From: Fischerella sp. CENA71
GTDB lineage: Bacteria > Cyanobacteriota > Cyanobacteriia > Cyanobacteriales > Nostocaceae
Direction: 5' to 3'
Length of the DNA stretch: 64,000 nt
NCBI GenBank assembly: GCA_024239075.1
Contig: JANBVI010000004.1
Coordinates: 124,001 to 188,000 of the forward strand
The notes beneath the pieces are model-generated. The model was not told the origin of the DNA. It ran no database searches and worked only from the letters and a program-made list of their open reading frames with translations. Below are positions 1 to 64,000 of the stretch, piece after piece. Made by a program: the position numbers and the translations under genes. The stretch's first letter is position 1; each line of letters starts with the position of its first letter.

Positions 1-614
1 TAGTCTTTGAAATCACTTTCATTTAGAGTTATGCCATTATCTACTACAAAGATTTTGAAATTTTTATCCTGCAATAAACTGTCTTGTAAAATAGTATTAA
101 CAGTCTTTTTTAGATAAACTTCTTTTTTGAATGTACAAGTGATGATTGCTAATGACACATCATGATATTTTTTTTGTTCAGTTATCACTAATCCTTCTGT
201 AAATAAACCTTGTTTACTCAAGCAAGTTATTTCTACATAAATGCGACCTGCTTCTTGATTTTGCTTGAGATATGGCAAGGAAAATTTCACAGGTTCTGAT
301 AAACTACAATTTTTAAAAAATTGACTGGAAATAGTTTCTCTTGTACTTGATTCAGAAGTTTCTCTATAAGCACAAACCTCAAAATCTCCCTCTAACCTTA
401 GTAAATAATAGAGAGAGTTAATAGATGTAAATTTAGTATAGAATCTTTCGTATAACGAATTGAAATATGTATTCAAAGATATAGTGCTATCTTCAGATAA
501 AATGATTTGGTTTTTGTCTTCATGAAAATTGATTGATACATCATGATAAACTCTGAAGTATAAATCAGAAATTTCAGCTATTTGAGGAAATTTTACTCTG
601 TTCACTATATTCAT
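1..614 (-). CDS. GlfT2-like family 2 glycosyltransferase (N-terminal part)
   Basis: The gene is open at the left edge; 204 codons are visible from an ATG at 614. The first ~150 residues form a beta-rich domain resembling the N-terminal domain of GlfT2-type galactofuranosyltransferases. A GT-A fold then starts with SLAIITCTFKK and FKIFVVDNG, the usual first strands of family 2 transferases. The DXD motif and the rest of the catalytic domain lie outside the window. It is the last visible gene of a long minus-strand polysaccharide locus, 66 bp downstream of a GT4-like gene, so it probably adds a sugar to the same glycan. The sugar donor cannot be told; the GlfT2 link is by motif only. Confidence 0.75.
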   Translation of the reverse strand, partial: MNIVNRVKFPQIAEISDLYFRVYHDVSINFHEDKNQIILSEDSTISLNTYFNSLYERFYTKFTSINSLYYLLRLEGDFEVCAYRETSESSTRETISSQFFKNCSLSEPVKFSLPYLKQNQEAGRIYVEITCLSKQGLFTEGLVITEQKKYHDVSLAIITCTFKKEVYLKKTVNTILQDSLLQDKNFKIFVVDNGITLNESDFKD

Positions 615-680
615 ATGCTTCCTACCTTTTAGGCGTGTTTCCTAAAAAAATTAGTTTTGGTTCTCTTAGCGTCGGAATCT

Positions 681-2036
681 CTAAGCTTTAATTGATACTT
701 GCTCTAAGTATTGGTGAATGTAATCTACAAAAGGTTGATAGGCTGCTTGAGGAGAAAGCTTGGCGATCGCATACCTATGAGCTTCTTCCTCCATCCATTG
801 ACGTTTTACTTTGTTGGTTAGCACTGTGTGTATGGCTGCTGCGAAATCTTCAGGTGTATCTGCGACAAGAACAGCACTATCTACAACTCCACCCAGTCCT
901 TGAACGCCTACACTGGTGGAAACGCAAGCACGACCATAGGACATAGCTTCTACGAGTTTAATTTTCAATCCGCTACCAGCCAGCAAAGGAACCAGACAGA
1001 CTTCAGCAGCACCATATTCCGGTTTCAAATCATTCACTCTACCTAAAAAGCGAACATTTGGATAATTTCCTTGAATTAAATCACACACACTACCGCATAC
1101 GTGGAGGCTAGAATTGGGCATTAACTCTATAACCTTTAGCCACACATCTTCAAGAAACCACTTAAGACCGTAGTAGTTGTGATCTACAGCATTACCGACA
1201 AAAAAGCAACGACCAGGTACTTGCTTAACAGTATGATAATTATTCAGTTCCGCAGCCTTGGGCATACAAATCACCTCAGACTCTGGTGCCATTTGCTTAA
1301 GGTCGTAAGCATCTTCTTTCTGAATTGCTAACAGTATCTGCGCCTTGCGTAACTGCATAGCTTCTGATTCCCAATCCCAATTGCCTGCATCTATGAAAAT
1401 GCCTATTTTCTTGAAATTAGCAAATCTTTTATGAAAAATATCGTGAGTAAGGATAACTTTTAGAGCAGTTTTATTGGTAGAAAAAGCATCTAAAATATTA
1501 GCTAAAAAAACATAGTTAACAATTACAATATCTGGTTTATATCTGTCAAATTGAGCTTTAGCAAAATCAACTTCTTCGGATGTCGCTAAAAGCTCCTGCC
1601 ATTCTCGAACATGGACATTTGTAGTAGTAGCTTGCTGCTTTTGTTTTTGTAGTAGTCTTTTGAAAGCGTCTCGAACAGCACGATAAATATCTTTTTGCTG
1701 GTTGGGAAGGGAAAGATAAACCAACCGTAATGGTGCAGTCAACCAATCTGATAATGAGTTAAATCTAAGTAAAACACCAGCAATTCGTAAGTTATTACGA
1801 ATCCATATTTTGTCAGTTGTTGCTAATGCAGGCAGAATAAAACTCCACGGAAATTTCTGATCAGGGAAAGGATCAAGGGATACAAACCCAACTTCACAAC
1901 CCGCTTGTTGCAAGTAGCGTATGAAATCTAGTACATACATGTTACTACCACTGGCATAATCAGTGGGAAAATTTCTACTAATGATTTGGATCTTTATTGG
2001 TCTATTTAATCCATGTTGTCTTTTTAAAGTAGTCAT
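681..2036 (-). CDS. GT4-like glycosyltransferase, paralogue A
   Basis: This 451-aa protein has a two-lobed GT-B layout. The N-terminal lobe starts with IKIQIISRNFPTD, and the C-terminal nucleotide-sugar lobe holds CFFVGNAVDHNYYGLKWF and the loop GSGLKIKLVEAMSYGR. The last feature is typical of the Glyco_trans_1_4 group, in which the E of the VEAM motif contacts the donor. It is closely related to the next gene upstream (2170-3567) and more distantly to 3612-4865. The last ~100 residues are almost identical to those of 2170-3567 while the rest is clearly diverged. Donor and acceptor are unknown; a role in the surface glycan made by this locus is inferred from position. Confidence 0.85.
   Translation of the reverse strand: MTTLKRQHGLNRPIKIQIISRNFPTDYASGSNMYVLDFIRYLQQAGCEVGFVSLDPFPDQKFPWSFILPALATTDKIWIRNNLRIAGVLLRFNSLSDWLTAPLRLVYLSLPNQQKDIYRAVRDAFKRLLQKQKQQATTTNVHVREWQELLATSEEVDFAKAQFDRYKPDIVIVNYVFLANILDAFSTNKTALKVILTHDIFHKRFANFKKIGIFIDAGNWDWESEAMQLRKAQILLAIQKEDAYDLKQMAPESEVICMPKAAELNNYHTVKQVPGRCFFVGNAVDHNYYGLKWFLEDVWLKVIELMPNSSLHVCGSVCDLIQGNYPNVRFLGRVNDLKPEYGAAEVCLVPLLAGSGLKIKLVEAMSYGRACVSTSVGVQGLGGVVDSAVLVADTPEDFAAAIHTVLTNKVKRQWMEEEAHRYAIAKLSPQAAYQPFVDYIHQYLEQVSIKA
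711..1024. repeat. 314-bp duplicated glycosyltransferase 3' end, copy 1
   Basis: This tract matches 2257-2570 at a constant offset of 1546 bp. I found a single mismatch (741 versus 2287). It encodes the C-terminal ~100 residues of the two neighbouring transferases. Identity stops abruptly on both sides. Confidence 0.9.
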
Positions 2037-2169
2037 ACAAAATAATCTTTTTACTTTACTATTATTGTTGAAAATTGGAACTAAAATTCTTATCGGTATG
2101 GAAGATGTTAGGTTTGTATTTGTGAATCAAAATTTCATGTTTCATAACTTTTTAGATGCAAATACTCTG

Positions 2170-3567
2170 TTATTTATTTGAAGACATGATCTTCTCTAAA
2201 TCCATAGTTTCCTCAAAGTCAACGATTTTAGGTATGCTTTGTACTTGCTGTAAGTGTTGGTGAATGTAATCTACAAAAGGTTGATAAGCTGCTTGAGGAG
2301 AAAGCTTGGCGATCGCATACCTATGAGCTTCTTCCTCCATCCATTGACGTTTTACTTTGTTGGTTAGCACTGTGTGTATGGCTGCTGCGAAATCTTCAGG
2401 TGTATCTGCGACAAGAACAGCACTATCTACAACTCCACCCAGTCCTTGAACGCCTACACTGGTGGAAACGCAAGCACGACCATAGGACATAGCTTCTACG
2501 AGTTTAATTTTCAATCCGCTACCAGCCAGCAAAGGAACCAGACAGACTTCAGCAGCACCATATTCCGGTTCTAAATCATCAACCCTACCTAGAAGATGAA
2601 CATTCGGAAAAGATTCTTGTATTAAGTCACAGACAGTACCACATACATGGAGGCTGCTATCGTGGATGAGCTGTGTGACTTTTAACCACACGTTTTCAAG
2701 AAACCATTTGAGACCGTAGTAGTTATGATCCACGCCACTACCAACAAATAAGCAACGACCAAATACTTGTTTAATTTTAGAATCATGAATTATTGCAGCT
2801 TTAGGCATAGAAATAACCTCAGAGTGAGGTACCATTTGCTTGAGGAGCTTTGCATCTTCTTCCTGAATAGCCAAAAGTATTTGTGCTTTGCTTAACTGTG
2901 TTGCTTCCTGTTCCCAACTCCAGTTTGATTCAGAAGCAGTAAGTTTTAATTTTTTGAAGTGAGCAAATCTTTGATGGCGTACATCGTGGGTAATTATAAC
3001 CCTTAAGACTGTTTTATCTAAAGCAGGGGAGTCTAAAATACCCCCTAGAAAAGCATAATTAGCAATAACTAGATTAGGTTTGAATCTGACAAACCGTAAA
3101 CTTGCAAAATTTACTTCCTCTGGTGTTGCCAAAGCATCCCAAACTGGAGTGGGAATTATGTATTTTACGTCAAAAGACCTTAGGAGTCGTTTACCCCTAA
3201 TAAAACGGTAAATGTCTTTTAGGTTTTCTGGTAAGTGATTGTAAAGCGATCGCACCAACTCCATCAACAAATCTGATAAAGGGTTGAATCTAACTAGAAG
3301 ACGACCTATCCTCAAGTTATTCTTTGCCGATACATTAGCAAGTGTTGCTAATACAGGCGGAATGATATACCAAGGAACTCTACCGTTAGGTGACGAATTA
3401 AGAAGTACATACTCAATTTCACAACCAGTTTGCCGCAAGTAGCGTAGAAAATCCAGTATATAAGTAGCGTTACCAATAGTATTTTCAACAGGAATATCTC
3501 TACTAACAAATTGAACTTTAGTAGCTCTGGGAATATGCTTTTTAAGCAAATTTCTAATTAGATACAT
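2170..3567 (-). CDS. GT4-like glycosyltransferase, paralogue B
   Basis: This 465-aa GT-B transferase is a paralogue of 681-2036. Shared landmarks are VQFVSRDIPVE at the N-terminus, RVIITHDVRHQRFAHF in the linker region, CLFVGSGVDHNYYGLKWF and GSGLKIKLVEAMSYGR in the donor-binding lobe. It has ~20 extra residues after the shared C-terminus (ending IMSSNK). The gene lies 133 bp upstream of paralogue A and 44 bp downstream of 3612-4865, in one transcription direction. Function in surface polysaccharide assembly is inferred; the exact sugar is unknown. Confidence 0.85.
   Translation of the reverse strand: MYLIRNLLKKHIPRATKVQFVSRDIPVENTIGNATYILDFLRYLRQTGCEIEYVLLNSSPNGRVPWYIIPPVLATLANVSAKNNLRIGRLLVRFNPLSDLLMELVRSLYNHLPENLKDIYRFIRGKRLLRSFDVKYIIPTPVWDALATPEEVNFASLRFVRFKPNLVIANYAFLGGILDSPALDKTVLRVIITHDVRHQRFAHFKKLKLTASESNWSWEQEATQLSKAQILLAIQEEDAKLLKQMVPHSEVISMPKAAIIHDSKIKQVFGRCLFVGSGVDHNYYGLKWFLENVWLKVTQLIHDSSLHVCGTVCDLIQESFPNVHLLGRVDDLEPEYGAAEVCLVPLLAGSGLKIKLVEAMSYGRACVSTSVGVQGLGGVVDSAVLVADTPEDFAAAIHTVLTNKVKRQWMEEEAHRYAIAKLSPQAAYQPFVDYIHQHLQQVQSIPKIVDFEETMDLEKIMSSNK
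2257..2570. repeat. 314-bp duplicated glycosyltransferase 3' end, copy 2
   Basis: Partner of 711-1024, with one mismatch seen over 314 bp. It covers the 3' part of paralogue B. Confidence 0.9.
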
Positions 3568-3611
3568 GAGTGATGTTACCTTAATTTTATCTCTAAATAC
3601 CTCACATAAAA

Positions 3612-4865
3612 TTATTTGCTATTAACATGGTATTGAGGAAAATAGCTAAATATCTTTGCTAAAGGTTCCAGAACTTTTTGGTTATAATCTTGGGCAAATT
3701 TATAGGCATTATCTGAGAAATTCATAAATAAGGTTGGATTTGTCAAAACTTCAATTACAGATTGAACAAATTCGTCTACATTATTAGCAACAATAAAAGC
3801 TTTATTAGCTCCCTGATCTAGTCCCTTGGCACCTTCAGGTGTAGTAATCAAGACTTTAGATTGCCCTAAAGCTTCAATACTTTTGATTTTTAATCCTGTC
3901 CCAAATAGGATAGGATTAATAACCACATCAGCAGTATCATAAATCTCGTTTACGTTTTCTATATATCCAAGCTTTATGCACCCGTCAGTATCCTCTATCA
4001 CTTCACAAATATTTCCTGCGATCACAAATTGAATATCAGGAAGCTTTGTTCTAAGTTTTGGAAAAACTTCTCTAAGAAAGTAGCTAATACTATGAATATT
4101 GATTTCATTTCTAGAGGCAATGTAAAGAATTTTTCTGCGAGGCTGTTTTACCTGTTTTGGTTTATGCAGTGAAACGGTATGGCCTACAGTGATGACTTTG
4201 TTTCCTACTAGCTTCTTAAAATATTCTTCTTCTTCTTTTTGTATTGCTATAATTAAATCTGCTCTTTGAAGACCCTTAGTTTCCTCTTTAGTAGTTGTAG
4301 AATACCAATGGTATTCTTGTCCATTAATTGTATATATTTTTTTCCTGTTACTGAATATGTCATGAGTATCAATTATTTTCAAAACATCTTGACCAAAGTA
4401 TTTTAGGGCCTTGGAAAAGAATATATATTCAACTATGACAACATCAAATTTAAATTTTGTATGTATTTCTACTAAAAACTTATTTAGAGAATTGTCGTAC
4501 CAATCATCAACTGCATATGAGTACTTGGGATAATCACCAAGATAATATCTTAACTTACTGACAATTTTTTGAGCTAAACTTCGTTTTTTGTCCCTAATAT
4601 GCTTGTAGGGAAAAGAGTAAAAATTATCTCCCCAAGTTTGATGCATAAGGTATTCATCTGCTGTTTCTTGTTGAATGTATAAAAAATGTACTTCATGACC
4701 GAGTTTTTGTAGATTGATTAGGAGGTTATAAATTCTGGTTCTATTACCAGCATTTTGAGGATGGGAGGGAACAGGGGATATGACTAATATTTTTTTCGAC
4801 GCACTAGCTATTCTGTTTTTAGTAAGTAAAAGAGGAGTAGTGTCTAGACTAAAACTTTGATACAT
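3612..4865 (-). CDS. GT4-like glycosyltransferase, third member
   Basis: This 417-aa protein starts with a Rossmann strand, KILVISPVPSHPQNAGNRTR, and has a second lobe with KILYIASRNEINIHS and GTGLKIKSIEALGQ. The overall plan matches the two downstream paralogues, but sequence is much more diverged and lacks the converted 3' end. The local AT content is high, as in the neighbouring GT2 and pyruvyl-transferase genes. It is probably a GT4/Glyco_trans_1_4 transferase of the same pathway. The donor is unknown. About 180 bp without a recognisable gene separate it from the GT2 gene upstream. Confidence 0.82.
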   Translation of the reverse strand: MYQSFSLDTTPLLLTKNRIASASKKILVISPVPSHPQNAGNRTRIYNLLINLQKLGHEVHFLYIQQETADEYLMHQTWGDNFYSFPYKHIRDKKRSLAQKIVSKLRYYLGDYPKYSYAVDDWYDNSLNKFLVEIHTKFKFDVVIVEYIFFSKALKYFGQDVLKIIDTHDIFSNRKKIYTINGQEYHWYSTTTKEETKGLQRADLIIAIQKEEEEYFKKLVGNKVITVGHTVSLHKPKQVKQPRRKILYIASRNEINIHSISYFLREVFPKLRTKLPDIQFVIAGNICEVIEDTDGCIKLGYIENVNEIYDTADVVINPILFGTGLKIKSIEALGQSKVLITTPEGAKGLDQGANKAFIVANNVDEFVQSVIEVLTNPTLFMNFSDNAYKFAQDYNQKVLEPLAKIFSYFPQYHVNSK

Positions 4866-5044
4866 ATAAATTTAAATGCACTTATTTTTTGATTTATAAT
4901 CACTGAGTCAAGGGATTTTTGATTGACTCCACATTTATTTGTGAGGGTTTTGGAATTTTGTATTTTGGATCGATTACACAGATAAATCTGCTTGCTCTGT
5001 ACCATCAAGTAATCATCGGTAAAACATGGATAAATAATGAATAA

Positions 5045-5980
5045 TTAATTATATTTGCTCAACTTAGATAATGCTAAAATAAAACCTATTTGCTCAAGTT
5101 TTAAGCATTTTTCTGAAAAGCTAAATGCGTGATTATTTGGAATAATAAGATGTATGATTTTTTTTGGTTGTCTCAAGATATTTTTTATTTCTCTGTAACA
5201 TAATTTTATCCGCTCTAGCTTTGAAGGAGACGTTTTATGAAGTAAAAGATAGCCTTTGGAAATGCCTTGCCAGTAGAATCTTTTAGTAAACCAATTTTTT
5301 GTTAATCTAGACTCAGGTATATGATGTTTTACAAAAATATTAGGATCGTAATAGACTTTATATCCTAAATCTTTAAGCTGTTCTTGTAACAATAATTCTT
5401 CATTAGATAAAAGCCTTTTTCCCTGTCTACCAAGATTTGCTTGGAAACCGCCAACTTTCTCAAGGAGAGATTTAGGCAAAGACATATTTGCTCCAGCAAC
5501 ATATCTCCAATCCTCTAAAAAAGTTGGTGTTTCGGACAAATTTAATATTGTCAGGTAAGGCAACAGGTTATCTGATAACCAGTTTGGTTTTGGTGCTTCC
5601 CAAATAGGTTCTATCTTGCCACCTATAATTCCAGGTTTTGGATGAACATTTTTAAAATCTTCAAGAATTTTTTCTAGCCAGTTTGGACACGCAATCGCAT
5701 CATCATCTAGGTAAGCAATGTACTCTCCCTTAGCATTTTGACAGCCTGTATTTCGAGTTTGAGAAAGTCCTATTACTGGCTCGTACAAATAGCGTAAATT
5801 AGATACATGAGAAAATTCTTCTGTAACGACGCGTTTAGTGTCGTCAGTTGAATGGTTGTCAACTACAATAATTTCATATTTATCGTTATCAAGAGTTTGA
5901 TCTACAAGACTTTGCAGTGACTTAAGCAAGTAGCTAGCACGATTTAATGTGCATATAATGGCAGAGATTTGGATAGCCAT
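5045..5980 (-). CDS. Family 2 glycosyltransferase
   Basis: This 311-aa GT-A transferase opens with ISAIICTLNRASYLLKSLQS, has the strand YEIIVVDNHSTDDT and a metal-binding DXD-type motif in AYLDDDAIACPNW. A later GGFQANLGRQGKRLLSNEE segment carries the usual acceptor-side ED/EE motif. No membrane segments are obvious, so it probably works on the inner face of the plasma membrane. It follows the pyruvyl transferase gene by 21 bp, which suggests co-transcription. Substrate is not predictable from sequence. Confidence 0.88.
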   Translation of the reverse strand: MAIQISAIICTLNRASYLLKSLQSLVDQTLDNDKYEIIVVDNHSTDDTKRVVTEEFSHVSNLRYLYEPVIGLSQTRNTGCQNAKGEYIAYLDDDAIACPNWLEKILEDFKNVHPKPGIIGGKIEPIWEAPKPNWLSDNLLPYLTILNLSETPTFLEDWRYVAGANMSLPKSLLEKVGGFQANLGRQGKRLLSNEELLLQEQLKDLGYKVYYDPNIFVKHHIPESRLTKNWFTKRFYWQGISKGYLLLHKTSPSKLERIKLCYREIKNILRQPKKIIHLIIPNNHAFSFSEKCLKLEQIGFILALSKLSKYN

Positions 5981-6001
5981 AGTATTTATAGGTGGTAAAA
6001 A

Positions 6002-7294
6002 TTATTGTGCGTTAATTAGTTCATACACTCGCTTGTAGGCAGCTTGCCCTAGCTCTACTTGTTTTTTTGCTGCTTGCAATATTTGCGGTCTCAAATTTTC
6101 AGATATTTCCCAACAAGTAGTAATACTATCTACTAGTTTTTCTTTTAACTGCTGACTGTTTAAATTCACAAGCTGGCAACCAACTCTAAATTGATCTGCT
6201 AACCCAAGAAACTTCTTTACGTAGTATTCTGATTTAGCTAAACCTACAATAGGTATGCCTTGAGCAAGGGCAAAAACACCTGCATGATAACTTCCAGTAA
6301 CTACTACTCTGCAAAGCCCAATCTGCTCAATAACTTCTAGTGGAGTATTAAGGCTCTGTCCTCCGTCGGAATTGTCATCATAACCTAGAAGAAGCTTCTG
6401 AATTGATACACTATCAGGCTCTTCATACCCACCTTCATATTCATAGCGGTAGTATGAAATAGGCACTGGTATCAGCGGAGCATTCTTTATCTTTGCAACA
6501 TCATGTAATGTTGAGCGGACAGTTTCAAAAATTTCTTGATTTACATTTGAATATTTAGCAAATCTCAAATTTACACCAATACCATTGCTAAGTTCTTCGC
6601 AACGATTTCTATAAACCAATTCAATTGCATCATCACCTGTTATGATAATGCGATTTTGGGAAACACCAATTGAATTGAGAAGTGGAATTCCTGTTTGGCT
6701 CTCTCGAAGTGCGATTAAATTCACTGAGGGAAAAACAGTTTTAGCTTTGGTAAATAACTCATGGCTGGAAATAGGCCCCAAACCCTGACCAAACATAGCG
6801 ATTGGTTTACCAAGTCTGACTGCTAAAGCTAAGGTGTCTAAAACTGAACTTGCATGTTGCTTAAATTCATCAGTAATGTATCCACCTCCCGATGCAACCA
6901 CCAAATCAGCATTGTGAATTGACTGCATAAATGTTTCAAAATCTTTTGCTAAATTTGGTATCCTTCTAAGCTTGAACTTTATAATAGAATGCGTTAGTAA
7001 TGGTAAGCGATCACGAAACTTCCGCTCTAAATTTGACCACTTTGTAGCACCCCACTGATTGGGCATGAGCTTGTGAACGCCATGTACTATTGGTGAAAAC
7101 CAAATTTCCCGACCAGATGGTGATAGGGGTTTTGTATTTGGGCAATATGCAACAAGCCTTTCTGGTGCGGTTGTAAAAACTTGAATTGAAGCATCAGGCC
7201 AGAGATTTATCAACCTCGCCACTGCAACCTGAAGCATGGTTAAGTCTCCCATGTTTTTTAGTTGATAGCCACTTTGATCAATTAATATTTTCAT
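6002..7294 (-). CDS. Polysaccharide pyruvyl transferase family protein
   Basis: This 430-aa protein fits the CsaB/PS_pyruv_trans family, which adds ketal-linked pyruvate from phosphoenolpyruvate to glycans. Visible features are the N-terminal GYQLKNMGDLTML (family GN.GD motif), ADLVVASGGGYITDE, PIAMFGQGLGPI and the late TGSYHAGVFALAQGIP segment with its conserved His. Pyruvylation gives a negatively charged capsule or cell-wall glycan. The gene lies between the ABC exporter and the GT2 gene in the same direction, which supports action on the exported polymer. Some family members act in other glycan reactions, so the exact chemistry is inferred. Confidence 0.85.
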   Translation of the reverse strand: MKILIDQSGYQLKNMGDLTMLQVAVARLINLWPDASIQVFTTAPERLVAYCPNTKPLSPSGREIWFSPIVHGVHKLMPNQWGATKWSNLERKFRDRLPLLTHSIIKFKLRRIPNLAKDFETFMQSIHNADLVVASGGGYITDEFKQHASSVLDTLALAVRLGKPIAMFGQGLGPISSHELFTKAKTVFPSVNLIALRESQTGIPLLNSIGVSQNRIIITGDDAIELVYRNRCEELSNGIGVNLRFAKYSNVNQEIFETVRSTLHDVAKIKNAPLIPVPISYYRYEYEGGYEEPDSVSIQKLLLGYDDNSDGGQSLNTPLEVIEQIGLCRVVVTGSYHAGVFALAQGIPIVGLAKSEYYVKKFLGLADQFRVGCQLVNLNSQQLKEKLVDSITTCWEISENLRPQILQAAKKQVELGQAAYKRVYELINAQ

Positions 7295-7412
7295 AATTTT
7301 TTAACTTCATACTCTTTTTGTGATTCCAAAAAATTAATCTCACAAGCGAGTTTAGATAAAAAGTTTAATCTACAAATCTATTTTTTATTATTTAATTTCA
7401 ATTTGTTTCAAT

Positions 7413-8714
7413 TTAAACATTTACGTCATTTCTATGGTTTATAACATTCCATGTTCGGGGTTGGTAGAATAAACATCTACTCATACTGTCTTCTATTCCT
7501 TCAACTGTAAATCTAAATGACTCAACCGCATCAAGATGATAAAGTCTATTAGTTTTAGCGTAAACATCCATAATATAGACACCAATTCTTAATCCTAAGT
7601 AGGGCATTTGTAATTGGATTTCGTATTCACCTGGTAAAAGAGATATTGGATTTTTGTCTTTCATACTATTAAAAATTAAAACAGTCTCTCCTCCTTCTCC
7701 TAGTCCCTTAATCACAAAAGTAATACCTACATTATCAATTTTTTCATCAGCCTTGCATCTAATACATAAATAAGTTTGTTCTCCAGTTACGGGTGAATAT
7801 ATGATTTCACCTTTATCATTTTTGAAAAAGAGAGAGTAGATATTTAAGCCAAAGCTTTCTCTGTTTTTTAGAAGAGAGATGGATTGAGAAGTTGTTTCTA
7901 ATCCATTCAAAAATAAATCCCTTTCATACTGACTGATGATGGTAGGTGTATCACAGTAACCAACAAACTCACCTTGTTTCAGATAAACCGCAGATTCGCA
8001 TACAGTTAATATTAAATGGGCATCATGGCTAACTAAAATAAAAGACGTGCCTTTTTGACGAAGATCGTGCAATTTCTGAAAACACTTTCCTCTAAATCGA
8101 CTATCTCCCACAGCTAAAACTTCATCAATTAAAAGAATCTCTGGCTCAGTATGAATTGCACTGGCAAATCCTAATCTTGCAGCCATCCCAGAACTATAAC
8201 TCTGTACTGGTGCATCAATCGCATCGCCAATTTCTGCAAAATCTACAACTTGATCAAATCGCTCATCAATTTCCTTCTTTGACAAACCCAAAATTGACAT
8301 ATTGGCATAAATATTTTCTCGCCCTGTCAAAATGGGATTAAATCCAGCACCTAAAGCAATCAATGGTGCTACACGACCATGAACTTCTACAAAACCAGTA
8401 TCGGGTTTAATCAACCCTGCAATCATCCGCAATAAGGTAGATTTTCCACTGCCATTTTTACCAACTAAACCAAGTGCTTCTCCTCGGCGCAATTGAAAAT
8501 TAACGTCCTTCAACGCCCAAAATTCTTTTGAGCGAAGAATATCGTTTTTCTCTCGCAAACCAAATACTTCAGAAGCGATATCTTGAATACCATAGAGTAG
8601 CGATCGCTTTAAATTTCGACAAAACTTTTTAGAAACACCGTTAACTGAAAGTACAATTTCATAATTATCTTTGTATGACCTTGGTAAAATTTCTTGCTCG
8701 TTGTTCGGAATCAT
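7413..8714 (-). CDS. Polysaccharide ABC exporter ATPase with Wzt-type C-terminal domain
   Basis: This 433-aa ATPase drives export of a lipid-linked polysaccharide through the adjacent permease. Walker A is GKNGSGKS (~85-92), the signature is SSGMA (~174-178) and Walker B is EILLIDEVL (~192-200). After the ~250-residue nucleotide-binding domain comes an extra ~170-residue domain like the Wzt C-terminal carbohydrate-binding module, which in O-antigen exporters recognises the capped end of the chain. Its start lies only 2 bp from the permease stop, so the pair is translationally close. Substrate identity is unknown. Confidence 0.92.
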   Translation of the reverse strand: MIPNNEQEILPRSYKDNYEIVLSVNGVSKKFCRNLKRSLLYGIQDIASEVFGLREKNDILRSKEFWALKDVNFQLRRGEALGLVGKNGSGKSTLLRMIAGLIKPDTGFVEVHGRVAPLIALGAGFNPILTGRENIYANMSILGLSKKEIDERFDQVVDFAEIGDAIDAPVQSYSSGMAARLGFASAIHTEPEILLIDEVLAVGDSRFRGKCFQKLHDLRQKGTSFILVSHDAHLILTVCESAVYLKQGEFVGYCDTPTIISQYERDLFLNGLETTSQSISLLKNRESFGLNIYSLFFKNDKGEIIYSPVTGEQTYLCIRCKADEKIDNVGITFVIKGLGEGGETVLIFNSMKDKNPISLLPGEYEIQLQMPYLGLRIGVYIMDVYAKTNRLYHLDAVESFRFTVEGIEDSMSRCLFYQPRTWNVINHRNDVNV

Positions 8715-8716
8715 GA

Positions 8717-9628
8717 TTAAGAACTCATTCTCTCAACTACATAAGGCATTGCTAGACGATAGATAATCCAAGCTAAAAGTAATCCCACAATTGCAATGAG
8801 ACTGGCTATCCAAAATCCTTGGGGGTCAGATATTACACCTGTTGTTGCTAATTCTCGTGTTGTTACTAACAAGGGTGTAACGGGATTGAGATTGACAATA
8901 GTGCCAAATACACCATGATTGGGAACTGGATAAACTACTGGTGTTAGAAATAGCCAAAATCCAGTTATTAAGGTTAACCCCATTGAAAAATCTTGATAGA
9001 GAGCGCTGAGTGGAGCTAAGAGCAGACCGAAAAAAGTTCCTAGCAATACTAAATGAATTAATCCCACTGGCGCTAAAAATACGCTCCAAGTTACAGGGAT
9101 TTTAAACCAGATAAACAAGCCCACAATCAGAAATAATTTGATGCCAAAATTGAAAAAAACTTCACCTAATTTGGCAAGAATCAACGCTTCTCTAGGGAAA
9201 TTAATTCTAGAAAGCATCATTCTGGCAGCTGTTACTGCTTGAGGTGGGCCATTTAGTGCTTCGACAAAAGTTTGCCACAATGTCATGCTGAACATGACGT
9301 AAGCAGGATAGGGTAAGTCCGTAGCACCAATATTGACAACTCCGCCTCCTTGAGCAAGGGTAAACCCAACTGCCATGAGAATCGGAGGTATAATAGCCCA
9401 GAAAATACCTAAAAATGACTGACGGTATTTAGCGCTGATATCTCGAATCATGAGCCGCCAAGCCAACTCTCGTGAGGCTAACAAATCCCATCCCATTTCT
9501 TTGAATAATTGAAGCGGACGCCTCATTTGACTCTCAGGTCGATGCACTACTCTATAGACTTTTGGGGCTAATTCTTGAGTTTGTTTCGAGGATTTATTTT
9601 GTCTTAAATAACGCTGACTTTTGTGCAT
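8717..9628 (-). CDS. Polysaccharide ABC exporter permease (ABC-2, Wzm/TagG type)
   Basis: This 303-aa membrane protein starts with a cytosolic stretch containing LLASRELAWRLMIRDISAKYRQSFLG, the amphipathic entry helix of ABC-2 permeases. About six hydrophobic segments follow, including FLGIFWAIIPPILMAVGF and an end segment WIASLIAIVGLLLAWIIY. It forms the transmembrane half of the exporter with the ATPase encoded immediately downstream. Such pairs move complete undecaprenyl-linked chains across the inner membrane. About 120 bp separate it from the GT2 gene upstream. Confidence 0.92.
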   Translation of the reverse strand: MHKSQRYLRQNKSSKQTQELAPKVYRVVHRPESQMRRPLQLFKEMGWDLLASRELAWRLMIRDISAKYRQSFLGIFWAIIPPILMAVGFTLAQGGGVVNIGATDLPYPAYVMFSMTLWQTFVEALNGPPQAVTAARMMLSRINFPREALILAKLGEVFFNFGIKLFLIVGLFIWFKIPVTWSVFLAPVGLIHLVLLGTFFGLLLAPLSALYQDFSMGLTLITGFWLFLTPVVYPVPNHGVFGTIVNLNPVTPLLVTTRELATTGVISDPQGFWIASLIAIVGLLLAWIIYRLAMPYVVERMSS

Positions 9629-9747
9629 TATTATTAACTATTTATTGCGGTGAATAAAAAGCAAAAGTAAGTCGGTACAAATCAAGCTAACTAGTTGGGG
9701 TCGAAATTAATTAAGTTCAGTTTCTAAATATATGGATTAAATTGCTA

Positions 9748-10704
9748 TCAGATTGACACACCAAACATGCGTCGGCGAAAGATACGAGTCAAGGTGCGTA
9801 TTCCATCGTAGCCGTTAGCACCAAACCAACGTATCATTGCGATCGCTACACTCAAACGTAGATATTTCTCGCTGTAACGTACTTGAGGATAGTGTAAAAG
9901 AGCTTGCTGACGGAAATGAATTGCTTTTTCCCAATCCCCATCGTCTACAGAAAACCATGCTAAACCAAAGAATATACTTGCATAACACCGATTTCTCAAA
10001 TACAACTGCTCTAAGGAAACTGATGCAAATGTTTTCTCAATAACTGCGCGAATATCCTTCATCATTCCTTGACGGTTTCGAGAAAAACTGTTAGGAAGTT
10101 GACGATAGCGAAGTAGAGGTTCCTTGACAACTGCAATGGGATAACGAAGAGCAATACGAACCCACATGTCTAAATCTGGTGCATAAGCTAAATCTCTATC
10201 AAATAGCCCAACAGTATCAAAGCAAATACGTCGAACCATTGCTGAACTTCCACTAGCAATTGGGTCATTTACAAGAAGTTTATCCCATATATTACCTTCT
10301 AAATGGGAAGCAAAAATTCTGCCCGTAGGATTGTTTTCTTTATCAACTAAAAGTGTCCAAGTATATACCAAACCTACTTCCGGTTTATCATCTAAACAAC
10401 GTACCTGTTTTTCTAGTTTTGTTGGCTCCCACAAATCGTCTGCATCCAAAAATGCGATATATTCTCCATGAGCGTGAGCAATGCCTGTATTGCGTGCTGC
10501 GGAGACACGTTGGTTTTCTTGCGAAATTAATTTGACTCGCGAATCTGCAATATCAGAAGCCCATTCCACAATATGATCTGAACTGCCATCATTAACAATC
10601 AATACTTCAAAATCAGTGAAAGTTTGCTGCAAAACACTTTCTAAAGTTTCTGGTAAAAAAAACATAGCATTGTAAGCAGGAATGATCACAGATACCTTAG
10701 ACAT
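9748..10704 (-). CDS. Family 2 glycosyltransferase
   Basis: This 318-aa GT-A enzyme has VSVIIPAYNAMFFLPETLES, FEVLIVNDGSSD and the metal-binding AFLDADDLWEP. The C-terminal third contains a helical segment and ends with RRRMFGVSI. It is a clear paralogue of 12010-12981, sharing the same motif order and the same C-terminal helix pattern (FRQQALLHYPQ versus FRQQAIIHYPQ). The two copies flank a GT4 gene, so a local duplication probably produced them. The sugar is unknown. Confidence 0.88.
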   Translation of the reverse strand: MSKVSVIIPAYNAMFFLPETLESVLQQTFTDFEVLIVNDGSSDHIVEWASDIADSRVKLISQENQRVSAARNTGIAHAHGEYIAFLDADDLWEPTKLEKQVRCLDDKPEVGLVYTWTLLVDKENNPTGRIFASHLEGNIWDKLLVNDPIASGSSAMVRRICFDTVGLFDRDLAYAPDLDMWVRIALRYPIAVVKEPLLRYRQLPNSFSRNRQGMMKDIRAVIEKTFASVSLEQLYLRNRCYASIFFGLAWFSVDDGDWEKAIHFRQQALLHYPQVRYSEKYLRLSVAIAMIRWFGANGYDGIRTLTRIFRRRMFGVSI

Positions 10705-10793
10705 ATTTCAACTCCTTTTTATTAATTTACACCCTTGGAATGCATATAAAATCACGGAATTATGTAGCTAAGAAATTGGTTTATTAGTATTAT

Positions 10794-11981
10794 CTATCTG
10801 AGAATTTTTTGATATTCTTCAATAGCTCTTTGTGAATATTGATCCCAGCTTAAATCTTTTTCTTGAAAACTCTGTGCTGCTTGCCGCTTTTGCTCCAACA
10901 AATTTGAATTGAATGCCAGTAATTTTAAGAGTGAAGCGATCGCATGATAATTTCCTGGAGGTACTATATAACCAGCAGGATACTCTTCTATGTTATTTTC
11001 TAATTTAATAGGCTGTTCACCTTGCATTCTCAAAGCATCTTCACCACCAGTATTTGTTGTACAAATTAGAGGTAAACCACAAGCTAAAGCTTGAGTTACT
11101 ACATACCCAAAACCATCTTCAATACTGGGCATGGCAAAAACACTACTGTTACGGTAGTAGTCTGCTAAATTTGCTTCAGGAATGTGTCCAAGACATTTGA
11201 TTCGCTCATCTGCTCCTACTAATAATTGAGGTGTTTCGGGTGTGGCTCCCCCAATTAATAAAAGCTCACTGTTGGGAATATTTGCTTGCATAAAAGCTTT
11301 GACTAAATAATGAGTTCCCTTACGTACACTCAGGGAACCTGCATAAACTACTCGAAAAACATTATCCTGCTTTTTTCCAGGATAAAAAGTTGCCAAATTT
11401 GTTCCAAATGGATTGTGAATTAAGTGTTGTTCAGGAAATCCTTCTTCCAGAAAACTGCGTTTTGCAAAGAAGCTAGGCACTGCTACTCGATCAGCTAAAT
11501 TATATTCTCGCAACTCTTGGTTGACAATTTCTGGATGAATTTCTGTACAAACTAATCCCAGTTTTTGATATTCCGCTTGCAATAATTTTAATTGCACTTT
11601 GATATGTGAGGAACTACGCTCTAGAACAAAAGGAATGCTGTTTTGTTTAGCCCAATATAGTGCAGGTTCAGAAAAACTTGACCATCCATGAATTAGTGTA
11701 CTACCTTCTAAATAATCAACAGCAGCATCGCTAAAAAGGCGATACAAAAAGGGCTGTGACTTCCTAATTAAGGAATCTCCACCTATTTTTTGGATAGCTT
11801 TATTTAATAGCAATGTCAAAGGTAAGCTTACGACTTTATGATCAGGTACGCCCCAATAACGAGTTTTGAATTTAGGGTAATTCGTGATGAGTCGATGCAA
11901 AACACCTGCTTTGTGAAGTTCCCTTGCCAGTTCAATTGCGTGCCATCGACCACCAACAATAATACTTACTTTCATGTTCAT
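10794..11981 (-). CDS. Family 4 glycosyltransferase
   Basis: This 395-aa GT-B protein has the donor-binding lobe signatures VVYAGSLSVRKGTHYLV and PSIEDGFGYVVTQALACGLP, the latter holding the EX7E-like motif of GT4 enzymes. The N-terminal lobe begins KVSIIVGGRWHAIELAREL. A second in-frame ATG lies two codons after the first, and I cannot decide between them. The gene sits between two paralogous GT2 genes of the polysaccharide locus. Substrate is unknown. Confidence 0.88.
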   Translation of the reverse strand: MNMKVSIIVGGRWHAIELARELHKAGVLHRLITNYPKFKTRYWGVPDHKVVSLPLTLLLNKAIQKIGGDSLIRKSQPFLYRLFSDAAVDYLEGSTLIHGWSSFSEPALYWAKQNSIPFVLERSSSHIKVQLKLLQAEYQKLGLVCTEIHPEIVNQELREYNLADRVAVPSFFAKRSFLEEGFPEQHLIHNPFGTNLATFYPGKKQDNVFRVVYAGSLSVRKGTHYLVKAFMQANIPNSELLLIGGATPETPQLLVGADERIKCLGHIPEANLADYYRNSSVFAMPSIEDGFGYVVTQALACGLPLICTTNTGGEDALRMQGEQPIKLENNIEEYPAGYIVPPGNYHAIASLLKLLAFNSNLLEQKRQAAQSFQEKDLSWDQYSQRAIEEYQKILR

Positions 11982-12009
11982 ATTAATAGTGCTTTAATGA
12001 AATGAAATA

Positions 12010-12981
12010 CTATTGAGTAACAGCTAATCTGCCTAACGCACGTCGGCGTAGAGCGTAAATTATCTCCATGACTTGGTTATAGCCATCAGAACCTAAATAA
12101 CGCATAAGTGTGATCGCCAAACTCAAACGAAGATATTCTAAGGAGTAGCGTTTTTGAGGATAGTGGATAATAGCTTGCTGTCTAAATAGAATTGCTTGCT
12201 TGTAGTCTCTATCAGTACTTTGCAGACATTTCCAAGCTAGACAGAGGTTGGCTTGATAATAGCTATGATTCTTCAAGTACAGTCGCTCCGCAGGTGCAGA
12301 ATCGAATACTTTCTCAATAAATAAAGGAAAGCATTGCGCCATCAATTGCCAGTTTTTGGACAAGCTAGTAGAAAGTTGACGATAGTAAGTCAAAGGTTCT
12401 TTGAGCAGCGCAAAGGGATAACGAGAAGCAATGCGAACCCACATCTCCCAATCTTCAACCGCCAGTAAATTGCAATCAAATAAGCCAACAGCTGCAAAAC
12501 AATCGCGACGAATCATAGGTGAACTACCACACTCAATGATGTTGTGTTCAATGAGCTGATTCCATACATCACCTTCAGCTTTGCTAGCAAATACTCTTCC
12601 CGTAGGTTTTCCAGTTGGATCGATGAAAGCTGTCCAGGTATATACCAATCCTGCTGCTGAATAATTCTCTAGACAAAGTACCTGTTTTTCTAACTTGGTT
12701 GCTTCCCACAAATCGTCAGCGTCCAAAAATGCTAGATACTCTCCTTGAGCATGAGCAATACCATTATTGCGTGCCGCAGATGCTCCTTGGTTCTCCTGAG
12801 AAATTAGCCTGAGTCGCGGATCTTGTACTTGAGAAGCCCATTGTTGGATGGTATCTGAACTACCATCATCAATAATCAATACTTCAAAATCAGTGAAACT
12901 CTGTCTGAGAACACTCCCTACTGTTTCCGGGAGATAAGTCATGGCATTATACGCCGGGATAATCACAGAAACTTTAGGCAT
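12010..12981 (-). CDS. Family 2 glycosyltransferase, paralogue of 9748-10704
   Basis: This 323-aa GT-A enzyme shows VSVIIPAYNAMTYLPETVGS, FEVLIIDDGSSD and AFLDADDLWEA with the catalytic metal motif. The similarity to 9748-10704 runs the whole length, including the C-terminal helical part. It follows the methyltransferase gene by 4 bp, so the two are probably co-translated. It likely adds one sugar of the repeat unit; which one cannot be told. Confidence 0.88.
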   Translation of the reverse strand: MPKVSVIIPAYNAMTYLPETVGSVLRQSFTDFEVLIIDDGSSDTIQQWASQVQDPRLRLISQENQGASAARNNGIAHAQGEYLAFLDADDLWEATKLEKQVLCLENYSAAGLVYTWTAFIDPTGKPTGRVFASKAEGDVWNQLIEHNIIECGSSPMIRRDCFAAVGLFDCNLLAVEDWEMWVRIASRYPFALLKEPLTYYRQLSTSLSKNWQLMAQCFPLFIEKVFDSAPAERLYLKNHSYYQANLCLAWKCLQSTDRDYKQAILFRQQAIIHYPQKRYSLEYLRLSLAITLMRYLGSDGYNQVMEIIYALRRRALGRLAVTQ

Positions 12982-12985
12982 ATCT

Positions 12986-13627
12986 TTAAAATGTAATCGT
13001 CTTAAAAATCATGACAAAATCAAGTACAAAGAAAAGCAATCTATTTTTGATAATCGTGTACTGAGAAATTTCAGCAGCATGTAGCAGTCTGTGTAAATCT
13101 CGAAGAGATAATAAGTACATATAATCTCCAGATGCCCATGCATTACCAGTAAAGTGTAGATAGCGATCAAAGACTGTTTTGGGCAAAAAATGTAGTAGTG
13201 GTGTACGTGTATGGACTTCGATAGGAAAATATCTGTTCGGTGTCGTAATGAATGCGACTTTTGCTACTCTGTTGATTTCTTTTAAAAACAGAATTTGTCT
13301 TTCCTGATTACCAACGTGTTCCAACACAGCATTTGACCAGCAAACATCAAAAGATTGGTCTGGAAACGGAAATATTTTGCCATCATAAACAATAGTTTTT
13401 ATTTGCGGATATCGAGCCTTAAACTCTTGAGATTTATCAGTACTAAGAGCAGTAATCTGATCTGGATAAGGATAATTTTTCTCTAAAAAATTATCTGTCT
13501 GACTAAATTCTTTATCCGAAAAACCGCAATCCAAAATGGTAGTTTCAGCAGTGGGTTGAATAGCATTTAAAAATAGCTGCCATTTGCGTCTGCGATTCCA
13601 TCCAGAGATTTTGTAGGCAAGGGACAT
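12986..13627 (-). CDS. Class I SAM-dependent methyltransferase
   Basis: I place the start at ATG 13627, giving 213 aa beginning MSLAYKISGWNRRR, because an AGGAG lies ~11 nt upstream. A longer frame from 13711 overlaps the upstream ligase gene. Motif I is TTILDCGFSDKEFS, without the fully canonical GxGxG. The later FDVCWSNAVLEHVGN is a strong motif-II type sequence of Methyltransf_11 enzymes. It probably methylates a sugar or a chain end; terminal methylation is one known cap read by Wzt C-terminal domains, and such an exporter is encoded downstream. That link is inference. Confidence 0.8.
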   Translation of the reverse strand: MSLAYKISGWNRRRKWQLFLNAIQPTAETTILDCGFSDKEFSQTDNFLEKNYPYPDQITALSTDKSQEFKARYPQIKTIVYDGKIFPFPDQSFDVCWSNAVLEHVGNQERQILFLKEINRVAKVAFITTPNRYFPIEVHTRTPLLHFLPKTVFDRYLHFTGNAWASGDYMYLLSLRDLHRLLHAAEISQYTIIKNRLLFFVLDFVMIFKTITF

Positions 13628-13641
13628 ATCATCTATATCTC

Positions 13642-15042
13642 CTATAGAGGATAATGAGATTGCTGTAATTCGTTCCAATTCCAGCCAGCGATCGCAAATG
13701 TAGTCCACCAATAGAAGTAAAAAGCAGTACCACTCCAGATATTATCTGTAAGCATTCCTACGGTGGTGGCGACCAAGACAGCTAACAAGATCCAGCACAA
13801 ATCGCGTTGATTACTCTCACAAGGTGCGCGCCAGAATAGTTTGATCAGATGTATACTCTGAATGCCGAGAAAGGTAAGAAAACTAACTAGACCGACTATT
13901 CCCCCTTCTACTAAAGCTCGCACATAATCATTGTGAGCAGGAACAGGATAAGGACTTAAACTGTAGTAGTTAGGGAATCCGTTGCTTGTTCCAAGACCAT
14001 AACCGAAAAGCGGGGAATTCTGCCAAGATTGCAATAAGTAATGCCATTGGGAAATCCGCCAGTTGAAACTGTTGAAGTCCGAATTTGATAACACAATTGC
14101 TCGCGATATGTCTATATCTGAGTTCAGCAACGGTGTTTGCATAATCTGGTTAAGACGTTCGCGTCCGTAGTCTGTGCTAAAAAACAGAACTGCAAGTACC
14201 ACAATGACTATGACTCCAGCGATCACATTGGACAGTTTTAAGTTAGGTAAAATTGAGGCCAAAAGAAACGTTGCGAGCATCACCAAACCAAATACAGCAC
14301 CAGTAGCTACATAGAGATTGGCAAGTAGACCTAGTAAAAGTATCCAATACCAGTGCTGTTTTGCTGAACGCAACTTCCAGCAAGTTAGAGCGATAAACAG
14401 TAGTAGGTAAAGTACAAAATTATTGGCGTGAGCAAACGTACCATGAATTCGCACATGAGATAGCAGTGAAGACAGCTGCTGCATCAGTCCTAAAATCACT
14501 GGTGGGATGAGTGAAATGAATAGCACAGAGATAATCTTCTCAGGGTGTAGTCGCTCTCGAAGTTGCATGACAAGCAGATATACCATTAACCAAGAAAATA
14601 GACGTGTCCATTCACGGATATTATCTAGCAATGTAAAAGCACCTAACCCCAATCCTCCTAAAACGCATAGTATTGGCCAAATGCCTTGCAGCATTACCCA
14701 TCCAGCAAAGAACCACCAGAACCAATCAGTTTGTATAGATTGACGTGTCAATAACCTTATCGTCACATATAGCAAAGTCAGGATATCTAAAGCGATCGCA
14801 AATGCAGCAGGTATTTGTTGAGCAGAGAAAACATCAAGAGAACTACGCAGAATCAATAAACCTAGTACTGTTTGCTCAAACCTAGTAAAGAATAAAATGA
14901 TTACAGGAATTGCCACTAGAGCTAAACACAGATAAAGAGGTTTAGCACCAGCGAGAAATCCTGCAACTATACCAATTCCTGCACCTACCAACCCAATCAA
15001 CAGTGGTAAAATAGAAGAATGTCTACGTTGATTAGTCAACAT
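13642..15042 (-). CDS. O-antigen ligase/polymerase family membrane protein
   Basis: This 466-aa protein has about ten to twelve hydrophobic segments. A large periplasmic loop between ~330 and ~390 contains NWRISQWHYLLQSWQ, LFGYGLGTSNG and PVPAHNDYVRALVEGG, the His-containing pattern of the Wzy_C (O-antigen ligase) family. Such proteins polymerise or ligate undecaprenyl-linked glycans on the outer face of the plasma membrane. It sits 17 bp after the Wzc-like kinase gene, a usual pairing. Whether it acts as polymerase or ligase cannot be decided from sequence. Confidence 0.88.
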   Translation of the reverse strand: MLTNQRRHSSILPLLIGLVGAGIGIVAGFLAGAKPLYLCLALVAIPVIILFFTRFEQTVLGLLILRSSLDVFSAQQIPAAFAIALDILTLLYVTIRLLTRQSIQTDWFWWFFAGWVMLQGIWPILCVLGGLGLGAFTLLDNIREWTRLFSWLMVYLLVMQLRERLHPEKIISVLFISLIPPVILGLMQQLSSLLSHVRIHGTFAHANNFVLYLLLFIALTCWKLRSAKQHWYWILLLGLLANLYVATGAVFGLVMLATFLLASILPNLKLSNVIAGVIVIVVLAVLFFSTDYGRERLNQIMQTPLLNSDIDISRAIVLSNSDFNSFNWRISQWHYLLQSWQNSPLFGYGLGTSNGFPNYYSLSPYPVPAHNDYVRALVEGGIVGLVSFLTFLGIQSIHLIKLFWRAPCESNQRDLCWILLAVLVATTVGMLTDNIWSGTAFYFYWWTTFAIAGWNWNELQQSHYPL

Positions 15043-15059
15043 AATTAGCTATTTTTTAT

Positions 15060-17207
15060 TTAGCAACTTGAGGCGGAACTACCCTCACTCAAATGTCTGG
15101 ATGGTCTATAACCATTAATGGGATATCGGTAATATCGTTCAGTCTGCTGTGTAATTCCATTGACAACTACTCCCATGATTGGTATCTGATTATGTATTAA
15201 TTCTGATACTGCTCTTTGCAAAATTTCTTTAATTGTGAAATTGGGACGTGTAACTAAAAGAATGCCATTACTTTGCCTTCCTAATATCTGAGCATCAGTA
15301 CAAGCACTTAAGGGCGGTGTATCTATAATTATGTAATCATAATGCCGAGTCGCTTCTGTGATCAGAGACTTCATAGCCCCTGACTCTAGTAAATGTGAGG
15401 AAAGTCCATACAAATCACCACAAGTTAACACAGAGAGATTAGCTATATGAGTTCGTTGCACTGTTTCCTCTAAGGATCTTTCTGAATCAATCACATCTGT
15501 AATTCCTGGCTGGGGAGCTAGATTAAATAATGTATGCAGCACAGGACGACGCAAATCTGCATCAATTAGCAGTGTGCGTCGAGACAACATGGCGGAAATC
15601 ACAGCCAGATGTGAAGCAACTACCGATTTACCCTCTCCAGTAATAGTGCTACTAACAACAATTGATCTTAACGGCTCAGTACTACGAAACTCCAGGTTTT
15701 TAAATAGGGTGCGGTATGGCTCAACCAAACCAATATGATCTAAAAATTGTCCAGATGGCTCAAGAGCGATCGCATGAGCTGGTAGAGATGGTAATACTCC
15801 TAAGAATGGTAGTTTTAGTAGATCCTCAGCTTCGGAAGCATCCTTTAAAGTATGATCCATAAGCTCTAGTAACAGGACAATACCTGTAGCTAAAGCAGTT
15901 CCAAATACAATGGCGATCGCCACTACTGCTTTCTTATTGGGTAAAGAGGGTTTTTTGGGTGGTTGTGCTGCTTCAATAATTTGGATATTACCAACCAGTT
16001 GGGCTTCAGCAATCCGTGCTTCTTCCAGTTTGCTTTGCAGTAACTTCAAAGATTCCACAGCTTCTTCCCGTTTGCGTGTGAGTGGAGTCAGCTGTTGCTG
16101 TTTGATTGGCAATTGTGCTAGACGAGCTTGGAGGTCAGCACGATTAGCTTGGACAGTTCTAAACTTGTTTTCCACAGCCAACCGCTCTACATCATTCACA
16201 ATCAGTTCAGAGGTCAAGTCTTGGCTGATTTTATCGCCTGCTACAGAGCCAGAGGAAATAGATTTACTTCTAGGTGATACACGAGCTAATCCTTGGAAGT
16301 ACAAAGCACGTAAACCGTTTCGTTGTCCCAGCAGATTCATAACAGTGGGATGACTATCTGTTAAGGACAAACGAGCTTGAACTAGCTTAGTTTCGATCTC
16401 TGCTAACTTAGTGCGTAACGCCTTGAGTTCTTCATCTTGACCACCACGTACGGCTGCATAAGCTTGATTCAGAGCTTTGGCGTCGGTGACTTGTCGTAGT
16501 GAAGCTTCCTTGGAATGCAATTCTTGAAGTTGAGCTACAAGAGTATTCTCCTGCTCTTCCACAGTCGCTAAACTATTCACCAGACTTTTAGTTTGCTCAT
16601 CAAAGGAGACAATACCACTACTTTGTCTATATTTATTTTCCTTCTGTTCAGCCTCCTCTACCCGCTTGCGAGCATCAGGAACCTTTTTTTCTAAGAATTT
16701 GCGGACATTTGCAGCTTCTTGACGGATAACTTGGGTATTATCCTCAACCATTGCTTGAGAAATTGCATTGACGACTTTGGTTGCAAGTGTAGGGTCTTTG
16801 TTGAGATAGCTTACCTCCAAAATATTAGTAGCGGGAACAATTTTGACTTTCAAGTTTTGACTCAGTTGTCCAACTGTCAGTTGATTTTCCGGTGAACTAA
16901 ATCCAGACTCAGCAGCAACCTTCGCTAGCGCTTTTTGCAGAACCCGTTGCGACTTGATTAATTCTGCTTGGTCAGCTAGGGGATTAGAATTTCCTGGTGT
17001 ACTCGGACTCAGTTGAGTCAGATCACGTCCCAATTCCGAAACACTTACCCTTTTTTGATCAAGTATTAGTCGCGTCGATATTTCATACAGCCGTGGGGTA
17101 ATTATAAGGTAGGCGATCGCTCCACCAATGACAGCAGCAAATGTAACTAGAGCAGGTAAAGCACGCCGCTTCAATATAAATGGTAAAGATGATAAGCCTT
17201 TTTCCAT
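15060..17207 (-). CDS. Wzc-like polysaccharide co-polymerase with tyrosine autokinase domain
   Basis: I choose the ATG at 17207 (715 aa, MEKGLSSLPF); the open frame continues to 17279, but that stretch is made of intergenic repeats. Counting from 17279, membrane helices lie at ~43-61 and ~452-472 and enclose a ~390-residue outer part with a long coiled coil, the Wzz/PCP2a plan. The cytoplasmic BY-kinase domain has Walker A STITGEGKS (~544-552), Walker A' LLIDADLRRP (~570-579) and Walker B YIIIDTPP (~649-656). A short tyrosine cluster (ERYYRYPINGY) ends the protein and is the likely autophosphorylation site. It controls chain length and export of polysaccharide. No Wza-type outer-membrane gene is in view. 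Confidence 0.92.
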   Translation of the reverse strand: MEKGLSSLPFILKRRALPALVTFAAVIGGAIAYLIITPRLYEISTRLILDQKRVSVSELGRDLTQLSPSTPGNSNPLADQAELIKSQRVLQKALAKVAAESGFSSPENQLTVGQLSQNLKVKIVPATNILEVSYLNKDPTLATKVVNAISQAMVEDNTQVIRQEAANVRKFLEKKVPDARKRVEEAEQKENKYRQSSGIVSFDEQTKSLVNSLATVEEQENTLVAQLQELHSKEASLRQVTDAKALNQAYAAVRGGQDEELKALRTKLAEIETKLVQARLSLTDSHPTVMNLLGQRNGLRALYFQGLARVSPRSKSISSGSVAGDKISQDLTSELIVNDVERLAVENKFRTVQANRADLQARLAQLPIKQQQLTPLTRKREEAVESLKLLQSKLEEARIAEAQLVGNIQIIEAAQPPKKPSLPNKKAVVAIAIVFGTALATGIVLLLELMDHTLKDASEAEDLLKLPFLGVLPSLPAHAIALEPSGQFLDHIGLVEPYRTLFKNLEFRSTEPLRSIVVSSTITGEGKSVVASHLAVISAMLSRRTLLIDADLRRPVLHTLFNLAPQPGITDVIDSERSLEETVQRTHIANLSVLTCGDLYGLSSHLLESGAMKSLITEATRHYDYIIIDTPPLSACTDAQILGRQSNGILLVTRPNFTIKEILQRAVSELIHNQIPIMGVVVNGITQQTERYYRYPINGYRPSRHLSEGSSASSC

Positions 17208-17330
17208 AATTTTTGCGGAACGGAGAACAGGGATTGGGGACAAGAAAGACAAAGGGGATGACAAATGACCAATGACCATTGACTATTGACGAATGACTAT
17301 TGACGAATGACTATTGACTACTAGTTCAGG
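17208..17330. repeat. Short tandem ATTGAC/AATGAC-type repeats
   Basis: The interval holds serial variants of TGACTATTGACGAATGAC and related heptamer-like units, next to GGGGAC-rich sequence. Such degenerate short repeats are common between genes in Nostocales. Here they run into the 3' end of the upstream GT4 gene and could extend the apparent 5' end of the Wzc-like gene. Confidence 0.75.
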
Positions 17331-18455
17331 GGAGTTCAACACAGTTGTATATAGTTTCAAGGTTTCTGAGGTAATGTGATCCCAACCGTAGTGAAGTTGT
17401 ACATGTTTTTGTGCATTCTCAGCCATTGCAGCCATTTGTCTTGGGTGATCAATAGCCCAATCTAGAGAACGAATACAGGAGTCGAGGTTTCCAGCTTCAA
17501 AAAGCATTCCCCGTCCTCCACAGATCAATTGCTGATGGGGTGGAATATTACTTGCCAATACAGGTATACCTTCTTGCATTGCTTCTAACATCGCCAGAGG
17601 AAGTCCCTCTAAATCAGAAGGTAGAACAAATAACCCCGCACCTCGAACAATTTCCCACAAACGAACACCTCTAAGTTCGCCTGCAAAAACAATATTGGGA
17701 TTATTCGCTATGTTTTCTAACAATTTTGCGGTAAAGGATTTTGTATCGCTGACACCTCCAGCAATCACTAGTTTCCATCCCTGCGGTTTCAACATGTTGA
17801 AGGCTTCGATGAGTAAGTCGGGACGTTTTTCAGGTACTATTCTGCCTAAAAACAGAATGTAGCGTCCTTTAGTAAGTCCTAGCTGAGTTGTATAAGTGAA
17901 ATTTGGGTCTGACTCACCATAGCTAGCTGGAGCATTAGGAATGTAGACTGTTTGCCGATTATAGGTTTGTAAAAAGTAGGATTTGAGGGCATCAGATACG
18001 ACAATAATTCCGTCAGCAAAACGTACTGCTGCCTTCTCGCCCATCTGGATTAAACGAGTGGAAAAATTGCCCCACTTGGCACGTTGCCAATCTAATCCTT
18101 GACAGGTGACTACTACTTTGGCTGAGGTGGTAATTTTAGCTAAACCAGTAAACAGAGACGGGCCAAGAGCGTGGAAATGAACAATATCGTATTTTTGACC
18201 AGTAGCAGCGATCGCACTTAATGCTGAGGTCAGAAAAGCATCCACACCTTTCATCTGCAAACCAGGTAAGGAGACGACTCGAACTCCTTGAAAATTATGA
18301 TGAACAAGCCAGGAAGCTTGGGTATAGGAACAGCGAGCAAATAAATCCACAGTGTTACCCTGTGCTGTCATGCGCGGATATATTTCTGCACAGTAATGTT
18401 CGATCCCACCCTGTCTAGGAGGTAGACCTTTTGCACCAATCACGGCAATCTTCAT
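17283..18455 (-). CDS. Family 4 glycosyltransferase
   Basis: This 390-aa GT-B protein begins MKIAVIGAKGLPPRQGGIEHYCAEI, the classical GT4 N-terminal motif with the GG loop. The second lobe has YILFLGRIVPEKRPDLLIEAF and PSDLEGLPLAMLEAMQEGIP, which carries the EX7E motif. The last ~13 residues (after SPELVV) are encoded by the intergenic repeat, so the original stop was probably lost or moved. It is followed almost directly by the Wzc-like gene. A role in starting or extending the repeat unit is inferred. Confidence 0.9.
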   Translation of the reverse strand: MKIAVIGAKGLPPRQGGIEHYCAEIYPRMTAQGNTVDLFARCSYTQASWLVHHNFQGVRVVSLPGLQMKGVDAFLTSALSAIAATGQKYDIVHFHALGPSLFTGLAKITTSAKVVVTCQGLDWQRAKWGNFSTRLIQMGEKAAVRFADGIIVVSDALKSYFLQTYNRQTVYIPNAPASYGESDPNFTYTTQLGLTKGRYILFLGRIVPEKRPDLLIEAFNMLKPQGWKLVIAGGVSDTKSFTAKLLENIANNPNIVFAGELRGVRLWEIVRGAGLFVLPSDLEGLPLAMLEAMQEGIPVLASNIPPHQQLICGGRGMLFEAGNLDSCIRSLDWAIDHPRQMAAMAENAQKHVQLHYGWDHITSETLKLYTTVLNSPELVVNSHSSIVIRQ

Positions 18456-18513
18456 ACCAACATACCAATCAGTTGTGCTTGTGCTCTAAAGCCTCTTTAT
18501 ATAAGAGTCAAAC

Positions 18514-18684
18514 AATTTTGGATTTTAGATTTTAGATTTTGGATTGACCCCGACCACAAGGGGCAATTAATTTTAGATTTTGGATTGTCGATTTTGGATT
18601 AAATAATCTTCTAATCCAAAATCCTGGGGGGTGGGGCTTATACCGAAAAAATAATCTAAAATCCAAAATCCAAAATCTAAAATT
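18514..18684. repeat. TTTTGGATT-type inverted repeat cluster
   Basis: The interval contains several TTTTAGATTTTGGATT units followed by inverted copies (AATCCAAAATCCAAAATCTAAAAT), with a CCCCGACCACAAGGGG hairpin between them. The arms could fold into a long stem. Related copies lie at 19996-20030, 29475-29530 and inside ldpA (31828-31938). This is a dispersed, non-coding palindromic family. Confidence 0.8.
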
Positions 18685-18691
18685 GGCACGG

Positions 18692-19897
18692 TCAATTTGA
18701 TTCATTCCAGCGTTGCCACATTTGACTGTAGACTTCGTTGATCACAGTGTGTGCAGCATAGGGCTTTGCAATTTGTATACAAGACTCAGTAGGATAATTC
18801 TCTGGATGCAGCAATACTTTATGTAAGGCATCTGCTATACCCTTGGGAGTGCGTTCTTGACAAACAACTCCAGTATTAGCTGTGAGAATTCTTGGTGTTT
18901 CACCGCATCTAGTCGTAACTACAGGTGTTCCGCTAGCAAGTCCTTCCAGTGCTGTTAGGGGTAAACCTTCATATGCACTGCTGAGAACAAAAACGTTGCT
19001 GATTCGATACAACTGTGCCATGTGTATTTGATCTACTGCACCAAGCATAGTTACTTGCTCAGATAAGCCTAATTGATCAATTTCTTCACGGACAATTTTT
19101 GCTAATTCGCCATCACCTGCTAAGAGTAAATGAACATTGGCAATATTCAACATCGCAAATGCATGTAGTAATAAAATCGGGTCTTTTTGTGGGTGTAATC
19201 TACCAGCAAACAGTACAAAACGTGTATCTTCTGCTAACCCCAGATGAGACGCTAGTTTACATCTTGATGCTTCCCGTTCTTCCTTAGTCAACGGATAGAA
19301 TATTTCATTGTCAAATGAATTTTTGATGTAAGTAACACGTTCTGCTATTTTTGGGTAGCGTTGTCGGTACAGTTCTGCTGTATCTGTGTTACATGAAAGA
19401 ATTTGGTTGAACTGTCCAAGTAATATTTTTTCCAATGCAAAATAAGCTGCCGGAAATCTTCGCCACAGAATCGCGTTTTTGTTTTTGTCACCCACAGCCT
19501 GCATCTGTGTCCGAATATCATTATGAACAAACAGAGTTTTCTCCCCATACCAATTAAAGGCTGCTAAGGTTGGTTCTAAGCGATGAAAATGCATGAAATC
19601 TGAAGCCAAGCTATGCCCTAAAAGAGCCGCTGTATATCTCAATGTGGTAGGTATCAAACTTCTAAAATTGTCATTTTGCAGAGTAAATAAAGGTAAGAAA
19701 TTAATTACCCTACCAGCTAATTCTGCTTTTTGCCAGTTAGCTATAGTTTGCTGGCGATCGCATCCTGTTCCTACTAAGCGCACCTCAAATTCACTGGGGG
19801 CGTACTTAATAAAGTTTTTGATTAGTGTCTGAATTCCACCAATAGTGGAATTCCAAGGATTAAATTGATAAAAAATAGTCAGAACAGGTTTACGCAT
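18692..19897 (-). CDS. Family 4 glycosyltransferase
   Basis: This is a GT-B transferase of 401 aa from ATG 19897; an in-frame GTG nine bases upstream is an alternative. The first lobe has FYQFNPWNSTIGGIQTL. The second has FVLFAGRLHPQKDPILLLHAF and LSSAYEGLPLTALEGLASGTP, with the EX7E motif. It is the first gene of the long minus-strand polysaccharide locus, and the ~680 bp upstream is non-coding, so the operon promoter probably lies there. The sugar is unknown. Confidence 0.9.
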   Translation of the reverse strand: MRKPVLTIFYQFNPWNSTIGGIQTLIKNFIKYAPSEFEVRLVGTGCDRQQTIANWQKAELAGRVINFLPLFTLQNDNFRSLIPTTLRYTAALLGHSLASDFMHFHRLEPTLAAFNWYGEKTLFVHNDIRTQMQAVGDKNKNAILWRRFPAAYFALEKILLGQFNQILSCNTDTAELYRQRYPKIAERVTYIKNSFDNEIFYPLTKEEREASRCKLASHLGLAEDTRFVLFAGRLHPQKDPILLLHAFAMLNIANVHLLLAGDGELAKIVREEIDQLGLSEQVTMLGAVDQIHMAQLYRISNVFVLSSAYEGLPLTALEGLASGTPVVTTRCGETPRILTANTGVVCQERTPKGIADALHKVLLHPENYPTESCIQIAKPYAAHTVINEVYSQMWQRWNESN

Positions 19898-19906
19898 GAG
19901 ATGCAC

Positions 19907-20581
19907 CCTGCACGGTTTTGTGCAATTAATTAGGTGTTGTTATTACTACAAATTCTCAAGAAATATTGGTTACTTCCTTCATCCAAGTTTAAATTTTTAA
20001 TTTTGGATTTTAGATTGATGAAACCCAGGTGGTAAAGCTATATCGCCACATTAATTGCCTTTACAAGTATGGGTCTGAGGGCTTTTACCATGCTCAGAAT
20101 TATCAGTCAGTTCTGTATTTTTTTAATTTAAATACATTGATGATTTTTGAATTCCTCCGATAGTATGATTGCGTGTTAAAGTTATTTTTTGAAACTGTTT
20201 AGAAAATACCTACGCATAGCCATAACACTAGATTGCTCTCGCATGTACATTGAGCAAGCTTTTTAATTCATAAAACACGCAAACAAAAGTTTATTATTTT
20301 TTCATCAATACTTTATTACACCTTTAATTAAAAATCGTAGTCTTTTTGAATTTGAATTTCACTGAGTTCTACAAACCTTTACACAATCTTTATATAAAAT
20401 CGAAACTGATATCAATTACTATAAAAAAGTATCGCTAATAACTAATTTTTAGTTAATTTTAGTACAAGTATTGAAAGTATTTGCATCCCAACTGTAAAGA
20501 TTTAATAAAGCTGCGTGAGTAAGAAGTTATAGGTATTTGAAAATAAATGATATATCAATTAACAGCTAAATATCATTTAGT
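19907..20581. other. Non-coding interval upstream of the polysaccharide locus
   Basis: I see no supportable gene in this AT-rich 675-bp gap. It holds one degenerate TTTTGGATTTTAGATT repeat near 19996-20030. It should contain the promoter for the minus-strand glycan genes, but I could not pick out a convincing -35/-10 pair. Confidence 0.6.
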
Positions 20582-21148
20582 TTATAGTCCCAATGACTTA
20601 GCAATGCGTCCTAAAAGTTCCTGCCACCGCTTGGAAATTTCACTCTGACTAACCCTCAATTCAGCAGCTAATTGATTTTGTGTTTTACCATTAATCTTTG
20701 CTTGCCATAATTGGAGATAGTTTTGGTGTGGATAGCATTGATCAAGTTGATAAATTGCCTCTACCGCTTTGATTATTAAATCTGTACGCTCTGTTGTTTC
20801 TAAGATACTGAATTCATCAGGAATTGTATCTAACAGGCATATATCTGTTCCGGGGATGTTACAATCTAGACTTTGGCACTTCCGCAGACTTTCTTGACGA
20901 ACAAAATCAATAATTGCATATCTAGCTACAGTAGTAGCCCAGCAATAAAACTGTTCTACTCCTCCTTCACGAAATTTGGCAGATTGAAAAGCTTGAATAA
21001 TTTTTAAATGTGCATTCTGAATGGCATCTTCCCAAGATAAACCAGTACCTTTAGTGTATTTGCGAGCAATCTTTTCTAATCTCTGGCGGTAGCCTGATTG
21101 AAGTAGAACTTCGCTATAATCCGACCATGATTCATGTGTAAGTCCCAT
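20582..21148 (-). CDS. Sigma-70 family (ECF-like) RNA polymerase sigma factor
   Basis: This 188-aa protein has a region-2 segment (LSWEDAIQNAHLKIIQAF, then FYCWATTVARYAIIDFVRQE, covering the core-binding and -10 recognition helices). A C-terminal region-4 helix-turn-helix follows (KTQNQLAAELRVSQSEISKRW). There is no region 1.1 or region 3, so the size and plan match small alternative (group 4) sigma factors. No anti-sigma gene is adjacent. It is flanked by non-coding DNA, with the double-glycine peptide genes starting 1.3 kb away on the other strand. A regulatory link to them or to the glycan genes is possible but not shown. Confidence 0.85.
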   Translation of the reverse strand: MGLTHESWSDYSEVLLQSGYRQRLEKIARKYTKGTGLSWEDAIQNAHLKIIQAFQSAKFREGGVEQFYCWATTVARYAIIDFVRQESLRKCQSLDCNIPGTDICLLDTIPDEFSILETTERTDLIIKAVEAIYQLDQCYPHQNYLQLWQAKINGKTQNQLAAELRVSQSEISKRWQELLGRIAKSLGL

Positions 21149-22366
21149 ACATTATTTCCTTAATTGCTGGTGACTATTAGTTAGGTATTTAAAGGTTTTT
21201 AAAATTTTAAAAATGTCGAATAAAATTATTATTCTGGTCAGGAATGAGAGTGCAAATAAATTGAGTAAATTAATAAAAATTAAATATTAGTTCAGCTTTT
21301 TTGCTTGGCAATGAATTTATTTATCTGCTCAAAATTCAACTATTTAATTAGCTTAATAGATATATATTTGAGTTCTTTTTCACTAATAAATTGCACTATT
21401 TTTCAGTAAAAGCTAAAGGCTCTGATTCTTGTTACCAGATTCTACCTAGTAACGAGGCTCGGTCTCCCAATACAATACTACATATGCGTGAAGTTATTAG
21501 AGATCCAGGTGGGGAAGTCAAAAGTCAAAATTCACCAGTTTTAATTAAATCCCCTCGTTATGAATGGAAGAAACACTCAAAAGTAAAAATCTTGATTTTA
21601 TAAGGTTTAGGCTAGTGTTTATCCAGAGTAAATAAATTTAGATACTTGATTAAAGAACAGATTGCTTTTATTATTTTTTCTCACAAGTGAGAAATCCGAA
21701 TTTTGGCGCTCAAGCGCATACTTGTTGAATAGTAGTTACCCAACTTAAAATAATTTTTCTATTTTTTTCTAAGACTTATCAAAGAGATTCAAATCGAAAT
21801 ATCTAAAGTTTTCTTTGATTCTTATACTCTGTATTCTACAGAAACCTATAAACGCGAAGCGACTCCCCACAAATAGTAGCTTGATTATCACAAAATCTTC
21901 AGTGATGTATCTATACAGCTAGATACTGCATCAAACTAATTTTTCTGGCCTAGTTATTATTTAAAGTTTAATGACTGTCTTATCAGCATCTTCCAAAAAG
22001 TAGAGATGCAAATTATTTAAATTTTATTTCTATAGATAGAAGAATAAATTAATTTTAATGCTTGAAAAATCTTAATATATCAAATTTAATTTTTTTAAGA
22101 AAATGCTAATCTGAAAAACCTCCTTAATTGAGCTTATATGACTGCCATTCTGCTAAATACGTATTTATTTATTCTGCAAAGCCCTATTTTTTGCAATTCA
22201 TTTTGGAATATTTTGCGTTGAGCATTCGTTAAAGAAACTAAGCGCAGATCATGATTGAGTTCATTAAGTTCACAGATAGGCAACAAAGTTTGATCATGAG
22301 CAAACTTTTGATTGGCTATATACCTTGATGTGATTTGTGATGTGAAGCGATGTAGGTACTTTATGG
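21149..22366. other. Long AT-rich interval without a convincing gene
   Basis: I find no coding region I can support over ~1.2 kb. Two small perfect inverted repeats stand out: TTTCTCAC/GTGAGAAA with a 2-nt spacer (21677-21694) and AAAGTTTG/CAAACTTT with an 8-nt spacer (22285-22308). Neither is followed by a T-run, so they do not look like terminators. The second lies ~120 bp before the first peptide gene. Confidence 0.55.
22285..22308. promoter_or_regulatory. Inverted repeat upstream of the peptide cluster (possible operator)
   Basis: An 8-bp perfect inverted repeat (AAAGTTTG/CAAACTTT) has a spacer containing GATCATGA. It precedes the first double-glycine peptide gene by ~120 bp. A binding-site role is only a guess from symmetry and position. 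Confidence 0.25.
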
Positions 22367-22425
22367 CTTTGAAAAAATGCGAGTTAACTCTTCAGCTTGA
22401 TTTAGTGAATTAAGGAGAACAGAGT
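22367..22425 (+). promoter_or_regulatory. Conserved 59-nt upstream segment, copy 1
   Basis: The 59 nt directly before the first peptide ATG recur at the same length before the other two peptide genes. It includes the palindrome GAGTTAACTC, CTTCAGCTTGATT and the ribosome site AAGGAG eight bases before ATG. Conservation of a non-coding leader implies a shared promoter or 5' UTR element. Confidence 0.8.
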
Positions 22426-22662
22426 ATGCAACTTCTCGATCTCCAAAATAAGGAACTCTTGAGAGAAATCTCCACTGAAGAATTTGCTCACCTCAGCGGT
22501 GGTGGTCTTCAAACTGCTGCTGCGTATAACACGGTAGCAATTAGTACGATAGCAGGGCTAGCAGGAGGACCAGGAACCCCCGCTGCTGCTGTAAGAGATA
22601 ATACAACATTCCTGTTCGCTATTAACGCACAGACAGCGCCTGAAAGTTCCGTCAGCTCATAA
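22426..22662 (+). CDS. Double-glycine leader peptide 1 (bacteriocin-like precursor)
   Basis: This 78-aa peptide has a leader ending EEFAHLSGG|G. Ile at -12, Glu at -8, Phe at -7, Leu at -4 and Gly-Gly at -2/-1 fit the double-glycine consensus cut by C39 peptidase/ABC transporters. The mature part (~52 aa) is Ala/Thr-rich, has no cysteine and ends NTTFLFAINAQTAPESS. A strong AAGGAG site supports the start. It is nearly identical to peptide 2 apart from a short hinge (GLAGGPGTP). Function as a bacteriocin or signal is unproven. No transporter is close by, so export would need a distant system. Confidence 0.8.
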   Translation: MQLLDLQNKELLREISTEEFAHLSGGGLQTAAAYNTVAISTIAGLAGGPGTPAAAVRDNTTFLFAINAQTAPESSVSS

Positions 22663-22689
22663 TTGGCAACATGGAAACTTTTCTTTTTG

Positions 22690-22748
22690 CTTTGAAAAAA
22701 TGCGAGTTAACTCTTCAGCTTGATTCAGTTAATTAAGGAGAACAGAGT
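22690..22748 (+). promoter_or_regulatory. Conserved 59-nt upstream segment, copy 2
   Basis: Nearly identical to the segment at 22367-22425, again ending at the start codon with AAGGAG. Changes are confined to a few bases in the TTTAGTGAATT part. Confidence 0.8.
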
Positions 22749-22985
22749 ATGCAACTTCTCGATCTCGAAAATAAGGAATTCTTGAGAGAAATCTCCACAG
22801 AAGAATTTGCTCACCTCAGTGGTGGTGGTCTTCAAACTGCTGCTGCATATAACACAGTAGCAATTAGTACTATAGCAGGGCTAAGAACAGCAGGAGGCGC
22901 TGCTGCTGCTGCTGTAAGAGATAATACAACATTCCTGTTCGCTATTAACGCACAGACGGCACCTGGCAGCGCCGTCAGCCCATAA
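22749..22985 (+). CDS. Double-glycine leader peptide 2 (bacteriocin-like precursor)
   Basis: This 78-aa near-copy of peptide 1 keeps the leader through EEFAHLSGG. The core starts GLQTAAAYNTVAIST and ends NAQTAPGSAVSP. The only large difference is the hinge, here AGLRTAGGAAAAAVRDN in place of AGLAGGPGTPAAAVRDN, encoded by a GCT-rich run that can change by slippage or indel. Tandem duplication together with the 59-nt leader is clear. No cysteine or modification motif is seen. Confidence 0.8.
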   Translation: MQLLDLENKEFLREISTEEFAHLSGGGLQTAAAYNTVAISTIAGLRTAGGAAAAAVRDNTTFLFAINAQTAPGSAVSP

Positions 22986-23031
22986 TTGATGTGTTGCTTG
23001 CCATTAATTTAATTCGTCAGATGAGGTGAAT

Positions 23032-23104
23032 AACGCGCCCTTGTTCGATTTCAGTTAATTTGACCGGATACTCACCGCTTGAAATTGAGTGAAGTGGGCG
23101 CGTT
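23032..23104. other. Long interrupted hairpin between peptide genes 2 and 3
   Basis: AACGCGCCC (23032-23040) pairs perfectly with GGGCGCGTT (23096-23104). Inside it, TCGATTTCA can pair with TGAAATTGA with one mismatch. The double-stem layout could be a structured RNA or a folded DNA repeat. No T-run follows on either strand, so a simple intrinsic terminator is unlikely. Confidence 0.55.
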
Positions 23105-23149
23105 GACTAAACCTCTTAATCATAATGAAGTGATGTGCGTACCTTTTTG

Positions 23150-23208
23150 CTTTGAGAAAATGTGAGTTCGCTCTTCAGCTTGATTTAATTAATTAAGGAA
23201 AACAAAGT
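23150..23208 (+). promoter_or_regulatory. Conserved 59-nt upstream segment, copy 3
   Basis: Third copy, same length, more diverged: GAGTTCGCTC replaces GAGTTAACTC and the ribosome site reads AAGGAA. It ends at the start codon of peptide 3. Confidence 0.75.
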
Positions 23209-23427
23209 ATGCAAGTTCTCGATCTCGAAAATAAGGAACTATTTAGGGAAGTCTCTATTGAAGAATTTGCTAATGTCAATGGTGGTGGAATCATTACTGC
23301 TGCTGCGTATCTCGTAGTTTTAAGGGCAATTAATCCTAATCTGGCAATAAGTCCGGTAGCACTAAATACAGCTTTTCTTTTGGCAATTAATGCGTTGCCA
23401 GCTCCTGGCACTTACAATTCTCCATAA
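23209..23427 (+). CDS. Double-glycine leader peptide 3 (diverged bacteriocin-like precursor)
   Basis: This 72-aa peptide keeps the leader plan (LENKELFREVSIEEFANVNGG) with Gly-Gly at -2/-1. The core differs (GIITAAAYLVVLRAINPN) but retains TAAAY at the start and a FLLAINALPAPG end matching FLFAINAQTAPG of the others. No cysteine is present. It is an older member of the same tandem family. Faster change in the core than in the leader fits peptides that share one exporter. Activity is unknown. Confidence 0.78.
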   Translation: MQVLDLENKELFREVSIEEFANVNGGGIITAAAYLVVLRAINPNLAISPVALNTAFLLAINALPAPGTYNSP

Positions 23428-23686
23428 TCATTCTGTTACCACCAAAGTTAAGTTTGTCGTATACTATTGTTCTTTTTTTGATAGTTTAATGATGCTGTTG
23501 CACCGTTGTTTTATATTCATTGTCGTTACTTTACATAGCTGATACCTTGGTTTATGGAGATAAAAAAGAAGTGGGTAGTCCTCCATCACACCCACCTACT
23601 TAACCTTCTGCGCCATACTGGAGCTTTGTGTATCCCTCACTTAGCTCCTTTTCTATACATTAGAAAATCAGCTTGAAGTTGTGTTT

Positions 23687-24472
23687 TTATTTTTGTAATA
23701 CTTCTACTAGATCATTTATTTTGAAATTCTTTTTTTCTGCCAAAGGTGATAATTGCGTATTGACACTTAATCTATAAAAGTGATTAAAACGGGATGAAGC
23801 AACCCAGGCGGGTAATGTTTGCTGACGTTTTGCTATAAACACTTTCTGAAAGTTTGTATAAACTTTTCCACTCAAAGAATCACGTGTTGGTACTACACAG
23901 CGTTGACAAGGATTTATCCCTAACAGGTGTATATCTCCGACTCGAAAGGGAACAAAATCATCTTGTTTGCCAAATAACCTATCTTCCCAAAATGCTGGTA
24001 CACCGTCGATCTCAATATTGGCACGTATACGACGGCGCATTTCATCAACACTGATACCAGCAAACCAGGAAGCTACTTCTGTTAAGGTTGCTGTACTAAT
24101 GATTGTTGGGCCTGGTGAGACAGTATCATCAGGAAAACCCATTAGAAGATTTTGTTTTAGTTTAACGGCAAACCCAAAAAATTTACTTAACCAATCTTCC
24201 AGGATTTGCCGTTCAGAATCCAGATGAAAAACTTGTTGTAAGTTATTCTCTGAATTTTTTAACAATACAGTTCTATCTTCTAAATTATATTGCGATCGCA
24301 ACAAATGAACTTTGGCACGACGCTTACCATTGACAAACTTATCGTGTTCGTCAACAATCGCAAACTCACGATCATACTGTAGCGCACCACTAGATAGGAT
24401 TTTTGCTGTCTCTACTTCAACACCATCTAGTGATTTAATCGGGTAGATTAAAATTTTAGCAACGTATGGCAT
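23687..24472 (-). CDS. MOSC domain protein
   Basis: This 261-aa protein has an N-terminal beta-barrel domain (VAKILIYPIKSLDGVEVE, QYDREFAIVDE). The MOSC domain follows, with the conserved cysteine in GINPCQRCVVPTRDS, where family members bind the molybdenum cofactor. Relatives include YcbX and mARC-type reductases of N-hydroxylated compounds, which need electron partners. No [2Fe-2S] domain is fused here. The gene is alone, 82 bp downstream of lepB, with repeat-rich DNA between them. Substrate is unknown. Confidence 0.88.
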   Translation of the reverse strand: MPYVAKILIYPIKSLDGVEVETAKILSSGALQYDREFAIVDEHDKFVNGKRRAKVHLLRSQYNLEDRTVLLKNSENNLQQVFHLDSERQILEDWLSKFFGFAVKLKQNLLMGFPDDTVSPGPTIISTATLTEVASWFAGISVDEMRRRIRANIEIDGVPAFWEDRLFGKQDDFVPFRVGDIHLLGINPCQRCVVPTRDSLSGKVYTNFQKVFIAKRQQTLPAWVASSRFNHFYRLSVNTQLSPLAEKKNFKINDLVEVLQK

Positions 24473-24554
24473 GAGTTTTTAGTTGATTGTTGGTCAATTG
24501 TCAATGGTCATTTGTCATTGTTATTCCCCCTTGTCCTCCTTGTCCCCAATCCTC

Positions 24555-25199
24555 CTACGGATACAATGGTGACTTATCAATACCACCAACGTGATCTAAG
24601 GGCCAAAAACGAATTACAGCACGACCAATAATATTTTCTCTAGGAACAACACCCCAGCAGCGACTATCGTAACTACTGTTACGGTTATCACCTAAGACCA
24701 AATAGGAATTAGGAGGTATGGTTACAGGTTTAGATAAAAAAGGTGGTTGTGGTCCCGAAGTGCAAACATTGACTACTGTCTGCTGTGAAGGCGAAAGATA
24801 TTTGTTTTCTGGAAGAGGCTGATTGTTGATGAATACTTTACCATTTTTGAGTGATACTGTTTCTCCTGGCAAACCAATAATACGCTTGATAAAAGCATCT
24901 TGATATTGTTCTTGCTGTAGCTCTTTTGTGGGTGAAAATACTACAATATCTCCCCTTTGGGGATTAGAAAATTTATAACTTAGCTTATCAACAATAATCT
25001 TATCTGCTTCCCACTGATTAGGCGAACCATGTAAGGTTGGTTCCATTGAACCAGATGGAATCCAACGGGCTTCGGCTACGAAGGTACGAATACCCAAAGC
25101 CAACACGATGCTTAATACAATTGTTCTACCTAGTTCTCCTATCCAAGAACTATCAGGTTTTTGACTAGAGTTGTTGTTATCAGACACTTGATTTTGCAT
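24555..25199 (-). CDS. lepB: Signal peptidase I
   Basis: This 214-aa type I signal peptidase has a single membrane anchor (TIVLSIVLALGIRTFVAEA) and then the periplasmic catalytic part. The nucleophile Ser is in IPSGSMEPTL and the general-base Lys in FIKRIIGLPGE. Box E is seen as VLGDNRNSSYDSR. It removes signal peptides from exported proteins at the plasma or thylakoid membrane. Cyanobacteria often carry two paralogues; this sequence alone does not say which one this is. It appears monocistronic. Confidence 0.93.
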   Translation of the reverse strand: MQNQVSDNNNSSQKPDSSWIGELGRTIVLSIVLALGIRTFVAEARWIPSGSMEPTLHGSPNQWEADKIIVDKLSYKFSNPQRGDIVVFSPTKELQQEQYQDAFIKRIIGLPGETVSLKNGKVFINNQPLPENKYLSPSQQTVVNVCTSGPQPPFLSKPVTIPPNSYLVLGDNRNSSYDSRCWGVVPRENIIGRAVIRFWPLDHVGGIDKSPLYP

Positions 25200-25739
25200 G
25201 AAATTACTTGACTAAAAGCACAAGATACTATTTCTATTTTTTTGTTTAGCAACGCGAACTAAATAAAAAAAACTATCTCATCCCTTTGTGTAGGAGTTCA
25301 AAGTGATATCGTAAGCAGTGCAAGATATCTATAAAATTAGTTGCATGTTATTTAATCCACAATTTTGAAAGATGCCATACCTGTAATCTTAACTGTAGAA
25401 AGCGAGTTTTTTCAGTTACATTGTCCAATTTACAAGCTTGCAATCGAAACCGGAAGACAAAAACTCAGGAGTTAACATAGTTCATAACTGAATTATTTAT
25501 TTATGTTTAAAAAATAAACTTGTTTTTGATGAGTGACAAAAATTCATCATTATACAGTCAAATAAAGTTTAACCTAAAAGAATAATTCTTGTTAATTACG
25601 GCTTTGGTGGGCATATAGAGTATAAGTGAACCCCAAGTAGTGCTGTAATCATGATCGGATTTTTTCTTTTACACTCCTATAGGTTGCCCCTAAAATGGGC
25701 TTTGTGAAAAATATCTCTTGTTTTAACACTTGAATATCC
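25200..25739. other. Divergent intergenic region lepB/dihydroorotase
   Basis: This 540-bp AT-rich gap should hold the two divergent promoters. I see no gene, repeat or terminator that I can support in it. Confidence 0.5.
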
Positions 25740-27059
25740 ATGTCAACTAGTTTACTAATTCGGCACGCTCGGATAATTTTACCCAATGGAGAATTAATGA
25801 TTGGGGATGTGCTGACGCGCGATCGCCTAATCGTCGAAATTGCACCAGAAATATCCACAGAACAGACACCGATCAGAGAAATTGACGCAGAAGGGTTAAC
25901 TTTGTTGCCAGGAGTTATCGATCCACAGGTACACTTCCGGGAACCAGGATTGGAACATAAAGAAGATTTGTTTACTGCGACTTGTGCGTGTGCCAAAGGC
26001 GGAGTTACTTCTTTTTTGGAAATGCCAAACACACGTCCCCTGACAACTACCCAACAAGCACTTGATGATAAACTGCAACGCGCTCAGAATAAATGCCTAG
26101 TGAACTATGGCTTTTTTATTGGCGCAACAGCTGAAAATCTCCCAGACTTGCTCTTGGCCAATCCAACTCCAGGGATCAAAATCTTTATGGGGTCGATGCA
26201 TGGGCAGTTGTTGGTGGATCAACAAGAGATTTTAGAAGCAATATTTGCTCAAGGAAAACGTTTAATCGCTGTCCACGCTGAAGATCAAGCCAGAATCAAC
26301 CAAAGACGACAAGAATTTGCTGGTATTCATGACGTTGCAGTTCATTCTCAGATTCAAGATAATCAGGCGGCACTCTTGGCAACGCAGCAAGTATTAAAAT
26401 TGTCACAAAAATATCAGCGACGTCTACATATTTTACATATGTCTACGGCTGAGGAAGCAGACTTACTACGTCAACATAAGCCAAGTTGGGTGACAGCAGA
26501 AGTCACACCACAACATTTATTATTGAATACAAGCGCCTATGAAAAAATTGGCACATTAGCACAGATGAATCCACCTTTGCGATCGCCCCATGACAACGAA
26601 GTTCTCTGGCAAGCTTTGCATGATGGCCTTATTGATTTTATTGCCACCGACCATGCACCCCACACCTTAGAAGAAAAAGCGCAACCTTACCCAAATAGTC
26701 CTTCAGGAATGCCAGGGGTAGAAACTTCTTTACCTTTAATGTTAACAGCCACAGACCAAGGACGATGCACTGTCGCCCAAGTTGTTAACTGGATGTCTAC
26801 TGCTGTCGCCAAAGCATATAATATCCCCAACAAAGGAGCGATCGCACCTGGTTATGATGCTGATTTAGTCCTTGTAGATTTACAAACTTATCGTCCAGTT
26901 TTGCGCGAAGAATTACTAAGTAAATGCGGTTGGAGTCCTTTTGAAGGTTGGAGTCTCACCGGATGGCCTGTTTACACGATTGTCGGTGGTGAGATTGTGT
27001 ATGAAAAAGGCAAGTTGCATACACAAGTACGGGGACAAGCTTTAAGATTTGGTGAGTAA
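25740..27059 (+). CDS. pyrC: Dihydroorotase
   Basis: This 439-aa enzyme of pyrimidine synthesis interconverts N-carbamoyl-aspartate and dihydroorotate. The metal site HxR motif is in PQVHFREPG and substrate-binding Asn is in EMPNTRP. The lysine expected to be carboxylated is in PGIKIFMGS. Further metal ligands are the His in LIAVHAED and HILHMST and the Asp in IATDHAPHT. Length fits class I dihydroorotases. It is a single transcription unit, followed by a short-repeat region. Confidence 0.93.
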   Translation: MSTSLLIRHARIILPNGELMIGDVLTRDRLIVEIAPEISTEQTPIREIDAEGLTLLPGVIDPQVHFREPGLEHKEDLFTATCACAKGGVTSFLEMPNTRPLTTTQQALDDKLQRAQNKCLVNYGFFIGATAENLPDLLLANPTPGIKIFMGSMHGQLLVDQQEILEAIFAQGKRLIAVHAEDQARINQRRQEFAGIHDVAVHSQIQDNQAALLATQQVLKLSQKYQRRLHILHMSTAEEADLLRQHKPSWVTAEVTPQHLLLNTSAYEKIGTLAQMNPPLRSPHDNEVLWQALHDGLIDFIATDHAPHTLEEKAQPYPNSPSGMPGVETSLPLMLTATDQGRCTVAQVVNWMSTAVAKAYNIPNKGAIAPGYDADLVLVDLQTYRPVLREELLSKCGWSPFEGWSLTGWPVYTIVGGEIVYEKGKLHTQVRGQALRFGE

Positions 27060-27181
27060 AGGGATCGGGGATCGGGGATCGGGGACACGGGAGACAAGGG
27101 GGACAAGGAGGATTTTTTTATAGATTCTCCGTGTCACCGCGTCTTCTCCCAATCCCCGATTCCTGTTCCCTGTTCCCTCCA
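27060..27181. repeat. GGGGATC/GTGTCACCGCGTC repeat element
   Basis: The interval starts with tandem GGGGATCGGGGATC units and GGGGGACAAGGAGG. It has the core GTGTCACCGCGTCTTCT and ends with inverted CCCCGATTCCTGTTCCC. The core also occurs inside the DALR gene at 54609-54710. Confidence 0.75.
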
Positions 27182-27185
27182 TCCT

Positions 27186-28028
27186 CTACTCATACCGTTG
27201 TTCAACAATACCCACTAGGGATTGCAAATCAAATTTTTCATCTTCTCCACTCAAGCAAATTCCCGCACTCATTACGGTTAAATCTGTTTTAGAAATAGCG
27301 CTGGTGTGATGTTCGCCATCAGCAGTTGTCCACTGTACCACCCAATGATCTTGGCGATCGCGAAATTCATCTAATTTTCCACCACCCATTTGCAATGCTT
27401 TTTGCAGCAGCTTTTCATCACGTTGTTGTTGCTGCAAAGCCGCAAATTCTTTGGTGTGTTGGGCAACAATTTCGTATACTGTCCGCATTTCTGGTGTCAA
27501 ACCCTGAAAGCGGAGTTGATCTGGTGGTGTGATTTGTTTAAGGTGTTCTCGCAGTTTTTCGGTAACTAACGGATCAGCACGGCGATCGCATTCGTCAAAC
27601 CACCAAGCAGCACCATCAGTATGGGCAATAATTACCTCAAATTTGGCTCCATCTGTAACTAAATTTACTGCTACAGGACGGCAATATCCACAGCGTTGTC
27701 GCATGTCAGCTTCGTTGACTGGGTAAGCTAACCAAGTTTGCGATCGCAATGGGTGAGCAAGTCGCAAACGCAGTGGTTTAAAGTATTGTAGGTATTCGGC
27801 AATTTGGGGTAAGTTAGGTTCTTCAACTACTGTCGCGACTTTCTCATCTATTGGTTGAAAGATACCCCAACCTTCAAAGTCACGAGGTTTAGGATTAAAT
27901 GTATAAATTATTCCTGCCATTCTAGTTCGTACCTTGCCACCACGCACACAGGGTGCGATAAAGTGGGTGGAACGTAGGTTATTTTCCTCGGCAGCGAGTT
28001 GGTTAATTAGCTTACGGATATCTGTCAT
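27186..28028 (-). CDS. Conserved hypothetical protein
   Basis: I do not recognise a functional family. From ATG 28028 the product is 280 aa, soluble and without signal peptide or membrane segments. Notable parts are a beta-rich N-terminal half (GGKVRTRMAGIIYTF, GWGIFQPID), a possible metal pair RCGYCRPV at ~128-135, a helical linker (HTKEFAALQQQQRDEK) and a C-terminal part with HWVVQWTTADGEHHTSAIS. A nucleic-acid or metal role is possible but unsupported. It runs convergent with pyrC across a repeat element. Confidence 0.8.
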   Translation of the reverse strand: MTDIRKLINQLAAEENNLRSTHFIAPCVRGGKVRTRMAGIIYTFNPKPRDFEGWGIFQPIDEKVATVVEEPNLPQIAEYLQYFKPLRLRLAHPLRSQTWLAYPVNEADMRQRCGYCRPVAVNLVTDGAKFEVIIAHTDGAAWWFDECDRRADPLVTEKLREHLKQITPPDQLRFQGLTPEMRTVYEIVAQHTKEFAALQQQQRDEKLLQKALQMGGGKLDEFRDRQDHWVVQWTTADGEHHTSAISKTDLTVMSAGICLSGEDEKFDLQSLVGIVEQRYE

Positions 28029-28357
28029 ATACAAATAGTTTTAAAAAATTAAATTTAATTATTCATTTGTAGAGACTCTTAACAAGGAACTTTTAACAGC
28101 GAAATAATATATGTAACAAATTGTGTTTAAGTACTGAAATTGTTTGACACTCCAAGAAGACTGTTCAAGAGTTTTAACCCATTAAAAGGGGTTTAAGCTA
28201 TAAGCCGTAAATGTATTTCACGGGATTTTACACCAATTGCAAAATGTTAGTAAAAATTTTTTATTATCCTTCTTTCAAACTACGCTAACATAATGCAAAT
28301 ATTCAACAAGTAATGTTTTGTTTATCCAGATAATCACATAAATCAAAAAGACAGTCG
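28029..28357. other. Divergent intergenic region
   Basis: About 330 bp separates the hypothetical gene from the arginase-family gene. One weak inverted repeat (AACCC/GGGTT near 28177-28195) is seen. No gene or clear promoter elements could be supported. Confidence 0.45.
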
Positions 28358-29398
28358 ATGAGTAATCAATTTTCAGAGTACAATCCTAGCGGCATCGGAC
28401 AAATTAATGGCAACCTCTTCGGTTTACCTTGCGATTATGAGTCTGCAAATTTAATTGTCTTTGGTGTTCCGTGGGAAGTTACCGTTTCCTATGGTGCGGG
28501 TACGGCGAATGGGCCACAAAGAATCCTTGATGCTTCACCGCAATTAGACTTGTTCGATTTTGATCACCCTGATGGATGGAAACAGGGAATTTTCATGGCA
28601 GAAATTCCCCAGGATATTCTCGATAAAAACGCATACTATCGTTATTTAGCTGCAACAATTATTGAACGCCTAGAGCAAGGTCAAAAATTAACAGATACAC
28701 CAGATTTAACTCCTGTGATCACAGAAATTAACCAAGCCAGTCAACAGCTCAATCAATGGTTATTTGCACAGTGTCAAGAAGCTATTAATCATGGTAAAAG
28801 AGTTGCGGTGATTGGAGGAGATCATAGTTCACCATTAGGTTATTTTCAAGCATTAGCAGCTAAATATTCTAATTTTGGTATTTTACATATAGATGCCCAT
28901 GCAGATTTACGGGATACCTATGAAGGATTTGAATTTTCTCATGCTTCTATCATGTTTAATGCTATGAAAATACCGCAAATTTCCAAATTAGTACAGGTAG
29001 GTTTGCGTGATATTTGTCATGATGAAGTGGAAATGATTAGTCAATCCAATAGTCGCATAGTTGCTTATTACGACTCAATGATCAAACAAAAACTTTACTC
29101 TGGAACTACTTGGATTGAAGTATGTCGCTCAATTATCGGTCATTTACCCGAATACGTTCATATTAGCTTTGATGTTGATGGCCTTGATCCAAAACTTTGT
29201 CCGAAGACAGGTACTCCTGTTCCTGGAGGACTGGAATTAGAGCAAACTTTTTGTTTATTTCGTGAATTAGTAAAAAGCGGTAGAAAAATAATTGGTTTTG
29301 ATGTTTGTGAAGTTGGTGATGCTGAGTGGGATGGTAATGTCGGGGCGCGGATTGTTTACAAGCTGGCAAATTTTATGGATTTATCTCAGAAAAGATAG
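28358..29398 (+). CDS. Arginase/agmatinase family hydrolase
   Basis: This 346-aa ureohydrolase-fold enzyme carries the binuclear manganese motifs AVIGGDHSS, HIDAHADLRD and SFDVDGLDPK, all with intact His/Asp ligands. Family members cleave agmatine, arginine or related guanidino compounds to urea and an amine. The cyanobacterial group includes agmatinase-like proteins with unverified or guanidine-type substrates, so I leave the gene unnamed. A ~60-residue insert (HPDGWKQGIF to TDTPDLTPV) precedes the first metal motif. It appears monocistronic. Confidence 0.88.
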   Translation: MSNQFSEYNPSGIGQINGNLFGLPCDYESANLIVFGVPWEVTVSYGAGTANGPQRILDASPQLDLFDFDHPDGWKQGIFMAEIPQDILDKNAYYRYLAATIIERLEQGQKLTDTPDLTPVITEINQASQQLNQWLFAQCQEAINHGKRVAVIGGDHSSPLGYFQALAAKYSNFGILHIDAHADLRDTYEGFEFSHASIMFNAMKIPQISKLVQVGLRDICHDEVEMISQSNSRIVAYYDSMIKQKLYSGTTWIEVCRSIIGHLPEYVHISFDVDGLDPKLCPKTGTPVPGGLELEQTFCLFRELVKSGRKIIGFDVCEVGDAEWDGNVGARIVYKLANFMDLSQKR

Positions 29399-29474
29399 TT
29401 GAAGCGATCGCTATTATGATTGCGTAAATTACTGAAATGAAAAAGCATTTAAAGCAAATAATCTAAGTGGAGTC

Positions 29475-29530
29475 AATCCAAAATCCATAGACGCACTTCG
29501 TGCGTCTTCTCGGCAGAGTAATCCAAAATT
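29475..29530. repeat. Palindromic repeat related to the ldpA insertion
   Basis: AATCCAAAATCCATAGACGC, then an inner hairpin ACGCACTTCGTGCGT, then GAGTAATCCAAAAT. The same outer parts occur in frame inside ldpA (31876-31932). Confidence 0.8.
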
Positions 29531-29588
29531 AGATGACTCTTAAATAATAACTTTTGCTTATCATAAATATTAATATTCCTAAAGTAAA

Positions 29589-30887
29589 ATGCATTTGACT
29601 CCAAAAAGAGATTCCAAAGCAAATATCTTGGTAGTAGATGATACTCCTGATAATTTGCGACTTTTGTCAGCAATGCTTACTACACAAGGCTATGAAGTTC
29701 GTAAAGCCTTGAGTGGGAAAATGGCGCTTACTGCTTGCCAAATGGTTTTGCCAGATGTGATTTTGTTAGATATTAATATGCCAGAAATGGATGGCTACGA
29801 AGTTTGCAGACAGTTAAAAGCTAATGACAGCACTTGTCGAATTCCAGTTATTTTTATTAGCGCTCTTGATGATGTTTTAGACAAAGTAAAAGCTTTTGAT
29901 ATTGGTGGTGTCGATTATATTACTAAACCATTTCATGGAGTAGAAGTCGTATTACGAATAGAAAATCAGCTAAAACTATGTTCATTACAAAATCAATTAC
30001 ACCAAAAAAATATCTTATTGCAAAAAGCTCTTGATGATTTGCAAACTTCTCAAGTTCAAATGATTCAACAAGAAAAAATGGCAGCATTAGGACAATTGGT
30101 AGCAGGGATAGCTCATGAAGTGAACAATCCTATAAGTTTTATCTACGGCAACCTTGAATATGTTGGGCAATATGTACAAGATTTAATAAATTTAATAGAA
30201 GCCTATCAACAAGAATATCCATCTCCTACATTAAAAATTCAAGAAATTGTTAAACAAATAGACTTGAATTTTTTGCTCAACGATCAACAAAACCTCATGG
30301 ATGCAATGTATAGGGGAGCAGAACGTATCCGTTCTATTGTTGAAGCACTACAAAACTTCTCCCGACTTGATGAAGCGCAAATGAAGTGTGTAAATGTCCA
30401 TGAAGGTATAGATAGTACTGTAGTGATGTTGCAACACCGACTTAAGAAAACAACAAATCGTCCTGCAATTACAGTATTTAAAGAGTATAGTGATTTACCG
30501 TTAGTTACTTGTTATGCCAGTGAACTCAACCAAGTCTTTATGCATCTGTTGAATAATGCGATCGATGCTTTGGATGAGTCAAATGTCAATAGTCAATTGT
30601 CATTAGCAAATGATCAAGGACAAATTCACATTCGCACGATGCTGACAAACTCGGATAGCGTCAAGATTTGTATCGCTGATAATGGGCCTGGAATATCTGA
30701 ATCCGTGCGATCGCGAATGTTCGACCCATTTTTTACTACAAAACCACCAGGCAAGGGTAGTGGACTTGGATTGGCAATTAGTTATCAGATTGTCGTGCAG
30801 AAACATCAAGGAAAACTCACCTGTAACTCACTACCAGGGCAAGGGACAGAGTTTATCGTCGAAATTCCTCTCCAACAAAGCGAATGA
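29589..30887 (+). CDS. Response regulator-histidine kinase hybrid
   Basis: This 432-aa soluble hybrid begins with a receiver domain ([12 protein letters not shown]; phosphoacceptor Asp in [13 protein letters not shown]; Lys in DYITKPF). A coiled-coil linker follows and then a HisKA-type domain with the phosphorylated His in [13 protein letters not shown]. The HATPase domain has an N box ([12 protein letters not shown]), G1 (IADNGPGI) and G2 ([11 protein letters not shown]). There is no membrane or sensor domain, so input must come through the receiver domain from another kinase or partner. No cognate regulator is adjacent. The signal is unknown. Confidence 0.92.
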
Positions 30888-30938
30888 AATTAGGCAAATG
30901 CCTAGAAGATTTTTCTGTCACATAGCATAATAGATAAT

Positions 30939-32120
30939 GTGACTGATCACCTCAACCCCTTGCAATCGCTTAAAGAAGGTCACTGGTTCAAGCTCATTTG
31001 CGGAGCCAGCTTTCAACACCTGCCTGCGGTCAGAAGTTTAACATTGGCCTACACACTAGCAGGTGCTGATTGTATAGATGTGGCTGCCGATCCGGCTGTA
31101 ATTGCCGCAGTTCGAGAGGCGCTACAAGTTGCCGCTGAGTTTGCCGAAGACGCACAAGCACGAGGCTTTGCCAACAAAGGAAAGTCACCTTTTTTGATGG
31201 TTAGCCTCAATGATGGAGAAGATCCGCATTTTCGCAAAGCAAAATTTAATTCTACAGAGTGTCCTGCAAATTGCCCTAGACCATGTGAAAAAATTTGCCC
31301 CGCACAGGCAATAAAATTTAGCAATGCACCAGAGCATTTTTCAGGAGTGATATCCAACAAGTGCTACGGTTGTGGTCGTTGCATACCAATCTGTCCTTAT
31401 GGTATAATCAATACAGATTCTTACGTAATAACACCAGAAGCGATCGCACCATTAATTTTGTCAACTGGGGTAGATGCCATAGAAATTCATACACAAGTAG
31501 GACGTTTAACTGAATTTCAGCAATTGTGGCAAGCAATAGCACCCTGGGTTGAAAAACTGAAGTTAGTAGCGATTAGTTGTCCAGACGGTGAGGGTATGAT
31601 TGATTACCTACATGCCCTGTATGGTGCGATCGCTCCACATAATTATGCCTTAATTTGGCAAACCGACGGACGGCCGATGAGTGGTGATATTGGCGATGGC
31701 ACCACTACAGCCGCAGTCAAATTAGGGCAAAAAGTCTTGGCAGCAAAACTACCCGGATACGTGCAGTTAGCAGGCGGCACGAACAGTTACACCGTTGCCA
31801 AGTTAAGGGCGATGGGACTCCTAAACGATTTTAGATTGCCGATTTTAGATTTTGGATTGAAACAACCCAATTCACAATCCAAAATCCATAGACGCTTCTG
31901 CGGCTTCCCGCAGGGTAATCCAAAATCCAAAATTTCTGGGGTCGCTTACGGCAGCTACGCCCGTGTATTGCTGTCACCAATTTTAGAGCAGTTAGAAGCA
32001 AGGGAGGTGAATGACGCCAGTGTCAAAACAACTGTCCGCCTAGAAGATGAACCAGAATTGCTCTGGCAAGCTGTTGGACTTGCCCATTCTCTTGTTTCCC
32101 AGCTCAAGTCCCAGCAGTAG
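30939..32120 (+). CDS. ldpA: LdpA-like iron-sulfur protein (circadian input), with in-frame repeat insertion
   Basis: This 393-aa protein starts at GTG (MTDHLNPLQSL). LdpA in Synechococcus senses redox state and adjusts circadian period. Two ferredoxin-like clusters are visible: CPANCPRPCEKICP and CYGCGRCIPICP. A TIM-barrel-like part follows (IALIWQTDGRPMSGD). Residues ~297-332 are encoded by a palindromic repeat (31828-31938) that keeps the frame, and normal sequence resumes at GVAYGSYARVLLSP. Whether the inserted loop is tolerated is unknown. It lies 66 bp before the R3H ATPase gene, in the same direction. Confidence 0.9.
   Translation: MTDHLNPLQSLKEGHWFKLICGASFQHLPAVRSLTLAYTLAGADCIDVAADPAVIAAVREALQVAAEFAEDAQARGFANKGKSPFLMVSLNDGEDPHFRKAKFNSTECPANCPRPCEKICPAQAIKFSNAPEHFSGVISNKCYGCGRCIPICPYGIINTDSYVITPEAIAPLILSTGVDAIEIHTQVGRLTEFQQLWQAIAPWVEKLKLVAISCPDGEGMIDYLHALYGAIAPHNYALIWQTDGRPMSGDIGDGTTTAAVKLGQKVLAAKLPGYVQLAGGTNSYTVAKLRAMGLLNDFRLPILDFGLKQPNSQSKIHRRFCGFPQGNPKSKISGVAYGSYARVLLSPILEQLEAREVNDASVKTTVRLEDEPELLWQAVGLAHSLVSQLKSQQ
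31828..31938. repeat. Palindromic repeat inserted in ldpA
   Basis: The outer arms are ATTTTAGATTTTGGATTG and CAATCCAAAATCC, with an inner hairpin CTGCGG...CCCGCAG. It continues into AATCCAAAATCCAAAATT. Length is near 111 bp (37 codons), so the frame survives. It matches the intergenic copies at 29475-29530 and 18514-18684. Confidence 0.8.
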
Positions 32121-32186
32121 GGTACGGGCAAAACCTCGTGTCCATAAAAGCATATCGCTATCTCTAAAAACGTCACCATAATAAGC

Positions 32187-33923
32187 ATGACGATTACAGA
32201 AGATCTCCAAAAATTGTTAGATATTTTGCCCCAAGACCTGCGGCAAATATTAGAGAAGCATCCCCAACGAGATAGTTTAGTGGAAGTGGTTTTAGATTTG
32301 GGCCGTCGCCCAGAAGCCCGCTTCCCTCATCAAGCTGAGTATCTGAGCGAAGTAGCCATCACTCAGAACGTGATCGATGATTGTATTCAGCGAGTGGGAA
32401 GCTTTGGCGGAGATAACCGAGCCGGAATAGAGCAAACTTTGCATAGAATCAGTGCCATCCGTAACCGCACCGGTAAGATTATTGGCTTAACTTGCCGTGT
32501 TGGTCGAGCGGTGTTTGGAACCATCGGCATGATTCGCGATTTAGTGGAAACTGGTAAATCGATTCTGATGCTGGGACGCCCAGGTGTGGGTAAAACCACT
32601 GCCTTACGAGAAATTGCTCGTGTTTTGGCGGATGAGTTGAACAAACGCGTGGTGATTATTGACACCTCTAATGAAATCGCTGGTGATGGTGATGTTCCCC
32701 ATCCGGCAATTGGGAAAGCCAGACGGATGCAAGTTGCTCATCCTGAATTACAACATCAAGTGATGATTGAAGCTGTGGAAAACCACATGCCAGAGGTGAT
32801 CGTCATTGATGAAATTGGCACAGAACTAGAAGCATTAGCCGCTCGTACTATTGCCGAACGGGGTGTACAGTTGGTAGGTACTGCCCACGGAAACCAAATT
32901 GAAAACTTAATCAAAAACCCGACTCTTTCAGATTTGGTTGGTGGTATCCAAGCTGTGACATTAGGGGATGATGAAGCTAGGCGCCGGGGCAGTCAAAAAA
33001 CTGTTTTGGAACGTAAAGCACCTCCAACTTTCGAGATTGCTGTGGAAATGCTGGAACGCCAACGCTGGGTAGTCCATGAGAGTGTTGCTGACACAGTCGA
33101 TAGTTTGCTCAGAGGGCATCAGCCTAGTCCACAGGTGAGAACTGTTGACGAAGAAGGCAAAGTTAAGATTACACGCCAGTTAGTACCTTTGAATGGTCGT
33201 TCTCAAACTCTCGCCAAAGAAGAGTCATTTGTACCAGCACGACAATCAAACGGCTGGCGCTCATCTGGTCAAATGCAAGCATTACCATTACCAGTTACCA
33301 CCCAACCAACCAAGTTGAGTAGGCATAATGAATTTGACCGCTTACTAGATGAATCTTTCAATTACTTTGGTGGCTACGATGATGCTGATAGTAAACTAGC
33401 AGGGCCAAATGGTGAAGAGTTGCCACTGCATATCTATCCCTATGGTGTCAGCCGTAGTCAATTAGAACAAGTAGTTGAAGTGTTGAATTTACCTGTGGTC
33501 TTGACAAAAGATATCGATAGTGCTGATGCGATTTTGGCATTGCGATCGCACGTCAAAAACCATGCTAAATTGCGGCAAATGGCTAAAGCCCGACAAGTGC
33601 CAATCCACATGATTAAATCTAGTACCATACCGCAAATTACCCGTGGTTTGCGGCGCTTACTCAACATTGATGATCCGGAGGTAACTGACGATCGCGAACT
33701 GCAATTATTCCTCCACAGCGCCACCGATGATGAAATTGACGCCTTAGAGGAAGCCAGATTAGCAGTCGAAAATATTGTCATTCCTAAAGGACAACCTGTG
33801 GAATTGTTACCCCGTTCTGCTCAAGTGCGGAAAATGCAGCATGAGTTAGTGGAACACTACCGTTTAAAATCCAATAGTTTTGGGGAAGAACCAAATCGGC
33901 GTCTGCGGATTTATCCAGCGTAA
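32187..33923 (+). CDS. R3H domain AAA ATPase (Ycf45/single-stranded nucleic-acid binding type)
   Basis: This 578-aa protein has an N-terminal AAA part like the SpoIIIAA/Ycf45 group: Walker A GRPGVGKTT, Walker B VIVIDEIG, and sensor-type VGTAHGNQIENLI. The middle is a low-complexity linker (VPARQSNGWRSSGQ). The C-terminal half holds a YPYGVSRSQLEQV segment, a REITRGLRRLL-like helix, and finally an R3H motif in VEHYRLKSNSFGEEPNRRLRIYP. R3H domains bind single-stranded nucleic acid. The biological role in cyanobacteria is not well defined. Confidence 0.9.
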   Translation: MTITEDLQKLLDILPQDLRQILEKHPQRDSLVEVVLDLGRRPEARFPHQAEYLSEVAITQNVIDDCIQRVGSFGGDNRAGIEQTLHRISAIRNRTGKIIGLTCRVGRAVFGTIGMIRDLVETGKSILMLGRPGVGKTTALREIARVLADELNKRVVIIDTSNEIAGDGDVPHPAIGKARRMQVAHPELQHQVMIEAVENHMPEVIVIDEIGTELEALAARTIAERGVQLVGTAHGNQIENLIKNPTLSDLVGGIQAVTLGDDEARRRGSQKTVLERKAPPTFEIAVEMLERQRWVVHESVADTVDSLLRGHQPSPQVRTVDEEGKVKITRQLVPLNGRSQTLAKEESFVPARQSNGWRSSGQMQALPLPVTTQPTKLSRHNEFDRLLDESFNYFGGYDDADSKLAGPNGEELPLHIYPYGVSRSQLEQVVEVLNLPVVLTKDIDSADAILALRSHVKNHAKLRQMAKARQVPIHMIKSSTIPQITRGLRRLLNIDDPEVTDDRELQLFLHSATDDEIDALEEARLAVENIVIPKGQPVELLPRSAQVRKMQHELVEHYRLKSNSFGEEPNRRLRIYPA

Positions 33924-33992
33924 TATTGTTTGACAAAAAAAATCCTCATACAAATTGGATTTCATGTAGGGGCGTAACCCAATACGGTTATG

Positions 33993-34022
33993 TGTAGAGA
34001 CGCGAAATTTCGCGTCTCTACA
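33993..34022. terminator. 30-bp perfect palindrome between convergent genes
   Basis: TGTAGAGACGCGAAA and its exact complement form a 30-bp perfect palindrome. It lies between the stops of two convergent genes (33923 and 34026), so it can act as a bidirectional transcript end, though no strong T-run follows. The same core is found at 42102-42125 and 53968-53987, so it also belongs to a dispersed repeat family. Confidence 0.65.
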
Positions 34023-34025
34023 TGA

Positions 34026-35354
34026 CTATAAACTAAACTCCGCAACATCATCTTCACCCATATCTGTATCTTTGCCCACAGCAGTAGGTTTAAAATCAGC
34101 ACCATGAATTAACTCATCAAAAGACTTGCTAGGGTTTTGATAAATTATATTTAAAACACTGAGAAAATCTCGGACAATTTCGCCCGGAGTTAATAATGCT
34201 GCTGCACCCAAGCGATTGACGATCTCTTGGACAAAATTTTTTAAATCAGAAGTTTTTAATGTCTGTATATAAGCAAAATTCAGAGCATGAATTTCTGTTA
34301 ATGTTTGCAAAAGTAATAGGATTTCTTCTTGACTCAAAGGATTGAGTCGCATCACAGGCCCTAAAAATTCTTGTACACCAGCTTGAGTCACAAAACGGCT
34401 TTCTTTTGTACGTCGGCGCCAAGCAGGATCAGCAAATAGTCCGCGATTGGGATCTTCTAAAAATTTTGTTGTTCCACCTATAAACACTCCGAGATTTTCT
34501 GCTTTACACTGCATGGTGTCATTGAAGATTGCTAGCAGCCTGTTGTAATTTTTTTCGCGAGTTACAGTAGTGGGAATTTGATATATATTTGCTGCTTCAT
34601 CCAGCAAGACTACAAGCCCTTTGTAGCCAATTTCCGCAGTAAATTTAGCAATTAATTTAATGTAATCATACCAACTATCATCATCAATAATTACTCGCAC
34701 TCCTAAAGCAGCTTTGGCTTCTGTTTTAGTGCTAAATTCTCCTCGTAACCAACGCAAAGCAGCATTTTTTAGATCATCATCATCTAAGCGATAACCACGC
34801 CAATAAGAAATGATCACATTGCCAAAATCAAAGCCATGAACTAAGTCTTCTATATACTGAATTACTTCCCTAATTTTGGCTTCTACTTGGTCATCAAAGC
34901 CATCATCATTGGGACGCATTCCGGTTTCTTTGGCAACTTCTTGTTGAATTTTACTAATCCATCCCTCTAAAATTGCTACTAAAGCGCCGCCATCAGGGCG
35001 AGTTTTTGTAGCAAGGCGACTCATTAATTCTCGATAAGTTGCTAAACCTTCGTTGTTGCTTCCTGCTAATCGGCGTTCTGAACACAAGTCAGCATCAGTA
35101 ACTACAAAACCTAGCTCCATAGCACGATTGCGAAGTAACTGTAGCATGAAGCTTTTACCGGAACCATAGTTCCCAATTATGAAGCGAAAAGCTGCTACTC
35201 CTTCTGCAATGTCATTGAGGTTTTGTAATAGGCTTTGTAGTTCTTTTTCCCGACCTACTGCTATATGTTCTAATCCTACCCTTGGTACAACACCCGCGCC
35301 AAGAGAATTGATGATAGCAGTGGAGACTTTTTTCGAGATTTTGAGCTTTGCCAT
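34026..35354 (-). CDS. BrxD/DUF2791-type P-loop ATPase
   Basis: This 442-aa ATPase has Walker A IIGNYGSGKS, followed by FVVTDADLCSERRLAGS, and Walker B GLVVLLDEAANIY. A sensor-like GVFIGGTTKFLED and an arginine cluster DPAWRRRTKESRF come after. The pattern matches the DUF2791 family, which includes BREX-system BrxD and ATPases encoded beside TerB-domain proteins. No other BREX genes (methylase, PglZ, BrxL) are visible. It lies 161 bp downstream of a coiled-coil protein with a TerB_C-like tail, a pairing also known outside BREX. A defence or stress role is inferred. Confidence 0.85.
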   Translation of the reverse strand: MAKLKISKKVSTAIINSLGAGVVPRVGLEHIAVGREKELQSLLQNLNDIAEGVAAFRFIIGNYGSGKSFMLQLLRNRAMELGFVVTDADLCSERRLAGSNNEGLATYRELMSRLATKTRPDGGALVAILEGWISKIQQEVAKETGMRPNDDGFDDQVEAKIREVIQYIEDLVHGFDFGNVIISYWRGYRLDDDDLKNAALRWLRGEFSTKTEAKAALGVRVIIDDDSWYDYIKLIAKFTAEIGYKGLVVLLDEAANIYQIPTTVTREKNYNRLLAIFNDTMQCKAENLGVFIGGTTKFLEDPNRGLFADPAWRRRTKESRFVTQAGVQEFLGPVMRLNPLSQEEILLLLQTLTEIHALNFAYIQTLKTSDLKNFVQEIVNRLGAAALLTPGEIVRDFLSVLNIIYQNPSKSFDELIHGADFKPTAVGKDTDMGEDDVAEFSL

Positions 35355-35515
35355 GTAAATTCACCTCACCTCAATGTATTTTAGCTTGAAGGTGAGCTTT
35401 GCTTTCATGTGGGGTAAGGTCAAGAAATAGGAGTGTAGGGGGATCAGGGTATAAGGATGTAGGGGAAAGGATGTAATCAGCACCTCTATTATGTTATTGC
35501 TTAAAGTCTTCGCTT

Positions 35516-36796
35516 CTATTTAATATTTTTGTAGATTGCGATCGCTCTTTCCACGTCACTTTTATACTCTGGATAAATTTCTGGAGTTGCTACATTTGGA
35601 TCAATGAGCAATTCGCCAATCGTGTTATTAGCATTTTCATTGATAGAATCAATTAATAAATTTGGCATAGTAATATTAGCTTCAGCTATTTTTTTTATAG
35701 CTGCATTCGGATTATCATCTTCTATAATTGCTTTTAATACCTGAATTTCTGATTCAGATAAATGATTTAGTAAGCTAGACCATTCTGAGGTAAATTCCTC
35801 TAGATTATTTGATTTCTCTAGCTCATCTACTGTATCAAGTAAATCAGCAAACGGGAAAAGTTCTACATCTTCTTCCTGATTATTTTCTAAGACATTGCTG
35901 GAATCTAAATTTTCTATTTGCTGTAATAATTCCCATACTTGATTTTGTAAATGACCGCGTTCATCTTGCAATAAGGAAATTTGACTTTCCAATTGCTGGA
36001 GTTGGTTTTGCTGCTCTGCTAATTGTGCTTTTAAGGAATTTAAATTAATTTCTATCTTTTCTGTTTCTAGCTTTTTGTCTATTAATAATTGATTTTGTTG
36101 CTGATTTTCTGCTTCTAGTTCTTGAACTTGTAGTCTCATTTCATATAATTTTTCTTCTAGTTGAGGTTTTAGCCTTTCTAGAAGAGTTAAGTTACTTTCT
36201 AAGTCTTGTCTTTGCTGCAACAGTTCACACAGCTGATTATGTAACTGATTGATCTCAGCTTTAGAAACACTACAATTTAATTCTAATCGGCGTTTTTCGG
36301 CATTGATAGCAGACAAGGAATTATTATGTTCTAATTTTGTTTTTTCTAGTTCGGCAATCTCATTTTGTAAAAGATTAATTTGTGATTCCAACTGTTTTTT
36401 TTCGATTGCATAACTGCTTAACTCACGGCTAAGACTATCTCGTTGGTTTCGACGTTCATTTATTTGATTTTGTAATTTACTAGATTCTTGATATAACAGA
36501 GAATGTTGAGTTTCTAATTCATTGACTTCTGCAACTACACGAGATTTTAAATTTTCTAATTCTTTAATACGTTTGTGGAGAGAATCTAGAACTAGCATTT
36601 CACTCGCTCGGCGTCGCTTGTCTATAAACAAGGCTGCGAGATAGGTAGAAAATATTGTGATGACGCCTGTAAAAAAGGCGCTTTTAACATCCCAACTAAA
36701 GACTAAACCAAGTCCAAAACTCGCACCAAAGGCAACTACACCGAGAATAAGTCGATTACTTACTGTTGCTGACTGCATATTGCTGGTTTTGAGCAT
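35516..36796 (-). CDS. Membrane-anchored coiled-coil protein with TerB_C-like C-terminus
   Basis: This 426-aa protein has two close N-terminal hydrophobic segments (LILGVVAFGASFGLGLVF and AFFTGVITIFSTYLAALFI). A long coiled coil runs from ~60 to ~300, rich in Gln, Glu and Leu. An acidic linker (NNQEEDVELFPFAD) and a C-terminal domain follow. The domain pattern LSESEIQVLKAIIEDDNP, TMPNLLIDSINENANNTIGE resembles the TerB_C family, in which the INE helix is conserved. It probably stands on the plasma membrane with the tail in the cytoplasm. Its gene lies between two ATPase genes, 18 bp after one. Confidence 0.78.
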   Translation of the reverse strand: MLKTSNMQSATVSNRLILGVVAFGASFGLGLVFSWDVKSAFFTGVITIFSTYLAALFIDKRRRASEMLVLDSLHKRIKELENLKSRVVAEVNELETQHSLLYQESSKLQNQINERRNQRDSLSRELSSYAIEKKQLESQINLLQNEIAELEKTKLEHNNSLSAINAEKRRLELNCSVSKAEINQLHNQLCELLQQRQDLESNLTLLERLKPQLEEKLYEMRLQVQELEAENQQQNQLLIDKKLETEKIEINLNSLKAQLAEQQNQLQQLESQISLLQDERGHLQNQVWELLQQIENLDSSNVLENNQEEDVELFPFADLLDTVDELEKSNNLEEFTSEWSSLLNHLSESEIQVLKAIIEDDNPNAAIKKIAEANITMPNLLIDSINENANNTIGELLIDPNVATPEIYPEYKSDVERAIAIYKNIK

Positions 36797-36814
36797 TTTT
36801 CTTTCTTTTGACTT

Positions 36815-38158
36815 TTAATTTTTAACTTGGATTGCAGCAAGATTCAAATCTGCTTTTAAAAAATCTACAAATTGTCGTGCTGTTCTTCCAGAACGACCAT
36901 TATGACGAGTGGCCCATTGTAAAGCTTTGTGTTCTAAATCTGACTGACTGATATTAATTCCTGCTAAATCCGCAAGATGCCGGATAATTTTTAAATAAGT
37001 TTTTTGATCAGCTCCTTCAAAAGTGAGAGTAAGACCAAAGCGATCGCTAAAGGAAAGTTTTTCCTGCATTGTATCCCAGGCATGAACTTCATCATGATCG
37101 CGGGGAGCAGGTCTATCAGCGAAAAACTCTCGTACTAAGTGGCGACGGTTAGAAGTAGCATACACCACGATATTTTGTGGACGTGCAGTTAAATTCCCTT
37201 CTAACACGACTTTTAACGCTTTAAAAGCATCGTCATCTTCCTCAAATGAAAGATCATCAACAAAGATAATAAATTTATGCGCTACTCCTCGTAAATGTTC
37301 CACAATCACTGGTAAGTCTTGCAGCTGGGATTTTCCCACTTCCAACAGTCGTAAGTTACTCTCTCCATACTCATTCAGTAAAGCTTTAACTAAAGAAGAT
37401 TTACCAGAACCACGACTACCATAAAGTAATACATGTAAAGCCACCTGTCCTGACAACAAAAATTCTGTATTTTTCAACAAAGCTTCTTTTTGCGACTCAT
37501 AACCCACAAGCTCGCTTAATTTCACTGTATCAGGATAAGATATACCCAAAAACTGCCCATCTTGCCAACGTAGGGCCTTGTACTCTGCAAATAAACCTGT
37601 ACCGTATTGGCGATAGTATGCCGCTAAATCTTCTACAGCATCTGACCAATTTTCTAACTGTTGTAGAGAATTTATCAACTGCGTTTCTAAACTTGCTATT
37701 CCATCCTGGTCTAGATACCACACTACTGGCGAAACAGGCAAATGAGCAATATTTTGTACCCATTCACTCAAAACAGCGCTGCTACATTCATACAAATGTT
37801 GGAGTGCAAGTAAATCATGTTTGGCTGCTGCTATCAAAGCTGTTGGTAAATTTTCAAACTCTTGCTGTTGAGCTTGTTTTGTAAAAGGATTCTCAGCTTT
37901 GAGAATTTGAGTAATGAGATATTCTTCCCAGTTTTGATTTTTTGTCGCTAAGGCTCGAAAGTAACTGCCATAAGCTTGTAGACAACTCCTAGCATCCGCT
38001 TCACTGTAACGGATCGCTTGCAACAGATCAAGAAATGCTATACCTACTTCCGTTTGCAGGACAGATTGGTAAATTAAAAGAGAAGCTGCTTGGCGTTGGA
38101 GAAATTGAACCTTTACGTAAGACGAATTATTTGCCGTAGGCATCACTTGATGATCCAT
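36815..38158 (-). CDS. DUF815-type AAA ATPase
   Basis: This 447-aa protein has an all-helical N-terminal half of ~220 residues and a C-terminal AAA module. Walker A is YGSRGSGKSS, Walker B is FIIFVDDLSFEEDD, sensor 1 is VVYATSNRRHLV, and the arginine-finger region is SFSDRFGLTL. These fit DUF815 (ATPases of unknown function). The gene is first in a three-gene minus-strand row with the coiled-coil TerB_C-like protein and the DUF2791-type ATPase. Function is unknown; a remodelling role with the membrane partner is a guess. Confidence 0.88.
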   Translation of the reverse strand: MDHQVMPTANNSSYVKVQFLQRQAASLLIYQSVLQTEVGIAFLDLLQAIRYSEADARSCLQAYGSYFRALATKNQNWEEYLITQILKAENPFTKQAQQQEFENLPTALIAAAKHDLLALQHLYECSSAVLSEWVQNIAHLPVSPVVWYLDQDGIASLETQLINSLQQLENWSDAVEDLAAYYRQYGTGLFAEYKALRWQDGQFLGISYPDTVKLSELVGYESQKEALLKNTEFLLSGQVALHVLLYGSRGSGKSSLVKALLNEYGESNLRLLEVGKSQLQDLPVIVEHLRGVAHKFIIFVDDLSFEEDDDAFKALKVVLEGNLTARPQNIVVYATSNRRHLVREFFADRPAPRDHDEVHAWDTMQEKLSFSDRFGLTLTFEGADQKTYLKIIRHLADLAGINISQSDLEHKALQWATRHNGRSGRTARQFVDFLKADLNLAAIQVKN

Positions 38159-38246
38159 CTATCAATATGGGTTATTTAGCTAAACAGCTATGCTAAATTG
38201 TCTGCCGGAGGTTGCAGAAAAATTAAAATCTACATAGGTTGTAACA

Positions 38247-38582
38247 ATGAACTTAGGTATTGTTGCCGCCCTTGCTTACGGCATATTAACAGTAGTGGGT
38301 GGTATTGTAGGTTACGTGACAGCTGGTAGTAATATGTCACTTTTTAGTGGCACCATCAGTGGTTTACTACTCATATTTTCGGTTTTCATCCAAATTCAAG
38401 GTCAAAACTGGGGTTTGACTTTAGCAGCTCTTATTACAGCTATATTAATAGTTGTTTTTGCATTTAGATTAGCTAAAACACGTAAGTTTATGCCTGCGGG
38501 ATTGATGACAATCTTAGGTATGTTGACACTAGCGCTGATTGTACATCAATTTCAAATTATGAGATTAGGTAGGGGGGGATAG
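38247..38582 (+). CDS. TMEM14 family small membrane protein
   Basis: This 111-aa protein has four hydrophobic helices with glycine-rich faces (VGGIVGYVTAGSNMSLFSG, ISGLLLIFSV, LAALITAILIVVFAFRL, GLMTILGMLTLALIV). The FRLAKTRKFMPAGLM turn is the signature of the TMEM14 family, which in plants and animals includes FAX fatty-acid exporters and haem-precursor carriers. A bacterial substrate is not established. It is transcribed alone, divergent from the DUF815 gene. Confidence 0.85.
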   Translation: MNLGIVAALAYGILTVVGGIVGYVTAGSNMSLFSGTISGLLLIFSVFIQIQGQNWGLTLAALITAILIVVFAFRLAKTRKFMPAGLMTILGMLTLALIVHQFQIMRLGRGG

Positions 38583-38825
38583 TCGTTTGTCATTTGTCAT
38601 TGGTAAGGTTTTCAATGGTGTTGACTATTCGTCACTCATGTTATTTGATCAGGGAGTGTTAAGGACTCTAAAGATACTTACATTTGCACTTAAACTTTGG
38701 CTAAATTTTGATTTAGTTACTTAAATTTTTGTTGCGAACCACAATAGCTTTATCGGGGAACCGGTGTTCTATGTCATCATGTCACAATAGAACACGTATC
38801 CTTTTTTATCCACAGGGAATCAAGC

Positions 38826-39464
38826 ATGGCTCTCCGTCTAGGTGATACAGTACCGAATTTTACCCAAGCCTCAACACACGGCGATATTGATTTTTATGAG
38901 TGGGCGGGTGACAGCTGGGTAGTGCTGTTTTCTCACCCCGCAGACTATACACCAGTTTGCACTACTGAGTTAGGAACTGTTGCCAAACTCAAACCAGAAT
39001 TTGACAAGCGTAATGTCAAAGCGATCGCTCTGAGTGTTGATGATGTTGAATCCCACACAGGCTGGGTAGGAGACATTGAAGAAACACAGAGTACTAAACT
39101 CAACTACCCAATTTTGGCAGATCCAGATCGTAAAGTTTCTGACCTTTACGATATGATCCATCCCAACGCTAATGCTAGCGTAACGGTGCGGACAGTATTT
39201 ATCATTGACCCCAACAAGAAATTGCGTCTGACACTGACTTATCCTCCCAGCACTGGACGTAATTTTGATGAAATTTTGCGAGTGATTGATTCGCTACAAC
39301 TAACTGATAACTACAGTGTTGCCACTCCTGCTGACTGGAAAGATGGCGATGATTGCGTGATTGTTCCTTCACTCAAAGATCCAGAAGTACTGAAGGAAAA
39401 ATTCCCCAAAGGCTATCAGGAAGTCAAACCTTATTTGCGGATGACTCCCCAGCCAAATAAATAA
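38826..39464 (+). CDS. 1-Cys peroxiredoxin (Prx6 type)
   Basis: This 212-aa enzyme reduces peroxides. The peroxidatic cysteine is Cys45 in SHPADYTPVCTTELG, with Thr and the later Arg in TVRTVFIIDP completing the active site. There is no resolving cysteine in the usual C-terminal place, and the long C-terminal arm (TPADWKDGDDCVIVPS) is the Prx6 form. In Nostocales such proteins protect against oxidative stress. A strong hairpin terminator follows directly. Confidence 0.93.
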   Translation: MALRLGDTVPNFTQASTHGDIDFYEWAGDSWVVLFSHPADYTPVCTTELGTVAKLKPEFDKRNVKAIALSVDDVESHTGWVGDIEETQSTKLNYPILADPDRKVSDLYDMIHPNANASVTVRTVFIIDPNKKLRLTLTYPPSTGRNFDEILRVIDSLQLTDNYSVATPADWKDGDDCVIVPSLKDPEVLKEKFPKGYQEVKPYLRMTPQPNK

Positions 39465-39479
39465 TTTACTTGATCAAAA

Positions 39480-39519
39480 AACCTCACCTTCTTAAGGATT
39501 AAGTAAGGTGAGGTTTTTA
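39480..39519. terminator. Bidirectional intrinsic terminator
   Basis: AACCTCACCTT (39480-39490) pairs perfectly with AAGGTGAGGTT (39505-39515) over a 14-nt loop, followed by TTTTAT on the plus strand and preceded by A-runs that become T-runs on the minus strand. It ends the peroxiredoxin gene and the converging RNase T2 gene, whose stop codon overlaps the T-run. Confidence 0.92.
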
Positions 39520-40185
39520 TCTGACACTTCTGACCAAAAAATTTGGCTGACCACAGCTTGTTTGCGATCGCTTCAAAATTTCTGCACTACAAACACCTGC
39601 TTTCCCATCTTTGGAATAGCAAAAGAATACTTCTTTCAAAAACCTTCCTGAACCAGAACAGTAAGGTGCTATTGAATCAGCATTAAAATCATTATTGGCA
39701 CTCACGAAAGCACTTTTGAGGTCTTTGATTGTAGTGCGGAAGGGTTTTGGCGGACGATTATAAGCTGTTGGAATCACAACAGAATCTTTTAATTGTTTGG
39801 ATAAAGTTAGGTATTTTGCAGGAGTCATTCCCGAACAAGTACCATGTTTTTCCCACTCGTGATCATAAAGTTTATCACTGGGAAACAAGCCCGCAAATTG
39901 CCGTTTCAATTCTGGTGGTAATTTTTGAGTCGAACAATTGCTGGGATAGCCTTGTTGGTACTGAGGCCATAGACCGTGTAAAACAAAACTAAGCTTCTTA
40001 CCTGATTTGCACTGCTGGCGATCGCGATTACCATTGGTTACACAATAATCTGGCGACCAGGATAATGTCAGTACATAAAAATCAAATTTACCGGGAGTAC
40101 CACGGTTTTGAGCAATGGCAGTATTAGGTATAGCAAGACTAGTTAGTAACAGTGAAGATGCTACTAGAAATTTCTTGATCTGCAT
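39517..40185 (-). CDS. RNase T2 family ribonuclease, secreted
   Basis: This 222-aa protein has a clear signal peptide (basic MQIKK, a hydrophobic core, then a cut after TAIA). Both catalytic segments are intact: CAS I in FVLHGLWPQYQ and CAS II in HEWEKHGTCSG, each with the active histidine. Cysteines in DYCVTNG, RQQCKSG and near the end (FFCYSKD, GVCSAE) can form disulfides. It cuts single-stranded RNA in the periplasm or outside. The gene shares a terminator with the peroxiredoxin gene. Confidence 0.93.
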   Translation of the reverse strand: MQIKKFLVASSLLLTSLAIPNTAIAQNRGTPGKFDFYVLTLSWSPDYCVTNGNRDRQQCKSGKKLSFVLHGLWPQYQQGYPSNCSTQKLPPELKRQFAGLFPSDKLYDHEWEKHGTCSGMTPAKYLTLSKQLKDSVVIPTAYNRPPKPFRTTIKDLKSAFVSANNDFNADSIAPYCSGSGRFLKEVFFCYSKDGKAGVCSAEILKRSQTSCGQPNFLVRSVR

Positions 40186-40548
40186 ATTAATAATGATTTA
40201 CCCTGGTGTAAAAGTGATAAAAAATACATTAACACCAGATGATCAAAACGAAAAGCTTTGTTTTGCAAATTTTTGAGCGATAAGAGTGTATATCAATGCA
40301 TCGGCTTGCAATAAATAACTCGGCGCGAATTGACCGAACTATGTAAATAGAAGTAAAACTTAAAAATTAGCTCGTAGTAAGCGCTACTCACACAGTAGCA
40401 CTTACAACAAAGATTTAATTTTTACGCCAACTTACTTATCGAAATAATATTGTCTCGAAAACTTTCCATTTTTTGAAATTTTGTCTTATCTGTATTAACA
40501 CCAGAATAAGTAAGAATTTTTATAGAAAGAAACTAGGTAAATTTCAAT
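40186..40548. other. Divergent intergenic region RNase T2/cysK
   Basis: This 363-bp region must hold the promoters of both neighbours. Its main visible feature is the 12-bp hairpin at 40377-40405, described separately. No small gene is supported. Confidence 0.5.
40377..40405 (+). promoter_or_regulatory. Hairpin upstream of cysK overlapping a GTAN8TAC match
   Basis: GTAAGCGCTACT and AGTAGCACTTAC pair over 12 positions (one G-T pair) with a CACAC loop. The left arm overlaps GTAN8TAC at 40374-40387, the NtcA consensus. The hairpin lacks a T-run on either strand. Its distance from the cysK start (~145 bp) is long for a direct NtcA-activated promoter, so the role is open. Confidence 0.35.
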
Positions 40549-41526
40549 ATGGATATCAAAAACGGCTTTGTTGGTACTGTTGGTAACACACCACTCATTC
40601 GGTTAAACAGTTTCTGTGAAGAGACTGGTTGTGAAATTCTGGGTAAGGCTGAATTTCTCAACCCTGGCGGTTCCGTAAAAGACCGCGCTGCACTTTATAT
40701 TATTGAAGATGCAGAAAAAAAAGGCTTACTAAAACCTGGTGGCACAGTTGTAGAAGGAACAGCAGGTAATACAGGTATTGGATTAGCACACATCTGTAAT
40801 GCTAAAGGCTACAAATGCCTGATTATCATTCCTGATACCCAGTCTCAAGAAAAGATGGATGCTTTGAGGGCATTAGGTGCCGAAGTTCGCCCTGTTCCTG
40901 CTGTACCCTATAAAGACCCCAACAATTACGTCAAGTTATCTGGTAGAGTCGCCAGTGAAATGGAAAATGCGATTTGGGCAAATCAGTTTGATAACTTAGC
41001 CAATCGTCAAGCCCACTACGAAACCACAGGACCAGAAATTTGGACACAAACAGAAGGAAAAATAGATGGTTGGGTAGCAGCAACTGGAACTGGTGGTACT
41101 TATGCAGGTGTATCTCTATTTTTCAAAGAAAAAAATCCAGATATAAAATGTGTAGTTGCTGACCCGATGGGTAGCGGACTTTACAGCTATATCAAAACTG
41201 GCGAAATCAAGATGGAAGGGAATTCCATTACAGAAGGTATTGGTAATAGTCGCATTACCGCGAATATGGAAGGCGCACCAGCTGATGATGCGATTCAAAT
41301 CCACGACCAAGAAGCCCTACGGGTAGTTTATCAACTACTACGGAAAGATGGTTTATTTATGGGTGGTTCTACAGGTATCAATGTTGGCGCGGCTGTAGCC
41401 TTAGCAAAACAGATGGGGCCAGGACACACCATAGTAACGATTTTGTGTGACAGTGGTTCTCGCTACCAGTCACGGATATTTAATAACGAATGGCTACAAT
41501 CAAAAGGGCTTTTACCAGAAGAATAG
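40549..41526 (+). CDS. cysK: Cysteine synthase A (O-acetylserine sulfhydrylase)
   Basis: This 325-aa PLP enzyme makes cysteine from O-acetylserine and sulfide. The PLP lysine is in NPGGSVKDRAAL. The substrate loop reads GTAGNTGIG in place of the usual TSGNTG, and the phosphate-binding glycine loop is ATGTGGTYAG. The C-terminal serine that contacts the PLP ring is in VTILCDSGSRYQS. This is the cysteine-synthase-like variant common in cyanobacteria; cystathionine-type activity cannot be fully excluded. It is followed by a repeat hairpin. Confidence 0.9.
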   Translation: MDIKNGFVGTVGNTPLIRLNSFCEETGCEILGKAEFLNPGGSVKDRAALYIIEDAEKKGLLKPGGTVVEGTAGNTGIGLAHICNAKGYKCLIIIPDTQSQEKMDALRALGAEVRPVPAVPYKDPNNYVKLSGRVASEMENAIWANQFDNLANRQAHYETTGPEIWTQTEGKIDGWVAATGTGGTYAGVSLFFKEKNPDIKCVVADPMGSGLYSYIKTGEIKMEGNSITEGIGNSRITANMEGAPADDAIQIHDQEALRVVYQLLRKDGLFMGGSTGINVGAAVALAKQMGPGHTIVTILCDSGSRYQSRIFNNEWLQSKGLLPEE

Positions 41527-41642
41527 TCATTTGTTATTGGTCATTGGTTATTGGTCATTGGTTATATTCTCCTTGCTTCCTTGTCCCCGTTCCCTTTTCC
41601 TATCTATTGACAAATAACAAATGACAAATGACAAAGGACTAA
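41527..41642. repeat. TTGGTCATTGG-type repeats forming an inverted pair
   Basis: TCATTTGTTATT (41527-41538) is complementary to AATAACAAATGA (41613-41624). Between them lie more TTGGTCATTGGTTATT units and a CCTTGTCCCCG segment. These are the same short repeat types as at 17208-17330 and 24480-24554. Confidence 0.75.
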
Positions 41643-41648
41643 TAATTA

Positions 41649-41936
41649 ATGAAATGTATTCGTGTCTGCCAAAATCGTACTTGTCGTAAGCAAGGGGCTG
41701 CTAAAGTATTAGCAGCTTTTGAGGTGATATCTGTCCCTGATGTAACGATAATAGGTAGCGGTTGTTTGGGACAATGCGGCAATGGTCCAATGGTATTAGT
41801 TGTACCAGATATGGTTTGGTACAGTGGTGTTCATCCCAGCGAAGTATCTTTAATAATTGAACAGCATTTATTAGGTAATCAAATTGTAACCAAGATGCTC
41901 TATCATCGGTTTCATCCTCAAAGACAAAAACAATAA
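41649..41936 (+). CDS. Thioredoxin-like [2Fe-2S] ferredoxin domain protein
   Basis: This 95-aa protein has four cysteines placed as CQNRTC near the start and GCLGQCG in the middle, the ligand pattern of thioredoxin-fold [2Fe-2S] ferredoxins (as in NuoE or HoxE C-termini and small stand-alone relatives). A GPMVLVVPDMVWYSGV strand follows. It is probably an electron carrier of unknown partner. The start is preceded by repeat DNA and no strong ribosome site is seen. Confidence 0.85.
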   Translation: MKCIRVCQNRTCRKQGAAKVLAAFEVISVPDVTIIGSGCLGQCGNGPMVLVVPDMVWYSGVHPSEVSLIIEQHLLGNQIVTKMLYHRFHPQRQKQ

Positions 41937-42244
41937 CTAAGTACAAAAATGTATAAATTAATGGCGAAATTTTGGCACTAAGACTCCGCGCCCTCTGCGT
42001 TTACCTTTGCTAACTGGTGCGTTTAAAATCGCCACGAATTAATGCAAATCAGTACTCAATACTGCTCGGATAAGACAAATCGATTGACATTTAAATCCAC
42101 CAGAGACGCGTCATGGCGCGTCTCTACATGGCCCAAATTATGACGAAAAATCCTTAACCGAGAAATATTGAATCAGTACTAAGTTTTATTCATTCTCTGT
42201 AGGAATTTCTGCCACGAAATTTGTTGACTGAAGTGAGATATTTT
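41937..42244. other. Intergenic region with a palindromic repeat
   Basis: This ~300-bp gap contains GC-rich CTCCGCGCCCTCTGCG and the palindromic repeat at 42102-42125. No gene is supported. Confidence 0.5.
42102..42125. repeat. AGAGACGCG palindrome copy
   Basis: AGAGACGCG and CGCGTCTCT flank TCATGG. It shares the arms of the 30-bp palindrome at 33993-34022 and the following CTACATGG. Confidence 0.75.
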
Positions 42245-43156
42245 ATGAATATTCAGCAGCTACGTGAATCCTTGAAACTAAAGTGGGTGAAATACTATTT
42301 TCAAAATCGTCCCTGGTTAGTAAAAATGCGAATCTGGGGTACTTATGATGGTGAGCGTCGCCCTTCTTCTGGCTTTATTTTGGCAACTTTATCTGTTTTA
42401 GAACCAGAACTGGATGAGATATTGCCTTTACTTTTGGAATTAAATAATAACCCGGATTGTATAGTTACAGCTTTGGGTTTAAACTTCAATCCTGAAGAAC
42501 AGCTGCATTTCCTTGAAGACAATAATAATGATGATGTAGAGGTAGAAACAATTCAGGAAAAAAGACTTTCTGAAACATCAACTAACATTTACATTGATTC
42601 CCAACCTCAAGTTGCAGTTTCATCAAATAAGTTAAATCCATCCCAAAATGGAAAGCAGGATATTGGTAGTAGAGTCAGTACGCAAGAACACAATCAAAAG
42701 AAATCTGGATCATCGCTGACTGTGGCGAATAAATTGGAAATTAGAGGTACACCAGTACCTGCATTCGCGGTGATGAATAGAACTAATAACGGCAAAGCTT
42801 TACCTGCACTTGCAGTTATTGGTAAAGCTGAAAGCAACAGTAAATCGCCGCCTACCCCACTGCTGACAGTGATTAGCAAAACCGAAAATAGTGGTAATAG
42901 TGCTAATAATAGTAAACCTGTGCGATCGCTCCTCATTAGCAGTAATATCAAAAGGGAAAGTCAGCCAGTATTATCTGCGATCGCTACTAGCAAGGCGGAC
43001 AGTAAAACTAGGTTAGCATTGCTACCACCACAAGACCTCATAGATAATGTCAATTCAGCCCCTACTAAGCAAAACTATCAACTCGCTTCTTGGGTAGATG
43101 ACTTTTGTCAAGGTGCAAGATGGGACGAAGACGAAGCTACTCATATTCCCGATTGA
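42245..43156 (+). CDS. DUF5331 family protein
   Basis: I start at ATG 42245 (MNIQQLRESLKLKW, 303 aa) since this is the usual family N-terminus. Residues 1-100 form the conserved domain (NRPWLVKMRIWGTYDG, SSGFILATLSVLEPEL, CIVTALGLNFNPEE). Then comes a long variable region rich in Asn, Ser and Lys with repeated KTENSGN/KADSKTR-like units. A conserved C-terminal patch reads LASWVDDFCQGARWDEDE. The family is restricted to cyanobacteria as far as I know and has no known function. Confidence 0.85.
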   Translation: MNIQQLRESLKLKWVKYYFQNRPWLVKMRIWGTYDGERRPSSGFILATLSVLEPELDEILPLLLELNNNPDCIVTALGLNFNPEEQLHFLEDNNNDDVEVETIQEKRLSETSTNIYIDSQPQVAVSSNKLNPSQNGKQDIGSRVSTQEHNQKKSGSSLTVANKLEIRGTPVPAFAVMNRTNNGKALPALAVIGKAESNSKSPPTPLLTVISKTENSGNSANNSKPVRSLLISSNIKRESQPVLSAIATSKADSKTRLALLPPQDLIDNVNSAPTKQNYQLASWVDDFCQGARWDEDEATHIPD

Positions 43157-43277
43157 GTTTTTTCTAAAAATTATCAGGTTGACAAAACACTGATTTAAGC
43201 GTGATTAATATTACAGATTTGAAAAGCGATCGCTACCATTTATTTTTTACAATCCAAAATGGTAGCGCTCATCTATT

Positions 43278-43850
43278 TCAATTTTTCTCTGGCGATTCAT
43301 CTCCACCAGTATAACCAGTAGCCACCCAAACCAAGGATCTCACGCCATCGCGGATAGATTTGCCAATGGGTTCTTCTTGAGAACTACTAGAAGGAACTGA
43401 CACTGGTTTAAAATTAATTCCTCGACTACCCAAAACAATCTCACCGATGACTGTGGCACGTCTCATATGATAGTCAGAAGTAATTAAGTAGACATTTTTG
43501 ATGTTATTTTTGTCTAAATCATCCACTAGAGTGGTAAAGTTCTCTACTGTATTATTGGCTCGATAATCCAAGTGTAAGCGTTGATGATTAATCCCCGCTT
43601 TGGCAAATACTTTTTTTGTTGCTGTTGGCGGACTACCTCCAGAAATCCAAATCGGTAGGTTAGGATGCTTACGGGCAAAATCGGCCGTAAATTTTTCTCG
43701 TTCTAATTTTTTTGTGGAACCACCCAAGACTAAAATTGCTTGCGGTTGTGTAAATTTACCTTGGATTTCCTTATAACCCCACAACGTGACTAGTGGTAGG
43801 GTGAGAATCATCAACCGAGAAGACAGGTTTTTGAACAGTGGCTTTTTCAA
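43278..43850 (-). CDS. YdcF/DUF218 family protein
   Basis: This 190-aa protein has one N-terminal hydrophobic segment (LMILTLPLVTLWGY) and a DUF218 fold: AILVLGGSTKKLEREK, IWISGGSPP, YRANNTVENFTTL and VYLITSDYHMRRA with the conserved His and Arg residues. Relatives include SanA and YdcF, which bind SAM or act in envelope maintenance. It is likely membrane-anchored with the domain on the periplasmic side. It stands alone beside the tRNA-Arg gene. Confidence 0.88.
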   Translation of the reverse strand: MKKPLFKNLSSRLMILTLPLVTLWGYKEIQGKFTQPQAILVLGGSTKKLEREKFTADFARKHPNLPIWISGGSPPTATKKVFAKAGINHQRLHLDYRANNTVENFTTLVDDLDKNNIKNVYLITSDYHMRRATVIGEIVLGSRGINFKPVSVPSSSSQEEPIGKSIRDGVRSLVWVATGYTGGDESPEKN

Positions 43851-44079
43851 GGTTCTATTAAGTTCGTCAGCTTCAACAAATGTTCTTGAAAAAGAATTGA
43901 GAACAACTAAAAATCTGAGAAATTATCCCAAATTGATTTTTGGGTGATTTCCCTTTTTGGCGAGCGATCGCAAATGCTAAGAAACAATAGACATCGATCA
44001 ACTTGCTGCTAGATTTTAGCTGCTATTGAGGCAGATGCAAAGTGTTTATGCAACCTTAAATATTAAACTTTTTAGACGA

Positions 44080-44399
44080 CGGGACTGGCCAGACTCGAAC
44101 CGGCGACCTAGCGCTTCAGATTTGTGTGAGTTTCCCCACTCTCTGGACTATACCTTCACCATAGACTGTGAGTCTTTAGGTGGTGGCTTTCTAGTCTCTA
44201 CACCTTCCTGAGAAAACTAACAGGTAATATACTGTATAGTTTTAATGCTCAGGCTTGGCTCGGTATTCCCATGAAATGTAAAAACTCTTTACTCACTTTT
44301 TAGGGTTCACCGAATTTAACCACATTCACTCATAGAGTTTCCTCTATGGTGCCCGATAGTTCAGGAGGCGCTCGCTCTATCCAACTGAGCTACAGCCCC
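44080..44399 (-). tRNA. trnR-CCU: tRNA-Arg(CCU), split by a group I intron
   Basis: The 5' exon is 44399-44363 and the 3' exon 44116-44080. Joined, they give a full cloverleaf of 74 nt without CCA: acceptor GGGGCTG/CAGTCCC, D arm GCTC/GAGC, anticodon stem AGCGC/GCGCT with loop CUCCUAA (anticodon CCU), variable loop AGGTC, and T arm GCCGG/CTGGC with loop TTCGAGT. Discriminator base is G. The intron sits directly after the third anticodon base. The CCA end is not encoded. Confidence 0.93.
44117..44362 (-). other. Group I intron (246 nt) in tRNA-Arg(CCU)
   Basis: The intron follows a U (last base of exon 1) and ends with a G, as group I introns do. On the minus strand it has an AGAGACTA segment (44192-44199) and a later ATAGTCC (44145-44151), which can pair as P7, preceded by AAGGTGTAG as in cyanobacterial tRNA introns. 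It has no ORF and is small, in the range of self-splicing tRNA introns of cyanobacteria. Splice sites are set by the tRNA fold. Confidence 0.85.
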
Positions 44400-44433
44400 A
44401 AAATAATGGATATCACTTTCCATGATACCACTT

Positions 44434-45612
<1,179 letters not shown>

Positions 45613-45878
45613 TTAGTATGGGCGATCGCACTCACTTCTTGGCAGTCTCAATCAAACAAGTTTGATCGCCACACTCTACACCTCTACACTTTTACACCCC
45701 TAAAACTAATCCATTCTCCTGCCTTAAGCAGTACCTTTTTTTATCTCTTGTGGGAAATGAGGATTTCTAGGCACAGATTGGAGAACTTTCTTGGCAGAAG
45801 ATGAAGATAAGTTCTAAAACTACGTTGCACGTTCTAGCTGTTTTACCTCCCAGCCGCAAGTACAGCAGTCCACCAAAT

Positions 45879-48035
45879 ATGACCAAACTCCACTGGCTAG
45901 AAGTTACTGAATACGTTTCCCTATACGCTTCCGCAATTGGCAGCTTGGCTGCTACAGTCACTCAACAATTCGTCTACGCAGCATTTCCTTTAACTGTAGC
46001 CCTTGGTTTGAATATCACAAACCGAGAACGGTTGAAGCGTTTAAATGATCAATATCGACAAAATGCGATCGCTCAATACGATCAATTAGTTGATCCATTT
46101 AGACAGCGCTTAGAAAACTTTGATGACTTTACACAACGATTAAGCCAAACAACTCAACAACAAATAGAAGAATTACGACAAAATCAAAAAGACCAAAATA
46201 CTGACTCCAATCAACAACGTTTGGCACAATTTGATGCATTTAGACAACAGTTGATGAAAGCGACTGAGTTACAAATAGAACCTCTCAAAGAAAATATTGA
46301 TCAACTTAATGCCTATACTCAACAATTAAATACAAATACTCAGCAACAAATCGAACCAATCAAACAACATTTGATTCAACTCAACGCTTATATCCAACAA
46401 TTAAATACAAACACCCAACAACAAATAGAACCTCTTAAACAAAATTTTAACCAATTGAACACTTATACTCAACAGTTATATACAAGTATTCAACAAATAG
46501 AACCTCTTAAACAAAATTTTGCTCAACTTGATAATTTTACTCAACAGTTAAATGCGAGTACTCAAAAGCAATTTGAACTCCTCAGACAACAAGTAGTAGA
46601 ACTTGATGCACAGACAAAAAAAATCAGTACCAATCCTCAGCCACAATTACCAAGTCTGGATGCTTTGATTCAACGCTTAGAACAACTAGAAAATTTTGCC
46701 AAACAGGTACATATAAATATTGAACAGCAAATCCAACCGTTGAGACAATACGTTACTCAACTAAATGCTTATACACAAAGTGTGAATAAAAATACTGAAA
46801 CACAAATAGAAGAATTTAAATACGCGATCGCATTACTGCAAACAGAAATGCAGAATTTAGCAGAGTCTTTAACTCAAACAGAACAACGTCTGAGTCAAGA
46901 AGTCGCAACAAAAATCAAACAACCCCAAGTAAATATTACAATCCCAACTCCAGTCAAGCCTCAACCACAAAACACAGTTCTTCATCCTCAACCACCAGAA
47001 GCAAAAAAAACTGAGACACCACCAGCTTTACCACCAGTGGCGATCGCGCCGACAACATCACCGACAACGGAAACACAAAAACCCAATTCTCTCCCTACTT
47101 TAGAAGAGCATTTAGAACGAGTAGTTTCTGTGGCTTTTAATCCGATTATTACTGATCCAGCTAGGAGAATATTAGCTAGTGGTAGCCATGACAAAAGCGT
47201 CAAACTCTGGCGTTTAGATACTCAAAAAAGCCGAACTTTTACAGTTTCTGGAAAAGTCAATTCTATTGCTTTTAGTCCTGATGGTAAAATTTTAGCCTGT
47301 GGTCATGACGACAAAACAGTTAAATTATGGGATGTGAATACAGAAAGAGAAATTTGTAATTTTGTTGGGCATAAAGAGAAAGTTTACGCTGTGGCTTTTA
47401 GCCCTGATGGCAAAATTATAGCTAGTGGGAGTCAAGATAGAACTATTAAACTTTGGTCTGTTGAGCATCAAAAAGAGATATATACGCTGACAGGACATAT
47501 AGATGAAGTTTTATGCGTCGCTTTTAGCCCTAATGGTAAACTAGTCGCTAGCGGTAGTGGCGATCGCGATCAAACTATTAAAATTTGGCATCTCACTCAA
47601 GATAAATTCCTCACCCTTAAAGGTAAATCGAGTTCGATGGGAAGAATTTATTCTATTTGTTTTAGTCCTGATGGTACAACTTTAGCTAGTGGTCATCAGG
47701 ATAAAAGAATAAGGTTCTGGGATGTGGAAACTGGGAGAGAAATTAATTGCATCACTGAAAATGATGAGGAAGTTTATTCTGTTGCATTTAGCCCAGATGG
47801 AAGAACTTTAGCTAGTGGAAGTTACAACGGAAATCTGAAAATATGGCAAGTAGATACGGGTGAGGAACTTCATCATATTGCCATTAATCAAGGTGCGATT
47901 TATTGTGTTGCTTTTAGTCCAGATGGGAAGATCATCGCAACAGCCAATGGAGATAAAACAGTCACACTTGTAAATTGTGAATTTAGAGCAACACGGCGAA
48001 ATCGAGATATAGAAATAGAAAAAGGGTTTGATTAA
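45879..48035 (+). CDS. Membrane/coiled-coil protein with C-terminal WD40 propeller
   Basis: I take ATG 45879 (718 aa, MTKLHWLEVTEY); the open frame runs 26 codons further up without clear support. A hydrophobic stretch (SLYASAIGSLAATVTQQFVYAAFPLTVALGL) lies at the N-terminus. A coiled region with a ~25-residue period follows, at least five units built on QIEPLKQNFNQLNTYTQQL. After a Pro-rich linker, seven WD40 repeats (VAFSPDGK.IASGSQD.TIKLW) form one propeller. It probably acts as a membrane-tethered scaffold; its partners are unknown. Confidence 0.88.
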   Translation: MTKLHWLEVTEYVSLYASAIGSLAATVTQQFVYAAFPLTVALGLNITNRERLKRLNDQYRQNAIAQYDQLVDPFRQRLENFDDFTQRLSQTTQQQIEELRQNQKDQNTDSNQQRLAQFDAFRQQLMKATELQIEPLKENIDQLNAYTQQLNTNTQQQIEPIKQHLIQLNAYIQQLNTNTQQQIEPLKQNFNQLNTYTQQLYTSIQQIEPLKQNFAQLDNFTQQLNASTQKQFELLRQQVVELDAQTKKISTNPQPQLPSLDALIQRLEQLENFAKQVHINIEQQIQPLRQYVTQLNAYTQSVNKNTETQIEEFKYAIALLQTEMQNLAESLTQTEQRLSQEVATKIKQPQVNITIPTPVKPQPQNTVLHPQPPEAKKTETPPALPPVAIAPTTSPTTETQKPNSLPTLEEHLERVVSVAFNPIITDPARRILASGSHDKSVKLWRLDTQKSRTFTVSGKVNSIAFSPDGKILACGHDDKTVKLWDVNTEREICNFVGHKEKVYAVAFSPDGKIIASGSQDRTIKLWSVEHQKEIYTLTGHIDEVLCVAFSPNGKLVASGSGDRDQTIKIWHLTQDKFLTLKGKSSSMGRIYSICFSPDGTTLASGHQDKRIRFWDVETGREINCITENDEEVYSVAFSPDGRTLASGSYNGNLKIWQVDTGEELHHIAINQGAIYCVAFSPDGKIIATANGDKTVTLVNCEFRATRRNRDIEIEKGFD

Positions 48036-48080
48036 TGTAAATGTAGGGTAGCACAGATGTACGCCCCTACAAAATATTTT

Positions 48081-48383
48081 TTAATCAGCCAATTTTTCTT
48101 GCACTAATACATATGGTTGAACAATTAAAGTATGAAATCGCTTAGTGCGATCGCTATTCCAATTACCCAATTGATCTAAAGAGGGTTTAGCAATCAATTG
48201 CTCATCAATCCAGTTTTGGACTTCTAAAACTTTATCACTAGCGATCGCTACCCCTACATCCAATATATCTAATCCTATTGCTACCACAATCACTGCATCT
48301 CTTTGCGCGTGGGGAATTAGCCACTCCCACTCTGCTTCATCTAAGTTTTCTGTTAATTCTGCTCTTAAATTCGGATTAGTCAT
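48081..48383 (-). CDS. DUF2288 family protein
   Basis: This 100-aa soluble protein fits DUF2288: LDEAEWEWLIPHAQRDAVIVV, LDILDVGVAIASD and a C-terminal FHTLIVQPYVLVQEKL. Members occur in cyanobacteria and proteobacteria and have no known role. It runs convergent with the WD40 gene and alone. Confidence in the gene is high from conservation pattern; function is not assignable. Confidence 0.82.
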   Translation of the reverse strand: MTNPNLRAELTENLDEAEWEWLIPHAQRDAVIVVAIGLDILDVGVAIASDKVLEVQNWIDEQLIAKPSLDQLGNWNSDRTKRFHTLIVQPYVLVQEKLAD

Positions 48384-48499
48384 TAGTCATTAATGAAAGG
48401 AACTTTTTACTATATTAAATAAAGATTACACTAAATTACACGTTTTATATTAGTTAGTTTTTCTATTCCCTATATTCAAGTGATTACTAGTAATCATAA

Positions 48500-49537
48500 C
48501 TAAACTTCTGACTTCATTTCATCAATTTCAAATATAGAAACGATCACTCCAGCAATCGGAATTGCAATAAAAATTCCCAATAAACCAGCTACTCTCGCGC
48601 CTACTAGTAAAGCAAAAAATACTACTACAGGATTAAGATTCAGCGCACCTTGCATAATCCGAGGTGCAATGAGATTATCTTGTATTTGTTGGAGTATGAT
48701 GCAAGCAACTAATACCTTAAGAGCCAACCAAACACCTTGAGATAATACAATTAAAGTGATTATACCAACTCCCAAAGTTGCGCCTATACCAGGAATAATG
48801 TCAAGTATGCCGACTATAACTGACAAGATCAAGGCGAAAGGAACTTTTAATAACAAAAAAATAATAAAAGTAGAACCTGTAAGAAATAAAGTTAATAACA
48901 ATTGACCTTGAAAAAAACCTAAAAAATTGCGTTTAATTATCCTAGTAAATTTACTACGATTCTGTTGGGGTATTACTTTGATCATCAAATGCCAAAGCTT
49001 GTCTCCATCCAGAAGCATAAAAAAAGCGACAACTGAGATTAATATAAAAGTCACAAAATTAGTTAAAAATGTTTGGAGAATAGTCAAGCTAGCCACAAGT
49101 TGATTAATTGCTTGATTACGTATCTGTTCTTCGATAATAGTTAAATCTAGCTGAATATTACGTGAGCGAAAAATTGATTCTATTCGCTCTAGCAGAGGAG
49201 CTAATGAATTTAAAAAACCTGTTAGGCTATCAATTAACTGTTGTCCTTGTGATAAAATAGTTAGACCAACAGTAATTGTTAGACTACCAATGATCACAAT
49301 ACTGAGTAAAAAAACTACAATTACTGCTAAATGATGAGACAAAAAACGCTCTAGCCATTTTACCGGATAACTCAGCAAAAAAGCCAATATAGTAGCAAAA
49401 GTAAAAATCACAATTACCGGTTCAAAATAATCTAAAAGCTTTACAACTGCCCAACCAGAAGCAACCAAAAGCAAAAATCTAACTAAGACGAGATTATTTA
49501 ATCTCGACCAAAATTTATTGGTTCTAAAGCTGCTCAT
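48500..49537 (-). CDS. AI-2E/PerM family transporter-like membrane protein
   Basis: This 345-aa protein has about eight hydrophobic segments. A family signature is seen in the C-terminal half: ILDIIPGIGATLGVGIITLIVL, QDNLIAPRIMQGALNLNPVVVFFALLVG. The soluble loop between helices 3 and 4 (QQLIDSLTGFLNSLAPLLERIESIF) is typical. Members are proposed to export small molecules or ions, and only a few are tested. It lies 116 bp after DUF2288 in reverse order and is separated from polA by 439 bp. Confidence 0.9.
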   Translation of the reverse strand: MSSFRTNKFWSRLNNLVLVRFLLLVASGWAVVKLLDYFEPVIVIFTFATILAFLLSYPVKWLERFLSHHLAVIVVFLLSIVIIGSLTITVGLTILSQGQQLIDSLTGFLNSLAPLLERIESIFRSRNIQLDLTIIEEQIRNQAINQLVASLTILQTFLTNFVTFILISVVAFFMLLDGDKLWHLMIKVIPQQNRSKFTRIIKRNFLGFFQGQLLLTLFLTGSTFIIFLLLKVPFALILSVIVGILDIIPGIGATLGVGIITLIVLSQGVWLALKVLVACIILQQIQDNLIAPRIMQGALNLNPVVVFFALLVGARVAGLLGIFIAIPIAGVIVSIFEIDEMKSEV

Positions 49538-49976
49538 GAATTATTGATGGTAAGTATATTAAAGGTTAATATTGCTAATTTTTTTATTCCAGATTAGTAA
49601 GTATTTTTTGTCATTTATTATTTAGAGAACCTACCAATATCATACTTATCATTGACATTTACCTTATAGTCTTTAAGTACTAATAACCACTTTACCAAAG
49701 TATATTTTTTTGTTTTATTGACTAATAACTTCAATCCCAAAAGAAATAACTATTTTGACAAGACAACTATCTAAAGGCGTGTCTTGCTCGATTTCAGTGC
49801 GTTTCCACTTAAGGTATAAGCAATCAATTTATTGCATGACTGGGTTAAATGCAATACCCGCACCGAAGTTAGCGTTTACAACAAGAGAATGAACAATCAA
49901 TCACCGATACACATAGATACACACAGAAGGATTATGAGTTTGCTATTAAGTTAATCTCCTGATCCCCAATCCCCAA
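49538..49976. other. Intergenic region between polA and the PerM-like gene
   Basis: I see no gene, strong hairpin or repeat in this AT-rich 439-bp stretch. The promoter of the PerM-like gene should be here. Confidence 0.45.
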
Positions 49977-52925
49977 TCACTTCGTTTCCATCCAATTATC
50001 ACCAGCACGTACATCTACTACCAAGGGAACACTTAACTGCACTGCATTTTCCATTGTTGACTTAATTTGGATTTGTAATTCTTCCCATTCTCGCGGAGGA
50101 ACCTCAAATACTAATTCATCATGAACTTGCAATAATAATCGTGATTGGTAATTTTGCAAAATTTCATGCAGCTTCACCATCGCAATTTTGATGATATCAG
50201 CGCTAGATCCTTGAATTGGGGCGTTAGCAGCAGAACGTAATAAACCAGTATCGTAATTCCCTAAGTTTTTAAGTTTACCTAAATCAATATCTTGTGGGTT
50301 GCTGCCTTTTAGTTGACGTAGAGTATTGGTGGTAAACTGAAAATAACGACGTCTACCAAGAATTGTTTCTACATAACCTTGAGCGATCGCTTGTTTTTTT
50401 AATCCTTCTAAATATTCAAAAACTTTAGGATAACGTTTGCTAAATCGTTTGATAAATTCGTTCGCTAGGTTTCTATCCACACCTGTTGAACGCGAAAACT
50501 TTAGCGAACCCATACCATAAATTACGCCAAAGTTGATCGTTTTTGCTATCCTTCTTTCATCTGATGTGATGTCTTCTTTCTCAAACATCAGTTTCGCGGT
50601 AACAGTATGAATATCTTCGTTATTTTGATAAGCTTCAACTAATACTGGTTCTTGACTCAAATGAGTCAGAATTCTTAACTCTATTTGGGAATAATCAGCA
50701 GCAACCATTAACCAACCAGGTTCTGGTAGAAACGCCTTCCGAATTTGGCGACTAAAAGCAGTCCGAATCGGGATATTTTGTAAATTTGGATTAGAAGAGG
50801 ATAGTCTACCTGTTGATGTCGCTGTTTGATTAAAATTGGTATGGACTCGCTTTGTATCTGCACGTACCAATGCTGGTAAAGCATCCACATAAGTAGACTT
50901 TAATTTTGCCAGAGTCCGATATTCAATAATGGCATCAATAATACCTGTAGTGTCTACCTCTCGTAATTTTTCTAGGGTACCTGCGTCTGTGGAGTATCCT
51001 GTTTGAATTTTGCGAGAATGTTTAGTGCTTAATCCTAATTTTTCAAACAATATTTGACTCAATTGTTTGGGAGAACCCAAATTAAATTTTTCTCCTGCTA
51101 TCTCGTAAGCTTGTTGTTCCAGTTTTGCTAAATCTATTTCTAATTGTTGTGAAAGTTCGTTTAAATAAGCTGTATTGATGTGAATACCATTGTATTCCAT
51201 GTCTGCTAAAACAGCTTCCAATGGTTGTTCTACATCTATTAATAGCTGATGCAAAGCTGGTATTTTCTCCAGTTCTGCACGCAATTTTGGCACTAGTTGG
51301 AATGTCGCCCAAACTTGCAAACCACAGTAATCAGCTATCTTATTAATCTCAATATCAGCAATGGTTTTACCTTTGGGGACTACATCTAAATAATTTTTAA
51401 TCGTCAACCCTAAATGTTTTTGAGCCAAGTCACTCAAATTATGGCTATCATCAGGATTGAGGACGTAACTAGCCAACATGGGGTCAAATACTACCCCAGC
51501 TAAATTAATTCCTTGACATTTGAAAACTAAGCGATCAAATTTAGCATTTTGAAAAGTTTTGGGATAATTAGCACTTTCCAAAATTGGGTGTAGGGCTTGT
51601 AGTGCAATTTCTTTATTTAAATTTTCTCCAGTTTGATGATTTAAGGGAATATAAGCGATTTCATCTGGGTTGGTTCCCCAACAACAACCAATTCCTACTA
51701 ATTCTGCATCTCGTGGTTCTAAATTATTAGTTTCAGTATCCCAAGCTATGGGTAAATTTGAGTCAGTAAATTCTTGTAATAAGTTCACTAACTCAGTTAG
51801 CTTGGCTTCTGTATCAATAATGCGCGGTTGAATTATCGAAGTATTTTGTTGCTGTTGAACTTGTTCTGTTTCCGCAGCACTGAAAAACCACAAATCTCCA
51901 TCATCTGTAGAGACAGGAAATTCATTGTCTCTACCTTCTATTTCTGTGTCTAATGTTTCTGTAACACTACCACCAAACTTTTGCTGAAGCTGGTTAATTT
52001 TGCTTAAAAAAGATTTAAATTCTAATTTTTCTAAAATAGGTATCAGGACACTACTATCAAAGCCATTTAATTTACAATCTTCTAAATTAATATCAAGAGG
52101 AACATCAAGAACGATCGCAGCTAAGAATCGAGATTTTTCGGCGTCTTCTTTACCAGATTCTAATTTTTTCTGAGTTGCGCCTTTAATTTCACTCAAAGCA
52201 GCATAAATTTGCTCAAGTGAACCATAAGTATTTAGCAATTGAACTGCTGTTTTTTCACCTATTCCCTTGACACCAGGAATATTATCTGATTTATCACCAC
52301 AAAGAGCTTTATAATCAATTACTTGTGATGGCAGAATGCCTAGTTTTTGTTTAACTTCTTCTGGGCCAAATTCACTAATACCGTTTGTAGATGTAGAACG
52401 CTTCAATGCATCAGGACTAAAATACAAAACACTAATTTCTTTTTCAGGATCGATGAGTTGAAATAAATCGCGATCGCCTGTGAGAATCTTGACTTTATAC
52501 CCAGCAGCAGTTGCTTTCTGCGCGAGTGTTCCTAGTACATCATCAGCTTCGTAACCAGGAGCGGTGAGAATTTTCAGATTGAATGCATCCAGCAACTCAT
52601 GTAAGTTTTTCAGATCAGGGACAAAATCTTCTGGTGTACCTGGGCGATCGGCTTTATAAGTATCATCGGCTTCGTGGCGGAAAGTTGGCAAGCCTAAATC
52701 AAAAGCTACTGCAATTGCTTGTGGCTGTTGCACTGTCATTACTTCTATCAGACACTTTAAAAAACCAAAACATACGCTTGTCGGAATTTTGGTTTTTTCG
52801 GTTCGCATTCCACCATTTTTTCCCTTGGCGAAAGCGAAGTAAGAACGAAATGCTAGGGAGTGTCCATCTATCAAAATGAAGGTGGGACGTGTTGCGGTTG
52901 AATTGGAGGGTGTTGTTTGGGACAT
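49977..52925 (-). CDS. polA: DNA polymerase I with altered Exo III motif
   Basis: This 982-aa protein has all three PolA domains. The 5' nuclease starts FILIDGHSLAFRSYF and has ILTGDRDLFQL and KSDNIPGVKGIGEKTA. The 3'-5' exonuclease-like domain keeps Exo I (Asp396, Glu398 in DTET) and Exo II (Asp464 in NAKFD). At Exo III, the expected YxxxD reads YCGLQ (Tyr533, Gln537). The polymerase has motif A DYSQIELRI, motif B RRIAKTINFGVIYG and motif C VHDELVFE. It fills gaps in repair and removes RNA primers. Proofreading may be weakened. Confidence 0.95.
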   Translation of the reverse strand: MSQTTPSNSTATRPTFILIDGHSLAFRSYFAFAKGKNGGMRTEKTKIPTSVCFGFLKCLIEVMTVQQPQAIAVAFDLGLPTFRHEADDTYKADRPGTPEDFVPDLKNLHELLDAFNLKILTAPGYEADDVLGTLAQKATAAGYKVKILTGDRDLFQLIDPEKEISVLYFSPDALKRSTSTNGISEFGPEEVKQKLGILPSQVIDYKALCGDKSDNIPGVKGIGEKTAVQLLNTYGSLEQIYAALSEIKGATQKKLESGKEDAEKSRFLAAIVLDVPLDINLEDCKLNGFDSSVLIPILEKLEFKSFLSKINQLQQKFGGSVTETLDTEIEGRDNEFPVSTDDGDLWFFSAAETEQVQQQQNTSIIQPRIIDTEAKLTELVNLLQEFTDSNLPIAWDTETNNLEPRDAELVGIGCCWGTNPDEIAYIPLNHQTGENLNKEIALQALHPILESANYPKTFQNAKFDRLVFKCQGINLAGVVFDPMLASYVLNPDDSHNLSDLAQKHLGLTIKNYLDVVPKGKTIADIEINKIADYCGLQVWATFQLVPKLRAELEKIPALHQLLIDVEQPLEAVLADMEYNGIHINTAYLNELSQQLEIDLAKLEQQAYEIAGEKFNLGSPKQLSQILFEKLGLSTKHSRKIQTGYSTDAGTLEKLREVDTTGIIDAIIEYRTLAKLKSTYVDALPALVRADTKRVHTNFNQTATSTGRLSSSNPNLQNIPIRTAFSRQIRKAFLPEPGWLMVAADYSQIELRILTHLSQEPVLVEAYQNNEDIHTVTAKLMFEKEDITSDERRIAKTINFGVIYGMGSLKFSRSTGVDRNLANEFIKRFSKRYPKVFEYLEGLKKQAIAQGYVETILGRRRYFQFTTNTLRQLKGSNPQDIDLGKLKNLGNYDTGLLRSAANAPIQGSSADIIKIAMVKLHEILQNYQSRLLLQVHDELVFEVPPREWEELQIQIKSTMENAVQLSVPLVVDVRAGDNWMETK

Positions 52926-53048
52926 AGAATTTATTTTAACCAGCGGCTTTGATTGCTTTATCTGACCAGTGGGAGGATTTTAGGTGATTTCTTAACTAGA
53001 GACTGATACCCTCTTACTGGGACTTTACAGTTAGTGATCACCAAATTT

Positions 53049-53927
53049 ATGCACAAAGCATCTGCTACTCAATTAAAATCAGCTGCTGTTGCGGGTATGG
53101 CTACAAAAGAAATTAAACTGCTGGTTCTAGATATAGATGGAACTATCGCCGGCGAATCTAACAATATCAATGAACCAGTCAAGGAAGCAATCACTGCGGC
53201 AAAAGCAAAAGGAATTCAAGTTGCGATCGCCACCGGTAGAATGTTCCGTTCTGCTTTACGCTTCCATCAAGATATTGGTTCTACTATGCCTTTAGTAGCT
53301 TACCAAGGAGCCTGGATACAAGACCCAGCCTCTCAGCAAATGCACCAACATTTGCCTGTTTCTAGAGAAATGGCTCATCGGCTATTAGACTATTTTGAAC
53401 AACCAGAATTGCGATCGCTTTTATCTGTTCATTTTTACATCAACGATCAACTTTACGTCCGCGAAATCACAACCGAAACTCAACTCTATTCAGAACGCTC
53501 TGCTATTACGCCCATTGCAGTCGGTGACTTACGCCAAGTTTTAACCGATCATGAACCAACAAAAGTTCTAGCTTTGTGCGATGACAAAGAAATTATTGAT
53601 AATTTACTTGGTTCTTTACGCCTTCAATATACGCCTGCGGAATTATATTTGACAAAATCCGTTGCTACATTTTTTGAAGCGACTCATCCTTTTGCGAATA
53701 AAGGTATGGCGGTGCGTTACCTGGCTGAAGAATTGCTAGGAGTACAACCTAGTAACGTCATGACTATTGGTGATAACTTTAATGATTTAGAAATGCTAGA
53801 GTATGCTGGTATTAGTGTCGCGATGGGCAATGCACCACCCCAAATCCAGGCGATCGCTAGTTGGATAGCCCCCACTATTGATCAAGATGGGGTAGCAGTG
53901 GCAATAGAAAAGTTTTTGCTATCTTAG
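53049..53927 (+). CDS. Cof-type HAD-IIB phosphatase
   Basis: From ATG 53049 the protein is 292 aa; an in-frame GTG at 53034 is an alternative. HAD motif I is LLVLDIDGTIAG with the nucleophile Asp, motif II IQVAIATGRM, motif III a Lys in FANKGMAVRYL, and motif IV VMTIGDNFNDLEML. The cap between motifs II and III is the IIB type. Such enzymes remove phosphate from sugar phosphates, nucleotides or flavin precursors. No neighbour points to a substrate. Confidence 0.9.
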   Translation: MHKASATQLKSAAVAGMATKEIKLLVLDIDGTIAGESNNINEPVKEAITAAKAKGIQVAIATGRMFRSALRFHQDIGSTMPLVAYQGAWIQDPASQQMHQHLPVSREMAHRLLDYFEQPELRSLLSVHFYINDQLYVREITTETQLYSERSAITPIAVGDLRQVLTDHEPTKVLALCDDKEIIDNLLGSLRLQYTPAELYLTKSVATFFEATHPFANKGMAVRYLAEELLGVQPSNVMTIGDNFNDLEMLEYAGISVAMGNAPPQIQAIASWIAPTIDQDGVAVAIEKFLLS

Positions 53928-53967
53928 TAGCTCTTGGTTTTGGTTTGGAACAACCTAACTATTATAA

Positions 53968-53987
53968 AGACGTGCCATGGCACGTCT
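53968..53987. repeat. AGACGTGCCATGGCACGTCT palindrome
   Basis: A 20-bp perfect palindrome followed by CTACAAAAT, sharing the GTCTCTACA tail of the repeats at 33993 and 42102. It lies between converging genes and could also help end transcription. Confidence 0.75.
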
Positions 53988-54018
53988 CTACAAAATTATT
54001 TTTCACTCACAAAATACT

Positions 54019-54095
54019 AAAAAATCAGAAAGGGCGCCGACGACTGGCCGTGTTTCGTCTCGGCACCCTTGCTGGTTCGCTCCTCACACACCAGC
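54019..54095 (-). ncRNA. Two-hairpin element, candidate small RNA or structured 3' end
   Basis: Read on the minus strand, a first hairpin GCTGG...CCAGC (54095-54071) is followed after 2 nt by a longer GC-rich hairpin GGGTGCCGA...TCGGCGCCC (54068-54032), and then by TTTCTGATTTTTT. This is the layout of a small RNA with an intrinsic terminator, or of a structured end to the DALR-gene transcript, whose stop is ~120 bp upstream. On the plus strand the first loop reads CTCCTCACAC, but no T-run follows there. Confidence 0.55.
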
Positions 54096-54213
54096 TAATA
54101 TATCTTAGGTGATTAAACCAGTCAATACTTGTTACAAAAGTTTTGAATTCTTTCATTTTTGTCTGTTGTTTGATGTTTGTGTTAGTTGATTTTTACTTGC
54201 AAACAACATCAAT

Positions 54214-55065
54214 TCATAATTCCCAAAGAGCAAAAATATTCAGCTTTTCTTCCAACAATCGTCTTAAAACCGATTGAGTGGCTAAAACTAGGCCTAGTCT
54301 AGCTTGGGCGAGTTCTGGTGAGTGGGCTTTGACTTCACCCCAAATCCGACAGTCGCGCCAGAAGTTTTCAAAGGCTTGACTTAAAGCGAATGCTACTTTT
54401 TCCCATTTCACCGAAGCACTAGAGTCATACCACTCCAATTCGTCAACTACTTTTACCAACTCGCTGATCAAGCAAAGTTCAGTTGGGTGATGAAAACGCA
54501 GTTCTTGCCGATTGTTAAGCCAAGGTATAGCGTCCTCAGAAGTAATTAATCTCTCTTGCTCACCCAACCGCAGGAGTGAGCAACAGCGTGCATGGGCGTA
54601 TTGAACTGGGAAGAGGGAAGAGGACACCGAGAAATTCTGACACAGGGACGCGGAGATGTTTATTGTTGATAAATTCACCGCGTCACCGCGTCTTCTATTC
54701 TCCCTATCTCCACCAACCAGGCTTTGCAACCAATCAGCCAACACAGGGTGAGCCAATTTTAAATGAATCCAACCAGGTGGAACTATTTGAATGCTGAAAA
54801 TACCAACCGAGTTTGCCGATAAATGAGAAGCGATCGCGTTGGCAATCTCCATTGATGGAATTTTCTCATATTTTGCCAGTTGCAGTGCTAACCCTGTGAT
54901 GTAAAAAACCTGATTATCATCTCTACCTTTAGAGAGAGGAAAATTTTGATTTATTGGGCATTTACTTTTTATTCTATTCGTATAAATACTTAGCTTTTGT
55001 TTTATTTGACAGTATATTAACTGCTTAAGAGATGCTTGTTTGCTTACTAGTAGCTTTTTATGCAC
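54214..55065 (-). CDS. DALR anticodon-binding domain protein with in-frame repeat insertion
   Basis: This 283-aa protein resembles the C-terminal anticodon-binding domain of arginyl-tRNA synthetase without its catalytic core. Seen are LFPVQYAHARCCSLLRL, HPTELCLISELVKVVDELE and a C-terminal ARLGLVLATQSVLRRLLEEKLNIFALWEL. The N-terminal part also has a short arginyl-synthetase-like IANAIASHLS segment. About 34 residues (GDRENRRRGDAV to FSVSSS) come from a dispersed repeat at 54609-54710 that keeps the frame. It may bind tRNA; the role is unknown. Confidence 0.82.
   Translation of the reverse strand: MHKKLLVSKQASLKQLIYCQIKQKLSIYTNRIKSKCPINQNFPLSKGRDDNQVFYITGLALQLAKYEKIPSMEIANAIASHLSANSVGIFSIQIVPPGWIHLKLAHPVLADWLQSLVGGDRENRRRGDAVNLSTINISASLCQNFSVSSSLFPVQYAHARCCSLLRLGEQERLITSEDAIPWLNNRQELRFHHPTELCLISELVKVVDELEWYDSSASVKWEKVAFALSQAFENFWRDCRIWGEVKAHSPELAQARLGLVLATQSVLRRLLEEKLNIFALWEL
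54609..54710. repeat. GTCACCGCGTC repeat inserted in the DALR gene
   Basis: The segment carries GACACCGAGAAATTCTGACAC and CACCGCGTCACCGCGTCTTCT with CTCCCTATCTCC. The core CACCGCGTCTTCT matches the intergenic repeat at 27060-27181. Its length near 102 bp keeps the reading frame. Confidence 0.75.
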
Positions 55066-55362
55066 TTACTTTACTGATATTAGGCATCCATCTCAAAACT
55101 ATTGATTTTATGTCATCTGTCTTTAGGCAGAACTTTAATCTAATCAAAGAAAAATTAGAAAAATGCAAATTTTTTTTGAAACTGAGTAAATTTTACTACC
55201 ATCATTGTACAGTAGGAAGTATAACAAAAGAGTAGGAACTAAAATTCCTCTCTTTGCATGGCTGGCACTGTTAGGTGTTAAGCCTGACCCGCCAACGAGA
55301 AGACACTCCTTGCACCTTGTTATGACCTCTTTTTGTCTTCAGCCGAACGCTCTTTGTTACCT

Positions 55363-56082
55363 ATGCAATCTCCATCCTCCTTTTCTGAGGCATCACGGCC
55401 TTTCTTAACTTGGCAACGCATTCTTGATTGGGCTCAAGAACACTACCGCTGCCGCACCTTTAGTAAAGATGAACGCATTCCAGCCCGTCCTGGATTGCTG
55501 TATTTAGTGCAAAGGGGTGCAATCCGCATGGTAGGAACCGCCCAAGTGAGTGCAACAGCAAGTCAGTTAACGTCCCGACGCATCAACAGAACTCCAGAAG
55601 AAGCCTTCTTAGGATTTGTGGGTGCAGGACAGCCCTTTGAAATTGTTGCCCAATCACCATTCACGCTCCAGGCTTATGCCCACGTTGACCAAACAGCGGT
55701 GCTGTGGATGTACTGGCACGATTTAGACAACTGGCCTCACTTCCGACGTGAAGTTATGGATGCCTTTAGATATCAGCACCAGCGTAAACTGCTGTGGCTG
55801 AGTGCTTTAGGACAACGCCGCACAATTGACCGACTCTTAGGATTCCTCACATTGTTGATTGAGGAATATGGAGAGCCAGCAATGAGTGAAACCGATCCAG
55901 AAGTGATTCGTGGCTATTGTTTACCTTTCCCCCTCACCCATGCCCAAATTGGCAGTGCCATTGGTTCGACTCGTGTTACCGTCACCCGTTTGATGGGCAA
56001 GTTGCGTCAGCGCGGCTTAATCCTCACCCAGGGAGATAATTTGATTTGCTTGCCAGCAGAATCGATTAACAGAGCCGGCTAA
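55363..56082 (+). CDS. Crp/Fnr family transcription regulator
   Basis: I use ATG 55363 (239 aa, MQSPSSFSEASRPF), since the longer frame begins at TTG. A cyclic-nucleotide-binding-like beta barrel covers ~30-130 (ERIPARPGLLYLVQRGAIRMVG, FEIVAQSPFTLQAYAHV). A dimerisation helix follows, and then a winged helix-turn-helix (LTHAQIGSAIGSTRVTVTRLMGKLRQRGLI). The effector-binding residues of CRP (RExxRxT) are not obvious, so a ligand other than cAMP is likely. Target genes cannot be read from the sequence; it precedes the solute-binding-protein cluster, which runs in the opposite direction. Confidence 0.9.
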   Translation: MQSPSSFSEASRPFLTWQRILDWAQEHYRCRTFSKDERIPARPGLLYLVQRGAIRMVGTAQVSATASQLTSRRINRTPEEAFLGFVGAGQPFEIVAQSPFTLQAYAHVDQTAVLWMYWHDLDNWPHFRREVMDAFRYQHQRKLLWLSALGQRRTIDRLLGFLTLLIEEYGEPAMSETDPEVIRGYCLPFPLTHAQIGSAIGSTRVTVTRLMGKLRQRGLILTQGDNLICLPAESINRAG

Positions 56083-56275
56083 AGCACTGTTGCCAAATTC
56101 TTTGATGAGAAGTCGCCCTACCAGATAGGAATAGCGCCCACCACCGCTATCCTGACGGGAAGGCGTAATCCTCTAAAAGAATAAAACCACCTAAAAAGTT
56201 CTTATGCGCTTAATAGAGGGTTGTAAGGGTGTCTATTGGCAATCTTGCCACTTTGTAGTCTGTCTCTGACAGGTG

Positions 56276-57331
56276 TCAGCGAATTTTGACAAAACCAGCT
56301 TGGGAAATCAATTCCTGTCCCTGCTCAGTCAGCAGCAAGTTGGCATAAGCGACACCCGCTTGCTGCTCGGTTTGATCATTCTGTTTGACCACCACAAACA
56401 GATTGCGGGTAATTGGATACTTTCCAGATTGGAAAGCCTCAATGTTCAATTTGTTTCGTCTACCAGGACACTCAGAAGGGAGGACAATGGGGTCTTGGTA
56501 GGGAGCAATATATTGCCCTTGTGTTCGCCCCAAAGGCAAGGGTTTAATTGAACATTGAGGAACAACTTCAGGGGCAGAAGCGTAATATATACCACCAGGA
56601 CTACTAGCCACTTTTTTTAGAGCTTGGGTGGTGGTGGAAACAAACTCCACATCAGAACTAAAATCTTGACCACCCAAAATGTCTTGGACAAATAATTCCA
56701 CAGTCCCGCCATCACTGATGCGGCGAGAGTAAGCCTTTATAGGGATATTAGACCCACCCACTTGACTCCAATTTGTGATTTTGCCTGTGTAAATAGACCG
56801 TAACTGGTCTAATGTTATTCCTGGGATATTAATGTTAGGATTTACTGCTACTGCCAAGCCATCAATTGCCACAGGAATTTGTTGCAAAGTAAACCCACGC
56901 TGTTTGGCACGGTTTAGTTCTTCATCTAGAATTGGTCGAGACGACTGAGCAAAGCTTAATTGACCATCAATTAATGCTTGGATACCTGTACCGGAACCAG
57001 GATTAGCACTGATAGGCTCTACATAACGCAAGCGAAACTCTGGCCGTGCTGCTTGAATTGCTGGATCGACGGCGAGTCGCACGGTTGCCCAAGAGGTACT
57101 ACCTCCATAGTTGAATAATCCTGTAGGGACATTTTGAATAGAAGCAAAATTATTGCCACTTGATTTTGGCTGAGTGATATTGGGACTAGTAGAATTAATC
57201 GGTTGAGGTTTGGTAACTTGATTAAAGTTAAGACTTGTTTTTCTGGTAAACCACCAAAAGCCACCCCCAATCAAGCCAACAGTAATGAATAAAGATAATA
57301 TCAAAATTGGCGTTTCATTTTTTTGTGACAT
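56276..57331 (-). CDS. PstS-like solute-binding protein with N-terminal membrane anchor, paralogue 1
   Basis: From ATG 57331 it is 351 aa (MSQKNETPILILSL). A single uncleaved-looking hydrophobic anchor (ILILSLFITVGLIGGGFWWF) is followed by a linker and a PBP-like domain. Phosphate-type contacts are in NYGGSTSW, GSGTGIQAL and FAQSSRP, and YTGKITNWSQVGGSNIPIKAYSRR is a PstS-family segment. There is no lipobox. It is a clear paralogue of 57406-58440. No PstABC genes lie nearby, so a sensor role or use with a distant transporter is possible. Confidence 0.88.
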   Translation of the reverse strand: MSQKNETPILILSLFITVGLIGGGFWWFTRKTSLNFNQVTKPQPINSTSPNITQPKSSGNNFASIQNVPTGLFNYGGSTSWATVRLAVDPAIQAARPEFRLRYVEPISANPGSGTGIQALIDGQLSFAQSSRPILDEELNRAKQRGFTLQQIPVAIDGLAVAVNPNINIPGITLDQLRSIYTGKITNWSQVGGSNIPIKAYSRRISDGGTVELFVQDILGGQDFSSDVEFVSTTTQALKKVASSPGGIYYASAPEVVPQCSIKPLPLGRTQGQYIAPYQDPIVLPSECPGRRNKLNIEAFQSGKYPITRNLFVVVKQNDQTEQQAGVAYANLLLTEQGQELISQAGFVKIR

Positions 57332-57351
57332 AGTCATTTACCAATTGTTAG

Positions 57352-57392
57352 TTGTTTGTTGTTAATGATTGTTGATTCCCAACAACAAACAA
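57352..57392. repeat. 12-bp inverted repeat between SBP genes
   Basis: TTGTTTGTTGTT (57352-57363) and AACAACAAACAA (57381-57392) pair perfectly with a 17-nt loop. It lies in the 74-bp spacer between the two PstS-like genes. Without a T-run it may stabilise the mRNA end instead of ending transcription. Confidence 0.6.
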
Positions 57393-57405
57393 GAAATTTA
57401 ATAAA

Positions 57406-58440
57406 TTATCTAATCCTGACAAATCCAGTTTTAGCAATTAATTCTTGACCTTGGTTTGTCAGCAGCAAATTAGCATAGGTTTCTCCTGCTTGCTGATCGG
57501 TTTGATTGTTTTGTTTGACAATTACAAATAACCGTCTGGTAATGGGATATTCACCACTTAAAAAGGCAGGTGCATTGAGTTGATTGCGCTGTTGTGGACA
57601 CTGTTGCAGAGAAATAAATGGTTCTTTGTAGGGTGGAATAAATTTATCTGTTGTTTTTCCTAGTGGTAAGGGTTTAACACTACATTGTCCGACTACTTCT
57701 GGCGCTGAAGCGTAATACATACCACCCAGATTTTTTGCTACTTCTTTTAAAGCTTCTGTGGTGGTCGAGATGAATCGAACGTTTGTACCAAATTTTTCTC
57801 CTTCTAAAACGTTATCATCAAAAAACTCGACCGTACCTCCTTCTTCCAAACGCCGGGAGTAAGGCATAATCTCTAAATTTGACCCACCTACTTGTTGCCA
57901 ATTGGTGATTTTGCCAATGTATATATCTTTGAGTTGGTTAACAGTTAAACCAGGGATATTGAGATTAGGATTGACTGCGATCGCAATACCATCAATTGCC
58001 ACTGGAATTTCTTTTAATTTAAAACCTCGCTGCTCTGCTTTTTGGTATTCTTCGTCTTTAACTGGACGTGATGATTGAGAAAAAGCTAATTGGTTATCTA
58101 AAAGCATTTTGATCCCAGTTCCAGAACCTGGAGCGCCTATAGTTGGATCAGTATAGCGTAGTTGAAATTGCGGAAATACAGTTTGAATCGCTGTATCAAG
58201 ATTTTTACGAATAGGCGCCCAAGTGGTACTACCACCATAGTTAAACAATCCTGAAGGAACACTTGTTAATTGTGCAAAAGTCCCAGCAGTGGGCTGTTTA
58301 ATCGGTTCAGATAAATTATTTTTTGTATTGAAGAATCTCATTCCTGAATTATTAGCTAACCATAAAAAGACACCACCCACTAGCCCCAGCGTAACTACCA
58401 GAGTCAAAACCAAAACAGTGGTTTCATTTTTTTGAGACAT
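57406..58440 (-). CDS. PstS-like solute-binding protein with N-terminal membrane anchor, paralogue 2
   Basis: This 344-aa protein starts MSQKNETTVLVLTLVVTLGLVGGVFLWL, the same anchor as its two neighbours. The PBP domain has NYGGSTTWAP, GSGTGIKML, AFSQSSRPV and KITNWQQVGGSNLEI. Two cysteines (VGQCSVK, LQQCPQQ) also occur in paralogue 1 at the same places and could form a disulfide. It is probably periplasmic and tethered. The ligand may be phosphate or another oxyanion. It lies 170 bp after a LivJ-like gene in transcription order. Confidence 0.88.
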   Translation of the reverse strand: MSQKNETTVLVLTLVVTLGLVGGVFLWLANNSGMRFFNTKNNLSEPIKQPTAGTFAQLTSVPSGLFNYGGSTTWAPIRKNLDTAIQTVFPQFQLRYTDPTIGAPGSGTGIKMLLDNQLAFSQSSRPVKDEEYQKAEQRGFKLKEIPVAIDGIAIAVNPNLNIPGLTVNQLKDIYIGKITNWQQVGGSNLEIMPYSRRLEEGGTVEFFDDNVLEGEKFGTNVRFISTTTEALKEVAKNLGGMYYASAPEVVGQCSVKPLPLGKTTDKFIPPYKEPFISLQQCPQQRNQLNAPAFLSGEYPITRRLFVIVKQNNQTDQQAGETYANLLLTNQGQELIAKTGFVRIR

Positions 58441-58610
58441 AAAAAATTTTTAATTATCGCTGTTAAAGCAAATTCTCACTTTAATGTGAATCGATATAGG
58501 TTAAGGTTTGGTTAATTATTGAGGAGGCAGGAGAAAATTCACAAACGCGACAGAAACACTACACTCCGAAAATAGGTGTAGAGAAAATTCGTACTCACTT
58601 TTTTTTACTT

Positions 58611-60026
58611 TTAATTACGTAAAGTTGAAACTGGTACAAAATCAAACCCAGTACCAGAATGAGAAGGATTTTTGCTAGCTATTTGCACCAATTGTACTGG
58701 AGCATTGCGATCGCCTGATGGTAAAAACCGAATTGTTCCGGAAGCTCCTGTAGTAGAAAATTCCGGTGATGAAAGTGCTTGTTGGATACCAATACGGCTA
58801 GGATTACGTTCTAATGCGGCAATGAAAGCACGTGTAGCATCGTATGCTAAAGCAGTGCGCCAGTTGACATCACCTCCCCACAGTTGTCTTGACTTTTGCG
58901 GGAAGTCAGCACCGAGATTGCTATCAATGTGCCAAGGAACAGCTACCACCATTCCCACTGTTTGTTGTTGTCCAATTTCTAAAGTTTTGGGCGTGTAGAT
59001 ATCATCTCCCCCAAGCAAATTTAACCTTTTCTGGTTTATTTGCACTATTTGCAGTGCTTTATCTAAAGTATCTGTACTCGCCGCTAACATCAAAACCTCT
59101 GCACCCTCTTTAATTGCCTGTTCTACACTTTTAGCTGCACTAAAATCGGCTTTAGATAAGTCAAATTCACTTGATACTTGTCCACCTTCTAGCGAAACAG
59201 ATGAGACAAATTCAGACTTTAAGGACTGGCTATAATTACTTTGAGAATTGAAGAAAACAGCCGCATTTTTTTTCTGTAAATTTTCTACCATGTACTTTGC
59301 CAATGCCCTCGCTGCCATAAAATCACTAGGAACCGTCCGAAAAATATAGCGGCTAAAGTTGGATATTTTGACAGAAGTGCTAATTGGGGAAATAGCGACA
59401 AGTTGTCCAGAATTATAAACCTTACCTGCGGCTAAAGTGACGTCACTAGCATAAGGTCCCACTACACCCAATACTTCCTGATTTTCAACTAAAGTATTGG
59501 CAATTTGTTGGGCAATTTCTGGATTATTATCATCGTTTGCTATCCCAACTTTTAGCGGTACTCCCTTAATTCCTCCTGCCGCATTAATTTCATTTTGAGC
59601 TTGAGCAATCCCGCGTAAAATTTCTAAAGAACCATTTGGATCAGTTCCCAATGGTACAGATGTAACAATTGTATAACTTTTGCTAGAACCTATGCGGGCA
59701 TTGTTCAGAAAGATTAATGTCTCGGGATCATTTTTACTAAATTTCAACGCTGCTTCTAAGTTAGAAACTGCTCTTTTATAGTTACTAGATGCTAGTGCCG
59801 TGATACCTTCTTTTTTTGTAGGAGAAGCTTCGATTGGAGATAATGTTTTCTCACCAAAGCTAATTCTATCTGTCACTAACTTTTTATTAAGTTGTAGTAG
59901 ATTGCCATCATTTTGAGATTTTTGTGGCCAAATGTTGTCTTTTAGCAACCATGCCCCACCACCTACCAATCCCACAGTAATTAATAAAGCAAGGAATAGA
60001 ACAGCAGTTTCATTTTTTTGGGACAT
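58611..60026 (-). CDS. LivJ-like (Peripla_BP_6) receptor with the same N-terminal anchor
   Basis: From ATG 60026 it is 471 aa (MSQKNETAVLFLALLITVGLVGGGAWLL). After the anchor and linker, ~70-105 forms a TPR-like helix pair (NYKRAVSNLEAALKFSKNDPETLIF). The type I periplasmic receptor domain follows, with GIAQAQNEINAAGGIKGVPLKV, GVVGPYASDVTLAAG and ISPISTS. Relatives bind branched-chain amino acids, amides or urea. No permease or ATPase is present in the window, and the kinase gene lies 145 bp upstream, so it may feed signals, not transport. That is inference. Confidence 0.88.
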   Translation of the reverse strand: MSQKNETAVLFLALLITVGLVGGGAWLLKDNIWPQKSQNDGNLLQLNKKLVTDRISFGEKTLSPIEASPTKKEGITALASSNYKRAVSNLEAALKFSKNDPETLIFLNNARIGSSKSYTIVTSVPLGTDPNGSLEILRGIAQAQNEINAAGGIKGVPLKVGIANDDNNPEIAQQIANTLVENQEVLGVVGPYASDVTLAAGKVYNSGQLVAISPISTSVKISNFSRYIFRTVPSDFMAARALAKYMVENLQKKNAAVFFNSQSNYSQSLKSEFVSSVSLEGGQVSSEFDLSKADFSAAKSVEQAIKEGAEVLMLAASTDTLDKALQIVQINQKRLNLLGGDDIYTPKTLEIGQQQTVGMVVAVPWHIDSNLGADFPQKSRQLWGGDVNWRTALAYDATRAFIAALERNPSRIGIQQALSSPEFSTTGASGTIRFLPSGDRNAPVQLVQIASKNPSHSGTGFDFVPVSTLRN

Positions 60027-60176
60027 AGACAATTAAAAATTAAAATTTTATACAACGCTGTTAGTGAGGGCTTTAGTCCTCTTTTATCACTACATTTAAG
60101 GGCTAGAGCCGCTTACTACATACAGACTCTGCAAAGTTGGTGTGACAGAGTACTAGTTAGTAACTACTAACTAATA

Positions 60177-62192
60177 TTATTTCAAAGGAACTGAAGCATT
60201 CAGTTTGTAACTGCCAATAATTTGATTAACAGTTGGTAGTAGTTCTTTGTATTGCTCGCTAGGTACAATGTAAGAGTCAATAGAAATTTTGTCTTCTTGG
60301 GATTTGATAAAACTGTTAGCTGTGAGTGAGATCGAAGAATTTCCACTTTTAGCGGTATAACTCCAAGTAATTCTGACACTACCATCCTTTTGTCTGACAG
60401 GCTGCTCCATTGTAAAATCTTGTTCTTTCTCAGCAAATTTTTGAATAAACCGCTTCAAAATATCGGTTAGTTCTCCCTGATCTGGATTGTTTTGAGTATT
60501 GAAGACATTAACTTGAATCAGAGCATTTTCAGTTGGATCAAGCCAATATATAATGACTTCGTTAGCATTGCTGTTATCCTTCAGATTCCATCCTTCAGGA
60601 ATATCAATAGAAAATAAACCAGTTGCGTAGGAATAGGTTTTTAAATCGCCTATTGTCAGTCTTTGGGAGTTGGTAGTAGTTCCTGAAGATGAAGAACTTG
60701 AAGAACTTGAAGAACTGGGAGAAGAAGATTCGTCAGGACTAGGACTTACCTGAGTTGGAGTTGATTGTGATGTATCAGAGTTTTCTTGCTGTGAAGCAAT
60801 GCCACCAATTACAGCCAATAGTACGATGAGAACTCCAAAGCTAGAATATACAATGATCCCTGCTTTCGTCCAAGCTCTTTGATGGGCTTTAAAATCTTCA
60901 ATGCTACGCCATTGGCGACTTCTCCAAGCCCAGGTGTTACCTTTTGCACCCAAAACAAAGGGCATTGGTAGATTTACATAAGGAACCCAAGATAATAGTC
61001 CGATCCAAACTTGGTTAGTGATACTCCATAAAGGTGATAACAAAAATGCTCCCCAGTTCCAACCTTGAATTTCTGGTGGTACGGGAACATTGGTATTAAA
61101 TGTGCCACCTCCACCTAAAAAACCCGAATTTGTGGTTGCAGCAGGTGAGACAGACTGTTGAGGATTGTAACTATTGTAATTTCCACCTGACCAATTAGGG
61201 TTAGAACCCACAGGAGTAACAACAGGTTGGATGTGTTGAGGATTTTGACCGCGTGAGTTGATGACTGTAGGCGGTGGGGAATATCCACCGGGGTTTGGTG
61301 ATGCAGGCGTGTTGTATTGGGGAGAAGGTTCTGTGGGGGCTACGTAATTATTAACCGCAGGATTAGCAGCAGGAGACTGCAAAGCATCAATCATATCTTT
61401 AGCGGTGGGGTAGCGATCGCCTGGATGATATGCGATCGCCTTATCCAGAATCGTCCGCAGACTAGGACTAACATTCATCGCATACTGATGCCACATGATT
61501 TCTGCGGTTCTAGGATCTGTCTGCAATTCCTGCGGCATTCTCCCAGTTAACAGGTAAATCATTGTAATCGCCAAGCTGTAGAGATCGCTGCTGTAAACAG
61601 GTCTACCAGCCGCTTGTTCTGGAGGCATAAAGCCTGGTGTTCCAATGACAATCGAACTAGTAGGATTTCCCTGGGAATTAACAACCGTACCCATTGATTC
61701 CCGCACTGCGCCAAAATCAATCAGCACAGGTACATTATCTGCATCCCGCAAAATTATGTTATCTGGTTTAATATCCCGATGAATAATGTGTTTGCTGTGT
61801 ACGAAGTTAAGAACGTATAACAAACTCTTGAGGATTTCCCGTACAGCACTCTCACTCATCACTCCTTCGGTGTGTATCTTTTCAGTAAGAGTTTTGCCTT
61901 CCACATATTCTTGGACTAAGTAAAACTGACCTTGTTCAGCAAAATACGCATACAAATTAGGAATTCGGTTGTTACTGTTTCCCAAGTCCTCCAAAATCGC
62001 CGCTTCTCGCTGGAACCTGTCTTGTACCATTTTATGTATCTGCGGATTCTCTGTGACAGGCTTGAGCTGCTTGATTACACAACGACGACCTGAAGGCAAA
62101 TGTGTATCTTCTGTCAGAAAAGTTTTACCAAAACCACCTTCTCCTAAAACTTTAACAATCTTGTAACGATTGTTGATAATAGTTTGTAACAT
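60177..62192 (-). CDS. Transmembrane Ser/Thr protein kinase with PsbP-like outer domain
   Basis: From ATG 62192 it is 671 aa. The kinase domain (1-270) has the glycine loop LGEGGFGKT, ATP lysine Lys41, HRDIKPDN with Asp140 and DFG at 159-161, and GTPGFMPPEQ. A Pro/Asn-rich linker (275-370) and a hydrophobic module (GWNWGAFLLSPLWSI, then GNTWAWRSRQW, ~378-430) follow. A membrane helix spans ~447-466. After a poly-Ser stretch, the outer domain (LFSIDIPEGWNLKD) resembles the PsbP/DcrB fold. It could sense an outside signal and phosphorylate inside. Targets are unknown. Confidence 0.9.
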   Translation of the reverse strand: MLQTIINNRYKIVKVLGEGGFGKTFLTEDTHLPSGRRCVIKQLKPVTENPQIHKMVQDRFQREAAILEDLGNSNNRIPNLYAYFAEQGQFYLVQEYVEGKTLTEKIHTEGVMSESAVREILKSLLYVLNFVHSKHIIHRDIKPDNIILRDADNVPVLIDFGAVRESMGTVVNSQGNPTSSIVIGTPGFMPPEQAAGRPVYSSDLYSLAITMIYLLTGRMPQELQTDPRTAEIMWHQYAMNVSPSLRTILDKAIAYHPGDRYPTAKDMIDALQSPAANPAVNNYVAPTEPSPQYNTPASPNPGGYSPPPTVINSRGQNPQHIQPVVTPVGSNPNWSGGNYNSYNPQQSVSPAATTNSGFLGGGGTFNTNVPVPPEIQGWNWGAFLLSPLWSITNQVWIGLLSWVPYVNLPMPFVLGAKGNTWAWRSRQWRSIEDFKAHQRAWTKAGIIVYSSFGVLIVLLAVIGGIASQQENSDTSQSTPTQVSPSPDESSSPSSSSSSSSSSSGTTTNSQRLTIGDLKTYSYATGLFSIDIPEGWNLKDNSNANEVIIYWLDPTENALIQVNVFNTQNNPDQGELTDILKRFIQKFAEKEQDFTMEQPVRQKDGSVRITWSYTAKSGNSSISLTANSFIKSQEDKISIDSYIVPSEQYKELLPTVNQIIGSYKLNASVPLK

Positions 62193-62204
62193 TGTAATAC
62201 ACAA

Positions 62205-62787
62205 CCTTTATGTTATCTTTCTTACTATATATAGCTAGTCCCTAGTACAATACAGTGGAAATAATTAGACCTTTGAAAATACAGACAATTTATTAAAGCT
62301 ATCGTTTTTTACCTTATACCTCCTATCTTTTGACTGCTGATACTAGCTATCTAGTAATGCAAACAATTGAGCAACTTCAAATTACGGAAATTGACTAAGA
62401 ATAAATTAAGTTTGATTGAGTGCATCCAGAGGTTATACCATTTCACTAATTAAGTCTGATACATTTTGTAGTCAAGGAGACAAGGGAAAAGGGAGGATTA
62501 GTATCAAAAGTTTTGTGAAATGGCATTGGCTACATGCTCACTAAGTGTCACACAAAATTTATAATCGTTTTATTTGATGGTTTAATATACGAACAATCAT
62601 TGTTATTTTTTTGATAATAAATAATCAATGATCTTAACTGTATAAAATCAACTTTTAAACTGTTCGATATACTTTTATAATTATCTTAATGTTTAAAAAC
62701 TTACTATATTTTTTACATCTTTTGTGTAAAGAATTAATATTTTATGTGTATAAATAATTACTAATGGCTGGGTAGAGGAATGGCCTA
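62205..62787. other. Divergent intergenic region kinase/FHA-protease
   Basis: This ~580-bp AT-rich region separates two divergent signalling genes. One GGAGACAAGGGAAAAGGGAGG repeat-like stretch lies near 62477-62498. No gene is supported; both promoters should be here. Confidence 0.5.
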
Positions 62788-64000
62788 ATGAGTAATGCAT
62801 TTCTACGTATGGTTACTGCTAGTGAAGAGTATTCTTACTCACTGCTAACTACTGGTGAAATGGTGCTGGGACGTGATCCTAATAGTTGTCAAATACTCCT
62901 AGATTCCAATCTCTACACGATGGTTTCGCGGCGTCATGCGGCGATTCGCCCATCTCCAACACCAGATGGGAGAACTAGTTTTTTACTTTGCGATCTCGGT
63001 AGTGCCAATGGAACTTATTTAAACGGACAGATTTTACAGGGATGTCAAGAACTGCAAAATGGCGATCGCATTACTCTAGGGAGTAACGGTCCACAATTCC
63101 TTTTCGAGTATCAGTATCAGTACAATCCCCAACCGCCTGTAGGGATACCACAGCCAGCACCCCAAAAAACGACAGCAGCGTTTAGCTATTCACCACCCTC
63201 ATCTAGTAACAATGACGACACTAGTTTGTCGCAACTCATCCCGCTTCTGTCTGCACCCAAAGATTTGACTCGTAAAGCGTACTTAGTACCAGGAATTATC
63301 ACTGTTGTCTTTGTAGTACTGTTGTTTTTTGTACAGGGTTATTTATATCAAATATTACTAGGAGCTTACTTAGGTGGTGCGACTTTATATTTTATCTACC
63401 AGTTATGTGGCAAACCTAAACCTTGGTGGGTGCTAATTACTTCAACTATAACCACAATAGTTGTTTTGGTTAGTCCAATACTAAATCTTTTTATCTTTGT
63501 TTTTCGCGGTATCTTACCAGGAAACATACCTGAAGATCCCAGTAACCTCAGCTTTCCAGAGTTATTTATTCGCTTCTTTTTTGGCGCTGGGTTACTAGAA
63601 GAATTACTCAAAGCCTTACCCATTATCGGATTTTATCTGATTGGCAAATCCCTAACATCGCCTAAGCGAGAACGTATCGGTGTTTGGGAACCCTTGGATG
63701 GAATTTTACTCGGTGCTGCTTCAGCAGTAGGATTTACTCTGTTTGAAACCTTGGGTCAATATGTACCTGGTAGGATTGCAGAAGTGGCTCAAGACATGGG
63801 AACAGAAGCTGGTTTGGGAGCAGGGTTGCAGTTGCTAATTCCGCGAATACTAGGCGAAGTTGCAGGACACATGGCTTGGAGTGGCTGGTTTGGATATTGT
63901 ATTGGTTTAGGTATCCTGAAGCCGCGTTTAGCTTCACGAATTCTACCCATAGGCTATTTAAGTGCTGCTGGGTTACACGGTTTATGGAATAGTAGCGCTG
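62788..64000 (+). CDS. FHA domain-PrsW family membrane protease (3' end cut by window)
   Basis: 404 codons are visible from ATG 62788 and the gene runs off the right edge. Residues 1-110 form an FHA phosphothreonine-binding domain (VLGRD, SRRH at 47-50, GSANGTYLNG at 71-80). A Pro-rich linker is followed by several membrane helices of the PrsW/CPBP type. The glutamate pair is in LLEELLK (271-272), a histidine in AGHMAWSG (~361) and another in LHGLWN (~397), all thought catalytic in this family. Members cut membrane proteins such as anti-sigma factors. FHA may bind the neighbouring kinase's phosphoproteins. Confidence 0.88.
   Translation, partial: MSNAFLRMVTASEEYSYSLLTTGEMVLGRDPNSCQILLDSNLYTMVSRRHAAIRPSPTPDGRTSFLLCDLGSANGTYLNGQILQGCQELQNGDRITLGSNGPQFLFEYQYQYNPQPPVGIPQPAPQKTTAAFSYSPPSSSNNDDTSLSQLIPLLSAPKDLTRKAYLVPGIITVVFVVLLFFVQGYLYQILLGAYLGGATLYFIYQLCGKPKPWWVLITSTITTIVVLVSPILNLFIFVFRGILPGNIPEDPSNLSFPELFIRFFFGAGLLEELLKALPIIGFYLIGKSLTSPKRERIGVWEPLDGILLGAASAVGFTLFETLGQYVPGRIAEVAQDMGTEAGLGAGLQLLIPRILGEVAGHMAWSGWFGYCIGLGILKPRLASRILPIGYLSAAGLHGLWNSSA

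Follow-up and report, generated by a model that had tools for sequence, protein, structure and literature searches.

The locus analysed here raises the question of what three short tandem genes encode, what turns them on and where their products go. The genes lie in a window, a 64,000-nt stretch of one contig (C4) of a filamentous cyanobacterium (G000) with a genome of 7.47 Mb. A sequence-only reading had described them as open reading frames with double-glycine leaders, and both their coordinates and their leaders were confirmed (Table 1); the wider interpretation that it offered was partly supported. That reading overlooked what is most telling about the locus, an ECF-type sigma factor gene together with its presumed promoter. 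From architecture and control combined, we consider it likely that the locus is a sigma-controlled operon of double-glycine peptides.

Table 1. Features of the peptide locus, in window coordinates.
Feature	Position	Strand	Description
ECF-type sigma factor gene	20582..21148	-	188 aa; upstream of the peptide genes and divergent from them
R2 promoter-like site	22194..22265	+	GGAATA 22205-22210, CGTT 22227-22230, 16 nt between
R1 copy 1	22310..22425	+	within the 5′ untranslated region predicted for peptide 1; last 59 nt = repeated segment
Peptide 1	22426..22662	+	78 aa; 26-aa leader to GG; predicted core 52 aa
R1 copy 2	22677..22748	+	shorter match; before peptide 2
Peptide 2	22749..22985	+	78 aa; predicted core 52 aa
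R1 copy 3	23125..23208	+	before peptide 3
Peptide 3	23209..23427	+	72 aa; predicted core 46 aa

The three leaders resembled one another closely over the 26 aa up to GG, with 24/26 identical residues between peptides 1 and 2 and 18/26 between peptide 3 and either of the others. In double-glycine leaders, positions -4, -7 and -12 relative to the cut are hydrophobic; when the sequences were read, all three leaders followed this rule and also had GG at -2/-1 and acidic residues. The cores of peptides 1 and 2 were identical at 43/52 positions. TAAAY, which had been placed near the start of each core, was invariant in all three peptides, as was FLxAINAxxAP, but the full tail FLxAINAxxAPG claimed earlier was found in peptides 2 and 3 only, peptide 1 ending in APE instead. 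Cysteine was absent from the three cores and, by reading, from the leaders, so that the exclusion of lanthionine and disulfide bonds was upheld and the core cysteines needed for the thioether rings of lanthipeptides were lacking. The predicted average masses of the unmodified cores, cut after GG, were 5023.5, 4992.5 and 4661.4 Da. For peptide 3, AlphaFold (five sequences) predicted two main core helices at residues 26-41 and 49-61, with a mean pLDDT of 85-88 per ten residues over 31-60; the leader was poorly predicted and the overall mean was 68.

The reading frames showed signs of selection. The dN/dS ratio was <1 between peptides 1 and 2 (0.088/0.228) and also between peptide 3 and its orthologue (0.028/0.11) in G174, the nearest relative carrying the window peptides. 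This result and the recurrence of the family in other genera indicate that the ORFs are more than chance. The leader had been expected to be more conserved than the core. That was true of the paralogues, where dN between peptides 2 and 3 was 0.141 in the leader versus 0.589 in the core, but the order was reversed between peptide 3 and its G174 orthologue (0.05 in the leader versus 0.015 in the core). About 300 bp, starting from about 22361, are common to genes 1 and 2 at high identity, which may be read as a tandem duplication. With peptide 2 as the query, the matches in its own genome were the three window ORFs only.

When the same query was used against 218 genomes of the family, 19 had a match, own genome included. 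Of the other 18 genomes, 17 were examined in stretches of 17-20 kb at 18 places; the remaining one (G031, locus L133) matched at E 0.045 only. An iterated leader profile detected 52 double-glycine peptides at E <0.01 in these loci and the window, and six additional peptides from sigma loci brought the total to 58. Eighteen peptides, picked by eye, had the core plan of the window, GG(G)-[IL]xTAAAYxTVxxAxxPxL...NTAFLFLINALxAPG. The arrays contained several paralogues each, with mostly hydrophobic cores, and none of the 58 cores as cut contained Cys; L045, L047 and L049 each have one peptide with GC replacing GG at the cut, where the Cys was counted to the leader. In an order-level sample of 388 genomes, 47 matched the core-family profile, and the 29 matches from other bacterial families lay over the leader (ending at model position 35 or earlier, in one case at 56).

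That the core falls outside known classes agreed with our searches, in which no family of Pfam (three window peptides) or NCBIfam (all eighteen) named it. A match to a well-described family, which the earlier reading had said would count against it, was sought in the same two collections and only sub-threshold scores were returned. For the window peptides the best E was 0.013 in NCBIfam and 0.075 in Pfam, neither being NHLP or N11P and none lying near a cut-off; MccV reached 14.0 bits (cut-off 27), lactobin A/cerein 7B 11.8 bits (21.5) and Lactococcin 13.2 bits (23.1). As for the proposal of an undescribed system, no searched family names the core, although the alignment of 18 members shows it to be of a recurring type, and the leader is not unique but resembles that of CTB peptides. 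CTB family bacteriocins (NF038167), which are likewise cyanobacterial, have a similar leader, of the NxLFxEVSxEExxxVxGG type common to the window peptides. With hhalign, the leader could be aligned to that of CTB peptides from the same genome (22 columns, E 0.00035, probability 37%), and this match does not extend into the window core. The window peptides gave no hit to the CTB model (cut-off 32 bits) at E 10, and 2/18 relatives matched it weakly (best E 0.0094).

Upstream of each gene, equal 59-nt segments had been reported. They are present at 22367-22425, 22690-22748 and 23150-23208, with pairwise identities of 57/59 (first and second) and 51/59 (third with either), but they are merely the start-proximal part of a larger element. 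A profile built from the DNA upstream of the genes defined this element, R1, as ~110 nt ending at the start codon. The matches to it were 108, 66 and 79 nt long for copies 1, 2 and 3, and the shortness of copy 2 can be read as a result of the tandem duplication of genes 1 and 2. A whole-genome search with strict filters found 34 R1 sites in 15/218 family genomes. All 33 sites in the examined loci lay beside a double-glycine gene (degenerate in one case), -2 to 8 nt away from its start codon, and the 34th (in G203) abuts another double-glycine peptide in a locus read by eye. RNAalifold predicted no base pair in R1, and Rfam at gathering scores gave no match between 20000 and 25500. R1 fits a cistron-proximal element. 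Two other readings of it were set aside. R1 as the target of the sigma factor was rejected as incompatible with its occurrence without the sigma gene in G133 and G203 and with its position before inner cistrons that lack R2. A conserved upstream reading frame found no support, the last 66 nt being stop-free in at most 10/29 sequences in any frame.

The motif R2, TTTTGGAATATTTTGCATYGAGTATTCGTTAAAG, first appeared in loci carrying the sigma gene. GGAA...CGT is the form of the ECF promoter consensus, and the spacing between GAATA and CGTT was 16 nt in 24/24 aligned sites. The window site was the sole strong one genome-wide (E 1.5e-16, the next being 0.33). R2 was present in 34/218 genomes, 32 of which were within the 60 that have a sigma homologue. 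Sorted by sigma class, R2 was found in 28/28 genomes with a close homologue (>=64% identity), in 4/32 with a distant one (<=53%) and in 2/158 with no homologue at E 1e-10 (G133 and G111), the R2 and sigma lists being compared by hand. Without the 19 genomes used to build the R2 model, the frequencies were 9/9 versus 2/158 (Fisher p 2.5e-13, which ignores relatedness and so overstates independence). For eight of these nine genomes, motif discovery had included a scan of their loci, though they were left out of the model, and the ninth, G173, has a weak R2 site only, at a contig end. The association of sigma and R2 is correlative; we infer that the window sigma factor uses the R2 promoter. In G173 (contigs C354 and C367), which is of the same genus, the sigma gene and the R2 site each lie ~35 nt or less from a contig end, and an assembly break may hide its peptides.

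The position of R2 relative to the peptide genes was regular. Among 59 peptide genes (the 58 and one degenerate), R1 preceded 33, R2 was within 350 nt of 17, and 15 had both. As in the window, R2 precedes the first gene of an array and R1 alone the inner genes, with the exception of L041, where R2 stands before each gene. Where both were present, the gap between them (R1 taken as 111 nt) was 30-44 nt in 12/15 genes; the other three had gaps of 144 and 118 nt and an overlapping pair (the degenerate gene). In two genes that lack R1, the distance of R2 from the ATG was 33-41 nt, which a promoter would allow. The arrays beside C39 exporters (L042, L048, L053 and L057) had neither R1 nor R2. R2 fits an operon promoter, and the three window genes would presumably share one transcript. 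A second R2, facing the opposite way towards the sigma gene, was observed in L047 (9159-9210), L049 (10771-10822) and L045 (10814-10865), and further in L051 (11198-11242) and L052 (9490-9538), with no obvious gene directly downstream; it possibly drives a small RNA or an unannotated peptide. Autoregulation of the sigma gene was considered and rejected, since R2 on the sigma strand, which lies upstream in L105 (at ~600 nt) and L049 (at ~790 nt), formed no general pattern.

The window sigma factor scored 36.6 bits with Pfam Sigma70_r2 (cut-off 24) and was the sole match of its kind in the genome (E 0.001). Its score with Sigma70_ECF was 17.1 bits, under the cut-off of 21.1, and its assignment to the ECF group relies on region 2, on its small size and on a GGAA...CGT-type promoter at the presumed target. 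The shape of the promoter suggests that the factor is ECF-like despite the sub-threshold Pfam score. This score agrees with the statement, in the excerpt of PMC11119718 consulted, that heterocyst-forming strains lack sigma factors carrying the Pfam ECF domain. Homologues of the gene were found in 12/19 peptide loci, the window included. A second gene, c3, was adjacent in 10/19 peptide loci; it is the usual neighbour of sigma and is not adjacent in the window or in L040. When a longer c3-type protein was used as the query against the own genome, only its half outside the c3 part found a match. Longer proteins in more distant loci are matched by c3 over part of their length; one of them was scanned and has DUF1822 in the remaining half. 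Beside distant sigma homologues (L115-L132 and L134), the c3 match lay within a 416-464-aa protein in 13/19 loci, and in some of these loci weak copies of the promoter motif accompany the start of a divergent gene that, by eye, looks secreted or RTX-like. An anti-sigma role for c3 is conjectural.

Double-glycine peptides, as detected by the profile within the stretch read, occurred at 15/28 close-sigma loci versus 0/19 distant-sigma loci; the 15 consist of 12 among the peptide-search loci plus L100, L107 and L108 among 16 further close-homologue loci, these 16 and the 19 distant loci having been chosen for their absence from the peptide-search results. In L108 the peptide is some 3.5 kb away from the sigma gene. 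The sigma factor seems not to be confined to double-glycine peptides, and its reach seems wider. We followed 25 of 66 R2 sites, none of them used for model building. A strict double-glycine or lasso-like precursor was found within 400 nt of 7/25 sites, compared with backgrounds of 2.1% and 0.6% at random positions and 2/545 at gene-upstream positions, although five of the seven sites precede mutually similar lasso-like genes and are hence non-independent. A looser pattern gave four more double-glycine-like peptides (L219, L223, L226 and L231) and one spurious hit (L216, site 26990). Other R2 sites precede secreted-looking or signal-peptide-like proteins (by eye, with a crude pattern), and nothing was recognised downstream of several of the 25.

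The lasso-like precursors preceded by R2 are of the YSQPEIIEIGDAV...TLG type (L111, L217, L221, L224, L227 and L235), with a looser likeness in L046. Genes for Asn synthase and PqqD/transglutaminase, which we take to be the lasso maturation set, lie beside the precursor in L046, and an Asn synthase gene does so in L111. A broader reading, which we put forward tentatively and at somewhat less than an even chance, is that the sigma lineage of heterocystous strains serves as a master switch dedicated to secreted peptides, acting via GGAATA-N16-CGTT, with the DUF1822-type neighbour c3 as its likely anti-sigma factor and release coupled to an envelope or conflict signal. The targets of this switch would be double-glycine peptides (the single strong target in the window), lasso-like precursors and secreted proteins.

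What the mature peptides do can be approached from the predicted properties of their cores. Because the cores are predicted to form hydrophobic helical hairpins, diverge and occur in paralogue arrays, a bacteriocin-like role is our first choice, modestly ahead of a matrix or signal role, and we put bacteriocin-like activity at roughly an even chance. Alternatively, the peptides could, like EbfG1-4, aggregate extracellularly as structural or adhesive components of a matrix and not be bacteriocins. A double-glycine leader with C39 export has this precedent in a cyanobacterium (PMC4997328 and PMC9981879, in the portions consulted), and mostly hydrophobic cores with several paralogues per array would also suit a matrix, but the core of peptide 3 is predicted to be helical, and we regard this alternative as unlikely, though a serious contender. 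Cell-cell signalling, within the filament or among kin, with export as proposed for the substrate of HetC, appears improbable. HetC is a C39 exporter, its substrate described as not known, and a C39 exporter acts in Nostoc differentiation (both from the consulted part of PMC10986499); dedicated sigma control would suit a signal as well, but many diverging paralogues and several core types would suit competition better.

No C39 gene was present on the window contig. C39 ABC exporters elsewhere in the genome, which the sequence-only reading had proposed to look for, were found (11 C39 matches above cut-off). In L042, L048, L053 and L057, genes for a C39-ABC protein (716-729 aa) and an HlyD protein adjoin peptides of the window core type. 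The exporter on contig C63 of the own genome was 76-79% identical to those four and its HlyD protein 56-61%. Synteny accompanied this orthology: four genes flanking the C63 exporter on its two sides, encoding a response regulator, 235-aa, 146-aa and CobU-like proteins, had matches in all four loci, and a flanking 255-aa protein had a match in 3/4. The exporter on contig C8 was 74-78% identical, and its two tested flanking genes were unmatched. The simplest reading of these comparisons is that the window peptides may be exported in trans by the C63 or the C8 exporter. In the place held by window-type peptides in those four loci, the C63 locus (L062) has five tandem double-glycine peptides of another kind beside its C39 exporter; four were scanned, three exceeding the CTB cut-off (67-74 bits) and one scoring 28.2 bits. 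The C39-ABC and HlyD genes next to the CTB peptides on C63 are thus of the class seen in those loci. On another contig of the own genome, C83 (L060, 11-733), there are three near-identical tandem GG peptides of 50-65 aa (FLKELNDDEMTVTLGGG), with a long C39 exporter ~7 kb away.

A different route would be export through an ABC exporter of the DevBCA kind, with a separate C39 enzyme doing the cleavage. In 7/19 loci, related peptides have behind them an operon of DevB-like, DevC-like and ABC ATPase genes, and in L047 the DevB protein scored 328.8 bits (TIGR02971) and the DevC protein 406 bits (TIGR01185). However, those arrays are of other core types, and DevC was present in 0/8 loci of the window core type, so we consider this route very unlikely for the window peptides. 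In the loci concerned (L045, L047, L049, L051, L054, L055 and L056), the double-glycine array and the DevB-DevC-ABC operon after it are divergent from the sigma gene, and the members scanned (L047) are without a C39 domain; the operon may encode an exporter of peptides or else a pump for immunity. Least probable of all, and hardly credible, is a decaying remnant that has lost expression: c3 is missing beside sigma and the contig carries no C39 exporter, but the frames are intact, dN/dS is <1, and promoter and sigma gene are also kept in G174.

We favour the following mechanism for the sigma-controlled operon. The three genes would form one operon of double-glycine precursor peptides, and the divergent ECF-type sigma factor would direct RNA polymerase to R2. 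The transcript would carry R1 before each cistron, where it may serve as a translation start region, a processing site or a binding site. A C39 peptidase-ABC protein would cleave each precursor after GG and, with an HlyD partner, export it; the genes of both would lie outside the locus, the pair on contig C63 being the most likely and C8 the second candidate. The mature products, of ~5.0, 5.0 and 4.7 kDa, would be hydrophobic, cysteine-free and probably unmodified helical hairpins, and would act outside the cell, most likely on the membranes of competing bacteria.

Few switches for the exported precursor peptides of cyanobacteria are known. The sigma factor and its sharply defined promoter provide a handle, in that expression of a single gene should activate the peptides. 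The R2 promoter model may also lead to additional precursor genes of different kinds. The core family, TAAAY...NTaFLFLINALxAPG, is one that Pfam and NCBIfam leave unnamed, and synteny ties these orphan peptides to a candidate exporter.

In the open-licence literature we found no report of an ECF sigma factor driving double-glycine peptides in cyanobacteria; such a sigma gene beside secreted-peptide genes appears to recur in related cyanobacteria. A survey by Wang, Fewer and Sivonen (2011, PMC3140520) counted 290 putative exported precursor peptides in 58 cyanobacterial genomes. The bacteriocin clusters of its groups I-VII have densely arrayed precursors and short C39-ABC and HlyD genes, and in the sections consulted the precursors were sought around exporter genes, whereas the window genes stand alone with sigma; its named families, NHLP, N11P, HetP and DUF37, had no such match in the window. 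The neighbourhoods of EACC2 caspases (PMC8195603) are similar in gene context, since an ECF sigma gene is associated there with a DUF1822 gene, but the excerpt seen does not mention secreted peptide genes, and the window is without an adjacent DUF1822-type gene. The CTB operon of Nodularia is described as induced by phosphate limitation (PMC9846622, excerpt). The EbfG1-4/PteB system of Synechococcus elongatus differs in that an ECF sigma factor is not mentioned in the excerpts consulted and that mature EbfG is reported there to be without homology to proteins of other cyanobacteria. As in the window, its small double-glycine precursors are encoded in a row; the C39 transporter is needed for their efficient secretion (PMC4997328), and according to the same partial texts their GG motifs are required and they take part in biofilm formation (PMC4997328; PMC9981879).
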